64,000 bases of DNA from Thermoplasmata archaeon (GTDB lineage Archaea > Thermoplasmatota > DTKX01 > JAHFTX01), in NCBI GenBank assembly GCA_023265395.1, contig JAHFTX010000012.1, positions 1 through 64,000 of the forward strand. Direction: 5' to 3'. Shown here one piece after another: positions 1 through 64,000 of this stretch; positions within the stretch are counted from its first letter, which is position 1; each line of letters begins with the position of its first letter. The notes beneath the pieces were generated by a model that saw nothing but the letters and a program-made list of their open reading frames with translations, did not search any database and was not told where the DNA came from. The position numbers and the translations under genes are program-made.

Positions 1-1
1 G

Positions 2-238
2 CTGCGGCGGGGGCTCGAACACATCGCGCGGCGGCATGGGGGCGAGGCATACTTCGTGCTCGTCGAGGACCTCGAGCCGCTGGTGTCGTACAACCCCCGG
101 TCGACCGTCGACCGCTTCGCGCAGGAGCTGGGCGCGCAGCTGAAAGAGGTCGGCGCGAGCGTGTTCTTGGTGACGACACCCGACCGCCAAGGTGAGATGG
201 GCCGCAAGGTCCCAGCGGTCCGCTACGGGCTCCTCTGA
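2..238 (+). CDS. C-terminal fragment of a protein truncated by the window edge; RecA/DUF835-like segment (VLVEDLEPLVSYN)
   Basis: Frame open from base 2 to TGA at 236-238; hydrophobic strand plus LE motif resembles the DUF835 proteins later in the window. Confidence 0.45.
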   Translation: MRRGLEHIARRHGGEAYFVLVEDLEPLVSYNPRSTVDRFAQELGAQLKEVGASVFLVTTPDRQGEMGRKVPAVRYGLL

Positions 239-253
239 GCCGTGATCCAGCGA

Positions 254-487
254 TCAGCCGCCGAGGGTCTCGAGCTTGAAGAGGACATCGTGGCCACGCA
301 GGATCTCATGGATCTTGTCGGCGAACCAGATGGCGTCCTTGACCGAGGCCTTCTTGTCCCATTCGTAGATGAAGTCGTAGGTCCCCTGGGTCGGCTTGAA
401 GCCGAGCATGCACAGGCGGTCCGTGACCTCGGACGGCTTGGAGCCCTCGCTGTTGAAGGTCACAGTGAGGTAGGTCTTCATCACCAT
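254..487 (-). CDS. small conserved-looking protein of unknown function (77 aa)
   Basis: ORF between flanking genes with ordinary globular composition; no family recognised. Confidence 0.55.
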   Translation of the reverse strand: MVMKTYLTVTFNSEGSKPSEVTDRLCMLGFKPTQGTYDFIYEWDKKASVKDAIWFADKIHEILRGHDVLFKLETLGG

Positions 488-545
488 GCCCGGGGCTTCT
501 CCTCCAACGGCTTAAGGATTGGCCTGGGTCCTACTCCGGTGGGTC

Positions 546-1631
546 CTAGCAGGGTTTGGGGCTACGGTTGAATACCAGCCCTCGGTCGCGCCGCACCAGC
601 ACGTCATCCTCGACGCGCGCCCCCCCGACCTTGGGGATGTAGACCCCTGGCTCGATGGTGATGACCATCCGGTCCCTGGTCTTGCCCTCGGCCAGCGGTG
701 AGACGCGTGGCGACTCGTGGACCTCCAGTCCCAAGCCGTGTCCGGTGCTGTGGCAGAAGTAACGGTCCATGCCGAACTCTGCGAGGACCTCTCGTCCAAG
801 CGCGTCGATCGCACGCAGGCTGCGGTTGGCACGGACCTGCCGCAACTGGGCCTTCTGGGCCTGGTGCACGGCGTCGAGGATGTCGGCAGCGGTCCCGCGC
901 CCCTCCCCGACGATCCAGGTGCGCGTCATGTCGGAGCAGTAGCCCTCGTAGCAGGCGCCCAGGTCGGTGATCACCAGGTCGCCCTTGCGCAGGACGCGGT
1001 TGGTGGCGTCGTGGTGGGGGTGCGCGCTGTGCGGCCCCGACGCGACGATGGTGGGAAAGCTGTTCTCCACGACATCGCCCGAGCGGATCGCAGCATCGAC
1101 ACCCCGTGAGACGTCGCGCTCCGTGACCCCCGGATGCAGCAGCTGAGGCAGCAGCACGCCGGCGCGGTCCCCTGCGGCCGCGGCCTTGCGCATCAGCCGC
1201 ACCTCGACGTCGTCCTTGCGCTCGCGCAGCGGCTCGACCAGGTCGCAGACCCTGAGCCGCGCGCCAGGCGCAGCGACCTTGGCGTCGGCAAGGAGCGTTC
1301 GCACCTTGTGCCTCTTGATCAGCGCGCGCAGCCCGCTGCGCGAGTCCGCCACATCAGCGTCGATGCCGGGGATGCGGCCCCACAGCAGGATATCCTCGCG
1401 CGCGAGGGCGGAGAGCTGCAGCCGGTTCATCTCCAGCACGGTCGCCAGGCCCATGGGGCTGCCGTCGGCGAGCACCAGCACGTGCGTCAGCAACGAGGAG
1501 TGGGGTGCGCAGCTATAGTTGAGGTAGCGGATGTTGTGCGGCCGCACGCTCAGGAAGGCATCGGCGCCTTGAGCCTCGACAGCCCGCCCCAGCGCGCGCC
1601 AGCGGCGGGCAAAATCGATCCTGCTCCTCAT
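546..1631 (-). CDS. M24 family metallopeptidase (Xaa-Pro aminopeptidase/dipeptidase-like)
   Basis: VITDLGACYEGYCSDMTRTW, HSTGHGLGLEVHESPRV and TIEPGVYIP motifs; start trimmed from 2162 to ATG at 1631 behind a TATA-like box. Confidence 0.9.
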   Translation of the reverse strand: MRSRIDFARRWRALGRAVEAQGADAFLSVRPHNIRYLNYSCAPHSSLLTHVLVLADGSPMGLATVLEMNRLQLSALAREDILLWGRIPGIDADVADSRSGLRALIKRHKVRTLLADAKVAAPGARLRVCDLVEPLRERKDDVEVRLMRKAAAAGDRAGVLLPQLLHPGVTERDVSRGVDAAIRSGDVVENSFPTIVASGPHSAHPHHDATNRVLRKGDLVITDLGACYEGYCSDMTRTWIVGEGRGTAADILDAVHQAQKAQLRQVRANRSLRAIDALGREVLAEFGMDRYFCHSTGHGLGLEVHESPRVSPLAEGKTRDRMVITIEPGVYIPKVGGARVEDDVLVRRDRGLVFNRSPKPC

Positions 1632-1654
1632 CGCGAAGTTGCCACTGACCCCAG

Positions 1655-1666
1655 GGCTATTTAAGG
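1655..1666. promoter_or_regulatory. TATA-like element in divergent intergenic region
   Basis: ggctatttaagg about 25-30 nt upstream of the ATG at 1631 (minus) and near the plus start at 1686; fits leaderless archaeal promoters. Confidence 0.4.
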
Positions 1667-1685
1667 AAAAGCCCGTGTCAACGTC

Positions 1686-2102
1686 ATGAGCGAGGACGCC
1701 CGCATCGAGGTGCGCACCCGCTGCCAGCCCACCGAAGTGCAAGAGCGCGTCTACGCCGCGATCAGCGCGCTCTTCCCCAAGTCGACGATCAGCCGCGACG
1801 GCACCGAGGTCATCGCCATCGGCGACGATGGATCGACCCTTCGCAGCGCGTTGGAGCGCTACCAGGTGCGTGCGGCATTCTCTGGACGGCTCCACGCTGC
1901 CGCCCGAAATGGGACGCTGCTCTTTACCCTCTCCAAGCAGGCAGCGCTCATGGGCGTGCCCTCGCTCGGTGTCGGGCATCCTTTGGGGGAACTCGTGGTG
2001 CAGGTGCACCTCGCCCCGACTGCTGATGCACATCGATGGGTCGACTGGCTGACCGGTCGTGAGGCCTGGCCGATGCTCAAGGGCCACGATTCCGAGGAGT
2101 GA
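1686..2102 (+). CDS. UPF0201-like archaeal RNA-binding-domain protein
   Basis: RCQPTEVQERVYAAISALFP and LLFTLSKQAALMGVPSLGVGHPLGELVV match my recollection of the UPF0201 pattern. Confidence 0.65.
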   Translation: MSEDARIEVRTRCQPTEVQERVYAAISALFPKSTISRDGTEVIAIGDDGSTLRSALERYQVRAAFSGRLHAAARNGTLLFTLSKQAALMGVPSLGVGHPLGELVVQVHLAPTADAHRWVDWLTGREAWPMLKGHDSEE

Positions 2103-2106
2103 GCCC

Positions 2107-3078
2107 TCAGAGCTCCTCGAACTCCTCGTACGTCTCCTGCTCGACGGCCGAGGGAGCGCCACCGCTGCTGGGCTCCTCGATGGCCTCGAAGGTCTCCTCT
2201 TCGTCCGTCGTCGCCACCTGCGAAGTCGGGGGCGGAGGTGCCGTCACCTTTGGGGGGGACAGGTCGACCTTGGGCGGAGGGGATGGGAGGGGCGCGCTGA
2301 TGCTCGGTGGCGCTGGCGCCGACTTTGGTGTAGCAGCGCTTGGCGTCGACGGAGCGCTCGAGGGTGCGGAGGCGGCGGGCACCGCGGGGACGGCCGGTGC
2401 CGACGGCGCCGGTGCGTCGACAAGCCCAATCGTCATCTGCAACTCGCGCGCGTATTCGCTGTTGGGATTGAGGTCGAGGGCCTTCTTGTAGGCCACGATC
2501 GCCTCGTCGGGCTTGCCCACCTTCTTGAACGCGACGCCGCGGTTGTAGAAGGCCAGGTCGTTGCTGGGGTTGAGCTCGATGGCCTTGTCATAGCAGGCGA
2601 TCGCCTCCTCGATCTTCCCCAGCGCGTCCAGCGCACACCCGATGTTGACCCAGGCCCGGTCGTTGTCGATGGCGACCTCGAGCGCCTTGTTGTAGCAGCT
2701 GACCGCCTCCTCGACGCGGTCGAGGCGGCGCAGTGCCACACCCTTGTTGAACCAGGCCCGGTCGTTGCTGGGGTTGAGCTCGACGGCCTTGTCATAGCAG
2801 GCGATGGCCTTGTCGTGCTTCTCCATCAGGTCGAGGGTGTAGCCGATGTTGGTCCAAGTCTTGTCGTTGTCCTTGTTGACCTTGAGCGCCTCGTTGTAGC
2901 AGCTGATGGCGTCGTCGAGCTTGCCTTGGCGACGCAGGATCAGACCCTTGTTGAACCAGGCCCGGTCATTGCGCTTGTCGAGCTTGATGATGTCATCGAA
3001 GCACTGCAGCGCGGTGCTCAGGTCCTCGTCACGCACCGCCTTCTCGGCCCGCTGGAGCAGCTCGACCTCGGAGACCAT
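2107..3078 (-). CDS. tetratricopeptide repeat protein with Pro/Ala-rich linker and acidic C-terminal tail
   Basis: At least five TPR units (AWxNxGxxLxxxxxxxxAIxCYxKAxExNPxND), then a long P/A/S-rich segment and EETFEAIEEP/EQETYEEFEEL. Confidence 0.9.
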   Translation of the reverse strand: MVSEVELLQRAEKAVRDEDLSTALQCFDDIIKLDKRNDRAWFNKGLILRRQGKLDDAISCYNEALKVNKDNDKTWTNIGYTLDLMEKHDKAIACYDKAVELNPSNDRAWFNKGVALRRLDRVEEAVSCYNKALEVAIDNDRAWVNIGCALDALGKIEEAIACYDKAIELNPSNDLAFYNRGVAFKKVGKPDEAIVAYKKALDLNPNSEYARELQMTIGLVDAPAPSAPAVPAVPAASAPSSAPSTPSAATPKSAPAPPSISAPLPSPPPKVDLSPPKVTAPPPPTSQVATTDEEETFEAIEEPSSGGAPSAVEQETYEEFEEL

Positions 3079-3138
3079 CGTGCACCTGTCCCGCGCGCAC
3101 CCTTGGGCGTCCCACTCCCTGTGTGCCTCTGCTATGCT

Positions 3139-6100
3139 TCAACCCTGGGGTGGTCCCTGCGGGGGCATGCCCGGAGGGGGTCCGGCCATCGGTGGTCCCG
3201 CCGGTCCGCTCGGACCCGGGGGGGTCCCGGGCGCTGGGGATATCGCGCCCGCCGCGGCACCGCCCTTGAAGTCGACGCCGCAACTGGTGCAGACCACCTG
3301 GTCGGCGGTGTTCCACGCGCCGCACTCGGAGCACTTGACGTAGTCGAGGTCGAACTCGGCGTTGCACTTGGGGCAGCTATTGACGTTCTCGGGGATCATC
3401 GCGCCGCACTCACCGCATTCGACGAGGGTGGCCAGCGCCTGGCGCCGCAGGGTGTAGAGGAACAGGCCGACGATGACGGCACCCGCGACCGCCGCGACGA
3501 TGATGATGATGTACATCAGCGTCGGGTCGGAACCGCCGGTGTGCTTCTTGACGGGCGCAAGGTCCACGGGTGTCTTGGCCGTCGCCTGGCAGAGCACGCG
3601 CTCGCCGTAGGCGTTGGTGTCGGTGCAGGTCAGCGAGATCTGGTGGCGCTTGACCACCTCGTCGGTGATGACACCGACGGTCAGCTCAGCCTGGAACCTT
3701 CCCTGGCCATCGGTGTTGACGACCTTGGAGCTGGAGGTGCCGGTGAGGGTGATCGTCAGCGTCCCGCCGGCGTAGGGCAGACCGGTGTCGTAGGTGGCGA
3801 CCCCGGCGATGATGATCAGGTCGCCCGTCGTGAAGATGTAGTCGCCATTGGTGGGGTTGGGGTCCACCGTGGTGCTGAACTTGATCTCCTTGTTGTGCGG
3901 GGGCATCACCGTCAGATGCAGCGTGGCGTTGTCCCGCTGCCGGTTGAGGTTGGGAACGGTCGGGTCGGTGGCGGTGACGTTGACCGCGTACTCCCTCTGG
4001 ATGGCCTGACCATCAGGGGTGGCGAAGCTGATGCAGTAGTTGCCCTTGGCGTCGACCGTCGTCTCGCCGACGTTCTGCCCCAGCATCTCGACCTCGATGC
4101 GCGCCCGGCTGGGGAGCCGGACGCTCCCCTCGTAGACCTGGGTGACGGCACCACAGACCTGCGCCGAGAGGTAGGGCGGGAAGACCTGGGTGCCGTTGGT
4201 GAGGGTGGCGCGCAGGTCGAGGTCCTCGAAGGTGGGGTTGATGTCGAGGTCGAAATAGATCGTCTGGTCCTCGCCCATGCCCACCTGCTGGCTGCGGCCG
4301 ACGTTCTCGTTGGTGTTGGGGTCCGTGTAGGAGAGGGCGACGTTGACGAAGCCGGTGGAGGTCGTGCCGTCCTGGCTGATGCTGGCGACCTTGATGTTGA
4401 AGCAGGCCCGGCCCTGCTCGTCGGTCTTCTGGGTGTCGAGCTCTCGGTTGGTGTCCCCGGAGAGCTCGGTGACGGTGATCTGTGCCCCCTGCAGCCCACC
4501 GAAGAGGGCGTTGGTGGCGTAGACGCACAGCTCGTGGAAGATCTCCACCAAGCCCGTCGAGCCAGTGACGGTGATCGAGGTCGCGATGACCGAGGTCAGG
4601 GTGCCCGTCGCGTCGTCGAAGACCAGGGCGGTACCGAAGTCGACCTTGGTGGCCGCTAGGCTCTTGCAGTCGATGGTGGAGGCGTTGAATCGCCACTCCC
4701 CATCGGTCAGCTGGCAGCTCGGACCGCTCAGGAGCAGGCTGCTGCTGCCCTCCGTCCAGCCGACGACGTCTTGGCCGTAGGCCGAGACGTTGATCATCTT
4801 GACGATGCCCTGGGAGGTGGCCTGCAGGTTGGGGATGAAGGCCAGCCCGTGGCTGAATCCCACCGACGCCGAGGTGGTGATGCCCTCGAGCCAGTTGGTG
4901 GTGCGGTCCTCGGCGGTGATGGTGGCACCGTCGAGGTTCATCTCCTCGCTGATGCGCACGCCGATGGTGCCGTTGACCGTGGTCGAGCGGGTGTGGTCGA
5001 CCATGTTGAAGGTCTTGAACTCGCCGCGGATGTCGGCCTCGATGTTGGTCCCCGAGAGGTCGACGCGACCTCCGACGCCGACGATGGCGTTGGCAGCGAT
5101 GGTGCCGATGGTGGAACTGGGTGAACCCGCGAGCACGGCGTCATCGAGGACGTAGACGTTGAGGGCGTGGTTGGAGTCGATGCCCGCGCCCTTGAGGGTC
5201 AGCGTCCCGGTGCCCTTGAGGATCACTCGGAACTCATAGTCGCGGTTCTGACGGATGTGCAGGGTGGTGTTCTCGAGCAACCACTCGCCACCGGTGTCGA
5301 TGATCAGGTCCCCGAAGATCGTGATGCCGCCGATGGTATCCTTGGCGTCGGGGCGCTTGGAGACCACCAGTTCGCCCTTGATGATCGCGGGGATCGTCGG
5401 TGGCAGTGGCGCGAAGGCACAGTCGAGCGACTGGCTGGCGCCCTCCTCGGTGAGGTCGGGGAAGTGTGCCAGCGCGACGCTGCAGGCGGTCACGTGGGTC
5501 GTGCTCCCTTGGGTGATCTGCGCGCGCAGCTCGTAGTTGCCGATGAAGGTCGCCCCATGGGCACTGAGCTGATCGGCGTCGAGGAGGAACTGGGCCATGC
5601 CTTGTGAGTCGGCGACCTTGGCGTCTGCGAGCGGGCCGCTCAACGATTCGTGATGGACGTCGATGCTGGCCTTGGGGATCACCAGTCCGGTGGCGTCGAT
5701 GGTGCGCACCCACAGGGTCCGCTGGATGGTCAGCGTCGCATCGCCGCTGGCCGCCGCGCCCACCGGCTGCTTGACCGTCGGCGAGTGGACCACGAGGTCC
5801 CCGACGACGGCTGAGGTCGAGCCGGCGACCTGCAGCGCAGCGGTCAGTCCGGGGAAGCCCGAAGGCTGCTCGATCCACCAGTCGTCGCCATCGAGGAAGG
5901 CGACGTCGGTGAAGATCACCGGGTCGGTCGACCGCAGGGTGAGGTCCGCGTGGTCGATGTGGATCGCCGAGGCGCCACTGGCGCTCATGCGACCGCTCAG
6001 TTCCAGGCCGTCGAGGGAGACTGCGGCAGCGTCGGAGATGGCGATGGTGGAATTATGCAGCACCACGTTGGTGCCCGAGAGGGTGGCACCCTCGCCGACG

Positions 6101-6888
6101 CTCAAGAGCACGTTCTCGAAGGTGACGTCGCGCAGCACCACCGACGAGGAGCCGTGCGCCGTGAGGAAGAAGTCGGGCAGGGCGTTGGCGGGGTCCTCCC
6201 CGGAGGTGTCGATGCCGTTGATTGCGACGCCGTCGATCAGGAGGCTGGCGCTGTCATCGACCTCGATACCGAAGAAGGATTGGGGTCCGCTCAGGTAGGT
6301 GATGGTGGCATCCAGAGGGCCGCTCCCGGCGGTGATGGAGCCTGCGGCGTTGCCGTAGAAGGTCAGGAACTGGCTGTAGGCCTTGGGGCCGGAGATGACC
6401 TTGACCCCCGAATCGACGAGCAGGTCCTTGGTCGCATCGGCGACGGTGATCGCAACGGAGCCGTTGTTGTTGGTGCGGTCCGTCTCGGTGACCACCGATT
6501 CGGTGACGATGGTCCAGAAGGTGTGGAAACCGCGCGCTTGGGTGGTGTTCCAGCTAAAGGTCGCCGGCGCGGGAGTGACCCCGGCGTTGACCACTGGGAC
6601 GTCCTTCTCGTCGACCAGGTATACCGGGCCGAGGTCCGTCATGGGGTCGAACTCTTGTGGCGGCGCACCGTCGATGCGGTAGAGGAGCACCTGGACGTTC
6701 TGCGCCTGGGCCTCGCCGACGTTGCGGAAGTGAACGGAGAAGGTGACGACCTCGCCCTGCAACGGGCGATCCACGTCGACCTCGAACGAATCGACCACGA
6801 GGTCGGCAGGCAGGGCCCGGCCCCGCTGATCGCTGGCACCACCGACCATGGCCCCCATCGGACCGATGACCATCAGCAGAACCAGCAC
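3139..6888 (-). CDS. giant cell-surface protein: CARDB-like N-terminus, beta-helix/Ig-like ectodomain, C-terminal TM, cytoplasmic double zinc ribbon and Gly/Pro-rich tail
   Basis: N-terminal hydrophobic segment, CARDB-like FEVDVDRPLQGEVVTFSVHFRNVGEA, TM LMYIIIIVAAVAGAVIVGLFLYTL, then CGECGAMIPENVNSCPKC and CSECGAWNTADQVVCTSCG. Confidence 0.85.
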   Translation of the reverse strand: MLVLLMVIGPMGAMVGGASDQRGRALPADLVVDSFEVDVDRPLQGEVVTFSVHFRNVGEAQAQNVQVLLYRIDGAPPQEFDPMTDLGPVYLVDEKDVPVVNAGVTPAPATFSWNTTQARGFHTFWTIVTESVVTETDRTNNNGSVAITVADATKDLLVDSGVKVISGPKAYSQFLTFYGNAAGSITAGSGPLDATITYLSGPQSFFGIEVDDSASLLIDGVAINGIDTSGEDPANALPDFFLTAHGSSSVVLRDVTFENVLLSVGEGATLSGTNVVLHNSTIAISDAAAVSLDGLELSGRMSASGASAIHIDHADLTLRSTDPVIFTDVAFLDGDDWWIEQPSGFPGLTAALQVAGSTSAVVGDLVVHSPTVKQPVGAAASGDATLTIQRTLWVRTIDATGLVIPKASIDVHHESLSGPLADAKVADSQGMAQFLLDADQLSAHGATFIGNYELRAQITQGSTTHVTACSVALAHFPDLTEEGASQSLDCAFAPLPPTIPAIIKGELVVSKRPDAKDTIGGITIFGDLIIDTGGEWLLENTTLHIRQNRDYEFRVILKGTGTLTLKGAGIDSNHALNVYVLDDAVLAGSPSSTIGTIAANAIVGVGGRVDLSGTNIEADIRGEFKTFNMVDHTRSTTVNGTIGVRISEEMNLDGATITAEDRTTNWLEGITTSASVGFSHGLAFIPNLQATSQGIVKMINVSAYGQDVVGWTEGSSSLLLSGPSCQLTDGEWRFNASTIDCKSLAATKVDFGTALVFDDATGTLTSVIATSITVTGSTGLVEIFHELCVYATNALFGGLQGAQITVTELSGDTNRELDTQKTDEQGRACFNIKVASISQDGTTSTGFVNVALSYTDPNTNENVGRSQQVGMGEDQTIYFDLDINPTFEDLDLRATLTNGTQVFPPYLSAQVCGAVTQVYEGSVRLPSRARIEVEMLGQNVGETTVDAKGNYCISFATPDGQAIQREYAVNVTATDPTVPNLNRQRDNATLHLTVMPPHNKEIKFSTTVDPNPTNGDYIFTTGDLIIIAGVATYDTGLPYAGGTLTITLTGTSSSKVVNTDGQGRFQAELTVGVITDEVVKRHQISLTCTDTNAYGERVLCQATAKTPVDLAPVKKHTGGSDPTLMYIIIIVAAVAGAVIVGLFLYTLRRQALATLVECGECGAMIPENVNSCPKCNAEFDLDYVKCSECGAWNTADQVVCTSCGVDFKGGAAAGAISPAPGTPPGPSGPAGPPMAGPPPGMPPQGPPQG

Positions 6889-7068
6889 CCCGGCACGAGC
6901 GGCCGTGCCATGGGTATACCTCAGCGTCGTCGCCAGGACAGTCCCCTCCCGCAGTCCCGGATGGTCGCCCGCGACCCCCGGGTCCTCCGGCTCGCTCTGT
7001 ATGGCCTCGATATATATACCTTTACGGGTTGCGCCATGGGCGTCGAGTCTGCCGTGAAGGGCTGGCTC

Positions 7069-7260
7069 CTATCGCTCCGGCGCGACATCGAAGGCGACGG
7101 GGCCGAGGTAGTCACACGAGCGGCAATGGTACCGCTGCCCTGTGATCATCGCCGCCTCGTAGTCGAGGGCGTCGCTGCCGCAACTGGGGCAGCGCAATCG
7201 CCGCACCTTGCGCCGCGATGCCGCTGCGCGATTACCCTTCGTCTGGACCCGGACCATCAT
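7069..7260 (-). CDS. small zinc-ribbon protein
   Basis: CPSCGSDALDYEAAMITGQRYHCRSC; ATG overlaps the stop of the upstream gene (ATGA). Confidence 0.65.
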   Translation of the reverse strand: MMVRVQTKGNRAAASRRKVRRLRCPSCGSDALDYEAAMITGQRYHCRSCDYLGPVAFDVAPER

Positions 7261-7805
7261 CGCTCCTGGGGCAGCGGCTGATCGAGCAACGTCAGCCAAC
7301 GGGGCTCCGCCTCGATGGGCTCGAGGCTCACCCCCGGTGGCAAGGCGATCCGATCGAGCGGGGTGGGGGAGAGCTCGACCAGCCCGCGCTCAGCGAGCAG
7401 TTCGACGAAGCGGAGGATGCGCACCCCCACGGGTTCGACCTGCGCGCCGTGGCGCGTGGCGACCTCGCCGAGGATCCGTGCCAGCGGCGTCGCACCATCG
7501 CAGCGGAGCCAGACGTAGCTGCCTGCATCATCGAGGGGGACCCGCAGGTCGGTCGGTCCGCCCAAGACGTCCTGCAGCTTGCGCTCGAAACGGGTCAGGC
7601 GCTTGGGGAACGTGACCACCACGCGGCCCTCCTCCAGATGCCACCGCGCGCCGACCTCGTTGCGTCGGACATAGCAGCGCAGCACGCGCAACGTCCCCGG
7701 TGTCGGCTCGGCGTCGCTGCTGGCAGGAGCACCCGTGCGACGGCCGTGGATCAACCGCAGCTCGCCCCGCAACGCCCGTGACTCGCCGTTCCTTCCCGTG
7801 CCCAT
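7257..7805 (-). CDS. PqqD-like (winged-helix/RRE-fold) protein
   Basis: SYVWLRCDGATPLARILGEVATRHG...VGVRILRFVELLAERGLVEL resembles the PqqD family pattern. Confidence 0.5.
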   Translation of the reverse strand: MGTGRNGESRALRGELRLIHGRRTGAPASSDAEPTPGTLRVLRCYVRRNEVGARWHLEEGRVVVTFPKRLTRFERKLQDVLGGPTDLRVPLDDAGSYVWLRCDGATPLARILGEVATRHGAQVEPVGVRILRFVELLAERGLVELSPTPLDRIALPPGVSLEPIEAEPRWLTLLDQPLPQER

Positions 7806-7814
7806 CGCGTACAC

Positions 7815-7997
7815 CTAAGGGAGGTAGAGCAGCGCCCATCCGATCCAGGCGGTGCCGCTGATCAGGCCGCCGACGACCAGCAGGTTGGTCAGCGGTCGGT
7901 TGTGCTTGACCGCTCGAGCGTATTGGGCAGCCACCAAGAAGAGGAGCGCGATGCCCATGAGCAGGAGCGGCACGAGCGGGGAGTCGCTCTGGGCCAT
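7815..7997 (-). CDS. small integral membrane protein (two predicted TM helices)
   Basis: MAQSDSPLVPLLLMGIALLFLVAAQYARAVKHNRPLTNLLVVGGLISGTAWIGWALLYLP; between two co-directional genes. Confidence 0.6.
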   Translation of the reverse strand: MAQSDSPLVPLLLMGIALLFLVAAQYARAVKHNRPLTNLLVVGGLISGTAWIGWALLYLP

Positions 7998-8024
7998 CGT
8001 CCCGACCGCCCGCAGGATACACAC

Positions 8025-9146
8025 TCAGCCAATCTCGACGATGTGCATCGTGTAGTGGGTGATGATGACATCACCTTCGTAGTTGTTGCTGTTGTCGAGG
8101 TCGAAGACGTCGTTGGTGGTATCGATGAAATCACCCGCCTCGAGCAACGTCAGGGAGAAGTCCCAGGCGCCCTTGCCCTCATGGGCCGGGGCGAAGTCCT
8201 TGGCGACGCGCGTGCCGATGTCCGCGACATTGCGTCCCTGGTACTGTTGTGTCGCGGGGAGGGTGTCGACGCGGAAGCCCAGCAGCAGGCTCTCGTTGGT
8301 CCCGCTGACCTCTTGCGTGTCGCCATCGGTGCTGCGGACGCGCAACAGGAACTCGTCGTTGGCGGTCAGGGCGGGGAAGGCGCGGATGTTGTCGCTCCAG
8401 GTGAGCTGGAAGGTGACGACCGTGAGGTTGTCGCTGGTGAGGTCGAAGGTGCGGTTGTCGCTCTGGTTCTGGTCCAGCGTCCCGCTGAAGGTGTCGAAGG
8501 TCTCGACCAGCTCCTCCCAGTCGACGCGGAAGCTGCGCAGCTCCACTTCGACGGCGAACGAGGAGGTCGTCGTGGCGCCGTGGTCGTCGACGACCACCAG
8601 GGTGACGTCATAGGTGCCGACACGGTCGTACGCATGCTGGGGGGTGGCACCCGTACCGTCGGTGCCATCGCCAAAGTCCCAGCGGTAATCGGCGATCTGC
8701 CCATCGGGGTCGGCGGACTTGCTACCATCGAAGGTCACGACCTCGTCGATCTTGATGGTGGTGCTCGGGACGAAGCCCAGCGCCTTGGGGAAGGCGTTGA
8801 CCTTGACCGTCGAGGGGTGGCTGTCGAGGTCGCCGTCATCGTCGGTCACCACGAGCTGGACGTCGAACGTGCCGGCCTCCTCGTAGGCATGCTCGACCCG
8901 CACCCCCGAGCCGACCTGCCCGTCGCCGAAGTCCCAGGAGTAGCGGACGATCTTGCCGTCGCGGTCGGTGCTGTTGGCAGCGTTGAGCACCACGGCCTCC
9001 CCGACGTCGACCAGGAGGGCCGAGACGGTGAAGGAGGCGATCGGCGCCTTGTTCTCGGGTGGGGAGAGGCTCCCCAGACATCCGGCAGCCGCTGGGACGA
9101 CCAGTAGCACCAGGGCCAGCAGTGCGCCCGATCGGCGGGACAGCAT
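8025..9146 (-). CDS. PKD-domain surface lipoprotein
   Basis: Signal peptide with lipobox-like VPAAAGC; repeated PKD motifs (YSWDFGDGQVGSGVRVEHAYEEAGTFDVQLVVTDDDGD; YRWDFGDGTDGTG). Confidence 0.85.
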   Translation of the reverse strand: MLSRRSGALLALVLLVVPAAAGCLGSLSPPENKAPIASFTVSALLVDVGEAVVLNAANSTDRDGKIVRYSWDFGDGQVGSGVRVEHAYEEAGTFDVQLVVTDDDGDLDSHPSTVKVNAFPKALGFVPSTTIKIDEVVTFDGSKSADPDGQIADYRWDFGDGTDGTGATPQHAYDRVGTYDVTLVVVDDHGATTTSSFAVEVELRSFRVDWEELVETFDTFSGTLDQNQSDNRTFDLTSDNLTVVTFQLTWSDNIRAFPALTANDEFLLRVRSTDGDTQEVSGTNESLLLGFRVDTLPATQQYQGRNVADIGTRVAKDFAPAHEGKGAWDFSLTLLEAGDFIDTTNDVFDLDNSNNYEGDVIITHYTMHIVEIG

Positions 9147-9447
9147 CGCCCTTGCAGCCGGTCCGTCGGGAGATAAGGTTTCTTGTGGCACCCGCGGGGC
9201 TTCCCACAACCACTCCCCGAGACCTTCCTGGCGTAGCTGGGTGCAGGGCAATTGGCCGACTCCACGCATTGGATGGCGTACTTTCTTCGCGGCTACCCAC
9301 GGAACGACTCATCGTCCCCTTCCCCTGTTCGACGGGAAGAACCCCCAGCCGTTGCTGCAGCCCTGATTCTTGCAGTTGATTCCTGGTCTTACCTCAGCTT
9401 ACGACTCGCAGGCATAGGGCAGCTCCTGATTCGTTCGCGTGCGATGG

Positions 9448-10218
9448 CTATGGTCCGGCGACGTGTTCGCCGTAGAGCCTACCGAATTCCTCCCGTTGGC
9501 ACAGGATTACCGTTTTCACGCCACCAGGTAACGATGTGATTCTGAGGCGTGCATTCGTTTCCACGATGAAGAGGACCGTGTCCTCAAGGGGGAACCGTTG
9601 GTCATCTTTCAATCTGAGTGTTCGCCAATTCCGAATCTTATCGAAGTACTTCGCGTGCGTGCCGGGCGTGAGTTCCTCTTCGATCAAGATGCAAACCTTG
9701 CCAGCCCGAATCCCGCTGAGGTCGACCTGCTTGACCTCGTGCTCCCTCCCCTCCTCACCTGCAAGCACGGCGTTGTTTCCCTTGATGGCGACATCGCGAC
9801 AATCCGGCGGAATGCTTTCAGTGGGGTGGTCGACGACGATGCGGTCGTAGAAAGGAGTTCCAACCTTCTTGTGGCTGCACAAGACCCTGAGGAACTGTTC
9901 ATATCGCCGGCCACGCTCGAGAACCCGCCGAAGTATTGGATCCACTGGTTCGGGTCTCGGGGGAAGAGGGACCTGCTCGGAGAGTCTAGAGAGGTATGCA
10001 TGCCATGGCCCGGTCTGCCCCAGGTCAACGGAAGCTAGTCTCGGTCGCGTTACCCAAATCAACTCTGGAAGTTCGGCCGAATTCCCATCTCGCACCAACG
10101 CGCGAGAGCTTTCTCTACTGAGGACCTCCCATACGTTGTAGTTGTTTTCGATGCAAGAGAGGTAGACGAAGCTGTCACTCAAGGAGGGGATCCTGGCGGC
10201 CCGGACATACGACCCCAT
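9448..10218 (-). CDS. hypothetical protein in a locally lower-GC segment
   Basis: 256-aa ORF, no recognised family; composition clearly more AT-rich than flanking genes. Confidence 0.6.
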   Translation of the reverse strand: MGSYVRAARIPSLSDSFVYLSCIENNYNVWEVLSRESSRALVRDGNSAELPELIWVTRPRLASVDLGQTGPWHAYLSRLSEQVPLPPRPEPVDPILRRVLERGRRYEQFLRVLCSHKKVGTPFYDRIVVDHPTESIPPDCRDVAIKGNNAVLAGEEGREHEVKQVDLSGIRAGKVCILIEEELTPGTHAKYFDKIRNWRTLRLKDDQRFPLEDTVLFIVETNARLRITSLPGGVKTVILCQREEFGRLYGEHVAGP

Positions 10219-10289
10219 TGTCCCCTCACCGCAATGTGCGCGCTTGTTCGAATGACGGTCCGACCCCCCTCAGACGCTGTGAGGTCAGG

Positions 10290-13200
10290 TCACTGTTGCA
10301 GTTTGCGAAGCACGGAGTCGATGACGTCATCCCCGCCCTGCGCCTCTTGTGCTGCCGGAGCAGTCGGCACCGGGGTCGGTGAGGACTCTGCGACGTACCA
10401 CCCGTCATCCGGCGGCGGGACCGCTTCAGCGGCTGGTGCAGTGACCGATGGAGGCTGCGGAGGGCTGCTCGGCGCAGTCGTCGGCCCAGCAGGCGGCACG
10501 GAGTTCGCCTGCCAGGGATCACTCGGGCCGGTAGGCTGGTAGGGCGCCGCAGATCCGAGCGATTGCACATTCTGCGGCTGCGACCATTGCGGGGCAGCAC
10601 CTGTGGGTGCTAGGCTCCCGACGGGGGCCATCCCCATGCCATCCGACCCGCCGAGCTGCGACATCCGGGGCGCGGGCTCGACCCCGGCCCGCTGAGCTGC
10701 GCGGCGCCTGCGCATCAGCACTGCCGCGATCACGCACAGTGCGACGATGGCGAGCAATGCCATCACACCGAGCGACCCACCGAAGCCGCCTCGGCCCTCT
10801 TGCTGCGGGGCAAAAGGGGTGGCGAGGAGCGGGGCGGTCACGCGCACCTTTGCGGTGCCGCTGGCGCTATTCCCAGCGGCGTCGAGAGCGGTGACCTTGA
10901 CGGCGAAGGTGCCTGGCTTGTGGAAGGTGTGCGACGACAGCGTGCGGGTGGTGGTCTCAGGGTCGCTGCCGTCATCGTAGTCGATGATGTAGGAGACGAT
11001 CTTCTGGTCGTCCTTGCTGCCGTCGAGGGAGATGCTGACCCGTCCTCCGACGCTGGTGCTGGTGGGTTGCGCGACGACTTTGACCTTGGGGGCCTCGGTG
11101 TCCAGCTGTACCGCTAGCTTGGTGTGTTCCCCTGAATTGCCCGCAGCATCGATGGCATAGAACGTGAGGGTGTGGGGCCCCTCGGGGACCTCGAGCGGGG
11201 TGCTGTAGGCCGCCTCCGGTTCCCTGTCCCAGATGTAGAGCAAGCTCGCCCCGACCTCGTCGGTCGAGAGGGTGATGGTGGTATCCTTGGTGAGCCATCC
11301 TCCTTCATTGGGCTCTGCGCTCAGCGTCGCGTTGGCGCCGGGCACGGTGCTGTCGAGGAGCACCTCGAGCTCGTGGCGGAGCTCGGTGTTGCCCGCCTCG
11401 TCGACAGCCCAGTAGCGCAACATCGAATCGCCCTGCGGGACCTCCGGCGGGACATCGACCGACGAGAGTGGCTCCTCTTCGCCCCACTGGTACCACACCA
11501 CGGCACTGGGGTCGTCGGGCAGCTCGAAGAGCACTTCTGGAGCATTGACGTACCAGCCGTTGCCTCCATCGGGGTCCTCGGGGGAGAGCTCGACGAGACA
11601 CGAGGGGACCAGCAGGTCGACGCGGACCTCGACCGACTCGACGGCCGATTCGTGTCCGACGACGTCCTTGCCGTAGAACTCCAGCGTCGCCCGGCCATGG
11701 CCCAAGACGATCGGTGCGGAGTAGGGCAGCCACAGGCCGCCGTCGGTGCGGTAGAACAGCTCGGCGGGCTGGGGCTCGTTGGTGGCTTCGAGGGTTATCG
11801 TGGGCTTGCTGACGTACCAGCCGTCGGCGCCATCGGGCAGGGGCGGCAGGAACGTGGCGTTGACCGCCGGGGCGTCGAGGTCGACCTTGACGGTCGCCTC
11901 CTGGGCCGATTCCTTGCGCTGCTGCGTGCTGCCGACCGACCAATAGGTCAGGGTGTGCACCCCCTCACCGAGCGTGAAGGGCCCTGCACCGGTCATCGCC
12001 TCGCTCCCATCGACGGTATGATAGGTCTCGTCGATGCGGGTGGGCTTGTCGAACGTGAAGGAATACGTCGGGGCGGTGGTGTACCACTCCCCGACCTCGC
12101 CCTCGCTGGGATCGAGCACCAGCGTCGTCACCGGGGCAGCACTGTCGACCTTGAGGTCGACGGACTGCTCGACCTCGATGTTGCCCGCGAAATCGACCGC
12201 GTGGAAGTAGATAGTGTGCTCGCCTTGGGGGACCGCCACCGAGGCCGGTCCGACATAGGGGGCGTCGATGCCGTCGTCCCAGCGGAAGGAGATCGTCGCC
12301 GTCGGGTCGACCGTCTCGAGGGTGACCGTTGGCGAGACGGTGTACCAGAGCCCATCGTCCGGTGCCGCCGGCGAGAGGCTGATGGTCGAAACCGGGGGGG
12401 TGAGGTCGATGATCGACGCGGAGAGGGTGTAGGAGATGTCCGACAGCGAGCCCAGCGCCAGGTAGACGGTGGTCGGGCCGCCGACCCCGCCGAAGTCGGG
12501 GACCTCGAAGAAGGGTTCGGTCATCTCGGTGCGTACCGGGTCGTCACTGCCGGTGATGGTGAGCACTTGGCCGATGAAGAGCCCACCGGTGTCGACGCTG
12601 ACCCGCAGTGTGTCACCGGTGCCGCCGACGTACTTGTAGTACCGCGCGCCGTAGTCCTCGACGTTGGTATTGGCGTCGTAGGGGTAGCTCGCCACCTGGC
12701 TGACCGAGGGGGTGATGTCGAAGGTGTCGTATCCCCACAGGCCGTCGCCGATGGAGGTATCATCGAGGAGCGTCGCCAGGACCCAGTCCTTGTAGATGCC
12801 CGTCGAGTCGATGGGATACCCGTTGGTCGACAGCTGCGAGGAGATCGAGCCGAGCCCGTTGCTCTGGCGCTGGACCAGCGGCTCGATGTAGCCTTGGCCT
12901 CCGTAGTGCTCCTTGAGGTACTGCATGAAGGTGAAGGAGCCGCCATAGTCGTGCCCGGCGTTGTTGAAGGTGGTCAGGGAGCGCCAGGTGTTCACCTGGT
13001 AATCCTGGACGTGGCCAGCCAGCCCGATCGAGTCCTGGAAGGGCATGTTGAGCAGGATCGCCATGTCGCTCATGCCCTCGTTCATCCACAGGTCCTCGTC
13101 GCAGTCGTAGTCGCACTGGATCAGGTGGTAGAACTCGTGGGCGGCGATCTCATCGCCCCAGATCCCCAAGTCGGCTGTGTCGATGGTGATGCGGGTCGGG

Positions 13201-13709
13201 ACGGCAGGCGAGAAGAAGCCACCGACCCCACCGACGCCGTCGACGTTGGCGACACGGTAGTTGATCGGGTCGTACGTCGAGCCGAAGAAGCCCGTGTTCG
13301 TGGGGTAGATCTGGTTGTCGAAGGCGTCCATGCTGTCTTGGCGCAGCTGGGCGCTCGGGACGGGATTGGCCTGGTCGTCGTTGAAGACGAGGTGTGCGCC
13401 GTTGTAGGTGGCGCGCGAGCTGGGGCCGACGACCCGCGCAGGCCCGTCGTCACGGATGTGGTACTGATGGGTCAGGGCCGCCATCGCCGCGGTCCCGCTG
13501 AGCCAGTGGTCGCTCCCATAGGAGGGCTCGGCCTGCAGCATGGCGACCATCTTGGCGATGGCCTCGGTCTCGGTGATGGTCGGCAGCGTAGCGGCATCGA
13601 CCGTCGCTGCGGACCCTCCGTCGGGGCTGGGCACAGCCAGCACCGACAGGGGGGTCAGCAGCAACGGCACGAGCGAGAGTAGGATGAGCACAGGTCGGCG
13701 GATGGACAT
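10290..13709 (-). CDS. membrane-anchored surface metallopeptidase (HExxH) with Ig-like repeats, PKD domain, C-terminal TM and Pro-rich cytoplasmic tail
   Basis: Signal peptide; AAHEFYHLIQ with downstream MNEGMSD; repeats ending AVDxAGN; PKD-like segment; TM followed by MRRRR. Confidence 0.85.
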   Translation of the reverse strand: MSIRRPVLILLSLVPLLLTPLSVLAVPSPDGGSAATVDAATLPTITETEAIAKMVAMLQAEPSYGSDHWLSGTAAMAALTHQYHIRDDGPARVVGPSSRATYNGAHLVFNDDQANPVPSAQLRQDSMDAFDNQIYPTNTGFFGSTYDPINYRVANVDGVGGVGGFFSPAVPTRITIDTADLGIWGDEIAAHEFYHLIQCDYDCDEDLWMNEGMSDMAILLNMPFQDSIGLAGHVQDYQVNTWRSLTTFNNAGHDYGGSFTFMQYLKEHYGGQGYIEPLVQRQSNGLGSISSQLSTNGYPIDSTGIYKDWVLATLLDDTSIGDGLWGYDTFDITPSVSQVASYPYDANTNVEDYGARYYKYVGGTGDTLRVSVDTGGLFIGQVLTITGSDDPVRTEMTEPFFEVPDFGGVGGPTTVYLALGSLSDISYTLSASIIDLTPPVSTISLSPAAPDDGLWYTVSPTVTLETVDPTATISFRWDDGIDAPYVGPASVAVPQGEHTIYFHAVDFAGNIEVEQSVDLKVDSAAPVTTLVLDPSEGEVGEWYTTAPTYSFTFDKPTRIDETYHTVDGSEAMTGAGPFTLGEGVHTLTYWSVGSTQQRKESAQEATVKVDLDAPAVNATFLPPLPDGADGWYVSKPTITLEATNEPQPAELFYRTDGGLWLPYSAPIVLGHGRATLEFYGKDVVGHESAVESVEVRVDLLVPSCLVELSPEDPDGGNGWYVNAPEVLFELPDDPSAVVWYQWGEEEPLSSVDVPPEVPQGDSMLRYWAVDEAGNTELRHELEVLLDSTVPGANATLSAEPNEGGWLTKDTTITLSTDEVGASLLYIWDREPEAAYSTPLEVPEGPHTLTFYAIDAAGNSGEHTKLAVQLDTEAPKVKVVAQPTSTSVGGRVSISLDGSKDDQKIVSYIIDYDDGSDPETTTRTLSSHTFHKPGTFAVKVTALDAAGNSASGTAKVRVTAPLLATPFAPQQEGRGGFGGSLGVMALLAIVALCVIAAVLMRRRRAAQRAGVEPAPRMSQLGGSDGMGMAPVGSLAPTGAAPQWSQPQNVQSLGSAAPYQPTGPSDPWQANSVPPAGPTTAPSSPPQPPSVTAPAAEAVPPPDDGWYVAESSPTPVPTAPAAQEAQGGDDVIDSVLRKLQQ

Positions 13710-13966
13710 ACGGCGGCCCCCGCCAGGGACGCCGCCCCGCAGGCGGGGCAGACGACCACTTGGCGCGCCTTCGAGGGCCCCTCCCCCTATTTACGGCCTC
13801 TGTAACATATGCCGAACGAGTCGCAGGGGCCCACCGCTCACCGGCGCAGCAGCAGTGTGGCAGGTCGTGCCTTGGGAGCCTCTGTCATGGGGTGGGGTTC
13901 CCCGCTGGATCGCCGGGCCGCCTGGGGCAGGAGGGTATTTCTCTCTCCCCGCCACCGACCCGCCCG

Positions 13967-16801
13967 ATGGGCGATCCCTCGGCCACCTCGGTGTTCTCCA
14001 GCCTCACACCTGCGCTCCAAGCTGCGCTAGCCCATTTGGGCATCAGCGACCCGACTGCACCGCAGGTGGCGGCGATCCCCAAGCTGCTCGCCGGTGACCA
14101 CGTCCTGGTGGTCGCACCCACGGGCATCGGCAAGACCGAGGCGGCGATGCTGCCGATACTCGAGCTCCTCCTGCGCACCCCGGCCAAGGTTGAGCCGGGG
14201 GTCCGCGCACTCTACATCACCCCCCTGCGGGCGCTCAACCGCGACCTGCTGCTGCGGCTCCAAGGATGGGCGGCGTCGGTGGGCGTCGATCTGCAGGTGC
14301 GCCACGGCGACACCTCGCAGTCGGAGCGACGCCGGCTGGCGCGCAAACCGCCCGACGTGCTGATAACGACCCCCGAGACGCTCCAGATCCTCCTGGTCAG
14401 CCCGCGACTGCGCGAGCAGCTCAAGAGCGTCGCCCATGTCGTCATCGACGAAATCCACGAGCTGGCCACCAGCGAGCGGGGCGCACAGCTGATGGTCGGC
14501 CTCGAGCGCCTCGAGGAATTACGCGGCGCCCCCTTCCAGCGCATCGGGCTGAGCGCGACCGTCGGGGACGTCGGCGCCATCGCCTCCTTCCTCGGCGGCG
14601 TCGACCGCCATGTCGAGGCGGTCGTCGTCTCTGTGCCCAAGGGGCAGGATGTCCTGGTGGTACGCCCCGTCGCTTCGCCGCGGTTCCTAGCCTCGGTTCA
14701 GGCCAAGTTGCAGCCAGTCCCGGAGGATGACCTCTGCGCGATCCTCGAAGCGATGCTCGCGGAGATCGCCGCCCATCGTTCGACTCTCGTCTTCGTGAAC
14801 ACCCGCGACGCTGCCGAGAGCCTGACGGTGCGTCTGCGGCGGTTGGGCGCAGAAGGGATCGGGGTCCACCACGGCTCGCTCTCGAAGGAAGGCCGCGTCG
14901 CCGCCGAGGAGGAGTTCAAGGCTGGCAGACTACGCGCGCTCGTGTGCACCTCCAGCCTCGAGCTGGGGATCGACATCGGCACCGTCGAGGCGACGGTGCA
15001 GTACAACTCCCCGCGCCAGGTCGCCCATCTCGTGCAGCGGATCGGTCGCAGCGGCCACCGCTTGGGGCTGACCTCCGTCGGCCGTGTGCTCGCGACCCAT
15101 CCGGACGAGCTGACGGAAGCCGCCGTCATCGCGCGCCGTGCGCTTGCGGGGGAGCTCGAACGCCCATTGATCCGCGCCTCGCCGCTGACGGTGCTGGCCA
15201 ACCAGCTGCAGGCGATGGCGTTGGAAGGCCCCTTTCCGCTGGAGGAGGCCTATGTCCTGCTGCGGCGCTCAGCGCCCTTTGCCGACCTCTCGTGGCAGAC
15301 CTTCGTCCGCACCCTGCGCCTTCTGGCGTCGCTGCGCGTGCTCTGGTTCGAGGAGCTCGAGGGCACCTTCGGCAAGAAGCAGCGGGGGATGTTCCATTTC
15401 TACGAGAACCTCTCGATGATTGCCGACCAACGGACCTACCGGGTCCGCGACATCACCACTCGCGGAGTGGTCGGGACCCTTGACGAGGACTTCGTGATCT
15501 CCTACCTTGCTCAGGGAGTCGCCTTCATCGTCGCGGGCTCGACCTGGCGCGTCGTGGAGCTGCAGGAGGAGGAGGTGCTGGCCTCCCCAGACAAGGAGGT
15601 CGGTGCCCTGCCCAGCTGGGTCGGTGAGCAGATCCCCGTCCCGCAGGAGGTGGCCCAAGAGGTCGGCGCCCTGCGCCGCAGCTTCGAGGCGGGGCAGGGC
15701 ATCGCCAGCCACTATCCCCTCGATCCCAAGGCGCGCGAAGCGATCGAGACCGTACTCGAACATCACCTGCAGAGCGCGCCGCTGGCCACGGACCAGCGTA
15801 TCACGATCGAGCCGGCGATGGGCGTGGGCGGATCCCGACTGATCATCCTGCAGGCGCCGCTGGGTTCAGCCGTCACCGCGACGCTGGGTCTGCTTGTGGC
15901 CTCGCTCTTGGAAGCACGCATCGGGGTGGCCGTGCATGTGCGCACCGATCCCTACCGCATCCAGCTGGAGGTGCCGCGGCGCGTCGAACCCTCCCAGGTG
16001 GCCGAGCTGCTGCGGCGCTTCGAACCGGCGACGCTGCCCGAGACGCTGCGGATCATCGCGCGGTCGAGCCCCAGCCTCAAGCGCGAGGTGCTCCATGCTG
16101 CACGCAAGATTGGCGCCCTCCACGCGGGGATCGATCCCCGCAGCGTCCGGATCGACCGTCTCCTGGAGCGTTTCGAGACGACCCCGCTGGGGGAGGAGGC
16201 CATCGAGCGCACCATCGAGCTGCGCATGGACGAGCACGCCACCCTCGAGGTGCTCGGCGCGATCGCCGAGGGGCGGTTGGAGATTGTCGTGCTCGACCGA
16301 CCGACGGTCCTGGGGGGGCTGGGGCTCTCCCGTGGGTTGGAGCTGATCGGGCCGGGCAAAGCCACCAGCCAGGTGCTCGCGGCGCTGCGCAAACGCCTCG
16401 AGGAACGGACCGTGCGCACGCTCTGCCTCCACTGTGGCAGCAGCCGCCGCAGTCGCATCGGCGCGATCGTCGCGCCGCTGCGCTGCACCAAGTGCAGCGC
16501 GGTGATGGTCGCATTGGCGACCCCCTTCCACGAGGAAGAATATCAGAAGGTGATCGCCGCCAAGGTGCGCGGCAGCACGTTGAGTGCACCGCAGAAGAAG
16601 TCCCTCGCGCAGATGCAGAAGGTGGCCAACCTCCTGCACACCTACGGGCGCGCAGCGGCGCTGGCGCTTGCAGCGCGCGGGGTCGGTCCCGAAGTCGCCG
16701 CGCGGATCTTGCGCAAGGAGCCGCAGAGCGAGGAGGACCTGCTGCGGGAGCTGCTCGAGGCTGAGGTGACCTTCGCTCGCACCAAGCAATACTGGGCCTA
16801 A
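13967..16801 (+). CDS. Lhr-like superfamily 2 DEAD/DEAH-box ATP-dependent helicase with C-terminal Zn finger
   Basis: PTGIGKTEAAMLP (Walker A), VIDEIHEL (motif II), SATVGD (motif III), QRIGRSGHRLG (motif VI), CxxC pair CLHCGSSRRS...CTKCSA. Confidence 0.92.
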   Translation: MGDPSATSVFSSLTPALQAALAHLGISDPTAPQVAAIPKLLAGDHVLVVAPTGIGKTEAAMLPILELLLRTPAKVEPGVRALYITPLRALNRDLLLRLQGWAASVGVDLQVRHGDTSQSERRRLARKPPDVLITTPETLQILLVSPRLREQLKSVAHVVIDEIHELATSERGAQLMVGLERLEELRGAPFQRIGLSATVGDVGAIASFLGGVDRHVEAVVVSVPKGQDVLVVRPVASPRFLASVQAKLQPVPEDDLCAILEAMLAEIAAHRSTLVFVNTRDAAESLTVRLRRLGAEGIGVHHGSLSKEGRVAAEEEFKAGRLRALVCTSSLELGIDIGTVEATVQYNSPRQVAHLVQRIGRSGHRLGLTSVGRVLATHPDELTEAAVIARRALAGELERPLIRASPLTVLANQLQAMALEGPFPLEEAYVLLRRSAPFADLSWQTFVRTLRLLASLRVLWFEELEGTFGKKQRGMFHFYENLSMIADQRTYRVRDITTRGVVGTLDEDFVISYLAQGVAFIVAGSTWRVVELQEEEVLASPDKEVGALPSWVGEQIPVPQEVAQEVGALRRSFEAGQGIASHYPLDPKAREAIETVLEHHLQSAPLATDQRITIEPAMGVGGSRLIILQAPLGSAVTATLGLLVASLLEARIGVAVHVRTDPYRIQLEVPRRVEPSQVAELLRRFEPATLPETLRIIARSSPSLKREVLHAARKIGALHAGIDPRSVRIDRLLERFETTPLGEEAIERTIELRMDEHATLEVLGAIAEGRLEIVVLDRPTVLGGLGLSRGLELIGPGKATSQVLAALRKRLEERTVRTLCLHCGSSRRSRIGAIVAPLRCTKCSAVMVALATPFHEEEYQKVIAAKVRGSTLSAPQKKSLAQMQKVANLLHTYGRAAALALAARGVGPEVAARILRKEPQSEEDLLRELLEAEVTFARTKQYWA

Positions 16802-17134
16802 GGCAGGCGGAGCAGCGACGCCTACTTGGGCAGAATCGGCGACGCCAAGGTCGGTACCATTGGGATGTCGACGGCGACGCGGTTCTGACTGAAGACGAAC
16901 TCGTCGAGACTCCTGTCGTTGAGATTGCGCTTGATCATGCGAATGCCCTCACCACTGCCACGACAGACCCACACCCCAACCTCCCGTCCTTCAGAGACGG
17001 CCCCTGAAGAACGGCAGGAGGAGCTCCCTCCGCCGGGCATGCCCTTTATCAAGGACCACGGTTATAGTCCTTATTCATACTTGTTTCATGGTATCTACCC
17101 CAGTTTCTAATAGTCCCCTCGCCTTGGGTGACCA

Positions 17135-17926
17135 ATGGCCACGAAAAGCCGCAGCGCGTCTGGCAGCCACCCCCCCCCGTCGCCGATAGGCGGGGGCCTG
17201 CAGGCTGCCATCGACCAAGTGCGGGGCGGCGGCCTGGTTCTCCTCTACGACGGTGACGACCGCGAGGGGGAGATCGACCTGGTCGCCCCCGCAGGCGTCG
17301 CGACCCCGCAGTTGGTGCGGCGGATGCGGACCGATGCCGGGGGGATGCTCTGTGTCACCATCCCACCCTCGGTCCACCTCGCCTGGGGGCTTCCCCTTGC
17401 CGAGGATCTGCTGGCATCGGCTGCGACGCAGCACCCACTGCTCAGGAACGTCATCGCCGGCAAGCCTGCCTACGACGCGCGCTCAGCGTTCAGCCTATTC
17501 GTCAATGCGCGGACGACCTTCACCGGCATCACCGATGCCGACCGCTCGACGACCATCCAAGCGCTAGCCTCGTTGGTCGAAGAGACGCTCGAGTCGCCAA
17601 GCCCCCGGATGGGTGAGCGCTTCGCGCAGACCTTCCGCGCACCCGGGCATGTCGCGCTCCTCAATTGCGCCATCGGCGGGCTAGCCGCACGTAGGGGCCA
17701 CACCGAGCTGACCGCGACGTTGCTCGAGCTCGGCGGCCTGCCAGGGTGCGGGATGATCTGCGAGATGCTCGGCGATGATGGCGCAGCGCTCGACAAGGCG
17801 GCGGGCTTCAAATACGCCGCGCGGCATGGGCTGCCATTCCTCGAGGGCGCGGAGGTTCTGAGCGCATGGCAGAACACGAGTCGCAAGCCCGAGCATCCCC
17901 TGACAGCCCCACCCCGATTCGGGTGA
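17135..17926 (+). CDS. ribB: 3,4-dihydroxy-2-butanone-4-phosphate synthase
   Basis: LLYDGDDREGEIDLV, DAGGMLCVTI, TTFTGITDADRSTTI, and GHTELTATLLELGGLPGCGMICEML. Confidence 0.93.
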   Translation: MATKSRSASGSHPPPSPIGGGLQAAIDQVRGGGLVLLYDGDDREGEIDLVAPAGVATPQLVRRMRTDAGGMLCVTIPPSVHLAWGLPLAEDLLASAATQHPLLRNVIAGKPAYDARSAFSLFVNARTTFTGITDADRSTTIQALASLVEETLESPSPRMGERFAQTFRAPGHVALLNCAIGGLAARRGHTELTATLLELGGLPGCGMICEMLGDDGAALDKAAGFKYAARHGLPFLEGAEVLSAWQNTSRKPEHPLTAPPRFG

Positions 17927-18429
17927 TGGCCACCGGTGTCTTCGATCTCCTCCATCTTGGTCATCTGCATTTCCTGAGGCAGGCGCGCGCACTGGGGAGT
18001 GAACTGGTCGTGGTCGTCGCTCGCGATGTCACTGCGGAGCGCTTCAAGCACCGCCCCATCGTCCCCGAGCGGTTGCGGGTGCAGATGGTCGGCGCCCTCA
18101 AGCCCGTCGACATCGCGGTGCTCGGCGACGAGCAGGATTACTACAAGGTGGTCGAGACGTTCCGTCCAGACCTCATCGCGCTCGGCTACGACCAACACTG
18201 GAACGAGGAGCGATTGGCGTCCGACCTGCAAGCGCGGGGACTGCATCCCAAGATCGTCCGCCTACCGGTGCTCCAACACGACCTGCATGCGACACGCAGG
18301 ATCATCGGTCGCATCCTCTCCCTCTATGACATCGATGGCGAACGGCGCGACCCGAGCGGCGCCGAACCCTCGGAGCACAGCGCCCAGTCGCTCGAAGAGC
18401 TCTTCGAGGGTCCGAAGGAGGTACGCTGA
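17926..18429 (+). CDS. ribL: FAD synthetase, archaeal RibL-like cytidylyltransferase
   Basis: MATGVFDLLHLGHLHFLRQAR nucleotidyltransferase motif; TGATG overlap with ribB; ORF could start at 17866. Confidence 0.85.
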   Translation: MATGVFDLLHLGHLHFLRQARALGSELVVVVARDVTAERFKHRPIVPERLRVQMVGALKPVDIAVLGDEQDYYKVVETFRPDLIALGYDQHWNEERLASDLQARGLHPKIVRLPVLQHDLHATRRIIGRILSLYDIDGERRDPSGAEPSEHSAQSLEELFEGPKEVR

Positions 18430-18899
18430 TGCGGCGCGTCGGTGTGGTGGACACCACCTTCGCCCGCGCCGACCTCGCCACGGCGGCGATCACCGCGCTC
18501 CAAGAACACGCCACCCACGTGCGGGTGGTGCGTCGCACAGTCCCGGGCATCAAGGACCTTCCCGTCGCGTGCAAGAAGCTGATCGAGGAAGAGGGCGCCG
18601 AGCTGGTGCTGGCGCTAGGGATGCCCGGTCCCAACCCCATCGACAAGCAGTGCGCCCATGAGGCGACCTTGGGGCTGCAGCAGGTGCAGCTGGCCACCAA
18701 CACCCACATCCTCGAGGTGTTCGTCCATGCCGACGAGGAATCCGACGAGCGCAAGCTGCGCGCGCTGGCACTGGGGCGCGCCCGCGAGCATGGAATCAAC
18801 GCCTACCGACTCCTGTTCCGCCCCGCCGAGCTGACCAAGCTCGCCGGCTCCGGCCAGCGGGAGGGCCACGCCGATGCGGGCCCCCTCGCGGGCGGCTGA
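18429..18899 (+). CDS. ribC: archaeal-type riboflavin synthase
   Basis: VGVVDTTFARADLA, VPGIKDLPVACKKL, GMPGPNPIDKQCAHEA; overlaps ribL by TGATG. Confidence 0.92.
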   Translation: MRRVGVVDTTFARADLATAAITALQEHATHVRVVRRTVPGIKDLPVACKKLIEEEGAELVLALGMPGPNPIDKQCAHEATLGLQQVQLATNTHILEVFVHADEESDERKLRALALGRAREHGINAYRLLFRPAELTKLAGSGQREGHADAGPLAGG

Positions 18900-18929
18900 C
18901 CTCGGGGCGGCAGGTAGGGAGGAACACAG

Positions 18930-19346
18930 ATGCGAATCGCGATCGTCGCTGCCGAGTTCAACTATGACATCACCGCCATGATGCTAGAGCAGGCCAAGGA
19001 CCACATCGGCTTCCTGGGTGCGCAGCTGGGTCCCGTGGCCATGGCCCCCGGCGTCTACGACATCCCGCTTCTGGCCGCCGAGCTGGCAAAGCGCAGCGAT
19101 GTCGACGCGGTCGTCGCGCTGGGCGCGGTCATCGAAGGCTGCACCGATCACGACGAACTCGTCATCAGCCACGCTGCACGCAAGCTCGCCGATCTTGCCG
19201 TCAGCAGTGGCAAGCCCGTCGGGCTCGGTCTGACCGGCCCCGGTCAGACTCGTCTCCAAGCCCAGGAGCGCATCGATCGTGGCAAGGCCGCCGTCGAGGC
19301 CGTCGTCAAGGTCCATCGGCAGCTCGCAGTTCTCCGCCAGACGTGA
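18930..19346 (+). CDS. ribH: 6,7-dimethyl-8-ribityllumazine synthase
   Basis: RIAIVAAEFNYDITAMM, PGVYDIPLLAAELAK, GAVIEGCTDHDELV. Confidence 0.93.
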   Translation: MRIAIVAAEFNYDITAMMLEQAKDHIGFLGAQLGPVAMAPGVYDIPLLAAELAKRSDVDAVVALGAVIEGCTDHDELVISHAARKLADLAVSSGKPVGLGLTGPGQTRLQAQERIDRGKAAVEAVVKVHRQLAVLRQT

Positions 19347-19378
19347 GAGGAGTTACGCGCGCGGCCGCGCGCCCCAAT

Positions 19379-19389
19379 GCTTTATAGCA
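19379..19389 (+). promoter_or_regulatory. TATA-like box upstream of tRNA-Gly
   Basis: gctttatagca about 30 nt 5' of the mature tRNA start. Confidence 0.5.
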
Positions 19390-19415
19390 GGCTGCAGCAT
19401 CGCAGCATTCCTCGT

Positions 19416-19488
19416 GCGGGTGTAGTGTAGTCTGGTATCACTGTAGCTTGCCAAGCTACAAACTCGGGTTCAAATCCCGGCGCCCGCA
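19416..19488 (+). tRNA. tRNA-Gly (anticodon GCC), no encoded CCA
   Basis: Acceptor GCGGGTG/CGCCCGC, anticodon stem GTAGC/GCTAC with loop TTGCCAA, T-arm TCGGG-TTCAAAT-CCCGG, discriminator A. Confidence 0.95.
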
Positions 19489-19573
19489 TCTGCCGCCTCG
19501 CAGCATGCGGGGCGGCTCCCCTCGGGCCGTTCCCACAACACATTCTTTGTAGCCGAGTCCACCTGAAGAGCCT

Positions 19574-20800
19574 ATGGCCCGCAGGCCGCGCGCCCCCCCG
19601 CAGGGCGTGTGGGCCTACCGTCCGCGTTTCGACGTCGTCGTCGAGCAACGGGAACGCAACGTCTCGGCATTGCGCCGGTTCCGAGCGTGGGCCGACCTGG
19701 GGCGCGCCCAGGGGATCACCTCCACGGCGACCATCGCCATCGTCGGTGCCATCACTTCGACGACGTCACTTGCCAGCGCCGGTGCGAGCACGCCGCTCGA
19801 AGCCTTCCTGCGGCTGTTCATCCTCGACCCCCATCGGATCGACGCCTTCGATCTTGCCATCCTCACCCTCGTCTCCGTCTTCACCCATGCCGTGCCCAAC
19901 GCCTACATCGAACTAGGGGACTACCCACTCGATTCGCTCATCAAGGAGAGCAGTCGCAAGCCGATCGTCAGTGGGATCATCCAACCACGCCAGGTGTGGT
20001 GGTTCATCCTGGTGGGCTTGTCCATCAGCGTCGCCCTCTCGCTGGTGGCGTTCTTCCGCTATCCGGGGGACCCTCGTCTGCCCAACCTCCCGATGCTGGC
20101 CGCGCTCACCGGTGGGGCGCTGTGGGTGATGTGGTACGGCAATGGCGCCGGCAAGCGCCTGGTCGGCAGCTATGACTTCGCCTTCACTGTCGCCTATTGC
20201 TTCTACGCCCTGTACGGTGCTTTCGCCGTCGGGCTTCCGACGATCTGGACCGTGGCGTTCCTGGGCGTCGTCGCGACGGCTGGCACCACGTTCACCCAGT
20301 GGGAGAACGGTCTCAAGGATGTCCGCGCAGACCGTGTGACGGGTGTTCGTTCCCTGGCCGTTGTCAGTGGGCTGACTGAGGACGGTCCCCTTCCCTGGCG
20401 GCACCCCTTCCTCCTCTATGGGATCGCGCTCAAGGTGGCCTTTCTGAGCGTCCCGCTGTGGGTGTTGACGCTGATGGACCCGGCGTTGCGGCTCCCCTAT
20501 GCCATATTCTTGGCGCTGGTGGCGCTCCCCAGCCAGGTGTGGGTGCTCTGGCGCTTCCACCGCTACCGCGACCGCCTCTCGATCCGCAAGACGATGCTCT
20601 GGGACGTGACCTTTGCGGCGACGATCGCCTTCTCGATCCTCATCCCGATCGTCGGGTGGTGGGGGCTGCTGGGGCTGATGGCCTTCCTGGTCGGGGGCTA
20701 TCTCATCGGCTCCTCGGCGCAATACGGCACCGAGTTCAAGTTCGGGCGCTACTCCTCGCGGTGGGAGGAGCGCCTCTCTACCGACCAGCTCGTCGAGTGA
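19574..20800 (+). CDS. UbiA-family prenyltransferase-like integral membrane protein
   Basis: Polytopic; NAYIELGDYPLDSLIKESSRKPIVSG and ENGLKDVRADRVTGVRSLAV match the two Asp-rich UbiA motifs. Confidence 0.75.
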   Translation: MARRPRAPPQGVWAYRPRFDVVVEQRERNVSALRRFRAWADLGRAQGITSTATIAIVGAITSTTSLASAGASTPLEAFLRLFILDPHRIDAFDLAILTLVSVFTHAVPNAYIELGDYPLDSLIKESSRKPIVSGIIQPRQVWWFILVGLSISVALSLVAFFRYPGDPRLPNLPMLAALTGGALWVMWYGNGAGKRLVGSYDFAFTVAYCFYALYGAFAVGLPTIWTVAFLGVVATAGTTFTQWENGLKDVRADRVTGVRSLAVVSGLTEDGPLPWRHPFLLYGIALKVAFLSVPLWVLTLMDPALRLPYAIFLALVALPSQVWVLWRFHRYRDRLSIRKTMLWDVTFAATIAFSILIPIVGWWGLLGLMAFLVGGYLIGSSAQYGTEFKFGRYSSRWEERLSTDQLVE

Positions 20801-20866
20801 GCGCACCCTGCAGCGTGCGCCCCCAAAGCGTTAGGACCTGCAGCGCCTAGGCGCTCCAGTGGTTCG

Positions 20867-21133
20867 ATGAGTGACCTCGACAACGCGCTGACGGCCTGGG
20901 TGACCCTCTTTGCCGCCGTGATGTTCGTCACGGCAGCGATCAGCTGGTGGCGACTGCGTTCGGGTCGGCTCCTGCTTGCGACCTCCGCATTCGGGTTATT
21001 CCTGGCCAAAGGCGTGCTCCTGACCCTCGCGCTCATCGACCCTCGCGTCGCGCGACTGATGACCCCCACCGTGGGACTACTGCTCGATACGGTGGTGCTG
21101 GCGCTGCTGGCGCTGACCCTGCTGCGCCGATAG
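20867..21133 (+). CDS. small membrane protein (three predicted TM helices)
   Basis: 88-aa hydrophobic ORF directly upstream of a wHTH regulator. Confidence 0.6.
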   Translation: MSDLDNALTAWVTLFAAVMFVTAAISWWRLRSGRLLLATSAFGLFLAKGVLLTLALIDPRVARLMTPTVGLLLDTVVLALLALTLLRR

Positions 21134-21172
21134 GATGCCCCGGGTCCGACCCTTCGTGCGATCGCAGGCACC

Positions 21173-21790
21173 ATGGCTCCCCCTCTGGCTCCCCATGGTA
21201 GCAAAGCTGCCCAGGCGCTCGAGCTGGACAGCCGCCGTCGAATCTTCGTCTACGTCCAGGAACACCCGGGGGCGCACTTGCGCGAGGTCCAACGAGCCCT
21301 CGACCTGCCCATGGGGATGCTCGAGCACCACCTGCGTTTCCTCGAACAGGCGGAGCTCGTCTCGACCCGCAAAGACCGCTACTACAAACGGTACTACTCT
21401 AGTGCAGTCCGGGCCGGCGACAAGGCGGTCCTCAACGCACTGCGCCAACGCAACCCGCGGCGGATCGTCCTGCACCTGATGCTCCATCCGGGCAGTTCGC
21501 ACAAGGAATTGCTCGATTGCCTCCAGCTGGGGCCGAGCACCCTGAGCTTCTACCTCAAGGACCTCCTCGCCAAAGCGGTGGTGCGTCGGGAACGCCAGGG
21601 GCGTCGGAGCCTATTCTGGGTCGTCGACCACGAGATGGTCGCACGGGTGCTCATCGCCTACCGGCCCAGTTTCCTCGACGCGATGGTCGACCGCTTCTTG
21701 GAGGTGTGGTTCGAGGCTTCTCCCGCAGCAGGTGGCCCTGAGGCAGCTGCGCCGCAGACGCCCACGGACGCCCTCGAGCCCAAGGGGTAA
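21173..21790 (+). CDS. double winged-helix transcriptional regulator
   Basis: Two HTH-like units: GAHLREVQRALDLPMGMLEHHLRFLEQAELV and SSHKELLDCLQLGPSTLSFYLKDLLAKAVV. Confidence 0.8.
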   Translation: MAPPLAPHGSKAAQALELDSRRRIFVYVQEHPGAHLREVQRALDLPMGMLEHHLRFLEQAELVSTRKDRYYKRYYSSAVRAGDKAVLNALRQRNPRRIVLHLMLHPGSSHKELLDCLQLGPSTLSFYLKDLLAKAVVRRERQGRRSLFWVVDHEMVARVLIAYRPSFLDAMVDRFLEVWFEASPAAGGPEAAAPQTPTDALEPKG

Positions 21791-21924
21791 AGGGAGCCCG
21801 CCGTGGCCCGGCGCAAAAGCCAAGTCGGACCGGTCGCCCTAGCGTCCGATGATCCGCATCTACCGTCGGCTGCTGGTGCTCTCAGCCCTGCACAAGGCGC
21901 TGGTGCTCTACTACTGCTGAGCGC

Positions 21925-23835
21925 TCAGCAGAGACGGATGGTCTCGAGGTTCTGCGGTACACGGGTCTCTATCCCGTATTTCTTGTGCAGCGAGCTGGCC
22001 AGGTCGACCGACTTGCTAGGCTCCCCATGCCCGATGATGATCCGCTCAGGCCGAGGGGAGAGGTTGGCGATCCAGTTCATCAGTTGCCCGCGGTCCGAGT
22101 GACCACTGAAGCCGTCGACCGTCTCGACCTGCAGGTTGCAGGGGACCCGAGTGGTCTGGCCACGGTCGTTGTAGGAGAATTCGGCAAGTCCGCGCTGGAT
22201 GCGACGCCCCATCGTCCCCTCGGCGTTGAACCCGACGAAGATGATGACGTTGTTCTCGCCCTCGGCCCAGGACTTGAAGTACTCCATGATCGGCCCGCCG
22301 CTGAGCATGCCACTGGTGGCCAGTACGATGCACTGCTCGCGGCCATTGATGATCTGCTCGCGCTGCATCTGGCTCTCGACCTTGTGGAACATCGGCTCCA
22401 GGAAGGGGTTGTGGCCCTCGGTGAGGATCATCTCGCGCAGCTGGTTGTTGAGGTACTCGGGGTAGGCGGTGTGGATCGCTGTCGCCTCCCAGATCATGCC
22501 ATCGAGATAGACGGGCACCTTGGGGATCTGGCCGCTGCGCATGATCTCCTCGAGCACCAGCATCACTTCCTGGCTGCGCCCGACGGCGAAGACGGGCAGC
22601 AACACGTTGCCACCGCGGGCAAGCGAACGCCCGATGATGGAGCGCAGCTCGTCGCCGGCCTCTTGGCGCGATGGCTGGAAGTCGTTCTGCGCCCCGTAGG
22701 TGCTCTCCATCACCAGCGTCTCGAGTCGCGGGAAGTGGTCGGTGGTGGGGTCGAAGAGCCAGGAGCGCTCGTACTTCATGTCCCCGCTCATCGCGATGTT
22801 GTGCAACCCGTCGCCGATGTGGAAGTGGGCTACGGCGCTGCCGAGGATGTGCCCGGCGTTCTGGAAGGTCAGTCGGATGTCGGGGGAGATGTCGGTGGTC
22901 TCGCCATAGCCGAGGGTGATGGTACGCTTGACGGCCTCCCGGATGTGGGAGCTGTCATAGGCCGAGACCTTCCCCTCGCCGGAGCTGACCTTGATGTAGT
23001 CGAGCTGCAGCAACGAGGCGAGCTCGCGCGTGGGAGGCGTGCAGTAGACGGCCCCCTGGTAGCCGAACTTGTAGAGCGCCGGGAGCATGCAGCTGTGGTC
23101 GAGATGGGCGTGGGTGAGCACCATCGCATCAAGGCTCTCGATGGGGAGGACCTCGGGCGCGCTCAGGTAGGGGCTGTCATCGCTGCCCGGCGCGAACTTG
23201 ACGCCGCAGTCGATGATCACCTTGCTGATGTTGGTCGTCAGCAGCGTCGCCGAGCGGCCGACCTCACGGTAGGCGCCGAGCATCGTCAATCGGGCATAGG
23301 GTTGGCTGTCCCCGACGTCCCGCAGGATGCGGCGGCTCAGGCGGTGGAGGAACTCCTGCCGCTCTTCGGTGACCATCCGCAGGAAGCTCCGGATCTCGGC
23401 GACGGTCTTGGAGGGGATCGGCGGTGCCCGCATCACCTGTGGCGACCACCCGATCCGCTTGCGCACCTCCGTGAGGATCGCCCCGTGGCGACCGATCGCC
23501 GCGCCAGGGTTGAGCGCCTCGATGCTGACCTCGCCGGTTGCTGGGTTGAACCAGACGTCGGTGACGCCCGCATCCTTGGGGATGATCTCATCGAGGATCT
23601 TCTGTGCGGCCTCGACGGGCTTGAGGATGGACTTGTCGGGGCGGATGAGCACGCGCTTGTGTAATGCGTGGGCCAGCTGTTTGACTAAGTCGCTGCCCTT
23701 GCTGAACTCCTCGATCTGCTTGGTGAAGATCACCACGTTGGCGGCCTCGAGTTCGACCTTCGTGACGTCGATGCCTCGCGGCAGCGTCTTGGCGATCACC
23801 TTCTCGGCATTGCGCAGGAATTCCTCGTGGCCCAT
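21925..23835 (-). CDS. KH-domain beta-CASP ribonuclease aCPSF1 (FttA, archaeal transcription termination factor)
   Basis: N-terminal KH region (NPGAAIGRHGAILTEVRKRIGW), metallo-beta-lactamase LTHAHLDHSCMLPAL, C-terminal GFSGHSDRGQLMNWI. Confidence 0.93.
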   Translation of the reverse strand: MGHEEFLRNAEKVIAKTLPRGIDVTKVELEAANVVIFTKQIEEFSKGSDLVKQLAHALHKRVLIRPDKSILKPVEAAQKILDEIIPKDAGVTDVWFNPATGEVSIEALNPGAAIGRHGAILTEVRKRIGWSPQVMRAPPIPSKTVAEIRSFLRMVTEERQEFLHRLSRRILRDVGDSQPYARLTMLGAYREVGRSATLLTTNISKVIIDCGVKFAPGSDDSPYLSAPEVLPIESLDAMVLTHAHLDHSCMLPALYKFGYQGAVYCTPPTRELASLLQLDYIKVSSGEGKVSAYDSSHIREAVKRTITLGYGETTDISPDIRLTFQNAGHILGSAVAHFHIGDGLHNIAMSGDMKYERSWLFDPTTDHFPRLETLVMESTYGAQNDFQPSRQEAGDELRSIIGRSLARGGNVLLPVFAVGRSQEVMLVLEEIMRSGQIPKVPVYLDGMIWEATAIHTAYPEYLNNQLREMILTEGHNPFLEPMFHKVESQMQREQIINGREQCIVLATSGMLSGGPIMEYFKSWAEGENNVIIFVGFNAEGTMGRRIQRGLAEFSYNDRGQTTRVPCNLQVETVDGFSGHSDRGQLMNWIANLSPRPERIIIGHGEPSKSVDLASSLHKKYGIETRVPQNLETIRLC

Positions 23836-24127
23836 CGTTAGCCTCCCGCAGCGCGGGTGCGTGGTGCTGACTTGCACGACGGCGCCCCATAGTCATGGGT
23901 CGCCGCCGTCCGTGCAGCTGGTGTCGTCCCTCTCAACCGCACCTTCGAGGCGCCGTCGCCTCCTCAGGCTGCTCCCAAGGAGGTCGTCCGCGCGACCTGC
24001 TCGCCCACCGGGCGGGGGTCGGCTGCAGAAGGACGAGCCCCAGTCGTCACCTGGGGTACATAAGCGTTCGCTTGCGATAGGGAGAGAACGTGCGACTGCC
24101 GTTTCGGGGCCCTGCCAACGCGCCGAC

Positions 24128-24781
24128 TTAGATGTTGAGGGCCTTGCGGCGTTTGTCAAGGTCGGCGGCGCTGACCGGTGCGTACCCCTTACGGGTGATC
24201 ACGGCGATGTCGACACCGTCGCCGCTGGCGCTGTCGCGTTTCATGGCGGCGGTGATGCCACGGAGGACGAGGTCCACCCCATCCTGTTCCTTGAGGTCCT
24301 CCTTCCAATTGTCCTCGAGGACACCGTAGACGTAGGGCGAACCGCTGCCTCCCGAAGTGAACCGGTCAGGGATCGAGCCGCCCGCGGCGTCGAGGGTGTA
24401 GATGTGGCTGCCACTCTCATCGACCCCGGCCAGGAGGAGTTGCACCCAGTAAGGGTACATGCGCCGGCCCGCGAGGATGTTGGCCATCAGCGTCGAGGCG
24501 GCCTTGACCGACATCTGGCCGCCACGCTTGAGCTTGTAGAGTTCCACCTCGGCGCTGAGGTAGCGTTGCAGCAGCTGCGCGTCGCCGACGAGGCCGGCGA
24601 CCGCAAGACCGAGGTTCTCGTCGATCCGGAAGAGCTTCTGGGTCCCCTTGTGGGCGATGAAGTTCCCCATGGTGGCGCGATTCTCCGTGCCCATCACGAC
24701 CCCGTCCTTGATGGTGATTGCCACGGTGGTGGTCCCCGTCTTGAGCGGTTCAGACCGGGTCTGTTCGAGGGAAGCTGTCAT
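24128..24781 (-). CDS. psmB: proteasome beta subunit
   Basis: Short propeptide ending in KTG|TTTVAITIKDGVVMGTENRAT (catalytic Thr), GSGSPYVYGVLE. Confidence 0.93.
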   Translation of the reverse strand: MTASLEQTRSEPLKTGTTTVAITIKDGVVMGTENRATMGNFIAHKGTQKLFRIDENLGLAVAGLVGDAQLLQRYLSAEVELYKLKRGGQMSVKAASTLMANILAGRRMYPYWVQLLLAGVDESGSHIYTLDAAGGSIPDRFTSGGSGSPYVYGVLEDNWKEDLKEQDGVDLVLRGITAAMKRDSASGDGVDIAVITRKGYAPVSAADLDKRRKALNI

Positions 24782-24821
24782 TGCTGCACGCTCCGATGGC
24801 TGCGCCGACCACCCTCTGCCC

Positions 24822-24830
24822 GTTATAAAC
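24822..24830 (-). promoter_or_regulatory. TATA-like box upstream of psmB
   Basis: gttataaac (minus strand GTTTATAAC) about 45 nt upstream of the ATG at 24781. Confidence 0.4.
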
Positions 24831-24991
24831 ATTCGCCGAGTGCGGCCTCACTCCCTCCACCCCCTGCGGAGTTGGCGGCAGAGGGCGGGCCATCGCCCAC
24901 AGGCCTGGGGTCCACAGGCAGCGGTTTTATAGCGCACTGGGCGGTCCTTTGTCTTGCGCTCGAGTCTTGAATCGCTCTGGCGGGGAGTTCC

Positions 24992-27900
24992 ATGGACGCA
25001 CCCTTGCACATTGCCTCGCCTCCATCGACCGGTCCTTCCCAGGTCGGCGTCCAAGCCGTGCGAAGGCGCCACCTTCTGCCACTTGTGCTGTTGCTTGGGG
25101 GCGCGGTGCTGCTGGTGCTCGCGCTAGGCGCTGCAGCGCAACCCCCCGTCAGTGGCGACTGGGTCATCACCACCCCTGAGGTGCTCTCGGGAGGCGGCGA
25201 CATGGTCAATGGTTCGGTGATCATCGGGGCGGGCGGCTCGCTCACGCTCCAGGACGGCGAGGTGCTCGTCATCAATTGCGGCGCGCCCGGTGAGTTTGGC
25301 CTTCAGGTCAACGCCAGCGGGACCTTCCGCATGCTCGACGGCGCGACCTTGTCCAGTTTCGACAGCAACGACCCCTACACCTTCGAGGCGCAGGCCGGCT
25401 CGACCGTCGAGCTGCGCGAATCGGTCATCGAGTCGGCCGGTTTCATGCTCGGACCCAACGGCACCGACAGCGGCGTGGTCGTCCGCACCTCCGACGCGAC
25501 CATCGTCAACCTCACCATCTACGACTCCTACCAAGGGCTCGTCGTCGACGGCGCGACCGTCAGCGCCAGCGGTCTCCGGATCCAGTTCGTCTCGTGGTCC
25601 GCGGTCTTCACCAACAATGCCACGGTGACGATCGACGGTCTCGAGGTCCTTGGCGCCGCCGCTGGCCTGCGGCCCGTCGACTCCCGTCTGAGTGTCGTCG
25701 AGGGCACCTTCGCCCTGCTACAGAATGGGGTGTGGGCGCTCAACTCGACAACTGAGTTGGTCTCGCCGCTGTTCTTGTACGCCAACTCGGACCTCCTGAT
25801 CCAAGGGGGGCAGGCCAACGTCACCGAGGGCTTCCTCTCGGTCGATGGTGCCTCGCAGGTGACAGTGGTCGACAACGCCACGGTCCGACTGATCGACACC
25901 TCCTATGCGCTCACCTCGCTGTTCTTCGATACCAACCCCAACACCACCAACTACATCGAGGCCTGGTGGACGCTTGCCGTCACCGTCGGGTGGAAGGACG
26001 GTCCGGCGATCAACGGCAGCGCGGTCACCATCTCCGACGTCACCGACACCGTCCTCTTCGACGGCTTCACCGACGCCAACGGGACGATACCCAACCTCGT
26101 CGTGCGCTCGGTGGTCATGAGCGAGGGGGTCACGACCCTGTTGACCCCCCACAACATCACCGTCGTCGCCGATCCCTACCAGCTGTCGACCTACCCCGTC
26201 ATCCTCTCGCCGACCGACCTGCCGGTGGAGGTCAACGACTGGCTCGCGCCGACGTTGCAAGTCGATGCGCCGGGCACCGATGCGATGCTCTCAAGCAGCG
26301 AGGTCCTGGTCAACGGTTCCAGCGACGACCTTGGCAGCGGTGTCGCAAACCTGTGGTTGGCCATCGATTCGCCTCAGTGGGTGCCGGTTGCCACCAGCAG
26401 GGGCCCCTTCGCCTACCTCCTCTCCAACGTCAGTGACGGGCCGCACACCCTCTACTTCCGGCTCGTCGATGCCGTCGGCAACCAGATCGAGGCCGAGGTG
26501 GACTTCAGCACCGACACCATCGCCCCCGAGGTCGTCTTCGTCACGCCGATCGACGGCGAGCCGGGCAACGACCCCACCCCGCTCTTTAGCGGCTACACCG
26601 AATCGACCGCGACGCTGGTCATCAACCAAGTGGTCGTCGACGTCGACCCTCAGACCGGCTGGTTCTCCTTCTCCAACCTCTCGCTCGAGGACGGGACGTC
26701 GCCCGTCGGCTGGGCGGTCGTCGACCTCTTCGGCAACGGCGCCAATGGCACGCTCCAAATAACGGTCGACACCATCGCGCCGACGCTGACCATCGGCTCT
26801 CCGGCCAATGGCAGCACCTTCAACACCAACCGCGTCACGGTGTCGGGACACGCCGACCCTGAGAGCATCGTGACCATCAACGGCACCTCCATCAGCCTGC
26901 TCTCCAACGGTGACTTCACCGTCGTGTTGCAGCTCGCCGAGGGCCTCCAGGAACTCGAGCTGACCGCGGCCGACACGCTCGGCAACCTCGCCATTGGCAC
27001 GCTGGTGCTGCACATCGACCTGACCGGCCCCTCCCTGCACCTGATCTCTCCGCAAGAAGGGGAGCTGATCGCCGCGACGACGGTGAACGTCACAGGGGTG
27101 ACCGAGGCCGGCGCGCGCGTCTCGGTCAACGGCGGCCCCCAGGTGGTGGTGGTCACGGGTGTGTTCTCGATCGACGTCCCCCTCAGCGAAGGCGCCGACA
27201 CGTTGCAGGTCGCGGCTCTCGATGTCGCGGGCAACGTCGCGACACTCAGTCTGTCGGTGGTGCGCGACACCATCCCTCCCGAACTAGAGGTCAACATCCC
27301 CGAGTATGGACTCAACGTCACCGCTGAACAGGTGACCCTCACCGGAACCACCGACATCGGCGCCTCCGTCTCGATCCTGGGGGACCCGGTCTTCGTCGAC
27401 AGTGATGGCCGGTTCAGCCAGACGGTCGACTTGCCCCAGGTGGGCACCTTGGTCGTGACCCTCTCGGCGACCGACCGCGCTGGCAATGAGGTCCATATCA
27501 TCCGCAAGGTCACCCGCGTCAGCGAGAAGGCCCCCACCAAACCCGGCGACTTGGTGTCGACGATACTCGACTTCAACGACCCGATGGGCCTCCTGTTGCT
27601 GCTGATCATCATCATGGTGGTCGTGGTGCTGGCCTTCACCGCGGTCTCGGTGCGCAAGCTCTCGAAGCAGTCTGCCGCGGCGGCCACCGGCGAGCGGCAG
27701 CCCCGCGATGGGTCGATCGACCTAGGGGCCGAGCGGCCGGCGCCGCGACCGATGCGTGCCCCCGATGACAGCTATGGCGATGGGTACCGCGAGCAGCGCT
27801 ACCCCGAAGCGCCCCAGCGCTACCCTGAGGTCCAATCCACCTACGAGGAGCCTGCCCCGGCGGTCTATGAGGAGCCGGCACCGCCGATGCCGCCGCAACG

Positions 27901-28333
27901 TGCGAGCGCCCCGCCGCGTGCACCCGAGCCCCAACCGCAAGAGAGCGGCCCTGAGGCGTTCGAGACGTCGCACGCGGTCATCGACGACACGCCCCCCAAC
28001 GTCCACCACGAGACCCACACCGACGACATCACATCGATCCTCAGCGGCCTCGAGCCTGGTGCAGGCCACGATGGCGTCCGGCCAGCGGTGCTGCCGCTCG
28101 AAGCGCGCAAGGGCACATCGGCGCATCCAGGTGCCACGGCCGCCTGCCCCAAGTGCGGCGAGGAGGTCCAGCCCACCTGGTCGATCTGCCCCTACTGCGA
28201 CCACCGTCTCAAGGGCGGTGCGCCGCCGACCCCGCCGACCCCAGCACCTGCAGCGACGCCCGCCAGCGGCAAGGAGCCACCCAAGGAGCAGGAGGACGAC
28301 CTCGACTCGTTGCTCTCCTCTCTTGGGGACTGA
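24992..28333 (+). CDS. giant cell-surface protein: beta-helix N-terminus, Ig-like repeats, TM, Pro-rich cytoplasmic tail with zinc ribbon
   Basis: TM at N-terminus; repeats NITGTTEAGAxVxVNG-like; TM LLLLLIIIMVVVVLAFTAVSV; tail with CPKCGEEVQPTWSICPYC and acidic EQEDDLDSLLSSLGD end. Confidence 0.85.
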   Translation: MDAPLHIASPPSTGPSQVGVQAVRRRHLLPLVLLLGGAVLLVLALGAAAQPPVSGDWVITTPEVLSGGGDMVNGSVIIGAGGSLTLQDGEVLVINCGAPGEFGLQVNASGTFRMLDGATLSSFDSNDPYTFEAQAGSTVELRESVIESAGFMLGPNGTDSGVVVRTSDATIVNLTIYDSYQGLVVDGATVSASGLRIQFVSWSAVFTNNATVTIDGLEVLGAAAGLRPVDSRLSVVEGTFALLQNGVWALNSTTELVSPLFLYANSDLLIQGGQANVTEGFLSVDGASQVTVVDNATVRLIDTSYALTSLFFDTNPNTTNYIEAWWTLAVTVGWKDGPAINGSAVTISDVTDTVLFDGFTDANGTIPNLVVRSVVMSEGVTTLLTPHNITVVADPYQLSTYPVILSPTDLPVEVNDWLAPTLQVDAPGTDAMLSSSEVLVNGSSDDLGSGVANLWLAIDSPQWVPVATSRGPFAYLLSNVSDGPHTLYFRLVDAVGNQIEAEVDFSTDTIAPEVVFVTPIDGEPGNDPTPLFSGYTESTATLVINQVVVDVDPQTGWFSFSNLSLEDGTSPVGWAVVDLFGNGANGTLQITVDTIAPTLTIGSPANGSTFNTNRVTVSGHADPESIVTINGTSISLLSNGDFTVVLQLAEGLQELELTAADTLGNLAIGTLVLHIDLTGPSLHLISPQEGELIAATTVNVTGVTEAGARVSVNGGPQVVVVTGVFSIDVPLSEGADTLQVAALDVAGNVATLSLSVVRDTIPPELEVNIPEYGLNVTAEQVTLTGTTDIGASVSILGDPVFVDSDGRFSQTVDLPQVGTLVVTLSATDRAGNEVHIIRKVTRVSEKAPTKPGDLVSTILDFNDPMGLLLLLIIIMVVVVLAFTAVSVRKLSKQSAAAATGERQPRDGSIDLGAERPAPRPMRAPDDSYGDGYREQRYPEAPQRYPEVQSTYEEPAPAVYEEPAPPMPPQRASAPPRAPEPQPQESGPEAFETSHAVIDDTPPNVHHETHTDDITSILSGLEPGAGHDGVRPAVLPLEARKGTSAHPGATAACPKCGEEVQPTWSICPYCDHRLKGGAPPTPPTPAPAATPASGKEPPKEQEDDLDSLLSSLGD

Positions 28334-28373
28334 CCCCCTCGACTTCGCGCGGCCCGCCCCTTGCGGTTAAGTA

Positions 28374-31373
28374 ATGGGGTGCGATTGGGCGCCCCAGCCC
28401 CAGGCGGGAGGCCGTCCCATCCCTTTGCACACACCTCCTCCCGATCCTGTGCGTTCGGACGATGGGGCCCCCACCCTCGACGTCGCGCAGCTGGAGGCCA
28501 AGTGGCAAGCGCGCTGGGCCGATGCCAAGGTCTTCGAGGCCGAACGAAAGTCGGATGCCCCCAAGTTGATGATCACGGTCGCCTGGCCCTATCCCAGCGG
28601 CCCGATGCATGTCGGCCACGGTCGCACCTACACCATCCCTGATGTGATCGCCCGGTTCCATCGGATGGAGGGCAAGCGGGTGCTCTTTCCCATGGGGTGG
28701 CACCTGACGGGCAGCCCGATCGTCGGCGCGACCGAGCGCATCCGCAAGCAGGACCCCGCGTACGTGGCGATGATGCGCGGCCTCTACGCCGTCAGCGATC
28801 AAGACCTCGCACGCATGGTCGACCCTGTGGCCTTCGCCCGGTACTTCACCTCCGAAAGCCCGCTGGGTTACCGCAAGGGGATGCAGGGACTGGGCTACTC
28901 CGTCGATTGGCGTCGCGAGTGTACCTCGATCGACCCTCACTTTAGCACACTCGTGCGCTGGCAGTACCGCACCCTGCGGGCCAAGGGGCTGGTCGCTCCG
29001 GGTAGTCACCCGGTCAAGTTCTGTCCCGCTTACTCCAGCTCGGTGACCGACCACGACCTCTCGGAGGGCGAGGGGGCATCGATCCAGGAGTTCACCTTGA
29101 TCCACTACACCGCTGGGGAGCTCCACTTCCCCGCCGCGACGCTGCGACCCGAGACCATCTTTGGCGCCACCAACCTCTGGCTCCACCCGCAGGCAGAGTA
29201 CGTCGAAGCAGAGGTGACCCTCCACGACGGCTCGCGGCAGCGCTGGGTCATCAGCGCCGACGCCGCCTATCGGCTCTCCTTCCAGGGCTACGGGGTGCGG
29301 GAACTCACGCGGAGCACGGGCGCCGCCTACATCGGCCAGATGGTGCAGGTCCCGCTGTGCGACCGCAGCGTGCCGATCCTCCCAGCGACCTTCGTCGACG
29401 TCACGCACACCAGCGGCGTCGTGGCATCGGTACCGGCGCACGCACCCTTCGACCTCATCGCCCTGCAGGAGCTCCAGCAGGCGGGCGCGCCTCCTGCAGG
29501 GGTCGATGCCGCGGTGCTCCAAGCGCTCCTGCCCATGCCCATCGTAGCGATCAACGGGGATTCATCGTTGACGGCGCGGACCCTCACGAAGATGGGAATC
29601 ACGAGCCAACACCAGCGCGAGGCGCTCGACGAAGCGACCCATGAGGTCTACAAGGCCGAGTTCGCCAAGGGGGTGATGACCGTCGGCTTCGTCCGCGGTC
29701 AGGGCGTCGGCGCAGCGCGCGATGCGGTGCGGCAGAAGCTCCAGGCCTCAGGGCATGCCTCGCGGATGTGGGAGTTCACCCTCAAGCCGGTGATCCACCG
29801 CAGCGGCGCTCCCTGCGTCGTGGGGCTGGTCAAGGACCAGTGGTTCCTGCGCTATGGCGACGAGGCATGGACCGCATCGGTGCGGGAGCATCTCCATAAG
29901 GTCTCGCTGATCCCCGCCGACACCCTGACGTACTACGAGAATGTCCTCGAGTGGCTCCAGGACTGGCCCTGCACCCGCGCCGCTGCCGTGGGGATGGGCA
30001 CGATGCTGCCATGGGATTCGCGGTGGCTGATCGAGAGTCTCTCAGACAGCACCATCTACATGGCCTACTATACCATCGCCCATCGGATCACACAGGTCGA
30101 TCCAAAGCGGATCGACGATTCCTTCTACGAGTACCTCTTCTATGGCACGGGTGACGCCGACGCCCTGTCGGTGTCGATGGGGGTGACCCCCCGCGACATC
30201 GAGGCTCTGCGCGCCGAGTTCGAGTACTGGTACCCGCTCGACTGGCGCGTCAGCGCCAACGAGCTGATCCCCAACCACCTGACCTTCATGCTCTACCATC
30301 ACAACGCCCTGCTGCCCCACAAGCAGCCACGGGGGATCGCCAACCTGGGCATGGGGATCCTCGAGGGCGCCAAGATGAGCAGCAGCAAGGGCAACATCCT
30401 GCCCGTCTCGACGGCGGTCACGACCTATGGCGCCGATGCGGTCCGTCTCTATCTGATGAACATCTGCGAACCCTGGCAGGACTTCGACTGGCGCAACCGC
30501 GACTGCGAGATCGTTCGCCGTCAGCTCGACCGTTTCTACGCCTACGTCGACGGCCTCCCCGGCCGTCCTCCGGGGCGGGCCGAGCCCCACCTCGACACGT
30601 GGCTGCGTTCCCGTGTCGCTGGGCACATCGCCGCCACGCGAGAGGCGCTCGAGGGATTCTCGACGCGCAAGGCGGTGCAGCATGGCTTCTTCTACCTCGC
30701 GAACGACCTGCGCTGGTACGAGCGCCGCGGCGGGGACAATCGCGAGCTGCTGCTGAGCATCGCCCAGCTGTGGGTGCGACTGCTCTGCCCGATCGTCCCC
30801 CACCTGAGCGAGGAGCTGTGGTCGCGGATCGGTCCGCCGGCTGCGGCGATGTGCAGTCTGAGCCCCTATCCCCACCCGCCGATGGACTGGGCCAGCGGAT
30901 CTGCCGAGACCCTCGAAGGGCTCGTCGAACAGTTGGTCGAGGACATCGGGCAGATCTACAAGGTCCTCAAGCGTGAGCATGCCCCGCGTGTGGTCCTCCT
31001 GTGCGCCCCTGCGTGGAAGCGTGCTGTGCTGCGCACGATCGTCGATGCCAAGTCCAAGGGTCCCCTGGAGGTCGGTGCGCTGATGAAATCACTGATGGCC
31101 GACCAATCGTTGCGCGCCCACGGCAAGGACCTGCAGAAGTGGCTGCCCAAGATCATCGAACAGGTGCGCACTCGCGACGTCGCGACGCTCGAGCTGTTGC
31201 TGCAGACCGATGAGGCTGCCCTCTGGCGCTCGGCCCTGCCATTCCTCCAAGCAGAGTTTGCCGACGTCTTCGAGGTCGTCGGGCCCGACGAAGGAGGGGA
31301 TGCGGGCAACAAGCGCGGTGCGGCATCACCAGGTCGGCCAGCGATCTACGTCGAGGGCGGGGTCGCCACCTAA
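28374..31373 (+). CDS. leuS: leucyl-tRNA synthetase (archaeal type)
   Basis: PSGPMHVGHGRTYTIPDVIARFHRM (HIGH) and EGAKMSSSKGNILPV (KMSKS). Confidence 0.96.
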   Translation: MGCDWAPQPQAGGRPIPLHTPPPDPVRSDDGAPTLDVAQLEAKWQARWADAKVFEAERKSDAPKLMITVAWPYPSGPMHVGHGRTYTIPDVIARFHRMEGKRVLFPMGWHLTGSPIVGATERIRKQDPAYVAMMRGLYAVSDQDLARMVDPVAFARYFTSESPLGYRKGMQGLGYSVDWRRECTSIDPHFSTLVRWQYRTLRAKGLVAPGSHPVKFCPAYSSSVTDHDLSEGEGASIQEFTLIHYTAGELHFPAATLRPETIFGATNLWLHPQAEYVEAEVTLHDGSRQRWVISADAAYRLSFQGYGVRELTRSTGAAYIGQMVQVPLCDRSVPILPATFVDVTHTSGVVASVPAHAPFDLIALQELQQAGAPPAGVDAAVLQALLPMPIVAINGDSSLTARTLTKMGITSQHQREALDEATHEVYKAEFAKGVMTVGFVRGQGVGAARDAVRQKLQASGHASRMWEFTLKPVIHRSGAPCVVGLVKDQWFLRYGDEAWTASVREHLHKVSLIPADTLTYYENVLEWLQDWPCTRAAAVGMGTMLPWDSRWLIESLSDSTIYMAYYTIAHRITQVDPKRIDDSFYEYLFYGTGDADALSVSMGVTPRDIEALRAEFEYWYPLDWRVSANELIPNHLTFMLYHHNALLPHKQPRGIANLGMGILEGAKMSSSKGNILPVSTAVTTYGADAVRLYLMNICEPWQDFDWRNRDCEIVRRQLDRFYAYVDGLPGRPPGRAEPHLDTWLRSRVAGHIAATREALEGFSTRKAVQHGFFYLANDLRWYERRGGDNRELLLSIAQLWVRLLCPIVPHLSEELWSRIGPPAAAMCSLSPYPHPPMDWASGSAETLEGLVEQLVEDIGQIYKVLKREHAPRVVLLCAPAWKRAVLRTIVDAKSKGPLEVGALMKSLMADQSLRAHGKDLQKWLPKIIEQVRTRDVATLELLLQTDEAALWRSALPFLQAEFADVFEVVGPDEGGDAGNKRGAASPGRPAIYVEGGVAT

Positions 31374-31582
31374 GGCTGCTCCCAGGCAGCCTCCCCCGCG
31401 GCGGCTCCCCGATGTCCCGTCACGACGTCCGCGGCCTGTCCCTGTGGCGAGGCCAAGGTCAGGAACTGCTGGCACCAGGCTTGGACCATCGGAAGGCAGA
31501 TAGGGCTGCAACCCTGGGGCAGCCGCAGGCGAGGACCTTGGTGGGTGTATCGAACGCTGCGGTGGGCTCCTCACGGCTGCGG

Positions 31583-32566
31583 ATGGACCACGCATTGCGT
31601 GGACGAAAGGCTCCCTCCTTCGCCGACGATGTCCGCACGTCCCTGTGGGACGTCCCCAAATGGCTACCCTCGAAGTACTTCTATGACGAACGTGGCTCGG
31701 AGCTGTTCGAACGGATCTGCACGCTGCCGGAGTACTACCTGACGAGCACCGAGGCGCAGATCCTGCGCGGGGCCGCTTCAGAGATCGTCGCGGAGGCCTC
31801 CATGGGAGAGGACCTGGTGCTGGTCGAACTCGGCAGCGGATCGTCGCGCAAGACCCAGACCCTCATCGCCGCGCTGCTGGCCGCCCAGGGACGATTGCTC
31901 TACGTCCCCATCGACATCTCCCCGACGATCCTGCACCAGGCGGCAGAGCGGCTGCTCGCCGCCTACCCGACCCTGCGGATCGTGGGCAAGGCCATGGAAC
32001 ACGAACAGGGACTGGCTGCGCTCTCGTTGGAGCAGCAAGGACCCAAGCTCGTGCTGTTCCTGGGCTCCTCCCTCGGGAACTACGAGCCTGCAGACTCAGA
32101 ACGCTTCCTGCGTGAGATCCGGCGCCACCTCGGACCGCAGGACCACCTGCTGCTTGGGGCCGACCTCTGCCACGACCCCGCGGTCCTCGAAGCGGCCTAT
32201 GACGACCCCACGGGGGTCACCGCCCTCTTCAACAAGAACCTGCTGGAGAGGATCAACCGCGAGCTGGGTGGGCGGTTCTCGACCGAGAGCTTCGACCATC
32301 TGGCGTTCTTCTCCCCCGAGAAGGTGCGGGTCGAGATGCACCTGCGCAGTCGCATCGACCAGCAGGTGCCCATCGAGGCGATCGGAGAGGTGGTCCGGTT
32401 CTCCGCAGGGGAGACGATCCACACGGAGAACTGCTACAAGTACACCCGCGAGCAGCTCACCACGCTCGCCGAGGTCTGTGGGTTCGCCCAGGTCACCTCG
32501 TGGAGCGACCCCCCTGATCGGTTCAGCGTCCAGCTGCTGCGGCCGCGTGGTGCCTCTCTCCGCTAG
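31583..32566 (+). CDS. EgtD-like SAM-dependent methyltransferase (Methyltransf_33/DUF2260 family)
   Basis: LVELGSGSSRKTQTLIAAL, VPIDISPTIL, LGSSLGNYEP, AAYDDPTGVTALFNKNLLERINRELGG; start trimmed to internal ATG. Confidence 0.85.
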   Translation: MDHALRGRKAPSFADDVRTSLWDVPKWLPSKYFYDERGSELFERICTLPEYYLTSTEAQILRGAASEIVAEASMGEDLVLVELGSGSSRKTQTLIAALLAAQGRLLYVPIDISPTILHQAAERLLAAYPTLRIVGKAMEHEQGLAALSLEQQGPKLVLFLGSSLGNYEPADSERFLREIRRHLGPQDHLLLGADLCHDPAVLEAAYDDPTGVTALFNKNLLERINRELGGRFSTESFDHLAFFSPEKVRVEMHLRSRIDQQVPIEAIGEVVRFSAGETIHTENCYKYTREQLTTLAEVCGFAQVTSWSDPPDRFSVQLLRPRGASLR

Positions 32567-32572
32567 GCTCGG

Positions 32573-34015
32573 TCAGGGGGTGACCGCGCCTGAAGGGGGA
32601 GGCGCGCTCCCCTCAGGGGCGAGTACCGGGTGCACATGGCGCAAGAGAAGTGCGGCGCCGACCAACAGGATTCCCGCGCCCAGAGGTGCCGAGAAGGCCC
32701 CGGCGGTGGATACCAGCAGCCCTCCGAGCAAGGCGCCGCCCAGGTCCCCCGTCGCCTCGACCGCTCGGTACAGACCGAGGACCTCCCCGCGAAGGTGCGG
32801 GGGTGCCAGGTGGGCCGTCGCTAGGGTCCCGCTGATGGAGATGAAGGACCAGACGATGCCGTCGATCGCCTGGAACACCACCAATCCAAGCGCGAGGTAG
32901 AGCTGCGGCACCCCCTGGAACAGAAGGAGCACCGCAAGCCCCCCGAGCATCACGCCGCGCACCGCCGATGCACGCACGAATCGGCTGATGGGATTGCCCG
33001 AGGAGGAGATCCTGCCGACCAGCTGGAAACCAATCATGCTGCACATGACCTTGGTCCCGAGCATCAGGTAGACGTATCCGATGGGCAAGTGCCAGAAGAC
33101 CACCACCAGCAGCGGCAACATGGTGAACAGCGCGTTGGAGCCCGAGAAGACCAGCATCGCACCAGCCATGTAGGTGGCAACAGCGCTGCGCCCGACGTTG
33201 TGCTCTGAGAGTGCAGTCTTGATGTGGCTCCATCGCGGCGGGGCGAGCTGCTTGAGTGGCAGCCACATCCCGCGCTCGATCGGGTGGGCATGCACGTAGG
33301 TGAGCAGGATGGTCACCGGCGAGCGCCGAGCCAGATGCAGGTCGTGCTTGGTGGCATGGGGATGGGGCAGGGTCAGCCGCCCCACGAGGGCAGCGGCAAA
33401 GGACGCGACCACCACCACCGCCAGGAGCCCCAGCAGCGGGTCACCGACCCGCTCCGTCAGTTGCGGTTCGATCGGGGTCAGCAGGATGATCCCCAACGAG
33501 ACCCCGACGAGCCATCCAAGGCACCCGATCATGTTGAGATGGGCAAGGACCGACGTGCGCTCCTCGGCCCTGTACATCCGTACCAGGTAGGCGGTCAGCA
33601 CCGGCGAGAGGGTGGAGGCACCGATGCCGAAGATGGTCCCCAGCAACGGCAACAGGGTGAGGATTGGGTTGAGCACCATCCCCAAGGAAGAGACCCCCAT
33701 CAGCAGCCCGCCGACTGGTTGGAGGTCCCCCGGCGGCCAGCCGCGGTCGATGAGGTGGCCGATGAGGAGCGCACCGCCGATGGAGCCCGCGGAGAGCCCT
33801 GCAGCGATGCCCGCGACCTCGATGGCGCCGCCGTGCAGCCGGGTGATGGCAAAGAGCGGCAGCGTCAGGTTCGCCAGCGCCACGGCTAGGCTGTTGGGCA
33901 GCGCGGGCCACAACCATCGCGGGGCGGTGGACCGCCTCTCGTCTGCATGGGTCGTACCAAGCTCGACGCGCGGCGCGAGCGGGGGGGGTGCCGCCATCTG
34001 GTCGTGGTGGAACAC
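32573..34015 (-). CDS. MFS-type transporter
   Basis: About 12 hydrophobic helices with MFS-like loop motifs (MYRAEERTSVLAHLNMIG). Confidence 0.75.
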   Translation of the reverse strand: MFHHDQMAAPPPLAPRVELGTTHADERRSTAPRWLWPALPNSLAVALANLTLPLFAITRLHGGAIEVAGIAAGLSAGSIGGALLIGHLIDRGWPPGDLQPVGGLLMGVSSLGMVLNPILTLLPLLGTIFGIGASTLSPVLTAYLVRMYRAEERTSVLAHLNMIGCLGWLVGVSLGIILLTPIEPQLTERVGDPLLGLLAVVVVASFAAALVGRLTLPHPHATKHDLHLARRSPVTILLTYVHAHPIERGMWLPLKQLAPPRWSHIKTALSEHNVGRSAVATYMAGAMLVFSGSNALFTMLPLLVVVFWHLPIGYVYLMLGTKVMCSMIGFQLVGRISSSGNPISRFVRASAVRGVMLGGLAVLLLFQGVPQLYLALGLVVFQAIDGIVWSFISISGTLATAHLAPPHLRGEVLGLYRAVEATGDLGGALLGGLLVSTAGAFSAPLGAGILLVGAALLLRHVHPVLAPEGSAPPPSGAVTP

Positions 34016-34057
34016 GCCGTGGCCGGATAGGTGTGTCGCTCTGCCTCAGGTGGAGCA

Positions 34058-34915
34058 CTAGGGCGGTGCAAGACCACGGTCGGCAAGGCCGGAGCGTGCA
34101 AGTCGTCGATGCTGTTGACCGAGGGTGCGCTCCATCGCCGCAGCGTCACCGCCGAACCATGCCGTCGTGGCCGCCTCCAGCTCCTCCTGCACCTCTTCAG
34201 GCGTCAGGCGGTACTCGGGCGGTTGTCCGCGCAGCAGGTCCCGCACATCAACTCCATGGAGGCCCCCGAGCACACAGCCGAGGTGGTACTCCCATTGGTC
34301 ATTGTTTGCTCCCAGTTCGGCGATCGCTTCCGCCACGGAGAGGGCGGGGATCCTCATTGCTGGGGCGACCTGCCCCAGCTCAAGGGTAGGTGGGATGAAG
34401 CAGACCGCCACCGCCTTCCCAAGATGGACCGGCACCGGCACGTAGCAGGGGGACCAGTATCGCATCTGCTGATAGAGCTGGAATTGATATCTGGGGAAGT
34501 CGGCGACCTTCATTGCCAGCTGCCACAGGAAGGCCTCGATCCGCAGGCCCGCACCAGCAGCCTCACGTTCCAGGCCCGCCAGGATCTGCGCACACCCCGT
34601 TCGGGCGGCGATCGCCTGCCATCCACCCTCTGCCAACTGCAGCACCAGGCCCTCGACCGCAGTAGAGTCGACCGGGTCCTGCGGTGAGCGAATCACCCCG
34701 CCCATCGGCCAGGTGCGTGGACGCAGCCCTGCAGCCACACGCGCCTTGGCCGGTCCCTCCGGTGCGACGCGGACGCAGTAGCCGCGCTCCGCAGCCCCGA
34801 TCGCCGCCATCTGGGGAGGTCCCTGGGTCGGCACGTCCGGCCCCTGGCGCAAGCCGGTGCGGCTGAGCAACGAGCCGTAGACGAAGAGCGTCCCGCCACC
34901 TGCGGGAGGTGACAT
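34058..34915 (-). CDS. GGCT/AIG2-like (gamma-glutamylcyclotransferase-fold) protein with C-terminal helical extension
   Basis: GGTLFVYGSLLSRTGL resembles the GGCT-like FVYGSL signature; start overlaps upstream stop (TGATG). Confidence 0.55.
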   Translation of the reverse strand: MSPPAGGGTLFVYGSLLSRTGLRQGPDVPTQGPPQMAAIGAAERGYCVRVAPEGPAKARVAAGLRPRTWPMGGVIRSPQDPVDSTAVEGLVLQLAEGGWQAIAARTGCAQILAGLEREAAGAGLRIEAFLWQLAMKVADFPRYQFQLYQQMRYWSPCYVPVPVHLGKAVAVCFIPPTLELGQVAPAMRIPALSVAEAIAELGANNDQWEYHLGCVLGGLHGVDVRDLLRGQPPEYRLTPEEVQEELEAATTAWFGGDAAAMERTLGQQHRRLARSGLADRGLAPP

Positions 34916-36516
34916 CACCCCATCCCACCGTGGAAGTGGCCAGGGTGCGAATGGTAGCCGAAGCCCCGGCGGGAGCCGTACCACCGCCGCCGGTAGCCTC
35001 CCCAGTAGACGTGGTCGGAGTGCCCGGCGCGGTACCAGAACCACGAAGGCTGATAGTTGGCGACCGCCGCCTGCTGCACCTGGTAGTGGACCTTGAGGTA
35101 GTGTTGCGGCAGGAGGACCGAGCTATAGAAGGCCTGGCTCAGGACAGGGAACTGTGCACCGTCGATCCTGCGGGGGTCGAGCCCTCGGGCGATGGCGAAG
35201 ACCGCAGGGTTCTGGAGCACCAGCAGGGCCAGAGAGGCGTCCTCGCGCGGTGAGGCCCCGACCTGCCGTCGCGCCATGGCCCGGATCGCGCGGTCGAAGT
35301 GCGCCAGCACCTCGGCGGGGCCCAGGGGCGAGAGGGCGGCGAAGGCCGCGGCAATCTCGGGATGATCGACCCGTTGGCGCAATTGCGGGAAGAGGGTGCC
35401 GAACCGGTCGATGGCCCGCTGGAGCTCGCCCGTGCCCATGGTGAGCATCGCCGCCACGGAGGTGCGGGTCGCCGGCTGGTCGATCCCGATGGCTGAGAGC
35501 GGTTGGTTGAGCCCCCCCAGGTGCTCGAGCGTCTGCTCGAGGGGCCGCGGCTGGACCAGGAGCGCCGCAGCCAGCGGGGGGTCCCCGGGGAGCAGCTGCA
35601 TCAGCCGCGAGGCCAGCTGGCCCGCCGCAGGGGTAACCTGCTCGATGGGCAACGCTGCGAGCACCGCTGCCGCGGCCGTGCGCTTGGCAGCGTCCATCGG
35701 CACGCTCCAGAGCGCACGGATCGCTTCGTAGAAGGGACGATGGTCGGGACTGCTGCTGCTGGCGGTAAGGATCATCGCCGCGGCCAGCCCGCCCATCCCC
35801 GGATCCCCCTGGGAGGTCTGCTGGAAGTTGTCCAGGAAGCGCGGCACGGTGAGCTCAGGCGGCTCGGGCAGACCCGCCAGCACGAAGGCCACCGGGCGCA
35901 GGTCGGTCGGCGAGACCGTCGCGCCCAATCGCGCCATCAGCTGCTGGTGGATCTGGCTCCCCAGGGTGATGCGATGTTCGAGCCATGCATCGACCGCGGC
36001 GTTCCACTCGAGGACCTGCTCGAGGTTCGCGGTGCCCAGCACCTCAGGCGGGAGCGCCTCGAGGTCGCGCAGCACCTCCCAGCCCTGTCGGTTGATGGCG
36101 TAGGCGCTCTGGGTCGCTGCGCTATAGGCCAGCCGGGCGAGGGAGGCTTGGATCCGCATGATCTCGAGGGTCCGTGAACGGATCGCCGCCAGCTCCTGGC
36201 GCGTCGAGGTGCGCTCGGCAGCGGCATCGCGCTCGGGGCCCTCCTCTCCCTTGGCCCCCAGCAACTTGCCCAGCAGCGAGGCGTTGGAGCGGTCCAGCTC
36301 CATCTCGAGCCGGTGGACCTTGCCCATCAGCTCTTGCTGTCGCGCCACCAAGGTGGGAAGCTCGGCGACCTCCTTCTTGCGTTGCCCCAGCTCCCATTCC
36401 GAGAGGATGTCCACCAGTCCGCGCTTGACGAGGTCTTGTCCCTCGATGGCATCGAGGCTCACCTGGTCGTTGTCCCGGACGGTCCGCAACAGCGCCAGAG
36501 CGCGGTCAGAACGCAT
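34915..36516 (-). CDS. helical/coiled-coil protein of unknown function with His/Gly/Tyr/Arg-rich C-terminus
   Basis: Coiled-coil-like QQELMGKVHRLEMELDRS; tail HSDHVYWGGYRRRWYGSRRGFGYHSHPGHFHGGMG; TGATG overlaps on both sides. Confidence 0.7.
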   Translation of the reverse strand: MRSDRALALLRTVRDNDQVSLDAIEGQDLVKRGLVDILSEWELGQRKKEVAELPTLVARQQELMGKVHRLEMELDRSNASLLGKLLGAKGEEGPERDAAAERTSTRQELAAIRSRTLEIMRIQASLARLAYSAATQSAYAINRQGWEVLRDLEALPPEVLGTANLEQVLEWNAAVDAWLEHRITLGSQIHQQLMARLGATVSPTDLRPVAFVLAGLPEPPELTVPRFLDNFQQTSQGDPGMGGLAAAMILTASSSSPDHRPFYEAIRALWSVPMDAAKRTAAAAVLAALPIEQVTPAAGQLASRLMQLLPGDPPLAAALLVQPRPLEQTLEHLGGLNQPLSAIGIDQPATRTSVAAMLTMGTGELQRAIDRFGTLFPQLRQRVDHPEIAAAFAALSPLGPAEVLAHFDRAIRAMARRQVGASPREDASLALLVLQNPAVFAIARGLDPRRIDGAQFPVLSQAFYSSVLLPQHYLKVHYQVQQAAVANYQPSWFWYRAGHSDHVYWGGYRRRWYGSRRGFGYHSHPGHFHGGMG

Positions 36517-37892
36517 CAGTGGCCCCCTCCTTGGATCAGGTCGGGCCCCAGCATCCCGGCAGCGGCTCCCGCGATGGCCGGCCCGGTCGCTCCTTGCAGC
36601 GCCGCCGCCACGCTGGGTGGATGCACTGGTAGATCGAGCAGGGGCACGCGCACCGTCTCTCCGAGCAGTCCCGGCGGATGCAGCAGCAACCAGAGCCGCT
36701 GGCCCTCCCACTCGGTACGGGCGATGGGGTCATCCTGCAGTGCCATGGGCAACAGGCCAGCCAGCGTCTGGCGCCATTGCGCCCAGCGCACGGGTTGCCC
36801 TTCCAGCTCCATCGCGGCGCCCCACAGACGTGTGACGGCATAGAATAGTTCGTAGCACGTACGCCCGAACTGCTCGCGCTGCACCTTGTGCACCCATCCG
36901 GGGGTCGGCAAGCGCACCGGCTCGAGCCCTTCGAGGTCGGCAAAGTAGAGCGTGCCGTCGGGCGCGATCACCGCATCCTTGTCCAGCCACACGTCGCGGT
37001 AGTCCATCCCTACCCACCCAGGGCCCTCGAACAGGCCATGTTCCTCGCCAAGGTCTCCCCTGCCCGCTGGCCGCAAGGTGCGGCACAGCACAGTGGTCGC
37101 TGCCACCCCCGAGGCGAGCATGCGCAGGATGCGCTCCTCCAGTGGGAGGGAGCTGAGCTGGGCGGTGGCGGCGATGACCTCCATCGGGTCGTTGCCGGCG
37201 CTGACCGAGCCGCCGAAGTAGACACGTACGTTTGAGGGAACCAAGCGGAGCTCCTGGACTGCTGGCCCATCGAATCGCCGCAGCCACCAGTGCTGCGCTG
37301 CGAAATCTGCCGCCTCTTCTGGGAGCGCCACGACCGCGACCGACGGGCAGATCCGGAACCCACACACATCGGAGGGGTCGTCGGGGGATGCGAGGGCCGA
37401 GAGTGCCAGCGAGCCGTCGGTGTTGGGCAGCCCCTGCGCGCCATAGGCGCTCGAGCCAAACCACTCCTCGGAGGTCACCCACGGGCTTTCTAGCTCGGGC
37501 AGGGGCTCCCCAGCCCGAGCGGGCACACCGCGCATCCGCGCAGCGGTCTGCTCGGTCATCGGCCCGTCGCCATAGAGGTCGGACCGGGTACCGACCCCCT
37601 TGACGCTGAGGACGAACCCTTGTCCAGAGAGGTCGACCCGTTGCTGCGGCAGGATCGCACACCTGTTGTCGTCGGCGATCGCACGAACCTCCCCCCTGGC
37701 TGGGGCGCCGCAAGCTGCAGCAAAGCGCGGCGGGAGGAACCACCGAATCCCGCCGATGGATTCAAGGCTCTGCGCTAGGAGCGGGTTGCTGCGCAACGCC
37801 TGGGCCTCTGCGAAGACCAGGGGACGGTCCTCCTCGCGAACGAGCAGCGGCGGAAGGATGCCGATGTGATGGGGTTGCGGAGGAGTGTACAT
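36516..37892 (-). CDS. uncharacterised protein with kinase-fold-like motifs
   Basis: FVLSVKGVGTRSDLYGDG (candidate ATP-binding Lys) and GMDYRDVWLDKDAVIAPDGTLYFADLEGL (catalytic-loop/DFG-like spacing). Confidence 0.6.
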   Translation of the reverse strand: MYTPPQPHHIGILPPLLVREEDRPLVFAEAQALRSNPLLAQSLESIGGIRWFLPPRFAAACGAPARGEVRAIADDNRCAILPQQRVDLSGQGFVLSVKGVGTRSDLYGDGPMTEQTAARMRGVPARAGEPLPELESPWVTSEEWFGSSAYGAQGLPNTDGSLALSALASPDDPSDVCGFRICPSVAVVALPEEAADFAAQHWWLRRFDGPAVQELRLVPSNVRVYFGGSVSAGNDPMEVIAATAQLSSLPLEERILRMLASGVAATTVLCRTLRPAGRGDLGEEHGLFEGPGWVGMDYRDVWLDKDAVIAPDGTLYFADLEGLEPVRLPTPGWVHKVQREQFGRTCYELFYAVTRLWGAAMELEGQPVRWAQWRQTLAGLLPMALQDDPIARTEWEGQRLWLLLHPPGLLGETVRVPLLDLPVHPPSVAAALQGATGPAIAGAAAGMLGPDLIQGGGH

Positions 37893-37896
37893 CAGC

Positions 37897-39564
37897 TCAC
37901 CTGCGGAACACCGGCGAACCACCGCGCGACTGACCGCGGCTGGTCAGGAACGATTGGCCGGCGACGGTGAATCCCAGCTGCTGGTAGATGCGCGCCGAGG
38001 GGGTGTTCCAGGTGGCCACCTCGGTGAGCGCCTGCGGTATCCCCAGCGCGGCGAGCGCCTCGATGCGCGCCTTGACGAGGTCGGCGCCGACGCCGCGGTT
38101 GCGCCAGGTCGGGTGGACCGTCAGCCCATAGAGCCGTCCCAGCTGCGGGGAGATGTTGCAGAAGCCAAACCCGACGATGGCGCCCTGGTATTCGGCGACG
38201 AAGGCGAGGTCGTCGCTGGTGAGCGTGCGGTCCACCCACCGCTGCACGGCCACGCCGTAGACGCTCTTGGCCAGCGTGACGATCGCCGGGCCGTCCTTGG
38301 GTGTCGCCGGGCGCACGAGCTGCCCGTCGAATCCCAGACGCGCACGGGTCCCCCCGACATAGAGATCGTAAGTCTCGACGCGCGTGCCCTCGAGGCCGAT
38401 CTCGCTGAAGAAGTCTCGCGACCGGCTGTAGCGGAGCAGTTCGTCGGCCAGCCGTGGGTCATCGGCATAGAGCGAGACGGTGCGCGACTCGCGGTCGCCG
38501 ATCACGACCCCGCGCAGCGCCTCCCCATCGAGCGCGATCCAGACCCGCTCCTTGGCCTCGGCAGCCCGCTCGACCATCTCGGCGACGAAGGGGCTGTAGT
38601 AGGAGCGGAAGGAGAGGCGCAGGTGGTGGATCCCCTGGCCCGTGCCTAACCGGCGCAGTTTGGGCCGGACCGTCGTGCCATCGAAGGTGACGAGCCGCAC
38701 CCGTCGGGGGCCGTAGCGGCGGTGGACGACCAGCCCGATGACCACAAAGAGGACGCCCAGCCCTAGTCCGTAGGTGGCCCCGACCATCCACCAGCTGACC
38801 TGGAACCCGAAGCTCTGTGGCGTGATCTCGGTGACGGTGTGGAGGTGGAAGCCACCGATGAAGTCGATTCCTTCGTCATCCTCGGAGTAGTCCGCCGTGA
38901 TCAAGTACCCTGTGTGGGGATCGAAGTAGAGCGTGTTGCTGTAGGTCGCATAGGCAGTCCCGTAACTATCGTTGCGCTCGAATCCGCCACGATCCACCAG
39001 CCGTGTCGACTCCAGTGGCGTGGCGCCCCGCCACACGACTGCATGGGGCTCAGCGACGCTCAGTTGTTGGTCGCTGCTGGGGACAGAGCCGCCCAGGGCG
39101 GGGATGTGCTCGATGTGGAACCAGACGGCGAGGGTGCTGCTGTTGGCGCCTGCGTACGCCTCCCCGAGGTCGTTGTCACCGACGTAGGTACGCTCGACTC
39201 GGTCGAAGGTGAACACACCACGGATCCGTCCGGAATCCGTCGCGCCGTCGCTACCCGAGAAGGTCCATTTGACGTTGGCGCGGAACCGCACCTGGTGGGT
39301 ATCGACCGTCAGGATCTCATAGGTACCCGAGCTCTCACTGCGGTCGCTATAGTCGTAGTAATCCCCCCATCCGCCATCGACGGTGACCACCTCGTGCACT
39401 GAGAACCTCTGCCCCGCATGGGGTGCCTGACCACCGGAGGCCGCAGCGCCGCCAAGCATGCTCAAGCCTGCGCCCAGAAGCAACAACCCGATGAGCGCAG
39501 TGGCAGCGCCGCGACGTCCCGTTCCCGCTCGTGCCCGCCTGCCCGTTCGCACGGGCTCGACCAC
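37897..39564 (-). CDS. transmembrane protein: secreted N-terminal domain, one TM, cytoplasmic GNAT acetyltransferase domain
   Basis: N-terminal hydrophobic signal, TM WWMVGATYGLGLGVLFVVIGLVV, C-terminal GNAT pattern VAEYQGAIVGFGFCNISPQLGRLYGLTVHPTWRNRGVGADLVKARIEAL...IYQQLGF. Confidence 0.85.
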   Translation of the reverse strand: MVEPVRTGRRARAGTGRRGAATALIGLLLLGAGLSMLGGAAASGGQAPHAGQRFSVHEVVTVDGGWGDYYDYSDRSESSGTYEILTVDTHQVRFRANVKWTFSGSDGATDSGRIRGVFTFDRVERTYVGDNDLGEAYAGANSSTLAVWFHIEHIPALGGSVPSSDQQLSVAEPHAVVWRGATPLESTRLVDRGGFERNDSYGTAYATYSNTLYFDPHTGYLITADYSEDDEGIDFIGGFHLHTVTEITPQSFGFQVSWWMVGATYGLGLGVLFVVIGLVVHRRYGPRRVRLVTFDGTTVRPKLRRLGTGQGIHHLRLSFRSYYSPFVAEMVERAAEAKERVWIALDGEALRGVVIGDRESRTVSLYADDPRLADELLRYSRSRDFFSEIGLEGTRVETYDLYVGGTRARLGFDGQLVRPATPKDGPAIVTLAKSVYGVAVQRWVDRTLTSDDLAFVAEYQGAIVGFGFCNISPQLGRLYGLTVHPTWRNRGVGADLVKARIEALAALGIPQALTEVATWNTPSARIYQQLGFTVAGQSFLTSRGQSRGGSPVFRR

Positions 39565-39600
39565 AGCGGGCAGGCAGATAACGCTTGGCGTCGACGGCCC

Positions 39601-42600
39601 CTACTCCGTCGGCGGTGGCGGCAGTGAGCGTCGATGCGCGCGCACCCACCGGACGGCCACGAGGAGAGTCGCGACCAGCAGGAAGGTCGCCCCCAACCCC
39701 CCGCCCACAGGTCCATCGAGGCGCTCGGCGAGGCTGGGCTCGACCACGTCCACCTCCACCGAGGTGCGGTTGGTGTTCCCCGCGTGGTCCACCACTTCCA
39801 AGCTCACCGTGTGGCGGCCGGAGCGCTCAAAGGCATGGCTGATGGTGCCCGCGGTGCTGACGCGCGACTGGCCTTCGTCGAAGAAGAAGCGGTAGGTGAC
39901 AATCCCCTGGTCGTCCTCGCTGTCACTGCCGTCGAGCAGCACGAGGCTGCCGGCACTCACGCGCTGCGGGACCAGCAGCACCGGTTGTGGTGGGACGAAG
40001 TCGCTGCGCACCTGCAGGTGCTGTGGCTCCTGCTGGTTGCCCGCGGCGTCGGTGGCCCAGTAGGTCCACCGGTGGTCCCCCCCGGGCAGCGCCATCGGCC
40101 CCTCGTACCGCACGGGCGCCGCAGAATCCTCTTGGATGAGGACCGTCACAGGGGAGCCATGGTCCTCCACCTCGGTTGCGAGCGTCAGGGTGACGCGGGA
40201 GGAGAGCCACTGGGGCGCGCCGTCAGAGTCGGGGCTCGGCAACGGTTGCACCGTCGCTCCCGACCACGGGACGGAAGTGTCCACAGCCATCGCCAGGACG
40301 ACCGGCGGGGAGCGGTTCCCCGCAGGGTCGGTGGCGATGCAGCGGACCTCGTGCGCACCCTCGGGGATTACCAATGGTGCCTTGACGAGCGAGGCGCCGG
40401 GCGAGACCACCTCCACATCCAGGTCGCACTGGACGGTCGCCTCAGGGTCGGTCAAGGGCTGGACGTGCGCGCGTGATCGGTACCACCCCTGGCTGCCGTC
40501 GGGCAGAGGCGGGTCGGCGACCAGCGCCAGGCTCGGGGGCTGCGAGTCTATTCGCAGTACCAGCTGCTGGGACGACCCGATGTTGCCCGCCACGTCGACG
40601 GCAGCGTAGTGGAGCGTGTGGGTCCCCTCGCGGCCGATCAACGGCCCAGCGTACGGGAAGGAGGCCTCGTCGTCCCACCAGAAGTCGATTGCGTCGTCGC
40701 TGCTGAGGGTGACCGAGGGCGGGTGGGTGTACCATCCCTGGGAACCGTCCGGCGTCACCGGGGTGACGAGCGCACTGGCGTTGGGTGGTGTGCGGTCGAC
40801 CTTCAGATGCAACGCACGAGGCTCGCCGATGTTCCCCGCCAGATCGACGGCCCAGTACCAGAGGTCATGCACCCCCTCTGGTGCGAACAGCGGCTGGGTA
40901 TAGTTGGTCGCCGCATCGGCATCGAGGCGAAAGCGCACCTGAGCGTCCTGCTCGCTGCGCAGCGTCACCTGCGGTGTTGAGCGGTACCATCCTTCGTCGC
41001 CGTCGGGTTGTGGCGGATCGATCTCTGCCGACGCCGTCGGCGCCGTCATGTCGAGCACCACATGGCGTGCCTGGGAATCCTCACGATTGTCCAGCAGGTC
41101 GGTGGCGAACCACTGCAGCAAGTTGTCTCCTTCGACGAAGGTGGGCTGGGGTGAGACGGCGCCGCCCGAAGGGCTCGTCTGGGGCGCCCCGGTGTCGACC
41201 CAGTAGGTCATCGTCGATGGCTCGTCGGTATGGAAAGAGACGATCGGTGGCTTGTTGAACGCCGTAGCGTCCTCGGGAGGCGCCGAAGGGCTGAGCAGGA
41301 GGGTCGAGACCGGTGGCGGTAGCCCGAGCCTCACGTCGAGGGAGAAGTGCGTCGCGCTGCCGCTGCTAGCGATCCCATCGAGGCGGACCCCGCTGTCGCT
41401 CCCATCGGTGCGCCGGCTGTCGGGGTTGGAGGTGTTGGTCAGCGTGTCGAACCCATCGCTCCCATCCCAGAGGGAATCCAGCGCGAAGATAGCGCCTCCA
41501 GGTGGCGAATCCAGCAGCTGGGGCCAGGTCCCCTCGACGAGGTCGACGCGTCGACGCGAGTCATCGCTGTTGGAGATCCGACCGAGGTCGACATGCCAGA
41601 CGAGCAAGCCTTCGCCGGGCAAGCTCGCGTCGAAGCCGGTTCGTTGGCGGACCTCCAGGAGGAAGAACTCCTCGGAGTCGATGGGGATGACCGCCACCTG
41701 CCGGGAGGTCTCGACCGCATCCAGCTCCAGGTGAGTCGGCGAGGTGGTCACGATTTGCACCCTTACCCATCCTAGCTGCCACTTGCTGGGGCCGCTCAAC
41801 TGCGGGGGAAGGTCCAGCGTGTCGCCCCACCCCAGCAGGTCCCATCCCCCGACGCCGAGGCTGGTCCCATCAGGGTCTCGCAGCAGAACGAGCCCGAGGT
41901 CCTCGCACAACAGGCGGCTGACCCGCGCGGTCGGCGCGACCACCGAGGAGAGCAGGTAGCTGGGGATCGTCACCCCGTCGCGGACGACGCCCGAGAGGGT
42001 GGCGTGATGGCTCCACACTTGTGGGTCGCCGATGGAGGAGGTGCCGCCGTCTCCGTCATCCTCGTCGGGGATTCCCGGATGCAGCAGCACCAGCACGTCG
42101 AGCAGCCCGTCCCCATCCTCGTCGTAGAGTGAGAAGTCCACAGCGGCATCGACCGCATCGATCGCCTCGAGGGCCAGTTGCTGGCCGTTGGCCAGTCCCG
42201 GTGGAGGGTCGCTGCTGGTGTCGAAGAGGCCGTAATGGCCCTCGCTGCCGGTAAGATTGACCCAATCGGCAGGTGCGTCCCCCTGCAGCGTGAGGTTGTC
42301 CCCGCTGCTTTGGGAGAAGTACTCGGCCATCGAGGCGGAACCGGTGGTCGGGTCGAGGTAGCGGTCGGCGATCTCCGTCGGCGTCGTCGACGGCGCTGGC
42401 ACGTCGGTGAATGCGACCAGCAGGATGAGCACCCGTGCGTCGGCTTGCACCGGCGTCGGCGGCGTCGACGGGTCGTCGTTGAGCGACCGTGACGAAGGAT
42501 CCAGGTGCGTCGGCGGCGCCCCCACCACCGTTGGAGTCGGAAGGCTTAGCAGCACCACGGCGGCGACGATGGCCACTGCGCCGATGGAGCCCATGTCCGA

Positions 42601-42630
42601 TGGGTGGTCGCCCGGGTACAAAGCGTTCAC
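39601..42630 (-). CDS. M6 (immune inhibitor A-like) surface protein with degenerate active site, Ig-like repeats and C-terminal TM
   Basis: RVLILLVAFTDVP, YFSQSSGDNLTL, YDEDGDGLLDVLVLLHPG are M6-like; expected HExxH replaced; repeats GWYxxxPxVTL...YWAVDLAGN; PKD-like segment; C-terminal TM. Confidence 0.8.
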   Translation of the reverse strand: MNALYPGDHPSDMGSIGAVAIVAAVVLLSLPTPTVVGAPPTHLDPSSRSLNDDPSTPPTPVQADARVLILLVAFTDVPAPSTTPTEIADRYLDPTTGSASMAEYFSQSSGDNLTLQGDAPADWVNLTGSEGHYGLFDTSSDPPPGLANGQQLALEAIDAVDAAVDFSLYDEDGDGLLDVLVLLHPGIPDEDDGDGGTSSIGDPQVWSHHATLSGVVRDGVTIPSYLLSSVVAPTARVSRLLCEDLGLVLLRDPDGTSLGVGGWDLLGWGDTLDLPPQLSGPSKWQLGWVRVQIVTTSPTHLELDAVETSRQVAVIPIDSEEFFLLEVRQRTGFDASLPGEGLLVWHVDLGRISNSDDSRRRVDLVEGTWPQLLDSPPGGAIFALDSLWDGSDGFDTLTNTSNPDSRRTDGSDSGVRLDGIASSGSATHFSLDVRLGLPPPVSTLLLSPSAPPEDATAFNKPPIVSFHTDEPSTMTYWVDTGAPQTSPSGGAVSPQPTFVEGDNLLQWFATDLLDNREDSQARHVVLDMTAPTASAEIDPPQPDGDEGWYRSTPQVTLRSEQDAQVRFRLDADAATNYTQPLFAPEGVHDLWYWAVDLAGNIGEPRALHLKVDRTPPNASALVTPVTPDGSQGWYTHPPSVTLSSDDAIDFWWDDEASFPYAGPLIGREGTHTLHYAAVDVAGNIGSSQQLVLRIDSQPPSLALVADPPLPDGSQGWYRSRAHVQPLTDPEATVQCDLDVEVVSPGASLVKAPLVIPEGAHEVRCIATDPAGNRSPPVVLAMAVDTSVPWSGATVQPLPSPDSDGAPQWLSSRVTLTLATEVEDHGSPVTVLIQEDSAAPVRYEGPMALPGGDHRWTYWATDAAGNQQEPQHLQVRSDFVPPQPVLLVPQRVSAGSLVLLDGSDSEDDQGIVTYRFFFDEGQSRVSTAGTISHAFERSGRHTVSLEVVDHAGNTNRTSVEVDVVEPSLAERLDGPVGGGLGATFLLVATLLVAVRWVRAHRRSLPPPPTE

Positions 42631-42658
42631 GGAAGCGGCTCGAAACGCCGACTTCGAC

Positions 42659-45217
42659 CTATTCCTCGGGATTGTCTGCGAATTCCGCTGGGGGGGGTGG
42701 GGTCACCTTCTCGGTCAGCGCTGGAGGTCGGTTCCGCCGGACGGAGGCCGGCAGCCGAGGACCGAGGCGTCGCCGACTGGAACCTCCGCCCGTCAGCAGC
42801 AGCAGGCTGGGGATCAGCACGACCGTCGCCAGCAGGCTGTAGGCGAGCATCAGCGTGGAGAGGATTCCGAAGGTCGCGAACATGTTCATCGGCGAGAAGG
42901 CAAGCACCATGAACCCCAGCCCGGTGGAGGCGGCGGCGCCCACGGAGGCGCTCCCGCTGTGCTGCAACGACAAGGTCACCGCTCCCTCATGACTTTCGCC
43001 GCGCCCGAGCTCCTCGCGATAGCGCTGGATGATGTGGATCGCGTAGTCGACCCCGACCCCGATGGTCATGGAGGTCACGGTCACGGTCACGACGTTGAGG
43101 CTCAGCCCCAGCAGGCGCATCGTCGCGAGGATCCAGATGGCCACCAGGATTACCGGGAGCACCCCGATCAGGCCCAGGCGGAGCGAACGGAACACCACGA
43201 TCAGCATCAGGGTCACGACGATGATCGAGATGATCACCGAGGAGACCATGCTGTCGCTGATGTCGGTCAGGAGCTCATGGAAGATCACCGGGCTGCCCGT
43301 GGCAGTGACCTCCACGCTGTCCAGGTGCTGCAAGGACCGCACATCGTCGGTGACCTCGTCGAGCACCTCCTTCTGCTCGATGGTCCCCTTGACGTCGACG
43401 TTGCTAAAGCGCAAGACGGTGGCGTCGTACCTCCCGTGGTCATCACGGTGGAGCACGCTGGCGGCGACCGTTGCGCTGCGAGGGTCGTCCAGGAGGGCAT
43501 GGAACACGATGGTGACGTGATCATCGTCATCGGGGAGCCCATCCCCGTTGCCATCGGAGAGGTCGAGGGCGGAGACCGCCTCTGGGTCGGCCATCAGCTC
43601 GCGGACGAGCGAGGCAGCGGTGAGGAGCTGGATCTGGCCTCCGATGCGGGCGATGTGCTCATCGTCAGCGGCCCGCCGGCTGACGTCATCGATCGCCTGG
43701 AGCACACGCAGCGTGTCAATCGGTCCGCGGACCAGCACCAGGGCGTTGTTGAACCCGACGCTCCCATAGTGGTTGTCGAGCGCCTCGAAGGCGACGATCA
43801 CATCCGCGTCGTCCGCCACCAGGTCGGCGTTGCGCAGGGAGCTCTGAAGGGTCGAGCCCATCCACACGGCCGGGAGGGTCAGTGCGACGACCATCAGCAC
43901 CACCAGGGGGCCGCGCTTCGCCACGCCGATGGTCGAGCGCACCAGCCATCCCGGAGGCCGCCGGTTCTCAAGGCTCTTCCCCGTCGCGTGGGAGGCGGTC
44001 TCCCGTCCGGAGGCGATGAGCAGACGCAGGGCAGGCAGCAGGAGGGAGTTCGCCACCAGCGCATAGGCCATCCCCAGGGCCAATGCCAGCCCAAAGTCGC
44101 GGATGGCGCTGATCGAGCTGACCAGGTTGCTGGCGAAAGCGGCCGAGGTGGTGATGGTCGTCAGGAACAGCGCCAGGCCCACGGCGGAGATGGAGCGGCC
44201 CATCGCGGTCGTGGGGCCGTTGCCGTTGGACCCTTCTTCACGGTATCGATGGAGCAGGTGCAACCCGTCGTCGACCCCCAGTGCCAGCAGCAGGATCGGC
44301 GCGAAGAAGGTCAGCTGCGAGAAGGTCAGGTGCAGGTAGGTGATGGATCCTGCCAGCCATACGAAGACCATCGGGATCATCGCGAACACCAAGATTGCGT
44401 CGAGGAGGCGGCGCAACGTGAGCGCGAGGACGACGATGAGGAGGACCAAGGCGATAGGCAGCAGGATCCGCAGACTCTCGATGCTGCTGTCGTTCATCTC
44501 CTGGATGAACGCGCCAGCGACCTTGGGCTCGATCCCGCCTTCGCGGAAGTGCTGCGCCACCGTGCGTACGGCCACCTGGTCCTCCTCTGCCCCATCGGTC
44601 AGTCGGGTTTGGAGCACGAGCAACGCGGAGCTGCGGTCATCAGCCATCAGCGCGCTCACCCGAGGGTCCTGCAGGACCGCATCGAGCGTGGCATCGAGGG
44701 TGACGTCATCGACCGACGCAAGGGTGAGATTGCGTGATGCCAGGGCGGGGGTGATGGCACTGAGCACAGATTGGAACGCCTCGTCGCGGGGAACGTCGAC
44801 GTAGCTGCGGACACGCTCGTCCGCCCACAGCGCATCCTCGAAGAGCGCAAGCCCGCGGATCTCCTTGGCATCGATGCGTCCATCGTTTGCGAGGGCGACG
44901 ATCGCGACCGATTGGCCCGTGGGTGGGAAGAGCTCCTGGATGTCGTCGTCGGCGTTGATCACCGGGCTGTTGGGGAAGTAGTCGGCGATGTCGACCTTGA
45001 TCTCCAACCGCAGGACCCCAGGGACCATCAGGATGGTCACGAGGACGAAGGCGATGACCACCAACCGCGGCCGCGTGGTGACCAATGTAGAGACTGAGGC
45101 AGCGACCGGGCGCCGTTGCGGTTCCGCGCGGGGGGAGGCCATCGGCTCGCGGGCAACCGACGCGCCGCCCATTAGCCCTTCGATGGGCTTGCGGCCGCGG
45201 CGGTGCGCCCGCATCAT
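42659..45217 (-). CDS. MMPL/RND-family transporter (putative exporter)
   Basis: Two repeats of large extracellular loop plus TM bundle; GVDDGLHLLHRYREEG and GVGVDYAIHIIQRYREELGRG. Confidence 0.9.
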   Translation of the reverse strand: MMRAHRRGRKPIEGLMGGASVAREPMASPRAEPQRRPVAASVSTLVTTRPRLVVIAFVLVTILMVPGVLRLEIKVDIADYFPNSPVINADDDIQELFPPTGQSVAIVALANDGRIDAKEIRGLALFEDALWADERVRSYVDVPRDEAFQSVLSAITPALASRNLTLASVDDVTLDATLDAVLQDPRVSALMADDRSSALLVLQTRLTDGAEEDQVAVRTVAQHFREGGIEPKVAGAFIQEMNDSSIESLRILLPIALVLLIVVLALTLRRLLDAILVFAMIPMVFVWLAGSITYLHLTFSQLTFFAPILLLALGVDDGLHLLHRYREEGSNGNGPTTAMGRSISAVGLALFLTTITTSAAFASNLVSSISAIRDFGLALALGMAYALVANSLLLPALRLLIASGRETASHATGKSLENRRPPGWLVRSTIGVAKRGPLVVLMVVALTLPAVWMGSTLQSSLRNADLVADDADVIVAFEALDNHYGSVGFNNALVLVRGPIDTLRVLQAIDDVSRRAADDEHIARIGGQIQLLTAASLVRELMADPEAVSALDLSDGNGDGLPDDDDHVTIVFHALLDDPRSATVAASVLHRDDHGRYDATVLRFSNVDVKGTIEQKEVLDEVTDDVRSLQHLDSVEVTATGSPVIFHELLTDISDSMVSSVIISIIVVTLMLIVVFRSLRLGLIGVLPVILVAIWILATMRLLGLSLNVVTVTVTSMTIGVGVDYAIHIIQRYREELGRGESHEGAVTLSLQHSGSASVGAAASTGLGFMVLAFSPMNMFATFGILSTLMLAYSLLATVVLIPSLLLLTGGGSSRRRLGPRLPASVRRNRPPALTEKVTPPPPAEFADNPEE

Positions 45218-45245
45218 CGCCGCACGCCAAGGCCTTCCCCCGCGA

Positions 45246-45256
45246 ATCTTAAATAG
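45246..45256. promoter_or_regulatory. TATA-like box in the divergent MMPL/archaeosortase intergenic region
   Basis: cttaaatagg about 30 nt upstream of minus-strand start 45217 and about 80 nt upstream of plus start 45338. Confidence 0.4.
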
Positions 45257-45337
45257 GGTTCGGAGCCCACCTGCGACCCCGATGAGGGCCCTTGCTCCCG
45301 CGCAATCGCGGCCTGGTTGCCAGCCCAGGAGTGTGCG

Positions 45338-46594
45338 ATGGCCGACTGGGTGACCCTGCTGCTGCCCTTGGCGGCGGTCATCGGCGTCTGCTATTACTTC
45401 CTCAATCGCAACGACCGTGCGTTTGCGGTCGCCACCCTCTGGTGCGGTGGGTGGGTCCTGCTGGTGATGGCGGGGAACGCGCCCGAGTACATCCTCGGCG
45501 AGTACAACGCCGGCCCATCGGATCGGGCAGCCATCCTCTCAGTGACCATGCTCGATGCCACCGACTCCATCTACAGTCCCCTCGTGGCGGCGGTGGATGC
45601 CAGCCTGTTCGCTGGCCTGCTTCTGCTGGGCCTTGCCGCCCTCTCATACCGGGACCGGGGACATCTGCTTGCGGCAGTGGGTTGGCAGCTCTTCGGTATC
45701 TATTGGCTGTTCCAGATCCCCAAGAACCTCCTGATCAACGACACCGTCAACATCCTCTTCATCACCGGCGGTTTCTCCCTCTTTGCGGTCCTGAGCTACC
45801 ACGAGGTCCTGTCTCGTGCATGGGATGAGCAACTGGCATCGATGCGCTTCATCGCGGGCGCCTCGGCGATCGCGGGGGGGTTGTACTTCGCCTTGGCCAA
45901 GCTCCACGTGCTGGGCACACCGCTGATCTTCACGGTCGCCAACCAGACCACGGTGCTCGCGCGCGCGTTCTTTGGCTACCACGTCGGCCTCGCGGCCCCA
46001 CCATATTCGATCACCGCCGAGGATGGGGTGATCATCCCCGTCACGGGGATGATCGGCGGCACCGACATCGCGCTCGTGCTCGCCTGCACGGGGATCGAGG
46101 CGATCGCCCTCTTCCTTGGGGCGATCCTCGCTGCACCCTACGTGCAGAACCCCTGGGAGGGATGGCGCAGGGCCCCTTCGCGACTGAGCATGACCTGGCG
46201 CCGACTCTCCCCACTCGGGCGGTGCCTGCTGGCCTTGTCGTTGACGGGCCCTGTCATCTACGTCCTCAACGTCCTACGCAACGTCGCCATCATCTTCCTG
46301 CTCGAAGAACACCAATTCGCTGGAGTTGCCCAGTCCCTCGGCTACACAGAGTTCGATTTCGTCCATGGGATCCTGTTCAAACTCTTCGCCCTGGGGGTCC
46401 TGATCGGTCTCTCCCTGGTGGTGTTCGAGATCGTACCCGAGCTTCACACCGCCGTGCTGGGCCTCTTTAGACTGGTCAACCGGCGCCCGATGCACGCCTC
46501 CACCCCTTCATCGACAGAGGGCAGCTTGCGGACGACGAGACGCTCCGTCATTCCATCCCCTGCGGTCGTCGGCCCCGATGACGAGGCTGAGTAG
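45338..46594 (+). CDS. archaeosortase/exosortase-family transpeptidase
   Basis: Polytopic; candidate catalytic residues in LACTGIEAIALFLGAIL (Cys), YVLNVLRNVAIIFLL (Arg) and FDFVHGILFKLF (His). Confidence 0.88.
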   Translation: MADWVTLLLPLAAVIGVCYYFLNRNDRAFAVATLWCGGWVLLVMAGNAPEYILGEYNAGPSDRAAILSVTMLDATDSIYSPLVAAVDASLFAGLLLLGLAALSYRDRGHLLAAVGWQLFGIYWLFQIPKNLLINDTVNILFITGGFSLFAVLSYHEVLSRAWDEQLASMRFIAGASAIAGGLYFALAKLHVLGTPLIFTVANQTTVLARAFFGYHVGLAAPPYSITAEDGVIIPVTGMIGGTDIALVLACTGIEAIALFLGAILAAPYVQNPWEGWRRAPSRLSMTWRRLSPLGRCLLALSLTGPVIYVLNVLRNVAIIFLLEEHQFAGVAQSLGYTEFDFVHGILFKLFALGVLIGLSLVVFEIVPELHTAVLGLFRLVNRRPMHASTPSSTEGSLRTTRRSVIPSPAVVGPDDEAE

Positions 46595-46646
46595 ACTCGC
46601 CGGCTCCCGCCGTAGGTTGAAGTAGGGCCAGCCCCTGGCTTGGACC

Positions 46647-47285
46647 GTGCTGGCCCCGCGCAGTGGCCCCTGGATCGCGGCACCGCTGGCGGGTGCGGCG
46701 GCGTGGATTGCCCTTTGGCTGCTGCTCCCCCTCCCCAGCGGCCCTGCACCGATTGCCCCCATGGTCGCCCTGGCGACGGTCTCCCTGGTGCTGCTGGTAT
46801 TCTTCCGCGACCCCAATCGGGCGGTGGGTTTGGGGGTCGTCTCGCCCGCCGACGGACGGGTCACGGCGCTGGCGCAGCGGGAGGGTCGCTGGGAAGTCTC
46901 CATATTCATGAACCTCCACGATGTCCACGTCAATCGCATGCCTCTTGCAGGAAAGGTCGAGGCAATCACCCACCATCCCGGGAGTCATCGGTTCGCCTTC
47001 TCCAAGGACAGCATCCACAATGAGCGGATGGTCTACGAGGTGTCGACCCCTGCAGGGCGGATGCTCGTGACGCAGATCGCCGGGGCGTTCGCCCGCCGCT
47101 GCGTCAGCTACGTCGAGCCGGGCTCGGTGGTCGAGCGTGGATCTCGCTTTGGGATGATCCGCCTCTCGTCGCGGGTCGACCTTTCCCTACCGGCCCTTCA
47201 GGGGCTCGAACCAGCCGTGGCGGTCGGAGACCGTGTCCTTGCCGGGACATCGACCCTCTTCGTGATGCCGTCCGCAGGGGGCTAG
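46647..47285 (+). CDS. asd: phosphatidylserine decarboxylase-related protein (archaetidylserine decarboxylase)
   Basis: FFRDPNR, FMNLHDVHVNRMPLAGKV, ARRCVSYVEPGSVVERGSRFGMIRLSSRVDLSLP. Confidence 0.85.
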   Translation: MLAPRSGPWIAAPLAGAAAWIALWLLLPLPSGPAPIAPMVALATVSLVLLVFFRDPNRAVGLGVVSPADGRVTALAQREGRWEVSIFMNLHDVHVNRMPLAGKVEAITHHPGSHRFAFSKDSIHNERMVYEVSTPAGRMLVTQIAGAFARRCVSYVEPGSVVERGSRFGMIRLSSRVDLSLPALQGLEPAVAVGDRVLAGTSTLFVMPSAGG

Positions 47286-47289
47286 GGTC

Positions 47290-48309
47290 GTGCGGCTCCT
47301 GCGGGCGATCTCCATCGCCGATGTCTTCACCCTGGTCAATGCCTCGTTCGGTTTCCTCGCCATCGTCGCGATCATGGCCAGCCGCAGCGTGGCCTTCGAC
47401 GGTGGCCAGAGGACCTGGGGACTGTTGCTCAACACGAGGGCGCTCATCTGGGGACCGGGCACCCCCTCCCCGGCAGGGCTGGCGGTCGCGCTGATCTTGC
47501 TGGGCATCCTCGCGGATGGATTCGATGGGATCGTCGCACGGCGCTTCGCCCAGCAGTGGGTCCTGGGCGACTACCTCGACCTGATGGCGGACACCATCAG
47601 TTTCGCGATCGCCCCCGGACTGCTCTTCCTGCGGATGCTCCTCTCTCTGGCAGAGGCTTCCAGCACCCTCCGACCGGAGGGTGCCTTCTCGCACCAGCTG
47701 TTGATGCTCATCGTCATCCCAGCCCTGATCGTATTGCCCATGGTCATCGGCACCGTGCTGCGCCTGGCCCGCTTCGCACATTCCAAGGGTGGTCGACAAG
47801 TTGCCTTCCGCGGGCTGCCCTCTCCAGCGTCAGGTCTGGTCGCCGTCCTGGTGATCCTGATGGTCCTGGAGGCACCACCGCAGTTGCAGCAGGACTGGCG
47901 GTTCTTCACGTTGGTGGCGCTCCTCCCCATGGCGTTGTGCGTCCTGATGATCAGTGAGATTCCCTACCCCAAGGTGCGCGGTATCGAGGCGGTCGTCGCG
48001 GCGGTGCTCCTGCTTGCCCTGGTGGGGGTGCTGCTCTCCGCCAGCGGTGGGTTGTTGCTCACCTGGAGCATCGCTGCCATCGCTGGGGCGCATCTCGCGT
48101 ACCTGGTCGGCGGACCGCTCTTGGCAAGTTTCCGACTCCCCGATCCTGAAGACCTCCGGGCCTGGGAGGCGCCGCCGCGAAGCGGTGGCGAACAAGCACC
48201 CCCGGCGCAGCAGGCTCCTGCCGCAGGGAGAGGGTATGTGATCCCGCCACCGCCCTCCGCAGGCCTCAAGATGGGCCGCCCGCATCCCCCAACTCTCGAG
48301 GAGGAGTGA
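47290..48309 (+). CDS. CDP-alcohol phosphatidyltransferase (archaetidylserine synthase-like)
   Basis: Exact DGxxARx8Gx3Dx3D motif: DGIVARRFAQQWVLGDYLDLMAD; GTG start. Confidence 0.88.
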   Translation: MRLLRAISIADVFTLVNASFGFLAIVAIMASRSVAFDGGQRTWGLLLNTRALIWGPGTPSPAGLAVALILLGILADGFDGIVARRFAQQWVLGDYLDLMADTISFAIAPGLLFLRMLLSLAEASSTLRPEGAFSHQLLMLIVIPALIVLPMVIGTVLRLARFAHSKGGRQVAFRGLPSPASGLVAVLVILMVLEAPPQLQQDWRFFTLVALLPMALCVLMISEIPYPKVRGIEAVVAAVLLLALVGVLLSASGGLLLTWSIAAIAGAHLAYLVGGPLLASFRLPDPEDLRAWEAPPRSGGEQAPPAQQAPAAGRGYVIPPPPSAGLKMGRPHPPTLEEE

Positions 48310-48716
48310 CCATCCCCACGGGACGAGCGACCAAGGACGATCCGCTTGCCGGTCATTTCCACTGCTCGGCGCGGGAGCGCGCGGCCTTCGAGGCGGGAAT
48401 CAAGCTCGGGAGCGCCCTGCATCAATACAGTGGCACACCCTTTCGCCGCGCAGCGGCGCCGACGATCGAGGCAGCCATCGCCGCGTCGATTCGCTCGCAA
48501 CCCTACGTCGTCGACGCCAAGGCGACGATCGTGCTACCCCGCCCGACCGGTGACGGGGAATATGACTACCATGTCGTCGACCAACACAATCTGCGCTTGG
48601 ATGTGCTCATCGACTACATGGGCGTGCAAGTCCGGGGGCGCATCGAGTATCTCGACGACCGCGCCTACCCGCTGATGACCTTGCATGAGATCCCATCGGG
48701 GAGCTCGTCCCTCTAG
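48306..48716 (+). CDS. mptD: MptD-like archaeal dihydroneopterin aldolase
   Basis: ARERAAFEAGIKLGSALHQYSGTPF, AAIAASIRSQPYVVDAKATI. Confidence 0.75.
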   Translation: MTIPTGRATKDDPLAGHFHCSARERAAFEAGIKLGSALHQYSGTPFRRAAAPTIEAAIAASIRSQPYVVDAKATIVLPRPTGDGEYDYHVVDQHNLRLDVLIDYMGVQVRGRIEYLDDRAYPLMTLHEIPSGSSSL

Positions 48717-48859
48717 GAGCGCGCGAGGGTGCGCGCAAAGGCGCGATCGCACACCTCGTTGGTCCGGTCGACCTATTGCACCCTTTATATGGACCTCCCT
48801 CGTTATGGGTAGGGCGTGCCCACGGAACTGCGGACAGGGTCTAGGGAAGGTGGTCTACC

Positions 48860-49408
48860 ATGGCTGGCGCCATGAAGGTCGGGATTACCGGTCTGCCTGG
48901 TTCGGGCAAGACCCACACACTGCTCAAGGTCATCGAGATGCTCGAAGCCGATGGCTCCGCGGTCGGCGGCATGATCACCGCCCCCATCCGTGAGAACAAC
49001 TCTCGGGTGGGATTCGAGGTCACCGACTGGATGTCCAAGGACCACGGATGCCTTGCGCATACCGCAATCGAGAGCAAGGTCCACGTGGGCAGCTACGGAG
49101 TCGATCTGATCACCCTCGAGCGAGTCGGCGTTGGCGCGATCACCCACGCCGTCACGGACGCAGACATCATCGTCATCGACGAGGTCGGCAAGATGGAGGT
49201 CGAATCCCCGGGCTTCATCAATGCCGTGAAATCCGCCCTCGACAGCTCCAAGCCGTTGATCCTCACCCTGCACAAGAAGAGCCGCAACCCGTTGTTGCAG
49301 GATATCCGGAGGCGTGATGACATCCGGATCCTCGAGGTCACCCCGATCAACCGCAACCTCCTCCCCTACAAGATCATGAAGCTCCTCAAGGGCCAGGAAA
49401 GAGTCTGA
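48860..49408 (+). CDS. THEP1-family nucleoside-triphosphatase
   Basis: VGITGLPGSGKTHTLLKV (Walker A), GGMITAPIRENNSRVGFEV, IIVIDEVGKMEVESPGF (Walker B). Confidence 0.92.
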   Translation: MAGAMKVGITGLPGSGKTHTLLKVIEMLEADGSAVGGMITAPIRENNSRVGFEVTDWMSKDHGCLAHTAIESKVHVGSYGVDLITLERVGVGAITHAVTDADIIVIDEVGKMEVESPGFINAVKSALDSSKPLILTLHKKSRNPLLQDIRRRDDIRILEVTPINRNLLPYKIMKLLKGQERV

Positions 49409-49451
49409 CCTTCGGAATCGTCGGTGAGGGAACCGCCGACGCGGGGGTCCG

Positions 49452-50741
49452 ATGACGGGGATCTTGGTGGGGGGAGACCCCCGGCCTCTGGTCGACTGGA
49501 CCGAGGGCGCGGCCCGCTTGCGGGTCCCGCAGCCGCGCTCGATGCGCGGCCCCGGGACGGTCGACGGCGAGTTGTTCTTCAACCCTGCGATGGCGCCGTC
49601 GCGGGACCTGGCGATGGTCGTGCCTGCGCTGTGGTTCGCACTCCACCCCCGGCGCGGCAGTGAGCCACTGCGGGCCATCGACCCGATGGCCGGCAGCGGG
49701 GTGCGCGCGATTCGCTGGGCTGCCGAGCTGGGGCTCGAGGTGGTGGCCAATGACATCGATTCCTCCGCACGCACTGCGACCATCGCGAACCTGGCACTGA
49801 CCTCAGCGCACCTTGCAGCGTCGAACCCGCAGGTCGCCGCGGCACTGGAGCAGCGGGTGGCCGTCCACGACAGGCCCGCGCACCTGCTGTTGGCCCAGGA
49901 GCGGGCCCACTTGATCGACATCGACCCCTTCGGCTCACCGATCCACCTGGTAGCTGCGGCCACCGGTGCGCTGGCCTACCGAGGGTTGTTGGCGCTGACC
50001 GCCACCGACACCCCAGTGCTCTGCGGGGCGATGCCCGAGCCGGCGATGGCCCGCTATGGTGCCGTGCCCCTGCGCTGCCCCATCACCAAGGAGCTGGGGC
50101 TCCGAATCCTCGTGGGCGCGGCGGTACGCATCGCCGCCAACCAGGGTCGCGCGCTGCGGCCGGTCCTCTGCCATGTCAGCGACCACCACATGCGCGCCTA
50201 TCTCGGCTGCGCCGGTGGGAGCACGACCCACTTCCTGCAGGAGTCGGTGCGGCAGCTGGGGTGGGTGCGCTACGACCGCACCGTGGGCGTGGGCACCTTT
50301 GTCGATGCGCCTCAGCCCGGTTGGAATGCCCAGGGACCGCGGACGGCGACGATACGCTCCCAGCAGAACTTGCCCGCCGACGTTGGCCCGCTCTGGACTG
50401 GCCCCTTGTTCGACCCGGAGCTGATCGCGACCTGGGCCTCCACCGCTTCAGCTTGGGATATCCCCAGCGTGTCACAGCCCTGCACCGGGATCCTCCCCTC
50501 GGCATCGGCACCGCTGGCGCGCCTTCAGGCGGCCCTCATCGACGAATCTCCCGCAGACCTCTTGCCTATGGACCTCCCCACGCAAGGGCGCCTTTTGCGC
50601 TGCAGCCTCCCCCGAAAGACCGAACTCATCGCTCGCTTGCAGCTCTTGGGGGCGCGGGCTAGCGGCACCCACATCGATGGCCAAGGGATTCGTACCGATG
50701 CGCCCATCGCGACGGTGCAAGGCCTGTTGTCGCCCCGCTAG
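49452..50741 (+). CDS. trm1: tRNA (guanine(26)-N2)-dimethyltransferase
   Basis: FFNPAMAPSRDLAM, AIDPMAGSGVRAIRWA, LIDIDPFGSPIHLV. Confidence 0.93.
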   Translation: MTGILVGGDPRPLVDWTEGAARLRVPQPRSMRGPGTVDGELFFNPAMAPSRDLAMVVPALWFALHPRRGSEPLRAIDPMAGSGVRAIRWAAELGLEVVANDIDSSARTATIANLALTSAHLAASNPQVAAALEQRVAVHDRPAHLLLAQERAHLIDIDPFGSPIHLVAAATGALAYRGLLALTATDTPVLCGAMPEPAMARYGAVPLRCPITKELGLRILVGAAVRIAANQGRALRPVLCHVSDHHMRAYLGCAGGSTTHFLQESVRQLGWVRYDRTVGVGTFVDAPQPGWNAQGPRTATIRSQQNLPADVGPLWTGPLFDPELIATWASTASAWDIPSVSQPCTGILPSASAPLARLQAALIDESPADLLPMDLPTQGRLLRCSLPRKTELIARLQLLGARASGTHIDGQGIRTDAPIATVQGLLSPR

Positions 50742-51616
50742 GGGAGGAATGTATCACAGACGTACTGGAGCGCCGAGGCGAAGATCAGGCGCCCATCACC
50801 GACATCATCGGCCGTCCGTGTGCGAGTCCAGTCGGGGTGCTGGTGGCGGTAGAATGCCCGTTCAGGGTGGGGCATCATCCCAAAGACCGTGCCTCGCTCG
50901 TTGGTCAGGCCGGCGATGTCCCCCATGGCGCCGTTGGGGTTCCACGGATGCGGGACCTGCGGGCGGACGCTCGCGCGAGACCCGCGGCGGCGCCCACGAT
51001 CGCCTTGCTGCGGCTCGCAGTAGCGGAAGACCAGCTGGTCTTTGGCGACCCACCGGCGCAAGGCTGCTGACGCCCGCTCGGGGGCGACCTGCAGGTTCCC
51101 CTCGCGGTGCGCGACCGCCAGGGTGAGCATCGCGCCCTTGGGCAATGCGCGCGTGAAGACACAGCGTCCCTTGTTGATGTGCCGCAGATGGATCGGCCGG
51201 CATTCGAAACGGCCCGAGGTGTTCTCCGCAAGGACGGCGGTGGGCCGGGTCGTCGCCCTGCCCCCAGGCCCACCTGGGAGCAGACCCATCTCGACGAGCA
51301 CCTGGAAGCCGTTGCAGGTCCCCCCGACGGGGAGGTCGGCAGCGACGAAGGTCTCCACGTCCTCCCACACCTGGGCTCGCAGCCGCGCCGCCATGATCGC
51401 GCCGGCGCGTACGTAGTCGCCGGCGCTGAATCCCCCCGGGAGCATCAGGACGTGGTAGTCGAGCAGCGACCGCGAGTCCTTGCCCCTGCGCGTCAGTTGA
51501 TTGAGGTGGACGAGCTCGGGCATCGCGCCCAGGCGGTGGTAACAGTCGAACATCTCCTGCTCGTTGTTGGTCCCCTCCATCCGCAGGATGCAGACCTTGA
51601 CCTCTGAGACGTCCAT
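50738..51616 (-). CDS. purQ: phosphoribosylformylglycinamidine synthase I (glutaminase) PurQ-like
   Basis: VCILRMEGTNNEQEM, LMLPGGFSAGDYVRAGAI, GGTCNGFQVLVEMGLLPG, FGMMPHPERAF. Confidence 0.9.
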   Translation of the reverse strand: MDVSEVKVCILRMEGTNNEQEMFDCYHRLGAMPELVHLNQLTRRGKDSRSLLDYHVLMLPGGFSAGDYVRAGAIMAARLRAQVWEDVETFVAADLPVGGTCNGFQVLVEMGLLPGGPGGRATTRPTAVLAENTSGRFECRPIHLRHINKGRCVFTRALPKGAMLTLAVAHREGNLQVAPERASAALRRWVAKDQLVFRYCEPQQGDRGRRRGSRASVRPQVPHPWNPNGAMGDIAGLTNERGTVFGMMPHPERAFYRHQHPDWTRTRTADDVGDGRLIFASALQYVCDTFLP

Positions 51617-51724
51617 CGCACCCGCCGATCGGAGCATCGATGCGACGACGATAAACCTGGTGGGCTGGCCCTGGTAAGTGAACATTCAAGCCCTCGGAGC
51701 GCCGCGCCGGCATGGCGAGGCACC

Positions 51725-52822
51725 ATGGCGCAGGCCGATTCCCCAGCTCGAGCGTGGCTGCCCGAGCTGCCGGTCGCACCTGGCACCGATGCCGTGGTCC
51801 TGTGCCACGATTCATTGCGCACACCGCGAGCCAAGACCACGCATGGCCTGCTGCGCCACGGTCTGCTCTTGCGGATTTGCGCGGTCGTCGACCGCGGTTG
51901 CGCTGGGGCGGATGCCCGACAGGTGTGCGGGATTCCCGCGTCGTCCTCCTCGTGCTCGCCCCCGCACGTGCCCGTGCTGGCGGAGGTTCCTGAGTCGACC
52001 AACGTGCTCGTGATCGGTGTCGCGCCCCCTGGTGGTGCGGCCCCCCTCGCATGGCGCGAGGAGATTGCCGCGGTGCTCGCACGCGGTGGCCTCGTCATCA
52101 GCGGCATGCACGAGCCGCTGCTCTCGGATCCGGAGCTGGCGAAGGCCGCCGTGAGCGGCGGCGGCGGGGTCTGGGAAGTGCGGGCGGCCCCACCGACCCT
52201 GCCCCTGGCCCACCTGCCTCGACCCTGGCCCGTGCCGGTGGTGCTGACGGTCGGAACCGATGCGGCCTGCGGCAAGCGCACTGCTGCGGTAGCACTGGTG
52301 GAAGCAGCGGAGGAGCAACGGATCGATGCCCGCTTCGTCCCTTCGGGTCAGACGGGGATCCTCCTGGGTCGGGGTCGGGGCGTGGCTGCCGATCATCTCG
52401 TGGCCGACTTCCTCAGTGGGGTGTTCCAGCGCCTCGTCGAGGATGCGATCGATGAGGGCGCGCAGCTCGTCGTCGTCGAGGGCCAGGGTGCGCTCTCCCA
52501 CCCCGCCTATGGTGCCGTCAGCTATGGCCTGTTGCAGGGGGTCGCTCCGACTCACCTGCTGATGGTCCACCCGCACGGTCGACAGGAGCGCCAGAGCTTC
52601 GCGCCCCAGCCTGTCCCGACGCCCATGGAGGAATGCACCCGCATCCGACAGTTGAGCCACGCACGGCTGCTGGGCCTTGCACTCAACCCCGGTGGTGCCG
52701 GGCGCACCCTGCAGGCGGCACTCCCGCTACCCCCGTGGGATGCGGCGCGCGACGGCCCGGTGGTCGATGTGCTGCGCCAGGGTGCGACGGCGCTGCTGGC
52801 GAACTTGGCTCCGTCGCCCTAG
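51725..52822 (+). CDS. DUF1611-family P-loop protein
   Basis: LTVGTDAACGKRTAAVAL, FVPSGQTGILLGRGRGVAADHLVADFLSG, LVVVEGQGALSHPAYGAVSYGLLQG. Confidence 0.85.
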   Translation: MAQADSPARAWLPELPVAPGTDAVVLCHDSLRTPRAKTTHGLLRHGLLLRICAVVDRGCAGADARQVCGIPASSSSCSPPHVPVLAEVPESTNVLVIGVAPPGGAAPLAWREEIAAVLARGGLVISGMHEPLLSDPELAKAAVSGGGGVWEVRAAPPTLPLAHLPRPWPVPVVLTVGTDAACGKRTAAVALVEAAEEQRIDARFVPSGQTGILLGRGRGVAADHLVADFLSGVFQRLVEDAIDEGAQLVVVEGQGALSHPAYGAVSYGLLQGVAPTHLLMVHPHGRQERQSFAPQPVPTPMEECTRIRQLSHARLLGLALNPGGAGRTLQAALPLPPWDAARDGPVVDVLRQGATALLANLAPSP

Positions 52823-53847
52823 TGCGCGGCACCGGGCAGCTCCATCTCGGACTTGATCAGCGCCGCCTCCTTGGGATGCAGCGAATCGGCGTTGAGCGGG
52901 ATCAACAGGATGATCCCACGGGTGACGACGTGCTCGTTGATGTACTGCAAGAAGCGCAGGACGGTCTCGAAGCCATTCTGGATGATCAGGTATTCGAGTC
53001 CCTCGATCAGCACGACCCCTTGGTCGGTCTGTTTGAAGAACTCCTTGAGGATGTTGATCAGGATTCCGAGGTTGGAGGGGTCGACGTGCTCCTCCTCCCC
53101 TTCGGTGTGGCTCAGCCAGAGCATCGGGGTCTTCTCGAGCTCAAAGCGTGTGCGCAACTTGCCCGGGTAGTAGCGGGTGATGCTCAGCCCGTGGTAGCCC
53201 TCCTTGACGAAGTGAGCGAAGGTCGCAAAGGCGACGTCCGGTCGTTCCCCGATGATGAGGTAGCTGTGCCCCTTGCTCAGGTCGGTATGGGCCACGATGG
53301 TCTCGGGTGGAGGCTGGGTCGGTGCGCTCTGCGGTCCTTTCGACCCCCCCGCTGGACGCAGCCCCACAATCTCGCGGATGGGGTCGATCACCAGGCGCTT
53401 GGTGCGGAGCGCATGGTCAAGTCGGCGATGGATGCTCAGCGGGTCGGACGCCCCTACCGAGGCGACGGTCCGATCCATCGCGTCCTCGGCGATGCCGGGG
53501 CTCAGGATGCTCTCCTGAGCGTCGAGGATCCGCAGGAGAAGGTCGGCGTATTGCGACTGCAGGCGCTCGAGTCGGTATCCGCGTTGCACCGCACGGTCGT
53601 AGAGGACCCGAGGGACGACGGTGGGAATCTGCATCCCTTGGAAGATGGAGGTCGGTCCGACCAGTGCTACCGCCATCTTGTAGATGTCCGCGCGCTCAGC
53701 GGGAGCGATGGCATCGAGGGCGCTATCGACCTGCTCGAGGGAGGTGGCGATACAGGCACAGGCCTCCTCGAGGTTCACTGGGGCCCCCTCAGCCGAGCGC
53801 CACCCTTCGTCGGTAGATGAACCCTTCGCCGTGGCCGCAGCGCTCAA
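52819..53847 (-). CDS. DUF835-domain protein
   Basis: TPMLWLSHTEG...GVVLIEGLEYLIIQNGFETVLRFLQYINEHV; TTG start overlapping upstream ABC permease stop. Confidence 0.85.
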   Translation of the reverse strand: MSAAATAKGSSTDEGWRSAEGAPVNLEEACACIATSLEQVDSALDAIAPAERADIYKMAVALVGPTSIFQGMQIPTVVPRVLYDRAVQRGYRLERLQSQYADLLLRILDAQESILSPGIAEDAMDRTVASVGASDPLSIHRRLDHALRTKRLVIDPIREIVGLRPAGGSKGPQSAPTQPPPETIVAHTDLSKGHSYLIIGERPDVAFATFAHFVKEGYHGLSITRYYPGKLRTRFELEKTPMLWLSHTEGEEEHVDPSNLGILINILKEFFKQTDQGVVLIEGLEYLIIQNGFETVLRFLQYINEHVVTRGIILLIPLNADSLHPKEAALIKSEMELPGAAH

Positions 53848-55913
53848 TCAAGGTCGCGGCTCTCGAGCCGCAGCACACCCAGCGCGAGCATGATCACCAT
53901 CACCAGCAGGGGCACGGCGATGGCGATTGCCAGCGGGGCCGGTTGCACTCCAAAGGCTCCCCCCGAGATGTTGGGGAAAATCAACCTCGCCGAGACCGCG
54001 TGGTCGGGAACGATCAGGTCATAGGCGACGGACTTGAGGTAATGCATGATGGAGGATTGCGACAGCGAGCTCGCAATCGGCCCGCACAGAGCGCCGCCAG
54101 TAAAGGCCGTGTTGAGCTCCCACATGAATACGTACAGACCGGAGATCGCCAAGGGGTGCTTGGTCAGGGTCGAGATCATCATGAACAGTGCGCTGTAGGC
54201 CAGCAGACCCAGGAAGGCCGCCAACAGGAAGGCCCCGAGGACGGAGAGGTTGCTGCTAAGGAAGGACCCGCCAGCGCCGATGCCGAGGATGAGGTAGGAA
54301 CCGACGATGGGTGGGAGCACCAGCACCGGCAAGGAGAGGGCGGTCCCGATGTACTTGTAGAGCAGGATCTCCAGGCGGCGGATTGGCTTGACCGCCATCA
54401 TCTGCAAGGTCTTGGTCTCGACCTCGCTGCTGATTGCCGTCCCCGCGTAGACCAGGGAGACGAAGGTCACCCCAAACGTCAGGTAGACGAAGGTCGCCGA
54501 GAGGATGAGGATCCCCCGGGCCTGGAACTCCTCGGGGTCTTCATCGATGACGCTGACCTCGGTATATTCTTCGACTGAAAGGAGCGACTGGTCGGCGCCG
54601 GGGAAGGCCAGCCCGTCGGCCGTAGAGACGTCGATTCTGATCTGCCACGATTCGCCCCCCGTGCGGGTGGCCGCGGGTATGGTGACGATCAGCGGTGACT
54701 GGCTGTGGGGTTCGAGGCGCACCGGGACCGAGGAGTAGACCCGGCGGTTGAGGGTCACCTCCGCCGAGAGGATCAGCGGGCGCGTATGGTGGGAGGTGCC
54801 TTGGACCACCAGCGTCCGCGTCACTCCCACCTGCTCCATGAGGTCTGTCGTGATGGTGAGGTCGACGATCGACTGGCGCACCGAACCGTAGTGGACCTCT
54901 TGCGTCAGGGCCAGTACCTGCCGCATCGTCGAACTGGTGTTCGAGTGCAATCCACCCGATTCGAGGGAGAGGAAGAGGTCGATCACCTCGCGCTCTGGGG
55001 GAAGGTCTGCAAGGTCGAGCGCCACGACCTGCCCTTGCATGAATGCCGGGACGGTGACCGAGCGATTGAAGATCAGCCCCTCGGTTCCGCCAGCAGCGGC
55101 GACCGACACGTTCGCCACCATGGAGGTCGGCGCCGTGTTGGCGAGCAAGAACCGGACTTGCGGGGTTGCCCCGGCCAAGACATCAGTGTCGAACTCGACG
55201 GTCGCGCTCAGACCGTTGTTGATCACTAGGGCGAGGGGCAACTCATTGACCTGCGGGATTGCGACGGCGATGAAGAGGGAATAGTAGTCACCCCCGCCCT
55301 CATAGGGCCTGGTCGGGTCAATCGTATCGAGGTAGAACACCGGATTGTTCCCATACCGGACCAGCCGATCTGAGGTGATTTGGAACACCTTGGTGACATT
55401 GGACCCAGGGTCCATCGTCCAGCGCACGATATCAATCCCGTAATTCCCACCACTGTTCTCCCGCAAGCTGCACTCGATGGGCTCGCTCCCGGTGAACTCG
55501 AACGAGAAGGTGATGACCGCTTTCTGTCCTTGGGCGATTGCCGAAGGATAGGTCACATTGGTCAGGAGGGTGGGGAGGTCCAGGGACTGGTGGTTGATGT
55601 TCGAAGTGGCCGCCAGGTCCGGGCTCGAGACCCACGCGCCGGCAACGATCGCTGGCATCAGCAGCAGGGCGATGACCAGCAAGGTTGCCTTCCGCAGCAA
55701 CGTCTGCCGGATCGTCCGGTCGACGATGGCCCACCCGCGGGTTGACGCGCCGTCGAGGACATCGGAAAGTGCGCTCTTGGGCGGGGCCAGGGGTGTCAGT
55801 GCGGGCGTCGTGTGGACACTCGGGGGTGGTGTCCAGGGCTTGATCGGCTTCTCGGCCTGCGCCGGCGGCCCCTCGGTGAGGGGCGAGCCCGAGGGTTCTG
55901 CCGGGGGCGTCAT
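53844..55913 (-). CDS. ABC-2-type permease with large extracytoplasmic domain
   Basis: N-terminal TM, long beta-rich loop, SSEVETKTLQMMAVKPIRRLEILLYKYIGTAL and six C-terminal hydrophobic helices. Confidence 0.85.
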   Translation of the reverse strand: MTPPAEPSGSPLTEGPPAQAEKPIKPWTPPPSVHTTPALTPLAPPKSALSDVLDGASTRGWAIVDRTIRQTLLRKATLLVIALLLMPAIVAGAWVSSPDLAATSNINHQSLDLPTLLTNVTYPSAIAQGQKAVITFSFEFTGSEPIECSLRENSGGNYGIDIVRWTMDPGSNVTKVFQITSDRLVRYGNNPVFYLDTIDPTRPYEGGGDYYSLFIAVAIPQVNELPLALVINNGLSATVEFDTDVLAGATPQVRFLLANTAPTSMVANVSVAAAGGTEGLIFNRSVTVPAFMQGQVVALDLADLPPEREVIDLFLSLESGGLHSNTSSTMRQVLALTQEVHYGSVRQSIVDLTITTDLMEQVGVTRTLVVQGTSHHTRPLILSAEVTLNRRVYSSVPVRLEPHSQSPLIVTIPAATRTGGESWQIRIDVSTADGLAFPGADQSLLSVEEYTEVSVIDEDPEEFQARGILILSATFVYLTFGVTFVSLVYAGTAISSEVETKTLQMMAVKPIRRLEILLYKYIGTALSLPVLVLPPIVGSYLILGIGAGGSFLSSNLSVLGAFLLAAFLGLLAYSALFMMISTLTKHPLAISGLYVFMWELNTAFTGGALCGPIASSLSQSSIMHYLKSVAYDLIVPDHAVSARLIFPNISGGAFGVQPAPLAIAIAVPLLVMVIMLALGVLRLESRDLD

Positions 55914-55914
55914 C

Positions 55915-57084
55915 CTAGTAGAAGCCCCCCATCTGCGCCAGCGCTCGGAAGAGCGAATCGAGGTTGTCGTCGGGCGAGCCGATGTGGCGGATGCGGATCC
56001 GGCTCTCCACGAGGACTTTGGGCAGGTCGACATAGAGCAGCTGGGGCTGGTGCGTCATGATCGATAGCCCGCGCGGGTTGACGCTGATTGCCACGGACAC
56101 GACGTAGGGCAGCTGCACCAGCAGCGCCCCGAGCTCACGCGGATAGTCGGTCTCCACCCACACCCGGTGGGGGATGGTGTCGATGAGCGAGCGGACGACA
56201 CCGACATCGCCCTCGGCCACCACGCGGCCGCGCGCCAGGACGATGACGTTGCGGGTCAGCGTCTCGACCTCATGGAGCACGTGGGAGCTGACCAGTAAGC
56301 TCCGGCCCTCGCGTGCCCACCGCAGGAAGAGCTGGCGCAAGCTCGCCTTGGTCAGTGGGTCGGTACCATTGAAGGGCTCGTCGAGGATCAGCACCTGCGG
56401 GTCCGTGAGGATCGACTGGGCGATCTTGACCCGCTGGCGCATGCCTCGGCTATAGGTGCGAATCTGCCGCTGAGAGACCCAGTCGAGCTCGACAGCCTGC
56501 AACGCCCACTCGGCTTCAGCGATCGCGTCGGTCGGCGAGAGGCCGTGCAGGCGTGCCATGAAGGTGAGGTATTGCAGGCCGGTCATCGTCGGGTAGAAGG
56601 CGTCGTAGTCAGGACAGAAGCCCAACGTCGACATCACCCGCGGATTGTTGAAAGGGTCCTCACCCAGGACGGTGACCACCCCCTTGTTGGGCCGGGAGAG
56701 CCCCGCGATGAGTTTGAAGAGGGTCGACTTGCCCGAACCGTTGGGCCCGACCACCGCGGTGATTCCCGGCCGCAAGACGAGCGAGACTTCGTTGAGCCCG
56801 AGCAGCGTCCCGTAGGTCTTGGTGACATTGCGCAAGACGATGGGGGATCGCGAGATGTCGACGTCATCGAATCGCATCGTCGGAACGACCGGTGCGAGGT
56901 CGGGGGGGACCGCAGGATAAAGGGACCACGCGTCGGCAAGGGGGGCCTGGCCCGCCTGCGGGGGGCCGTAGGCCATGGGTGCCTGCGGGGCCGGATAGGC
57001 CGGCCCCGGGTAGGCCGGCCCCCCGTAGCCGCCTGGCGCACCCGGTACACCCTGCGGGGGCCAGTGCCCTTGGGTCGGGCTCAT
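55915..57084 (-). CDS. ABC transporter ATP-binding protein with Pro/Gly/Tyr-rich N-terminal extension
   Basis: GPNGSGKSTLFKL, YSRGMRQRVKIAQSIL, VLILDEPFNGTDP; N-terminus GGYGGPAYPGPAYPAPQAPMAYGPP. Confidence 0.93.
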   Translation of the reverse strand: MSPTQGHWPPQGVPGAPGGYGGPAYPGPAYPAPQAPMAYGPPQAGQAPLADAWSLYPAVPPDLAPVVPTMRFDDVDISRSPIVLRNVTKTYGTLLGLNEVSLVLRPGITAVVGPNGSGKSTLFKLIAGLSRPNKGVVTVLGEDPFNNPRVMSTLGFCPDYDAFYPTMTGLQYLTFMARLHGLSPTDAIAEAEWALQAVELDWVSQRQIRTYSRGMRQRVKIAQSILTDPQVLILDEPFNGTDPLTKASLRQLFLRWAREGRSLLVSSHVLHEVETLTRNVIVLARGRVVAEGDVGVVRSLIDTIPHRVWVETDYPRELGALLVQLPYVVSVAISVNPRGLSIMTHQPQLLYVDLPKVLVESRIRIRHIGSPDDNLDSLFRALAQMGGFY

Positions 57085-58001
57085 GACTCGACCTCGATGT
57101 CGGCGACGCTCATGCGATGGAACATCAAGCCCCAGCAGAGGGCGAGCACCCCACCGAGCACGGCGGCCGCGCCCGCAGGAGGCCGGCCGGGCGTGTCCGG
57201 CTGCTGGTAGACCCAGTTGAGGACATCATGCCAATCATCGATGAGGGAGAAGTAACTCAGCATGTTCTGGTGGGTGATGGCAACCAACAGGTTGCTGAAG
57301 AGGAAGCTGAAGAGCACCAGCGCCAGCACCGCGGCGAAGGCCCATCCGCGCCGCTTGAAGAACGCCGAGAAGGCCAGCCCCAGCGTCCCCCAGAACACGA
57401 TGCACAGCAGGGAGATCAACACGGTCACAGGAAGGGTCCAGAGTTTCTCGTTGCGATCGATCGCGTCGATCGTCCCGATCGACAGTCCACTGATGTTGAA
57501 GATGAGGGCTGGCACCAATGAGAAGAAGATGAGGATGAACTCAAGCGAGAGCAGCTTGCCGACGAGGTAGTCAGTCCGGTGGAGAGGGCGACAGAAGTAC
57601 AGGACGATGGAGCGACTGGCGAAATCATCGGCGATGAGCTTCGAGCCCAGCCCTGCTGAGAGGACGACCATCGCGGGGATGACGGCGACCATCATGTAGG
57701 TGGCCATGTACGCACCCCCGAAGCTCACCAATGGTGATTCAGGATCGGCGAACTGTCCCAGGAAATAGAGGGCGCTGATCAACGCGAAGGTCACGCCAAG
57801 CACGTACAGCCCGGTGAAGATGGTCAGTACCAGGCTGGCGACATTCTTCAGGTTGGCCATCGCCTCCCCCGTGGCTAGGGCCAAGAGGCGGTGCAGCCGA
57901 TCCTTGCGCTGGCCTCTCCAGTCCCGGTAGCCTTGGGGCCCGGTACTGATCCGGCCGGTGGGGATGGCCGGCGCTGGTGCGTCAAGGGTGGGCGCAGTCA
58001 C
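57081..58001 (-). CDS. ABC-2-type permease
   Basis: Six hydrophobic helices; DDFASRSIVLYFCRPLHRTDYLVGKLLSLE; ATGA overlaps with neighbours. Confidence 0.85.
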   Translation of the reverse strand: MTAPTLDAPAPAIPTGRISTGPQGYRDWRGQRKDRLHRLLALATGEAMANLKNVASLVLTIFTGLYVLGVTFALISALYFLGQFADPESPLVSFGGAYMATYMMVAVIPAMVVLSAGLGSKLIADDFASRSIVLYFCRPLHRTDYLVGKLLSLEFILIFFSLVPALIFNISGLSIGTIDAIDRNEKLWTLPVTVLISLLCIVFWGTLGLAFSAFFKRRGWAFAAVLALVLFSFLFSNLLVAITHQNMLSYFSLIDDWHDVLNWVYQQPDTPGRPPAGAAAVLGGVLALCWGLMFHRMSVADIEVES

Positions 58002-59080
58002 GGTTCGAGCTGGCCCCCCGGTGGTGGCGACGATCGGTCGCCGGGTGCAAGGTCGGCGGCCGCCGCGCCTTCGCCTTGTCGATGGGTAACGAGCAGCTCG
58101 ATGAACGCCTCCTCGAGGGTGCGCACCCCGATCGACGCGCCACGGACCTGGATGCCCAGCTGGGAGGCGACCAGGATGCCGTCATCGATCGCCTTGGGCA
58201 GGGTACTCTGGATGCGCACCTCCTCGCCAGCGATGGTGACGGCCCAGCCACGGGCCCGCAGCCCTGCGACGAAGCTGGGCAGGTTCCCGCCGATGCGGAA
58301 CGCGACGTACCCCAGGTCCTTGCCCTTGAGCTCGGCGACCTCCCCCTGGAGCACGAGCCGACCTTGGTTGATGACGACGACGTGCTTGCAGAGGAACTCG
58401 ACATCGGCGAGGATGTGTGTGGAGATGATGATCGTCTTGTCGGTGGTTCGCGTGACGTGCGCGAGCAGGCCGAGCATCTCGTTGCGTGCCCAGGGGTCGA
58501 GGCCCGAGGTCGGCTCGTCGAGCAGCAGCAGGTCGGGGTTGTGCAACAGCGCCTGGGCGAGCTTGACCTTCTGGCGCATCCCCAGGGAATAGGTGCGGAT
58601 CTTCCGGTTGCGCTCCTCGCCGAGCTTGAGATACCCCAACACCTCATGGGCACGCGAGAGCGCATCGGTACGAGTTAGGCCGCTGATGCGTCCCATCTGG
58701 ACGAGGTAGCCCACCCCCGTGTAGTCGGGATTGAGGCAGTCATACTCGGGCATGAAGCCGATTCGCTCCTTGACCTCGAGTGGTTGGGCGATCATGTCCA
58801 ACCCGAGGACCTCGATCTGGCCAGCGGTGGGCAACGTGATCCCGGCGAGGATCTTCAGCAGTGTCGACTTTCCCGCACCGTTGGGGCCGAGCAACCCGAC
58901 GGCGCCGGTGGGGATGGTCAGATCGACATCTTCGAGGGCCGTGACCACCCCGTAGCGCTTGATCAATCCCGAGGCCACGACCGCTCCCGCAGGGGGCTGC
59001 CCGGGAAGTGGCGGCAGCGCACCCGAAGGTCCGCTGGTGAGGCCCTCTTTCTGGGTCAGGGGAGAGCCGAGCGGTGCCAC
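57998..59080 (-). CDS. ABC transporter ATP-binding protein
   Basis: GPNGAGKSTLLKILAG, YSLGMRQKVKLAQALL, LLLLDEPTSGLDP. Confidence 0.95.
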   Translation of the reverse strand: MAPLGSPLTQKEGLTSGPSGALPPLPGQPPAGAVVASGLIKRYGVVTALEDVDLTIPTGAVGLLGPNGAGKSTLLKILAGITLPTAGQIEVLGLDMIAQPLEVKERIGFMPEYDCLNPDYTGVGYLVQMGRISGLTRTDALSRAHEVLGYLKLGEERNRKIRTYSLGMRQKVKLAQALLHNPDLLLLDEPTSGLDPWARNEMLGLLAHVTRTTDKTIIISTHILADVEFLCKHVVVINQGRLVLQGEVAELKGKDLGYVAFRIGGNLPSFVAGLRARGWAVTIAGEEVRIQSTLPKAIDDGILVASQLGIQVRGASIGVRTLEEAFIELLVTHRQGEGAAAADLAPGDRSSPPPGGQLEP

Positions 59081-59149
59081 GGCAAATCAAGTGGGGGTCG
59101 GTGGATAAACCTTCGGAGCTGGTTGGGTGGTGACCCCGCCTGCCGAGGT

Positions 59150-61003
59150 TCAGCTGTCACGCGCCGCTTCGCGGGCGGCTGCCACGGCGAGCTTGGGCGT
59201 CGCCGGCTGGTGGTCGAGGGGGCGCATCTCACGCAACAGCAGGTGCAGCTCCCGTTCCTCCATGGTCAACGGGTCGATGCTCACGAGGATGATGGCCGAG
59301 GTCAGCATCACGCGGTCGTTGAGGAGCTGGATGAGGTTGAGGACGGTCTTGAAGGAGTTCTGGGTCACTAGGTACTCCAGACCGTCGAGGACGACGACTC
59401 CCGCGTCGCTCTTCTCGATGAAACTGGTGATCAAGGAGCTCAGTTCCGCGATCGCGCTCGGCGCGATGCAGTGGAACTCCTTGGAACGGTTGGTGGTCAG
59501 CCACACGACCGGAGTGACCTCGAGGCGGTAGCGCGCCTTGAGGCGCTCAGGCAACGTCCGCGAGATCACCAGTCCGTGCAAACCCCGGTCAAGGAGGGCC
59601 CGTGCCACGCCCAAGGCCTGATCCGTGCCTCCCGTCAGCCCGTAGACGGCACCGCCCTCGAAGCCGCCTTGGTCGGTCACAGGGGTCAGCGGTGCGCCGA
59701 CCTCCCGCTTGGGTTCGATCGTCAGCAGCTCCTTGAGTCGCTCGCTCTCCTCGACCAAGGCGATGTTGTGGGACTGCAACCGTTCGTAGGCATGCTGCAG
59801 CTCCTGCTGGGAGGAGCGCAGCTCGCGCTCCATCTGCAGGCGCCGACTGATGTCGCGGATGATCAGGCTGACGCCGTCGATCGCCCCCGATCCTCCGGAG
59901 ATCGCCGTAGCGTTGACCGAGCCATCGATGCGCAGGCCCGATTGGGTCAGGAGCTGGATCTCGACCTCCCGGGCGTCGCCTGCGGCCAGCACCCGCTGGC
60001 TGAGGTCGGCAAAGAGGTGGCGCTGGTCCGCGGGCACGATACCGCGGAAGTTCTGCCCGAGCATCTGTTCGACCCGATGACCGAAGATCTCCTCGGCACC
60101 GCGGTTCCAGGCGGTGATGTTGCCGCCCGAGTCGAGGGTGATGATCGCATCGCGGCTGTTGCGCACGACCATCGCCAGATGGTGCTCGTACCGTCGCACA
60201 TCATCTTCGAGCTGCTTCTGTGCACTGAGGTCGATGAGGGTGGTCAACGTCCCGAGGATGCGTCCCCCATCCTGCAGCGGCACGCCGCTGACGAGCACGG
60301 GGATCGTCCTGCCACCGCTGTCGACCACCTCGGCCTCGTACTTGACCCGTTGTCCCTTCAGCTGCCGCTGGAGTTCCTCCTGGGCGATGTTGGCATAGGC
60401 CGGCGCCAGCAGGTCGGTCAGCTGGCGGCCCACCAGCTGGTCGGGGGGAAAGCCCAGCGTCGCGCTGGCCGCGGGATTGGCCAACACGCATGCCCCCTTG
60501 GGGTCGAAAAGCAACACCATCTCCTGCAACTGCTGGATGATCGAGCGATACTCGCGCAAGCCCGTCAGTTGGTCGAGGTGCAGCTCCCACGAGTAGCTAT
60601 AGAGCCAAGAGAGCAATTGATCAAAGAGCTCGTAGGTCGTGGCCTCGAGGCTGGCTCGCTCGGTCGGGTCCTTGGCGAGTTTGGTCGTGACCCCGATGAT
60701 GGCAGTGCGCAGCAGCTTGGCCTCGCGCACCAGTTCGGGGCCAGGCATGCCTTCGCGCATCCGTTCGTCGAGGTCCTCCTTGAAGGCCCAGAAGAGCGCG
60801 CGCAGGTCATGGTCACGCAGCCCCGTGGCGGTCAGCTCGAGATAGTGCCGGCCTTTGGGCAGCAACTTCTCCGCGGGGACCTGGAGGTAGAGGCCGCCAA
60901 CCTGGTCGCGGGTGCCAATCCAGGCACGGAGGATCTCCTCCTTGTGGTCCAGCAGCACGTCGGCCAGGCGCGCGCGCGGATCGGACGCCTTGCTCTCGCC
61001 CAC
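59150..61003 (-). CDS. PAS-DUF835 sensory protein
   Basis: Two PAS segments (VLLFDPKGACVLANPAASATLGF; AIITLDSGGNITAWNRGAEEIFGH), coiled coil, DUF835 GVVVLDGLEYLVTQNSFKTVLNLIQLLNDRV. Confidence 0.88.
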   Translation of the reverse strand: MGESKASDPRARLADVLLDHKEEILRAWIGTRDQVGGLYLQVPAEKLLPKGRHYLELTATGLRDHDLRALFWAFKEDLDERMREGMPGPELVREAKLLRTAIIGVTTKLAKDPTERASLEATTYELFDQLLSWLYSYSWELHLDQLTGLREYRSIIQQLQEMVLLFDPKGACVLANPAASATLGFPPDQLVGRQLTDLLAPAYANIAQEELQRQLKGQRVKYEAEVVDSGGRTIPVLVSGVPLQDGGRILGTLTTLIDLSAQKQLEDDVRRYEHHLAMVVRNSRDAIITLDSGGNITAWNRGAEEIFGHRVEQMLGQNFRGIVPADQRHLFADLSQRVLAAGDAREVEIQLLTQSGLRIDGSVNATAISGGSGAIDGVSLIIRDISRRLQMERELRSSQQELQHAYERLQSHNIALVEESERLKELLTIEPKREVGAPLTPVTDQGGFEGGAVYGLTGGTDQALGVARALLDRGLHGLVISRTLPERLKARYRLEVTPVVWLTTNRSKEFHCIAPSAIAELSSLITSFIEKSDAGVVVLDGLEYLVTQNSFKTVLNLIQLLNDRVMLTSAIILVSIDPLTMEERELHLLLREMRPLDHQPATPKLAVAAAREAARDS

Positions 61004-61025
61004 GGTCGACTGAGGCGCCCTTGTG

Positions 61026-61035
61026 GCCTTATAGC
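61026..61035 (-). promoter_or_regulatory. TATA-like box upstream of PAS-DUF835 gene
   Basis: gccttatagc (minus GCTATAAGGC) about 25 nt upstream of ATG at 61003; fits a leaderless transcript. Confidence 0.4.
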
Positions 61036-61048
61036 ACTTCTGTCTGCG

Positions 61049-62725
61049 TCAGGTGGTACCGGCGTCCTCGAGGGGCGTCATCTCGTGCAGCAGGAGCTGC
61101 GCCTCCCTGGGCGGGACGGTAGCCTGGTCGAGTAGGATCAGCACCGCGGCATCGCTCAAGGCGACCTTGTCATTGAGCAATTGCACGAGATTGAGCACGG
61201 TTCGGAACTCGTTGGTGGAGAAGAGGTATTCCAAGCCGTCGAGGACGAGCAGCCCGCCCTTGCCCTCACCGATGAACCGCAGCAGCAAGGAGGAGAGGTC
61301 GACCAAGGCGCTGGGGTCGATGCACCGGACGTCAGGCACGCGGTTGGAGGTCAGCCACACCACGGTGGCACCGCGGAGGTCCACGCGTTCGCGCAGCTGC
61401 ACCGGGTTGTGGCGGCTGACGATGAGCACAGGGCTGCCGCGCGCGCTGGCTTGCTGGCCCAGCCGCATCGCCAGCGGCAGGGCGCGCAGGTGGTAGAGTC
61501 GCCCACCCTCGGGCAGTCCGACCCGATGCGCTGCCGCCGCCTGGTCCGCCGGAAGTTCCAGCCGTTGGCGCAGCACCTCGTTGTCGTGCTCAAGTTGGCT
61601 GGCGCGACGGGCGAGCTCGTCGTTGGCCTCCCGCAGCTTGTCGCGGGAGAGTTCCAGCTCGGTCTGGAGGCTCTTGAGCTCGCGGATGTCGCTGACGACC
61701 GTCAGCACGCCTTCGAGTCGGTCCCCGGTGAAGAGCGGCGTCGCCGATACGATCACCGGGATGCGTCGGTTGTCCTTGGTGAGGACCGCTGCCTGGTACC
61801 TCCCCTTGACCCCCTGGCGACGGGCGCGGGTCTGCTGCTCGGCGGTGGGCCAGAAGTCTGGGGCGATGATGGTGCGCCAATGGCTGCCGATGAGCTCCTC
61901 ATGGGCATAGCCGGTCAACGCGCTGAGCTTGGGATTGGCGAAGGTCATGATTCCCGAGGGGTCCTCGAGGACCACCGACTCCTCGAGGTTGAGCAGCAGG
62001 TTGTCCTGCAGCTGTTGTAGCCCCGCCACGCGTCCTTCGAGGACGGCGATGGCAGCGGCGAAGATCTCGGCGGTGATCTCCTCGAACGCCAGGTAGATCA
62101 CGGCGGTCGCCTGGTGCCGTTGGAACGCTGGGAGGTTGGGGACGAGGATCTGGAGCAGGATGTCGCGCAAGAGGGCGATGCCAGCGCGCAGCTCGGTGGG
62201 TGCCATCCCCTGCTCGATGCGCTCGGCCACCACCCGTGCGAGGAAGATGTCCAAGGCATCGCGCTCGCCGGTCCCGAGGAAGCGACTCATCTCATCGAGG
62301 AAGTCGCGCCCGGTGGTGCGGAGCTCCTCGATGGTGACCTTGGAGTTGGGCGCGCGCGCCTCGATGCGCCGGTTGAGCCACAGGACCAGCAGTTCCTCCT
62401 TGGAGCCCTCCAGCTGTGTGGCCAGCCAGGAGCGGAACTGTCTGGGGGTCCGCTGCAATCCCGAGAGGTTCTCCTCCTCAGGTTCGTCCTCTTCGTCGGG
62501 GGGTAGGGTTCGTGGGGCATTTGGCCGTGGCACGACCGCAGAGGGGAGCAGTTCCCGCGGATTGTGCAGGAGGGCGCGACCAGCGACCACCGGTGGGACC
62601 GTCGTCGGCGGGAGAGGCAGTTGCGGCAGCGGGCCCGCCCCCGTCGGTGATGTCGGCGGCGCGATGGGGTCTTTGGGCTTGCGGGTCCCGGGCGAGGACG
62701 CCTTCCTCCGCGTGCCCTTGGCCAT
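61049..62725 (-). CDS. PAS-DUF835 sensory protein with Pro-rich N-terminus
   Basis: PAS segment (IMTFANPKLSALTGYAHEELIGSHWRTII), coiled coil, DUF835 GLLVLDGLEYLFSTNEFRTVLNLVQLLNDKV. Confidence 0.88.
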   Translation of the reverse strand: MAKGTRRKASSPGTRKPKDPIAPPTSPTGAGPLPQLPLPPTTVPPVVAGRALLHNPRELLPSAVVPRPNAPRTLPPDEEDEPEEENLSGLQRTPRQFRSWLATQLEGSKEELLVLWLNRRIEARAPNSKVTIEELRTTGRDFLDEMSRFLGTGERDALDIFLARVVAERIEQGMAPTELRAGIALLRDILLQILVPNLPAFQRHQATAVIYLAFEEITAEIFAAAIAVLEGRVAGLQQLQDNLLLNLEESVVLEDPSGIMTFANPKLSALTGYAHEELIGSHWRTIIAPDFWPTAEQQTRARRQGVKGRYQAAVLTKDNRRIPVIVSATPLFTGDRLEGVLTVVSDIRELKSLQTELELSRDKLREANDELARRASQLEHDNEVLRQRLELPADQAAAAHRVGLPEGGRLYHLRALPLAMRLGQQASARGSPVLIVSRHNPVQLRERVDLRGATVVWLTSNRVPDVRCIDPSALVDLSSLLLRFIGEGKGGLLVLDGLEYLFSTNEFRTVLNLVQLLNDKVALSDAAVLILLDQATVPPREAQLLLHEMTPLEDAGTT

Positions 62726-62945
62726 CGGTGCTTGACCCGTGCCAAGGCATTTGAGGTTTGGCCGTAGCCCCCAGCGGCCCCCAGCGGGCGGTCGTCGTCG
62801 AGTGTTGCCCGCTGCACGATGGCTGCTTCATATAGGGGTCGGCACCAGATGCGACCTTGCGCCAGAGCGAGCGGCCCGCGTGGCCTGCAGCTGTTGTCGC
62901 CAACACTTAAGGGCAAGGTTCGGTTGGGGGCGCGCAGGGACGTAC

Positions 62946-64000
62946 ATGGCCGACGATGGGGTGGAACTGGTCCACAATCACCTGCCCGCCTCGGGCGCCA
63001 CCGCCGGGCTGCCGGAGAAGATCATCTTCTGGGATGAGACGCTGCGCGACGGCGAGCAGACACCCGGCGTCTCCTTCAGCGCCGCGGAGAAACTCCAGCT
63101 CGCCAAGCTGCTCGATGACATCGGCATCGGCATCATCGACGTCGGGCTGCCGGTGGTCTCCGAGGGCGAGTTCGCCAGCGTGCGCGCCATCGCCCGCGAG
63201 GGTCTCGGGTGCACGGTCCTGGGCGCCGCACGGACGATCCTCAAGGACATCCAGGCCTGTGTCGACGCCGAGGTCGACGAGACCTCGATCTTCGTCGCCT
63301 GCAGCGACCTGCATCTCAAGTACAAGCTCAAGAAGACCCGTCAGGAGGTCATCGACCTCTCGGTCGAGTGCGTCCAGTACGCCAAGGAGCACGGCCTTGC
63401 GGTCAGCTTCGTCACCGAGGACACGGTGCGGGCCGACATCGACTACGCCGTCGCCTTGAACACCGCTGCGATCGAGGCGGGCGCGGACCGGATCGTGCTC
63501 TGCGACACCGTCGGCGTGATGGTGCCCGCGGCGGTGCGGTGGTGGGTCGGTACCATGCGTGCACGGCTGCCCAAGGTCCAGCTGAGCTGGCACGGGCACA
63601 ACGACTTCGGCATGGGCGTCGCCAACACCCTCGCCGCCCTCGAGTCGGGCGTCGAGATCCCGCATACGACCATCAACGGCATCGGAGAACGCAGCGGCAA
63701 CGCCGTCTTCGACGAGGTGGTCATGGCCCTGGAGCTGCTCTACGACAAGCGCACGGGCATCAAGGTCGATCGCCTCTACGGCTTGAGCCGCCTGGTAGAG
63801 GACCTCACCGGCATCCCGCTGGCCATCCAGAAGCCCATCGTCGGCTACAATGCCTTCAGCCATGAGAGCGGCATTCACACCGATGGGATCCTCAAGCACA
63901 CCCTCACCTACGAGCCCATCGATCCCAAGATCCTGGGCCGGGAGCGCTCGTTCATCTTCGGCAAGCACACCGGCACCGCGGCAATCGCCGCCAAGCTCTC
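62946..64000 (+). CDS. DRE-TIM 2-isopropylmalate/homocitrate/citramalate synthase family, 3'-truncated by the window edge
   Basis: Hand translation from ATG 62946 is open to 64000: IIFWDETLRDGEQTPGVSFS, LSWHGHNDFGMGVANTLAALESG, NAFSHESGIHTDG. Confidence 0.93.
   Translation, partial: MADDGVELVHNHLPASGATAGLPEKIIFWDETLRDGEQTPGVSFSAAEKLQLAKLLDDIGIGIIDVGLPVVSEGEFASVRAIAREGLGCTVLGAARTILKDIQACVDAEVDETSIFVACSDLHLKYKLKKTRQEVIDLSVECVQYAKEHGLAVSFVTEDTVRADIDYAVALNTAAIEAGADRIVLCDTVGVMVPAAVRWWVGTMRARLPKVQLSWHGHNDFGMGVANTLAALESGVEIPHTTINGIGERSGNAVFDEVVMALELLYDKRTGIKVDRLYGLSRLVEDLTGIPLAIQKPIVGYNAFSHESGIHTDGILKHTLTYEPIDPKILGRERSFIFGKHTGTAAIAAKL

Follow-up and report, generated by a model that had tools for sequence, protein, structure and literature searches.

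The question raised by this locus is whether four closely packed genes on the minus strand of the window (the whole 64,000-nucleotide stretch of Thermoplasmata DNA that was analysed) belong together, and if so, in what kind of process they take part. A sequence-only reading had seen in them a candidate four-gene module made up of an extracytoplasmic domain linked to an acetyltransferase (A), a protein with kinase-like Lys and Asp motifs (B), a helical protein with a His/Gly-rich tail (C) and a GGCT-like protein (D). The presence, order and coordinates of the four minus-strand ORFs were borne out (Table 1), as were the TGATG start/stop overlaps between B and C (36514-36518) and between C and D (34913-34917) and the 4-nt spacing between A and B. 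The four genes are part of a longer same-strand run with short gaps, consisting of an RND-type transporter, an M6/PKD-repeat protein, A, B, C, D and an MFS transporter, thus co-transcription may extend past them; D, which overlaps the stop codon of C, is probably co-transcribed with C. Among the matches of A-D to Pfam, NCBIfam or PADLOC models, only that of the GNAT domain in A was clear.

Table 1. Features of the locus, with positions in the window. E and G denote the families of the extracytoplasmic domain and of the tandem GNAT.
Feature	Position	Strand	Description
Gene A	37897..39564	-	555 aa, GTG start; E-G fusion ORF
Gene B	36516..37892	-	458 aa; predicted kinase-fold-like protein, family without Pfam or NCBIfam model
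Gene C	34915..36516	-	533 aa; predicted helical coiled coil and alpha-solenoid, disordered C-terminal tail
Gene D	34058..34915	-	285 aa; overlaps C stop; N-terminal YGSLL motif
A, extracytoplasmic domain (family E)	38794..39435	-	E profile match 2.9e-28; alignment with the relatives' separate E
A, cytoplasmic GNAT region (family G)	37936..38631	-	G profile match 3.9e-45; PF00583 9e-15
B, catalytic-loop-like stretch D300-V-W-L-D-K-D306 ... D319	36936..36995	-	no change at D300-D306 or D319 among 31 homologues
C, conserved C-terminal tail, terminal Gly	34918..35058	-	HPGH at 34936-34947
RND-type transporter	45217-42659	-	named by eye
M6/PKD-repeat surface protein	42630-39601	-	upstream of A
MFS transporter	34015-32573	-	after D in the same-strand run

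A single-protein scan of genome contigs with B alone found no relative. With a three-sequence B alignment we retrieved 27 MAG loci, of which 26 were titled Thermoplasmata. When A was compared with these 27 loci by tblastn, its outer domain matched a gene downstream of B (E), and its GNAT half matched an opposite-strand gene adjoining E. Locating the ORFs gave a common layout in the relatives, B (~390 aa), C (~509 aa) and E (~350 aa), followed by a convergent G, a tandem GNAT. B was directly followed by C in all 27 named loci, the start of C lying between -32 and +2 nt from the stop of B, and the B-C-E order was found in 27/27 if contig ends are allowed for. E overlapped the stop of C by 4 nt (ATGA) in 24/25 loci, and of the 21 loci extending far enough all but one (20) had a convergent G beside E, four others stopping at a contig edge. 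The exception (L012) had a transposase-like ORF at the place of G. Twenty further loci showed the same picture: 18 had B-C-E with a convergent G and two (L091 and L092) were of the fused type described below. It must be noted that some of these overlap named records (e.g. L101 and L022), thus the counts are not all independent. The B-C-E plus G order also occurs in family f27.

In a survey of 390 genomes of the phylum the B and the C profiles each matched 15 genomes, 14 of which were common to both; one of the 15 B matches (G354) was short and weak. B was present in 40/81 sampled genomes of family f7 and in 5/81 genomes of the order to which G092 belongs, and some genomes had two copies; one of the genomes carrying the module consists of just one closed contig of 1,938,699 bases. 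The module is an accessory one in Thermoplasmata's phylum, Thermoplasmatota. Wherever the contigs allowed the check, the homologues of A, B and C were linked, in at least four families and at ~33-38% identity in B. The strong linkage seen in this neighbourhood comparison across several families, which the sequence-only reading had suggested as a check, shows that A, B and C constitute a conserved module, a variant of an arrangement of four functional parts, E, G, B and C. Besides these four, no outer neighbour was kept in at least five loci (a count leaving aside the G-fused DAO domain and out-of-frame shadow ORFs of the module genes), and the genes flanking the module are not conserved. The dN/dS values of related pairs were mostly 0.13-0.35 in all four families (B, C, E, G), showing that the module genes are under purifying selection; L023/L027 (E, G) and L091/L092, pairs that have diverged further, gave higher values (0.5-1). 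When genomes are compared in pairs, the identities of B, C, E and G are correlated (0.83-0.95). That the homologues of A, B and C recur together in dozens of genomes, with a low dN/dS, is more than expected by chance.

The proposed four-gene module therefore held for A, B and C, but not for D, which had no conserved linkage to them. Among 60 relatives we found one marginal short match to D (E 0.007) and otherwise none, and the surroundings of the module in L055, in L091 and in L092 contained no D homologue. A paralogue with 35% identity is encoded elsewhere, unlinked, in the genome of the window. Because D had no Pfam, NCBIfam or PDB match, its description as GGCT-like is unconfirmed; the N-terminal YGSLL motif, the one feature pointing that way, does no more than suggest a GGCT fold. 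We rejected D as a module member, since it was not found beside A-B-C in other genomes and has no recognisable family, and regard it as a local neighbour outside the conserved module.

The description of A as an extracytoplasmic domain joined to an acetyltransferase agrees with its two hydrophobic segments and C-terminal GNAT domain. Its layout, with a membrane topology that, like that of E, is predicted from hydropathy, comprises a hydrophobic segment or signal sequence (aa 19-43), an outer domain (~aa 44-257), a TM helix (aa 258-282) and a cytoplasmic tandem-GNAT region (~aa 300-543). Membership of A in the GNAT superfamily is clear (PF00583, 55.4 bits vs. a cut-off of 20.7), RNRGVG being the acetyl-CoA loop (R/Q-x-x-G-x-G/A in the superfamily); both A and G carry the acetyl-CoA motif R-x-x-G-x-G/A. 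The N-terminal half of the tandem appears, by eye, to be a degenerate GNAT. The outer domain of E and A, ~200 aa between the two hydrophobic segments, had no Pfam match. In the relatives E has a signal sequence, the outer domain, a TM segment and a C-terminal zinc ribbon (CxxC...CPxCGA), in whose place the GNAT stands in A. E shares its signal sequence, outer domain, TM and cytoplasmic ribbon with other zinc-ribbon membrane proteins of Thermoplasmatota, but its outer domain belongs to no Pfam family, and A lacks the ribbon.

Judged from the alignments, A unites in one fused gene E and G, which are separate genes in most relatives. There G lies on the strand opposite to E, thus co-regulation of G is not required. 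E-G fusions ahead of B and C were found in the window, in L055 (family f52), whose fusion protein is 28% identical to A over 576 columns, and in L092; in L091 the gene ahead of B and C encodes a TM-GNAT protein and has a broken 5' part that is not recognisable as E. In the B tree the fused and split types fall on opposite sides of one branch (100/98); since L055 and the window form long branches, this is moderate evidence for the fused type being one clade. In a second fusion, found in L013, L021, L022, L024, L028 and L030, G bears a DAO domain at its N terminus (PF01266, E values down to 1e-61). These loci form one subclade of the split type, and the DAO domain is absent from the window module. 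The closest solved relatives of the DAO-GNAT protein are dimethylglycine dehydrogenase, sarcosine oxidase and glycine oxidase, from which it differs by the fused GNAT. The likeness of A and G to RimI/MshD-like tandem GNATs lies in the clear GNAT domain, but A differs from them by its fusion to a membrane ectodomain, and one G subclade by its fusion to an FAD amine-oxidase domain.

B and 27 of its relatives, scanned singly, belonged to no Pfam or NCBIfam family, and a profile search of PDB sequences found no relative. The Lys and Asp motifs that had led to the comparison with kinases are present. Comparing the AlphaFold models of B and C with the PDB, a check that had been suggested for all four proteins, returned mostly kinase folds for B and designed alpha toroids for C; the matches of B were weak. 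For the B model (pLDDT 72, pTM 0.78) nearly all top matches were kinase folds, including ALK2, ROP5, APH, choline kinase and MPH-E, with a best E value of 5e-3 and TM not above 0.35. On this weak structural likeness we infer that B is a kinase-fold-like protein. K98, R216, R223, D297, D300, D304-K305-D306 and D319 are invariant in 31 homologues, including that of L055. K98, D300, D306 and D319 resemble an ATP/Mg site, to the extent that the weak model places them correctly, and the D306-x12-D319 spacing equals the N171-D184 spacing of PKA. B differs from protein-kinase-like folds in having no sequence similarity to them and a catalytic-loop-like stretch that is longer by one residue. No histidine kinase, receiver or eukaryote-type kinase Pfam domain was found in A-D or their relatives.

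We also considered whether B is a relative of SelO/YdiU (PF02696), an AMP transferase with a kinase-like fold in which the roles of K113, R176 and R183 have been described (PMC8097203). B has D-x-R, K-G-x-G and R-x-x-P-S-x-x-R in the same order and with similar spacing, and by eye R216-LVPSNV-R223 and K98-G-x-G look like R176...R183 and K113 of SelO; B differs by an insert of ~45 aa and by keeping an Asp at the HRD-like place. However, neither B nor its relatives matched PF02696, the 50 structural matches listed for the B model did not include SelO, and hhalign of B with SelO gave P 0.02-0.07, the observed score (26.5) being close to the maximum obtained with shuffled columns (25.3). As the profile comparison was not significant, we keep the likeness of B to SelO as a lead only. 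SelO itself was found in none of 11 Thermoplasmatota genomes, including that of the window.

C is predicted to be helical with a disordered tail rich in His, Gly and aromatic residues, in agreement with its earlier description. Scanned singly, C and 25 relatives belonged to no Pfam or NCBIfam family, and sequence searches of solved structures found no relative. BLAST with the C of the window returned almost nothing, and its linkage to the relatives' C was established by their profile (E 2e-12 / 7e-17) and by the L055 bridge. The AlphaFold model has N-terminal helices, a long helical hairpin, an alpha-solenoid and the disordered tail; its only high-probability matches among solved structures were designed alpha toroids. 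Every one of the 49 complete homologues, which have 40 distinct tails and come from both module types, ends in Gly, and HPxH occurs within the last 40 aa in 48 of them; most tails are not Gly-Gly. Some genomes encode solenoid-only C paralogues, two of which (G364, G271) are encoded close to very large secreted repeat proteins.

Our best explanation, to which we assign a probability of about one in three (0.35), is that the locus encodes an envelope-anchored protein-modification or signalling module. The envelope-sensing or protein-modification pathway of the sequence-only reading likewise keeps the rank of an inference. The outer domain of E would bind or sense something at the cell surface, and its cytoplasmic end (in the window the GNAT itself, elsewhere mostly the zinc ribbon) would recruit C. 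B, as a putative nucleotide-dependent enzyme, and the predicted acetyltransferase G would then modify either C or a client held on the C solenoid. If C is the substrate, the site of modification is probably its exposed, invariant tail. Several observations speak against this explanation: the structural matches of B are weak and it has no sequence relatives in Pfam, NCBIfam or PDB, G is encoded on the opposite strand in most relatives, the FAD amine-oxidase domain on G in a subclade fits small-molecule or amino-acid chemistry at least equally well, and B occurs in only about half of the sampled f7 genomes (40/81). A more specific version, which we consider quite improbable, is that B represents a novel nucleotidyl- or phosphotransferase of archaea with a kinase fold, which activates or modifies the HPxH...Gly tail of C at the membrane. 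The acetyltransferase would take part in the same envelope-coupled pathway, joined in one lineage by a glycine-oxidase-type domain.

The terminal Gly of C could also mean that this is a maturation or biosynthetic module, in which C serves as a protein of the carrier or precursor kind, its C-terminal Gly being activated by nucleotide-dependent B and then modified by the GNAT, in one subclade with the glycine/sarcosine-oxidase-type domain, E serving as a membrane tether. The conservation of this Gly in 49/49 homologues, the solved oxidases nearest to DAO-GNAT, and the possible SelO-like motifs in B, SelO being an AMP transferase (PMC8097203), would all be accommodated. However, C has no ThiS/MoaD-like fold, it is ~500 aa long with tails that mostly lack Gly-Gly, and the conserved genes include no E1/ThiF-type partner, thus we think this alternative unlikely. 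Similarly doubtful is a role in cell-surface biogenesis or quality control, where the C solenoid would act on surface proteins as their chaperone or scaffold, with E, B and G adjusting the assembly of these proteins. The M6/PKD-repeat protein and RND-type transporter genes upstream in the window and the secreted repeat proteins near the C-solenoid paralogues of G364 and G271 are in line with such a role, but the module flanks are not conserved and the paralogue neighbourhoods amount to two examples.

The patchy distribution in family f7 and the double copies in some genomes could be those of a defence or conflict system. This is highly improbable: PADLOC gave no match apart from a sub-threshold chance one (E 0.055), no relative was found in phage, plasmid or viral collections, no part is nuclease- or toxin-like, and the genes are under purifying selection. 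That unrelated genes came together by chance is hardly credible and is refuted for A-B-C by the neighbourhood survey, in which their homologues were linked in every checkable genome of at least four families; D and the outer neighbours, which are not conserved, would fit it.

We found no description of an E/G/B/C module in open-access papers, and within that literature the earlier statement that no described system has this set stands for A-B-C. As we found no system with these parts there and two of the families (B and C) have no public model, we judge the module to be previously undescribed. Two independent gene fusions tie its parts together, and the invariant C-terminal Gly and the HPxH of C provide a concrete, mutable handle on its chemistry. 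If our preferred reading of an envelope-anchored module is true, archaea would have a new kind of device for modification or signalling that is linked to the cell surface and contains two protein families outside Pfam and NCBIfam.

One copy of the module (L053, G092:C1), at a locus with 35% G+C, is carried on a closed genome of 1,938,699 bases. Two differing copies sit in a single genome bin, MAG YP4.bin112 (L007 and L030); G436, which carries L096 and L097, is probably the same genome as this bin. In the relative L012 a transposase-like ORF starts at 11683, directly behind the membrane-protein gene E, at the position occupied in relatives by the tandem-GNAT gene G, which was not found in L012. 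In one subclade G is joined to an FAD-dependent domain of the glycine/sarcosine-oxidase type, and L021, L024 and L030 carry the same fusion as the loci listed in the table.

Further tail-less, solenoid-only paralogues of the coiled-coil protein C are encoded on G295:C40 and G089:C146, and genes for secreted proteins of about 2000 aa lie near the paralogues in L079 and L081. The paralogue of gene D adjoins an amino-acid-permease-like gene.

In the protein encoded upstream of gene A, the M6-metalloprotease-like domain (TIGR03296, 1.6e-26, under the family cut-off) is followed by repeat and PKD domains. Because inspection by eye finds LCEDLGLVL at the expected position of the HExxH zinc motif, this protease looks inactive. 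Just downstream of leuS lies an ORF whose product reads, by eye, like an EgtD-type histidine methyltransferase.

Features in the window and in related loci
Feature	Locus	Position	Strand	Remark
M6-metalloprotease-like protein	window	39601-42630	-	upstream of A; TIGR03296 match under the cut-off
EgtD-type histidine methyltransferase-like ORF	window	31412-32566	+	by eye
Gene D paralogue	L056	9476-10402	-	G000:C33, elsewhere in the window's genome
Solenoid-only C paralogue	L079	8215-9492		tail absent
Solenoid-only C paralogue	L081	1063-2253		tail absent
G + glycine/sarcosine-oxidase-type domain fusion	L022	11818-13809		
G + glycine/sarcosine-oxidase-type domain fusion	L028	11674-13758		
G + glycine/sarcosine-oxidase-type domain fusion	L013	11729-13711

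Follow-up and report, generated by a model that had tools for sequence, protein, structure and literature searches.

A predicted single-pass membrane acetyltransferase of the GNAT superfamily, fused or split and accompanied by two conserved partner genes, in Thermoplasmatota

The lysine acetyltransferases of bacteria have been reviewed under a scheme that sorts GNAT enzymes into five types, among which type III carries a cytoplasmic sensor domain and type V possesses two GNAT domains (PMC8556138). The regulated enzymes treated in that review sense metabolites inside the cell, and none of the types it describes combines an exported domain with a transmembrane (TM) helix; the word 'transmembrane' occurs in it once, in the title of a reference on adenylyl cyclases. 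The small-molecule site of mycothiol synthase is built in part by its non-catalytic domain (PMC4964394). Our literature search, which had most subscription journals outside its range, likewise yielded no GNAT that spans the membrane and has an exported domain. Here we describe a gene with this predicted architecture from a stretch of 64,000 nucleotides of archaeal DNA (the window), and compare its locus with related loci.

The gene occupies positions 39564..37897 on the minus strand, starts with GTG and encodes 555 aa, so that the open reading frame proposed in the earlier note exists as claimed. All of its parts are read from the minus strand. A signal-peptide-like N-terminus (aa 1-43; 39436..39564) with an Arg-rich n-region, a hydrophobic core at aa 24-42 and an inferred cleavage site, but without a Cys lipobox, is followed by an ectodomain (aa 44-258; 38791..39435) of a conserved family that has no Pfam assignment, by a TM helix (aa 259-281; 38722..38790) placed by hydropathy and the positive-inside rule, by a conserved N-terminal domain of the GNAT module (aa 313-404; 38353..38628) and by the catalytic GNAT domain (aa 416-545; 37930..38319). 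Kyte-Doolittle hydropathy gives two hydrophobic segments, at aa 24-42 and aa 262-280, which agrees with the signal-like N-terminus and the single TM helix that the note had reported; its extracytoplasmic domain also stands, at a length of about 215 aa and not the 230 aa or so first estimated.

Several signals concur on the orientation of this protein. Lys and Arg are absent from the 15 aa before the TM helix and number five in the 15 aa after it, which gives an N-out, C-in orientation. Across 12 ectodomains we counted 86 N-x-S/T sequons against 38 expected by composition, and two in the cytoplasmic parts; these counts come from homologous positions and are not independent, and the excess is support rather than proof because the positions are shared by descent. 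The window ectodomain itself has only two such sequons; N-glycosylation of the ectodomain is probable. Hydropathy, the positive-inside rule and the sequon distribution together predict a single-pass type I protein, N-out/C-in, with the GNAT domain in the cytoplasm as the note had supposed, and on these signals a GNAT domain outside the cell was rejected. AlphaFold runs with a single sequence and with two sequences gave models of low confidence (pLDDT 41 and 43).

The catalytic domain matches Acetyltransf_1 (PF00583) at aa 446-532 with E 9e-15 and 55.4 bits, compared with a cut-off of 20.7, and gives profile matches to many GNAT structures. The acetyl-CoA pyrophosphate loop of motif A, VHPTWRNRGVGADLV (aa 483-497; 38074..38118, minus strand), lies inside this match, which confirms the acetyl-CoA site recognised earlier, and its R-x-x-G-x-G core at aa 488-493 is undamaged. 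Motif A reads RNRGVG in the window and RGRGLA and RGQGYG in two further fused proteins (loci L023 and L095), and the form RxxGxG/A is found in most GNAT members encoded by separate genes. By domain score and motif A, the C-terminal domain is assigned to the GNAT superfamily, and acetyl transfer is its predicted activity.

The segment between the TM helix and the catalytic domain, VWIALDGEALRGVVIGDRESRTVSLYADDP, had been suggested to be a second, degenerate GNAT-like domain. A conserved domain is indeed present at aa 313-404, in every GNAT module whether fused or split, and the segment belongs to this N-terminal domain of the enzyme module and is not a juxtamembrane receptor feature. Its proposed descent from a GNAT lacks significant support: a profile-profile comparison with the catalytic half falls in the expected GNAT register (helix, strands 2-3) and yields E 0.012, where the best of 12 shuffled controls reaches 0.0056; one of 12 members matches a GNAT Pfam model, with E 0.12; and no GNAT occurs among the structure matches of the segment. 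A low-confidence model (pLDDT about 50-70) has a helix-three-strand-helix pattern.

The ectodomain carries conserved motifs (RNDSYG...YFDPxTGY...E.D) and many invariant positions, and the window copy is 31% identical to an independent protein (E 3e-19). Searches against Pfam and PDB returned no match and no recognised sensor fold, and ligand-binding domains of known kind (cNMP, ACT, NADP Rossmann) were sought in the same databases and not found in it. A profile search recovered the ectodomain in 12 of 389 genomes, a sample drawn from the same phylum as the window; beyond the phylum the search was confined to exact matches of six peptide patterns taken from the protein of the window, and we do not claim that the family is restricted to the phylum.

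Two further genes accompany the fusion gene on the minus strand. The first, k468 (36516..37892), encodes a strongly conserved protein of 458 aa from its ATG (the open reading frame was listed as 468 aa); the second, h496 (34915..36516), encodes 533 aa from its ATG and ends in an HPxHxH C-terminal tail. Neither has a match above cut-off in a Pfam scan. The spacing is tight, with 4 nt between the stop of the fusion gene and the ATG of k468 and a TGATG overlap between k468 and h496, and it is likewise tight at the L023 locus. Both genes are present in all 26 inspected loci. Of the 389 sampled genomes 14 have k468, namely the 12 with the ectodomain and two others (G040 and G332), in which it sits within 295 and 1183 bases of a contig start, so that the missing genes would lie off the contig. 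Ectodomain, GNAT, k468 and h496 thus constitute a conserved, co-inherited system of four modules, fused or split, that is apparently undescribed; as far as sequence comparison can tell, we regard the anatomy of the fusion protein and the association of the four modules as close to certain.

The motif order of k468 recalls SelO/kinase-like folds (IEDDNRxAI; SVKGVGS..PYS, with KGxG and PYS; LDFHDVWLDKDAVLAPDGT-YFVDLEGIE), and a catalytic-loop-like HDVWLDKDAVL...DLEG is present. A comparison with 25 SelO sequences (hhalign) gave P 0.019, above its controls (best of ten column shuffles, 0.077) and not significant, and a Pfam search of k468 for the SelO family (PF02696) gave no match; SelO is on these grounds not adopted as an assignment and serves as a suggestive lead only. 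The end of h496 consists of a hydrophobic stretch with an H-P-x-H tail, which reads HPGHFH in the window, HP(G/A)HxH in nearly all members from split loci and HPGHVN in L024, and which could be a metal-binding or membrane-contact element. An anti-phage defence or viral system was also considered and rejected: PADLOC gave no match for the window proteins or their relatives, k468 was not found in viral contigs, and PHROGs yielded matches to generic acetyltransferases only.

Further upstream in the window, 36 nt from the fusion gene and on the same strand, lies a gene for an M6-type peptidase of 1009 aa with Ig-like and PKD domains (39601-42630), which adjoins one for an MMPL/RND-type exporter of 852 aa (42659-45217). 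Neither these two neighbours nor the 328-aa protein and the MFS protein that also lie near the window gene gave a match among the compared loci.

The fused form is the rarer of two arrangements (3 of 26 inspected loci). Besides the window it is known from two genomes: in G355 (L022/L023) a single chain of 547 aa has the same architecture, with 27-30% identity across both halves, and a third fusion was obtained from G433 (L095) by further search of one order. With the ectodomain match at E 3e-19, this recurrence places the observation well outside chance. The three genomes represent three families, and G355 and G433 belong to the same archaeal phylum as the window, probably Thermoplasmatota, a placement that fits two families which carry SelO and resemble marine group II. 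The remaining 23 loci are split. There a zinc ribbon (CxYCG...CPxCGAPR) closes the ectodomain-TM protein; it is present in 23 of 23 split and in none of the three fused proteins and is recognised by Pfam Zn_ribbon models in all ten split members scanned. The GNAT, including its N-terminal domain, is encoded on its own and shows no evident TM segment. In 22 loci the two genes adjoin tail-to-tail; the sole inspected locus without an adjacent GNAT (L028, in G218) has one on the same contig at a distance of about 12 kb (C66:46029-46778). In the three fused loci the fusion gene is followed by k468 and then by h496; in the split ones k468 comes first, then h496, then the ectodomain-TM gene and finally the convergent GNAT. 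The genome G423 has the complete split cluster twice, as L100 on contig C2 and as L101 on contig C4.

Fused and split forms separate identically in trees of the ectodomain, the GNAT and k468, with 98-99% SH-aLRT support. Since all fused proteins fall into a single clade, presence or absence of the zinc ribbon counts as one evolutionary change, and the fused form may go back to a single fusion event rather than to repeated selection.

As a whole, these observations are best explained by a membrane GNAT that works with the ectodomain protein and with k468 and h496, an explanation to which we assign a probability of roughly 0.55. The fusion protein would consist of an exported ectodomain and a cytoplasmic GNAT, made together with the cytoplasmic partners k468 and h496, and the GNAT would work on the inner side of the membrane, where it would touch the ectodomain-TM protein physically or be linked to it functionally. 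Where the genes are split, the zinc ribbon would act as the docking element that recruits the soluble enzyme, and in the fused form the covalent linkage would take its place. The most likely reading is that the state of the ectodomain (a ligand, a surface contact or an envelope condition) biases the acetylation of a nearby cytoplasmic substrate, for which k468 or h496 would be the first candidates. Such input-controlled acetylation is a candidate that we advance tentatively, at somewhat less than even odds. The most specific version is doubtful: it holds that the exported ectodomain directly controls the cytoplasmic acetyltransferase in a transmembrane signalling system of archaea that has not been described before, in one chain or in a split form docked by the zinc ribbon, with a kinase-like (possibly SelO-related) k468 and a helical, HPxHxH-tailed h496 as substrates or effectors.

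Receptor-like control is plausible, and simple tethering to the membrane is almost equally likely. In the latter case the TM helix and the ectodomain would hold the enzyme, together with k468 and h496, at the membrane near an envelope or lipid-linked substrate; no signalling would take place, and the ectodomain would be structural or adhesive. The single TM helix with its short linkers, an ectodomain of no recognised sensor fold and the generic docking character of the zinc ribbon found in split loci all speak for a tether, which we consider a real possibility that falls below an even chance. However, an ectodomain of 215 aa with many invariant positions exceeds the needs of an anchor, and it is kept at every k468 locus where the contig extends far enough.

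Alternatively, the GNAT might act on a small molecule (an amine, an amino sugar or an antibiotic-like compound) that is imported or exported at the membrane, and would then be a metabolic or detoxification enzyme rather than a regulator. The substrates of GNAT enzymes cannot be read from sequence, the domain beside the catalytic GNAT recalls mycothiol synthase (PMC4964394; TIGR03448 gives a weak match), and the window gene has MFS and MMPL transporters in its vicinity. Among the compared loci, however, only k468 and h496 recur, and no biosynthetic or transporter gene does; we consider this explanation unlikely.

That an assembly or gene-prediction artefact has joined two unrelated genes, as the earlier note had allowed for and as the separate genes in most relatives might suggest, can be dismissed with near certainty, since the same fusion recurs in two further genomes (L023 and L095), a single open frame of 567 codons covers the window gene, GC3 is 0.79 and 0.90 in its two halves and exceeds GC1 and GC2 in both, and the GNAT gene of split loci lies on the opposite strand, where loss of a stop codon cannot produce the fusion.

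Retained with the same two partners in divergent archaea, a membrane GNAT controlled from its ectodomain would, if true, represent an unusual route from the cell exterior to the acetylation of proteins or metabolites, and possibly an undescribed way in which some archaea couple outside conditions to acetylation inside the cell. Three families that Pfam does not recognise, the ectodomain, k468 and h496, would also be placed in a functional context for the first time. Genes that are neighbours in some genomes and form one chain in others predict a functional link (the Rosetta-stone principle); compared with such fusions, the split pair is here convergent, and the ectodomain protein carries a zinc ribbon in the place of the enzyme. 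GNATs at the membrane, as the window protein is predicted to be, are also found in eukaryotes (NAT8/NAT8L, NAA60), although these are not known to have either a large exported N-terminal ectodomain or the partners k468 and h496.

Among the described bacterial types, the type V or two-GNAT-domain enzymes (Eis, MshD, FemX, NMT) likewise have an extra domain beside one catalytic GNAT, but none of them is described with an exported domain (PMC8556138, PMC4964394), which the window protein is predicted to possess. The type III enzymes (cAMP-GNAT, ACT-GNAT, NADP-GNAT) likewise place an N-terminal non-catalytic domain before the GNAT in one chain, where it controls the enzyme (PMC8556138). The window system is arranged like such a sensor-linked GNAT, yet we do not class it with type III, since the search for a known sensor domain, a defining feature of that type, was negative. 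The sensor domains of type III are themselves cytoplasmic, whereas the additional domain of the window protein is predicted to be exported, with a TM helix between it and the enzyme.
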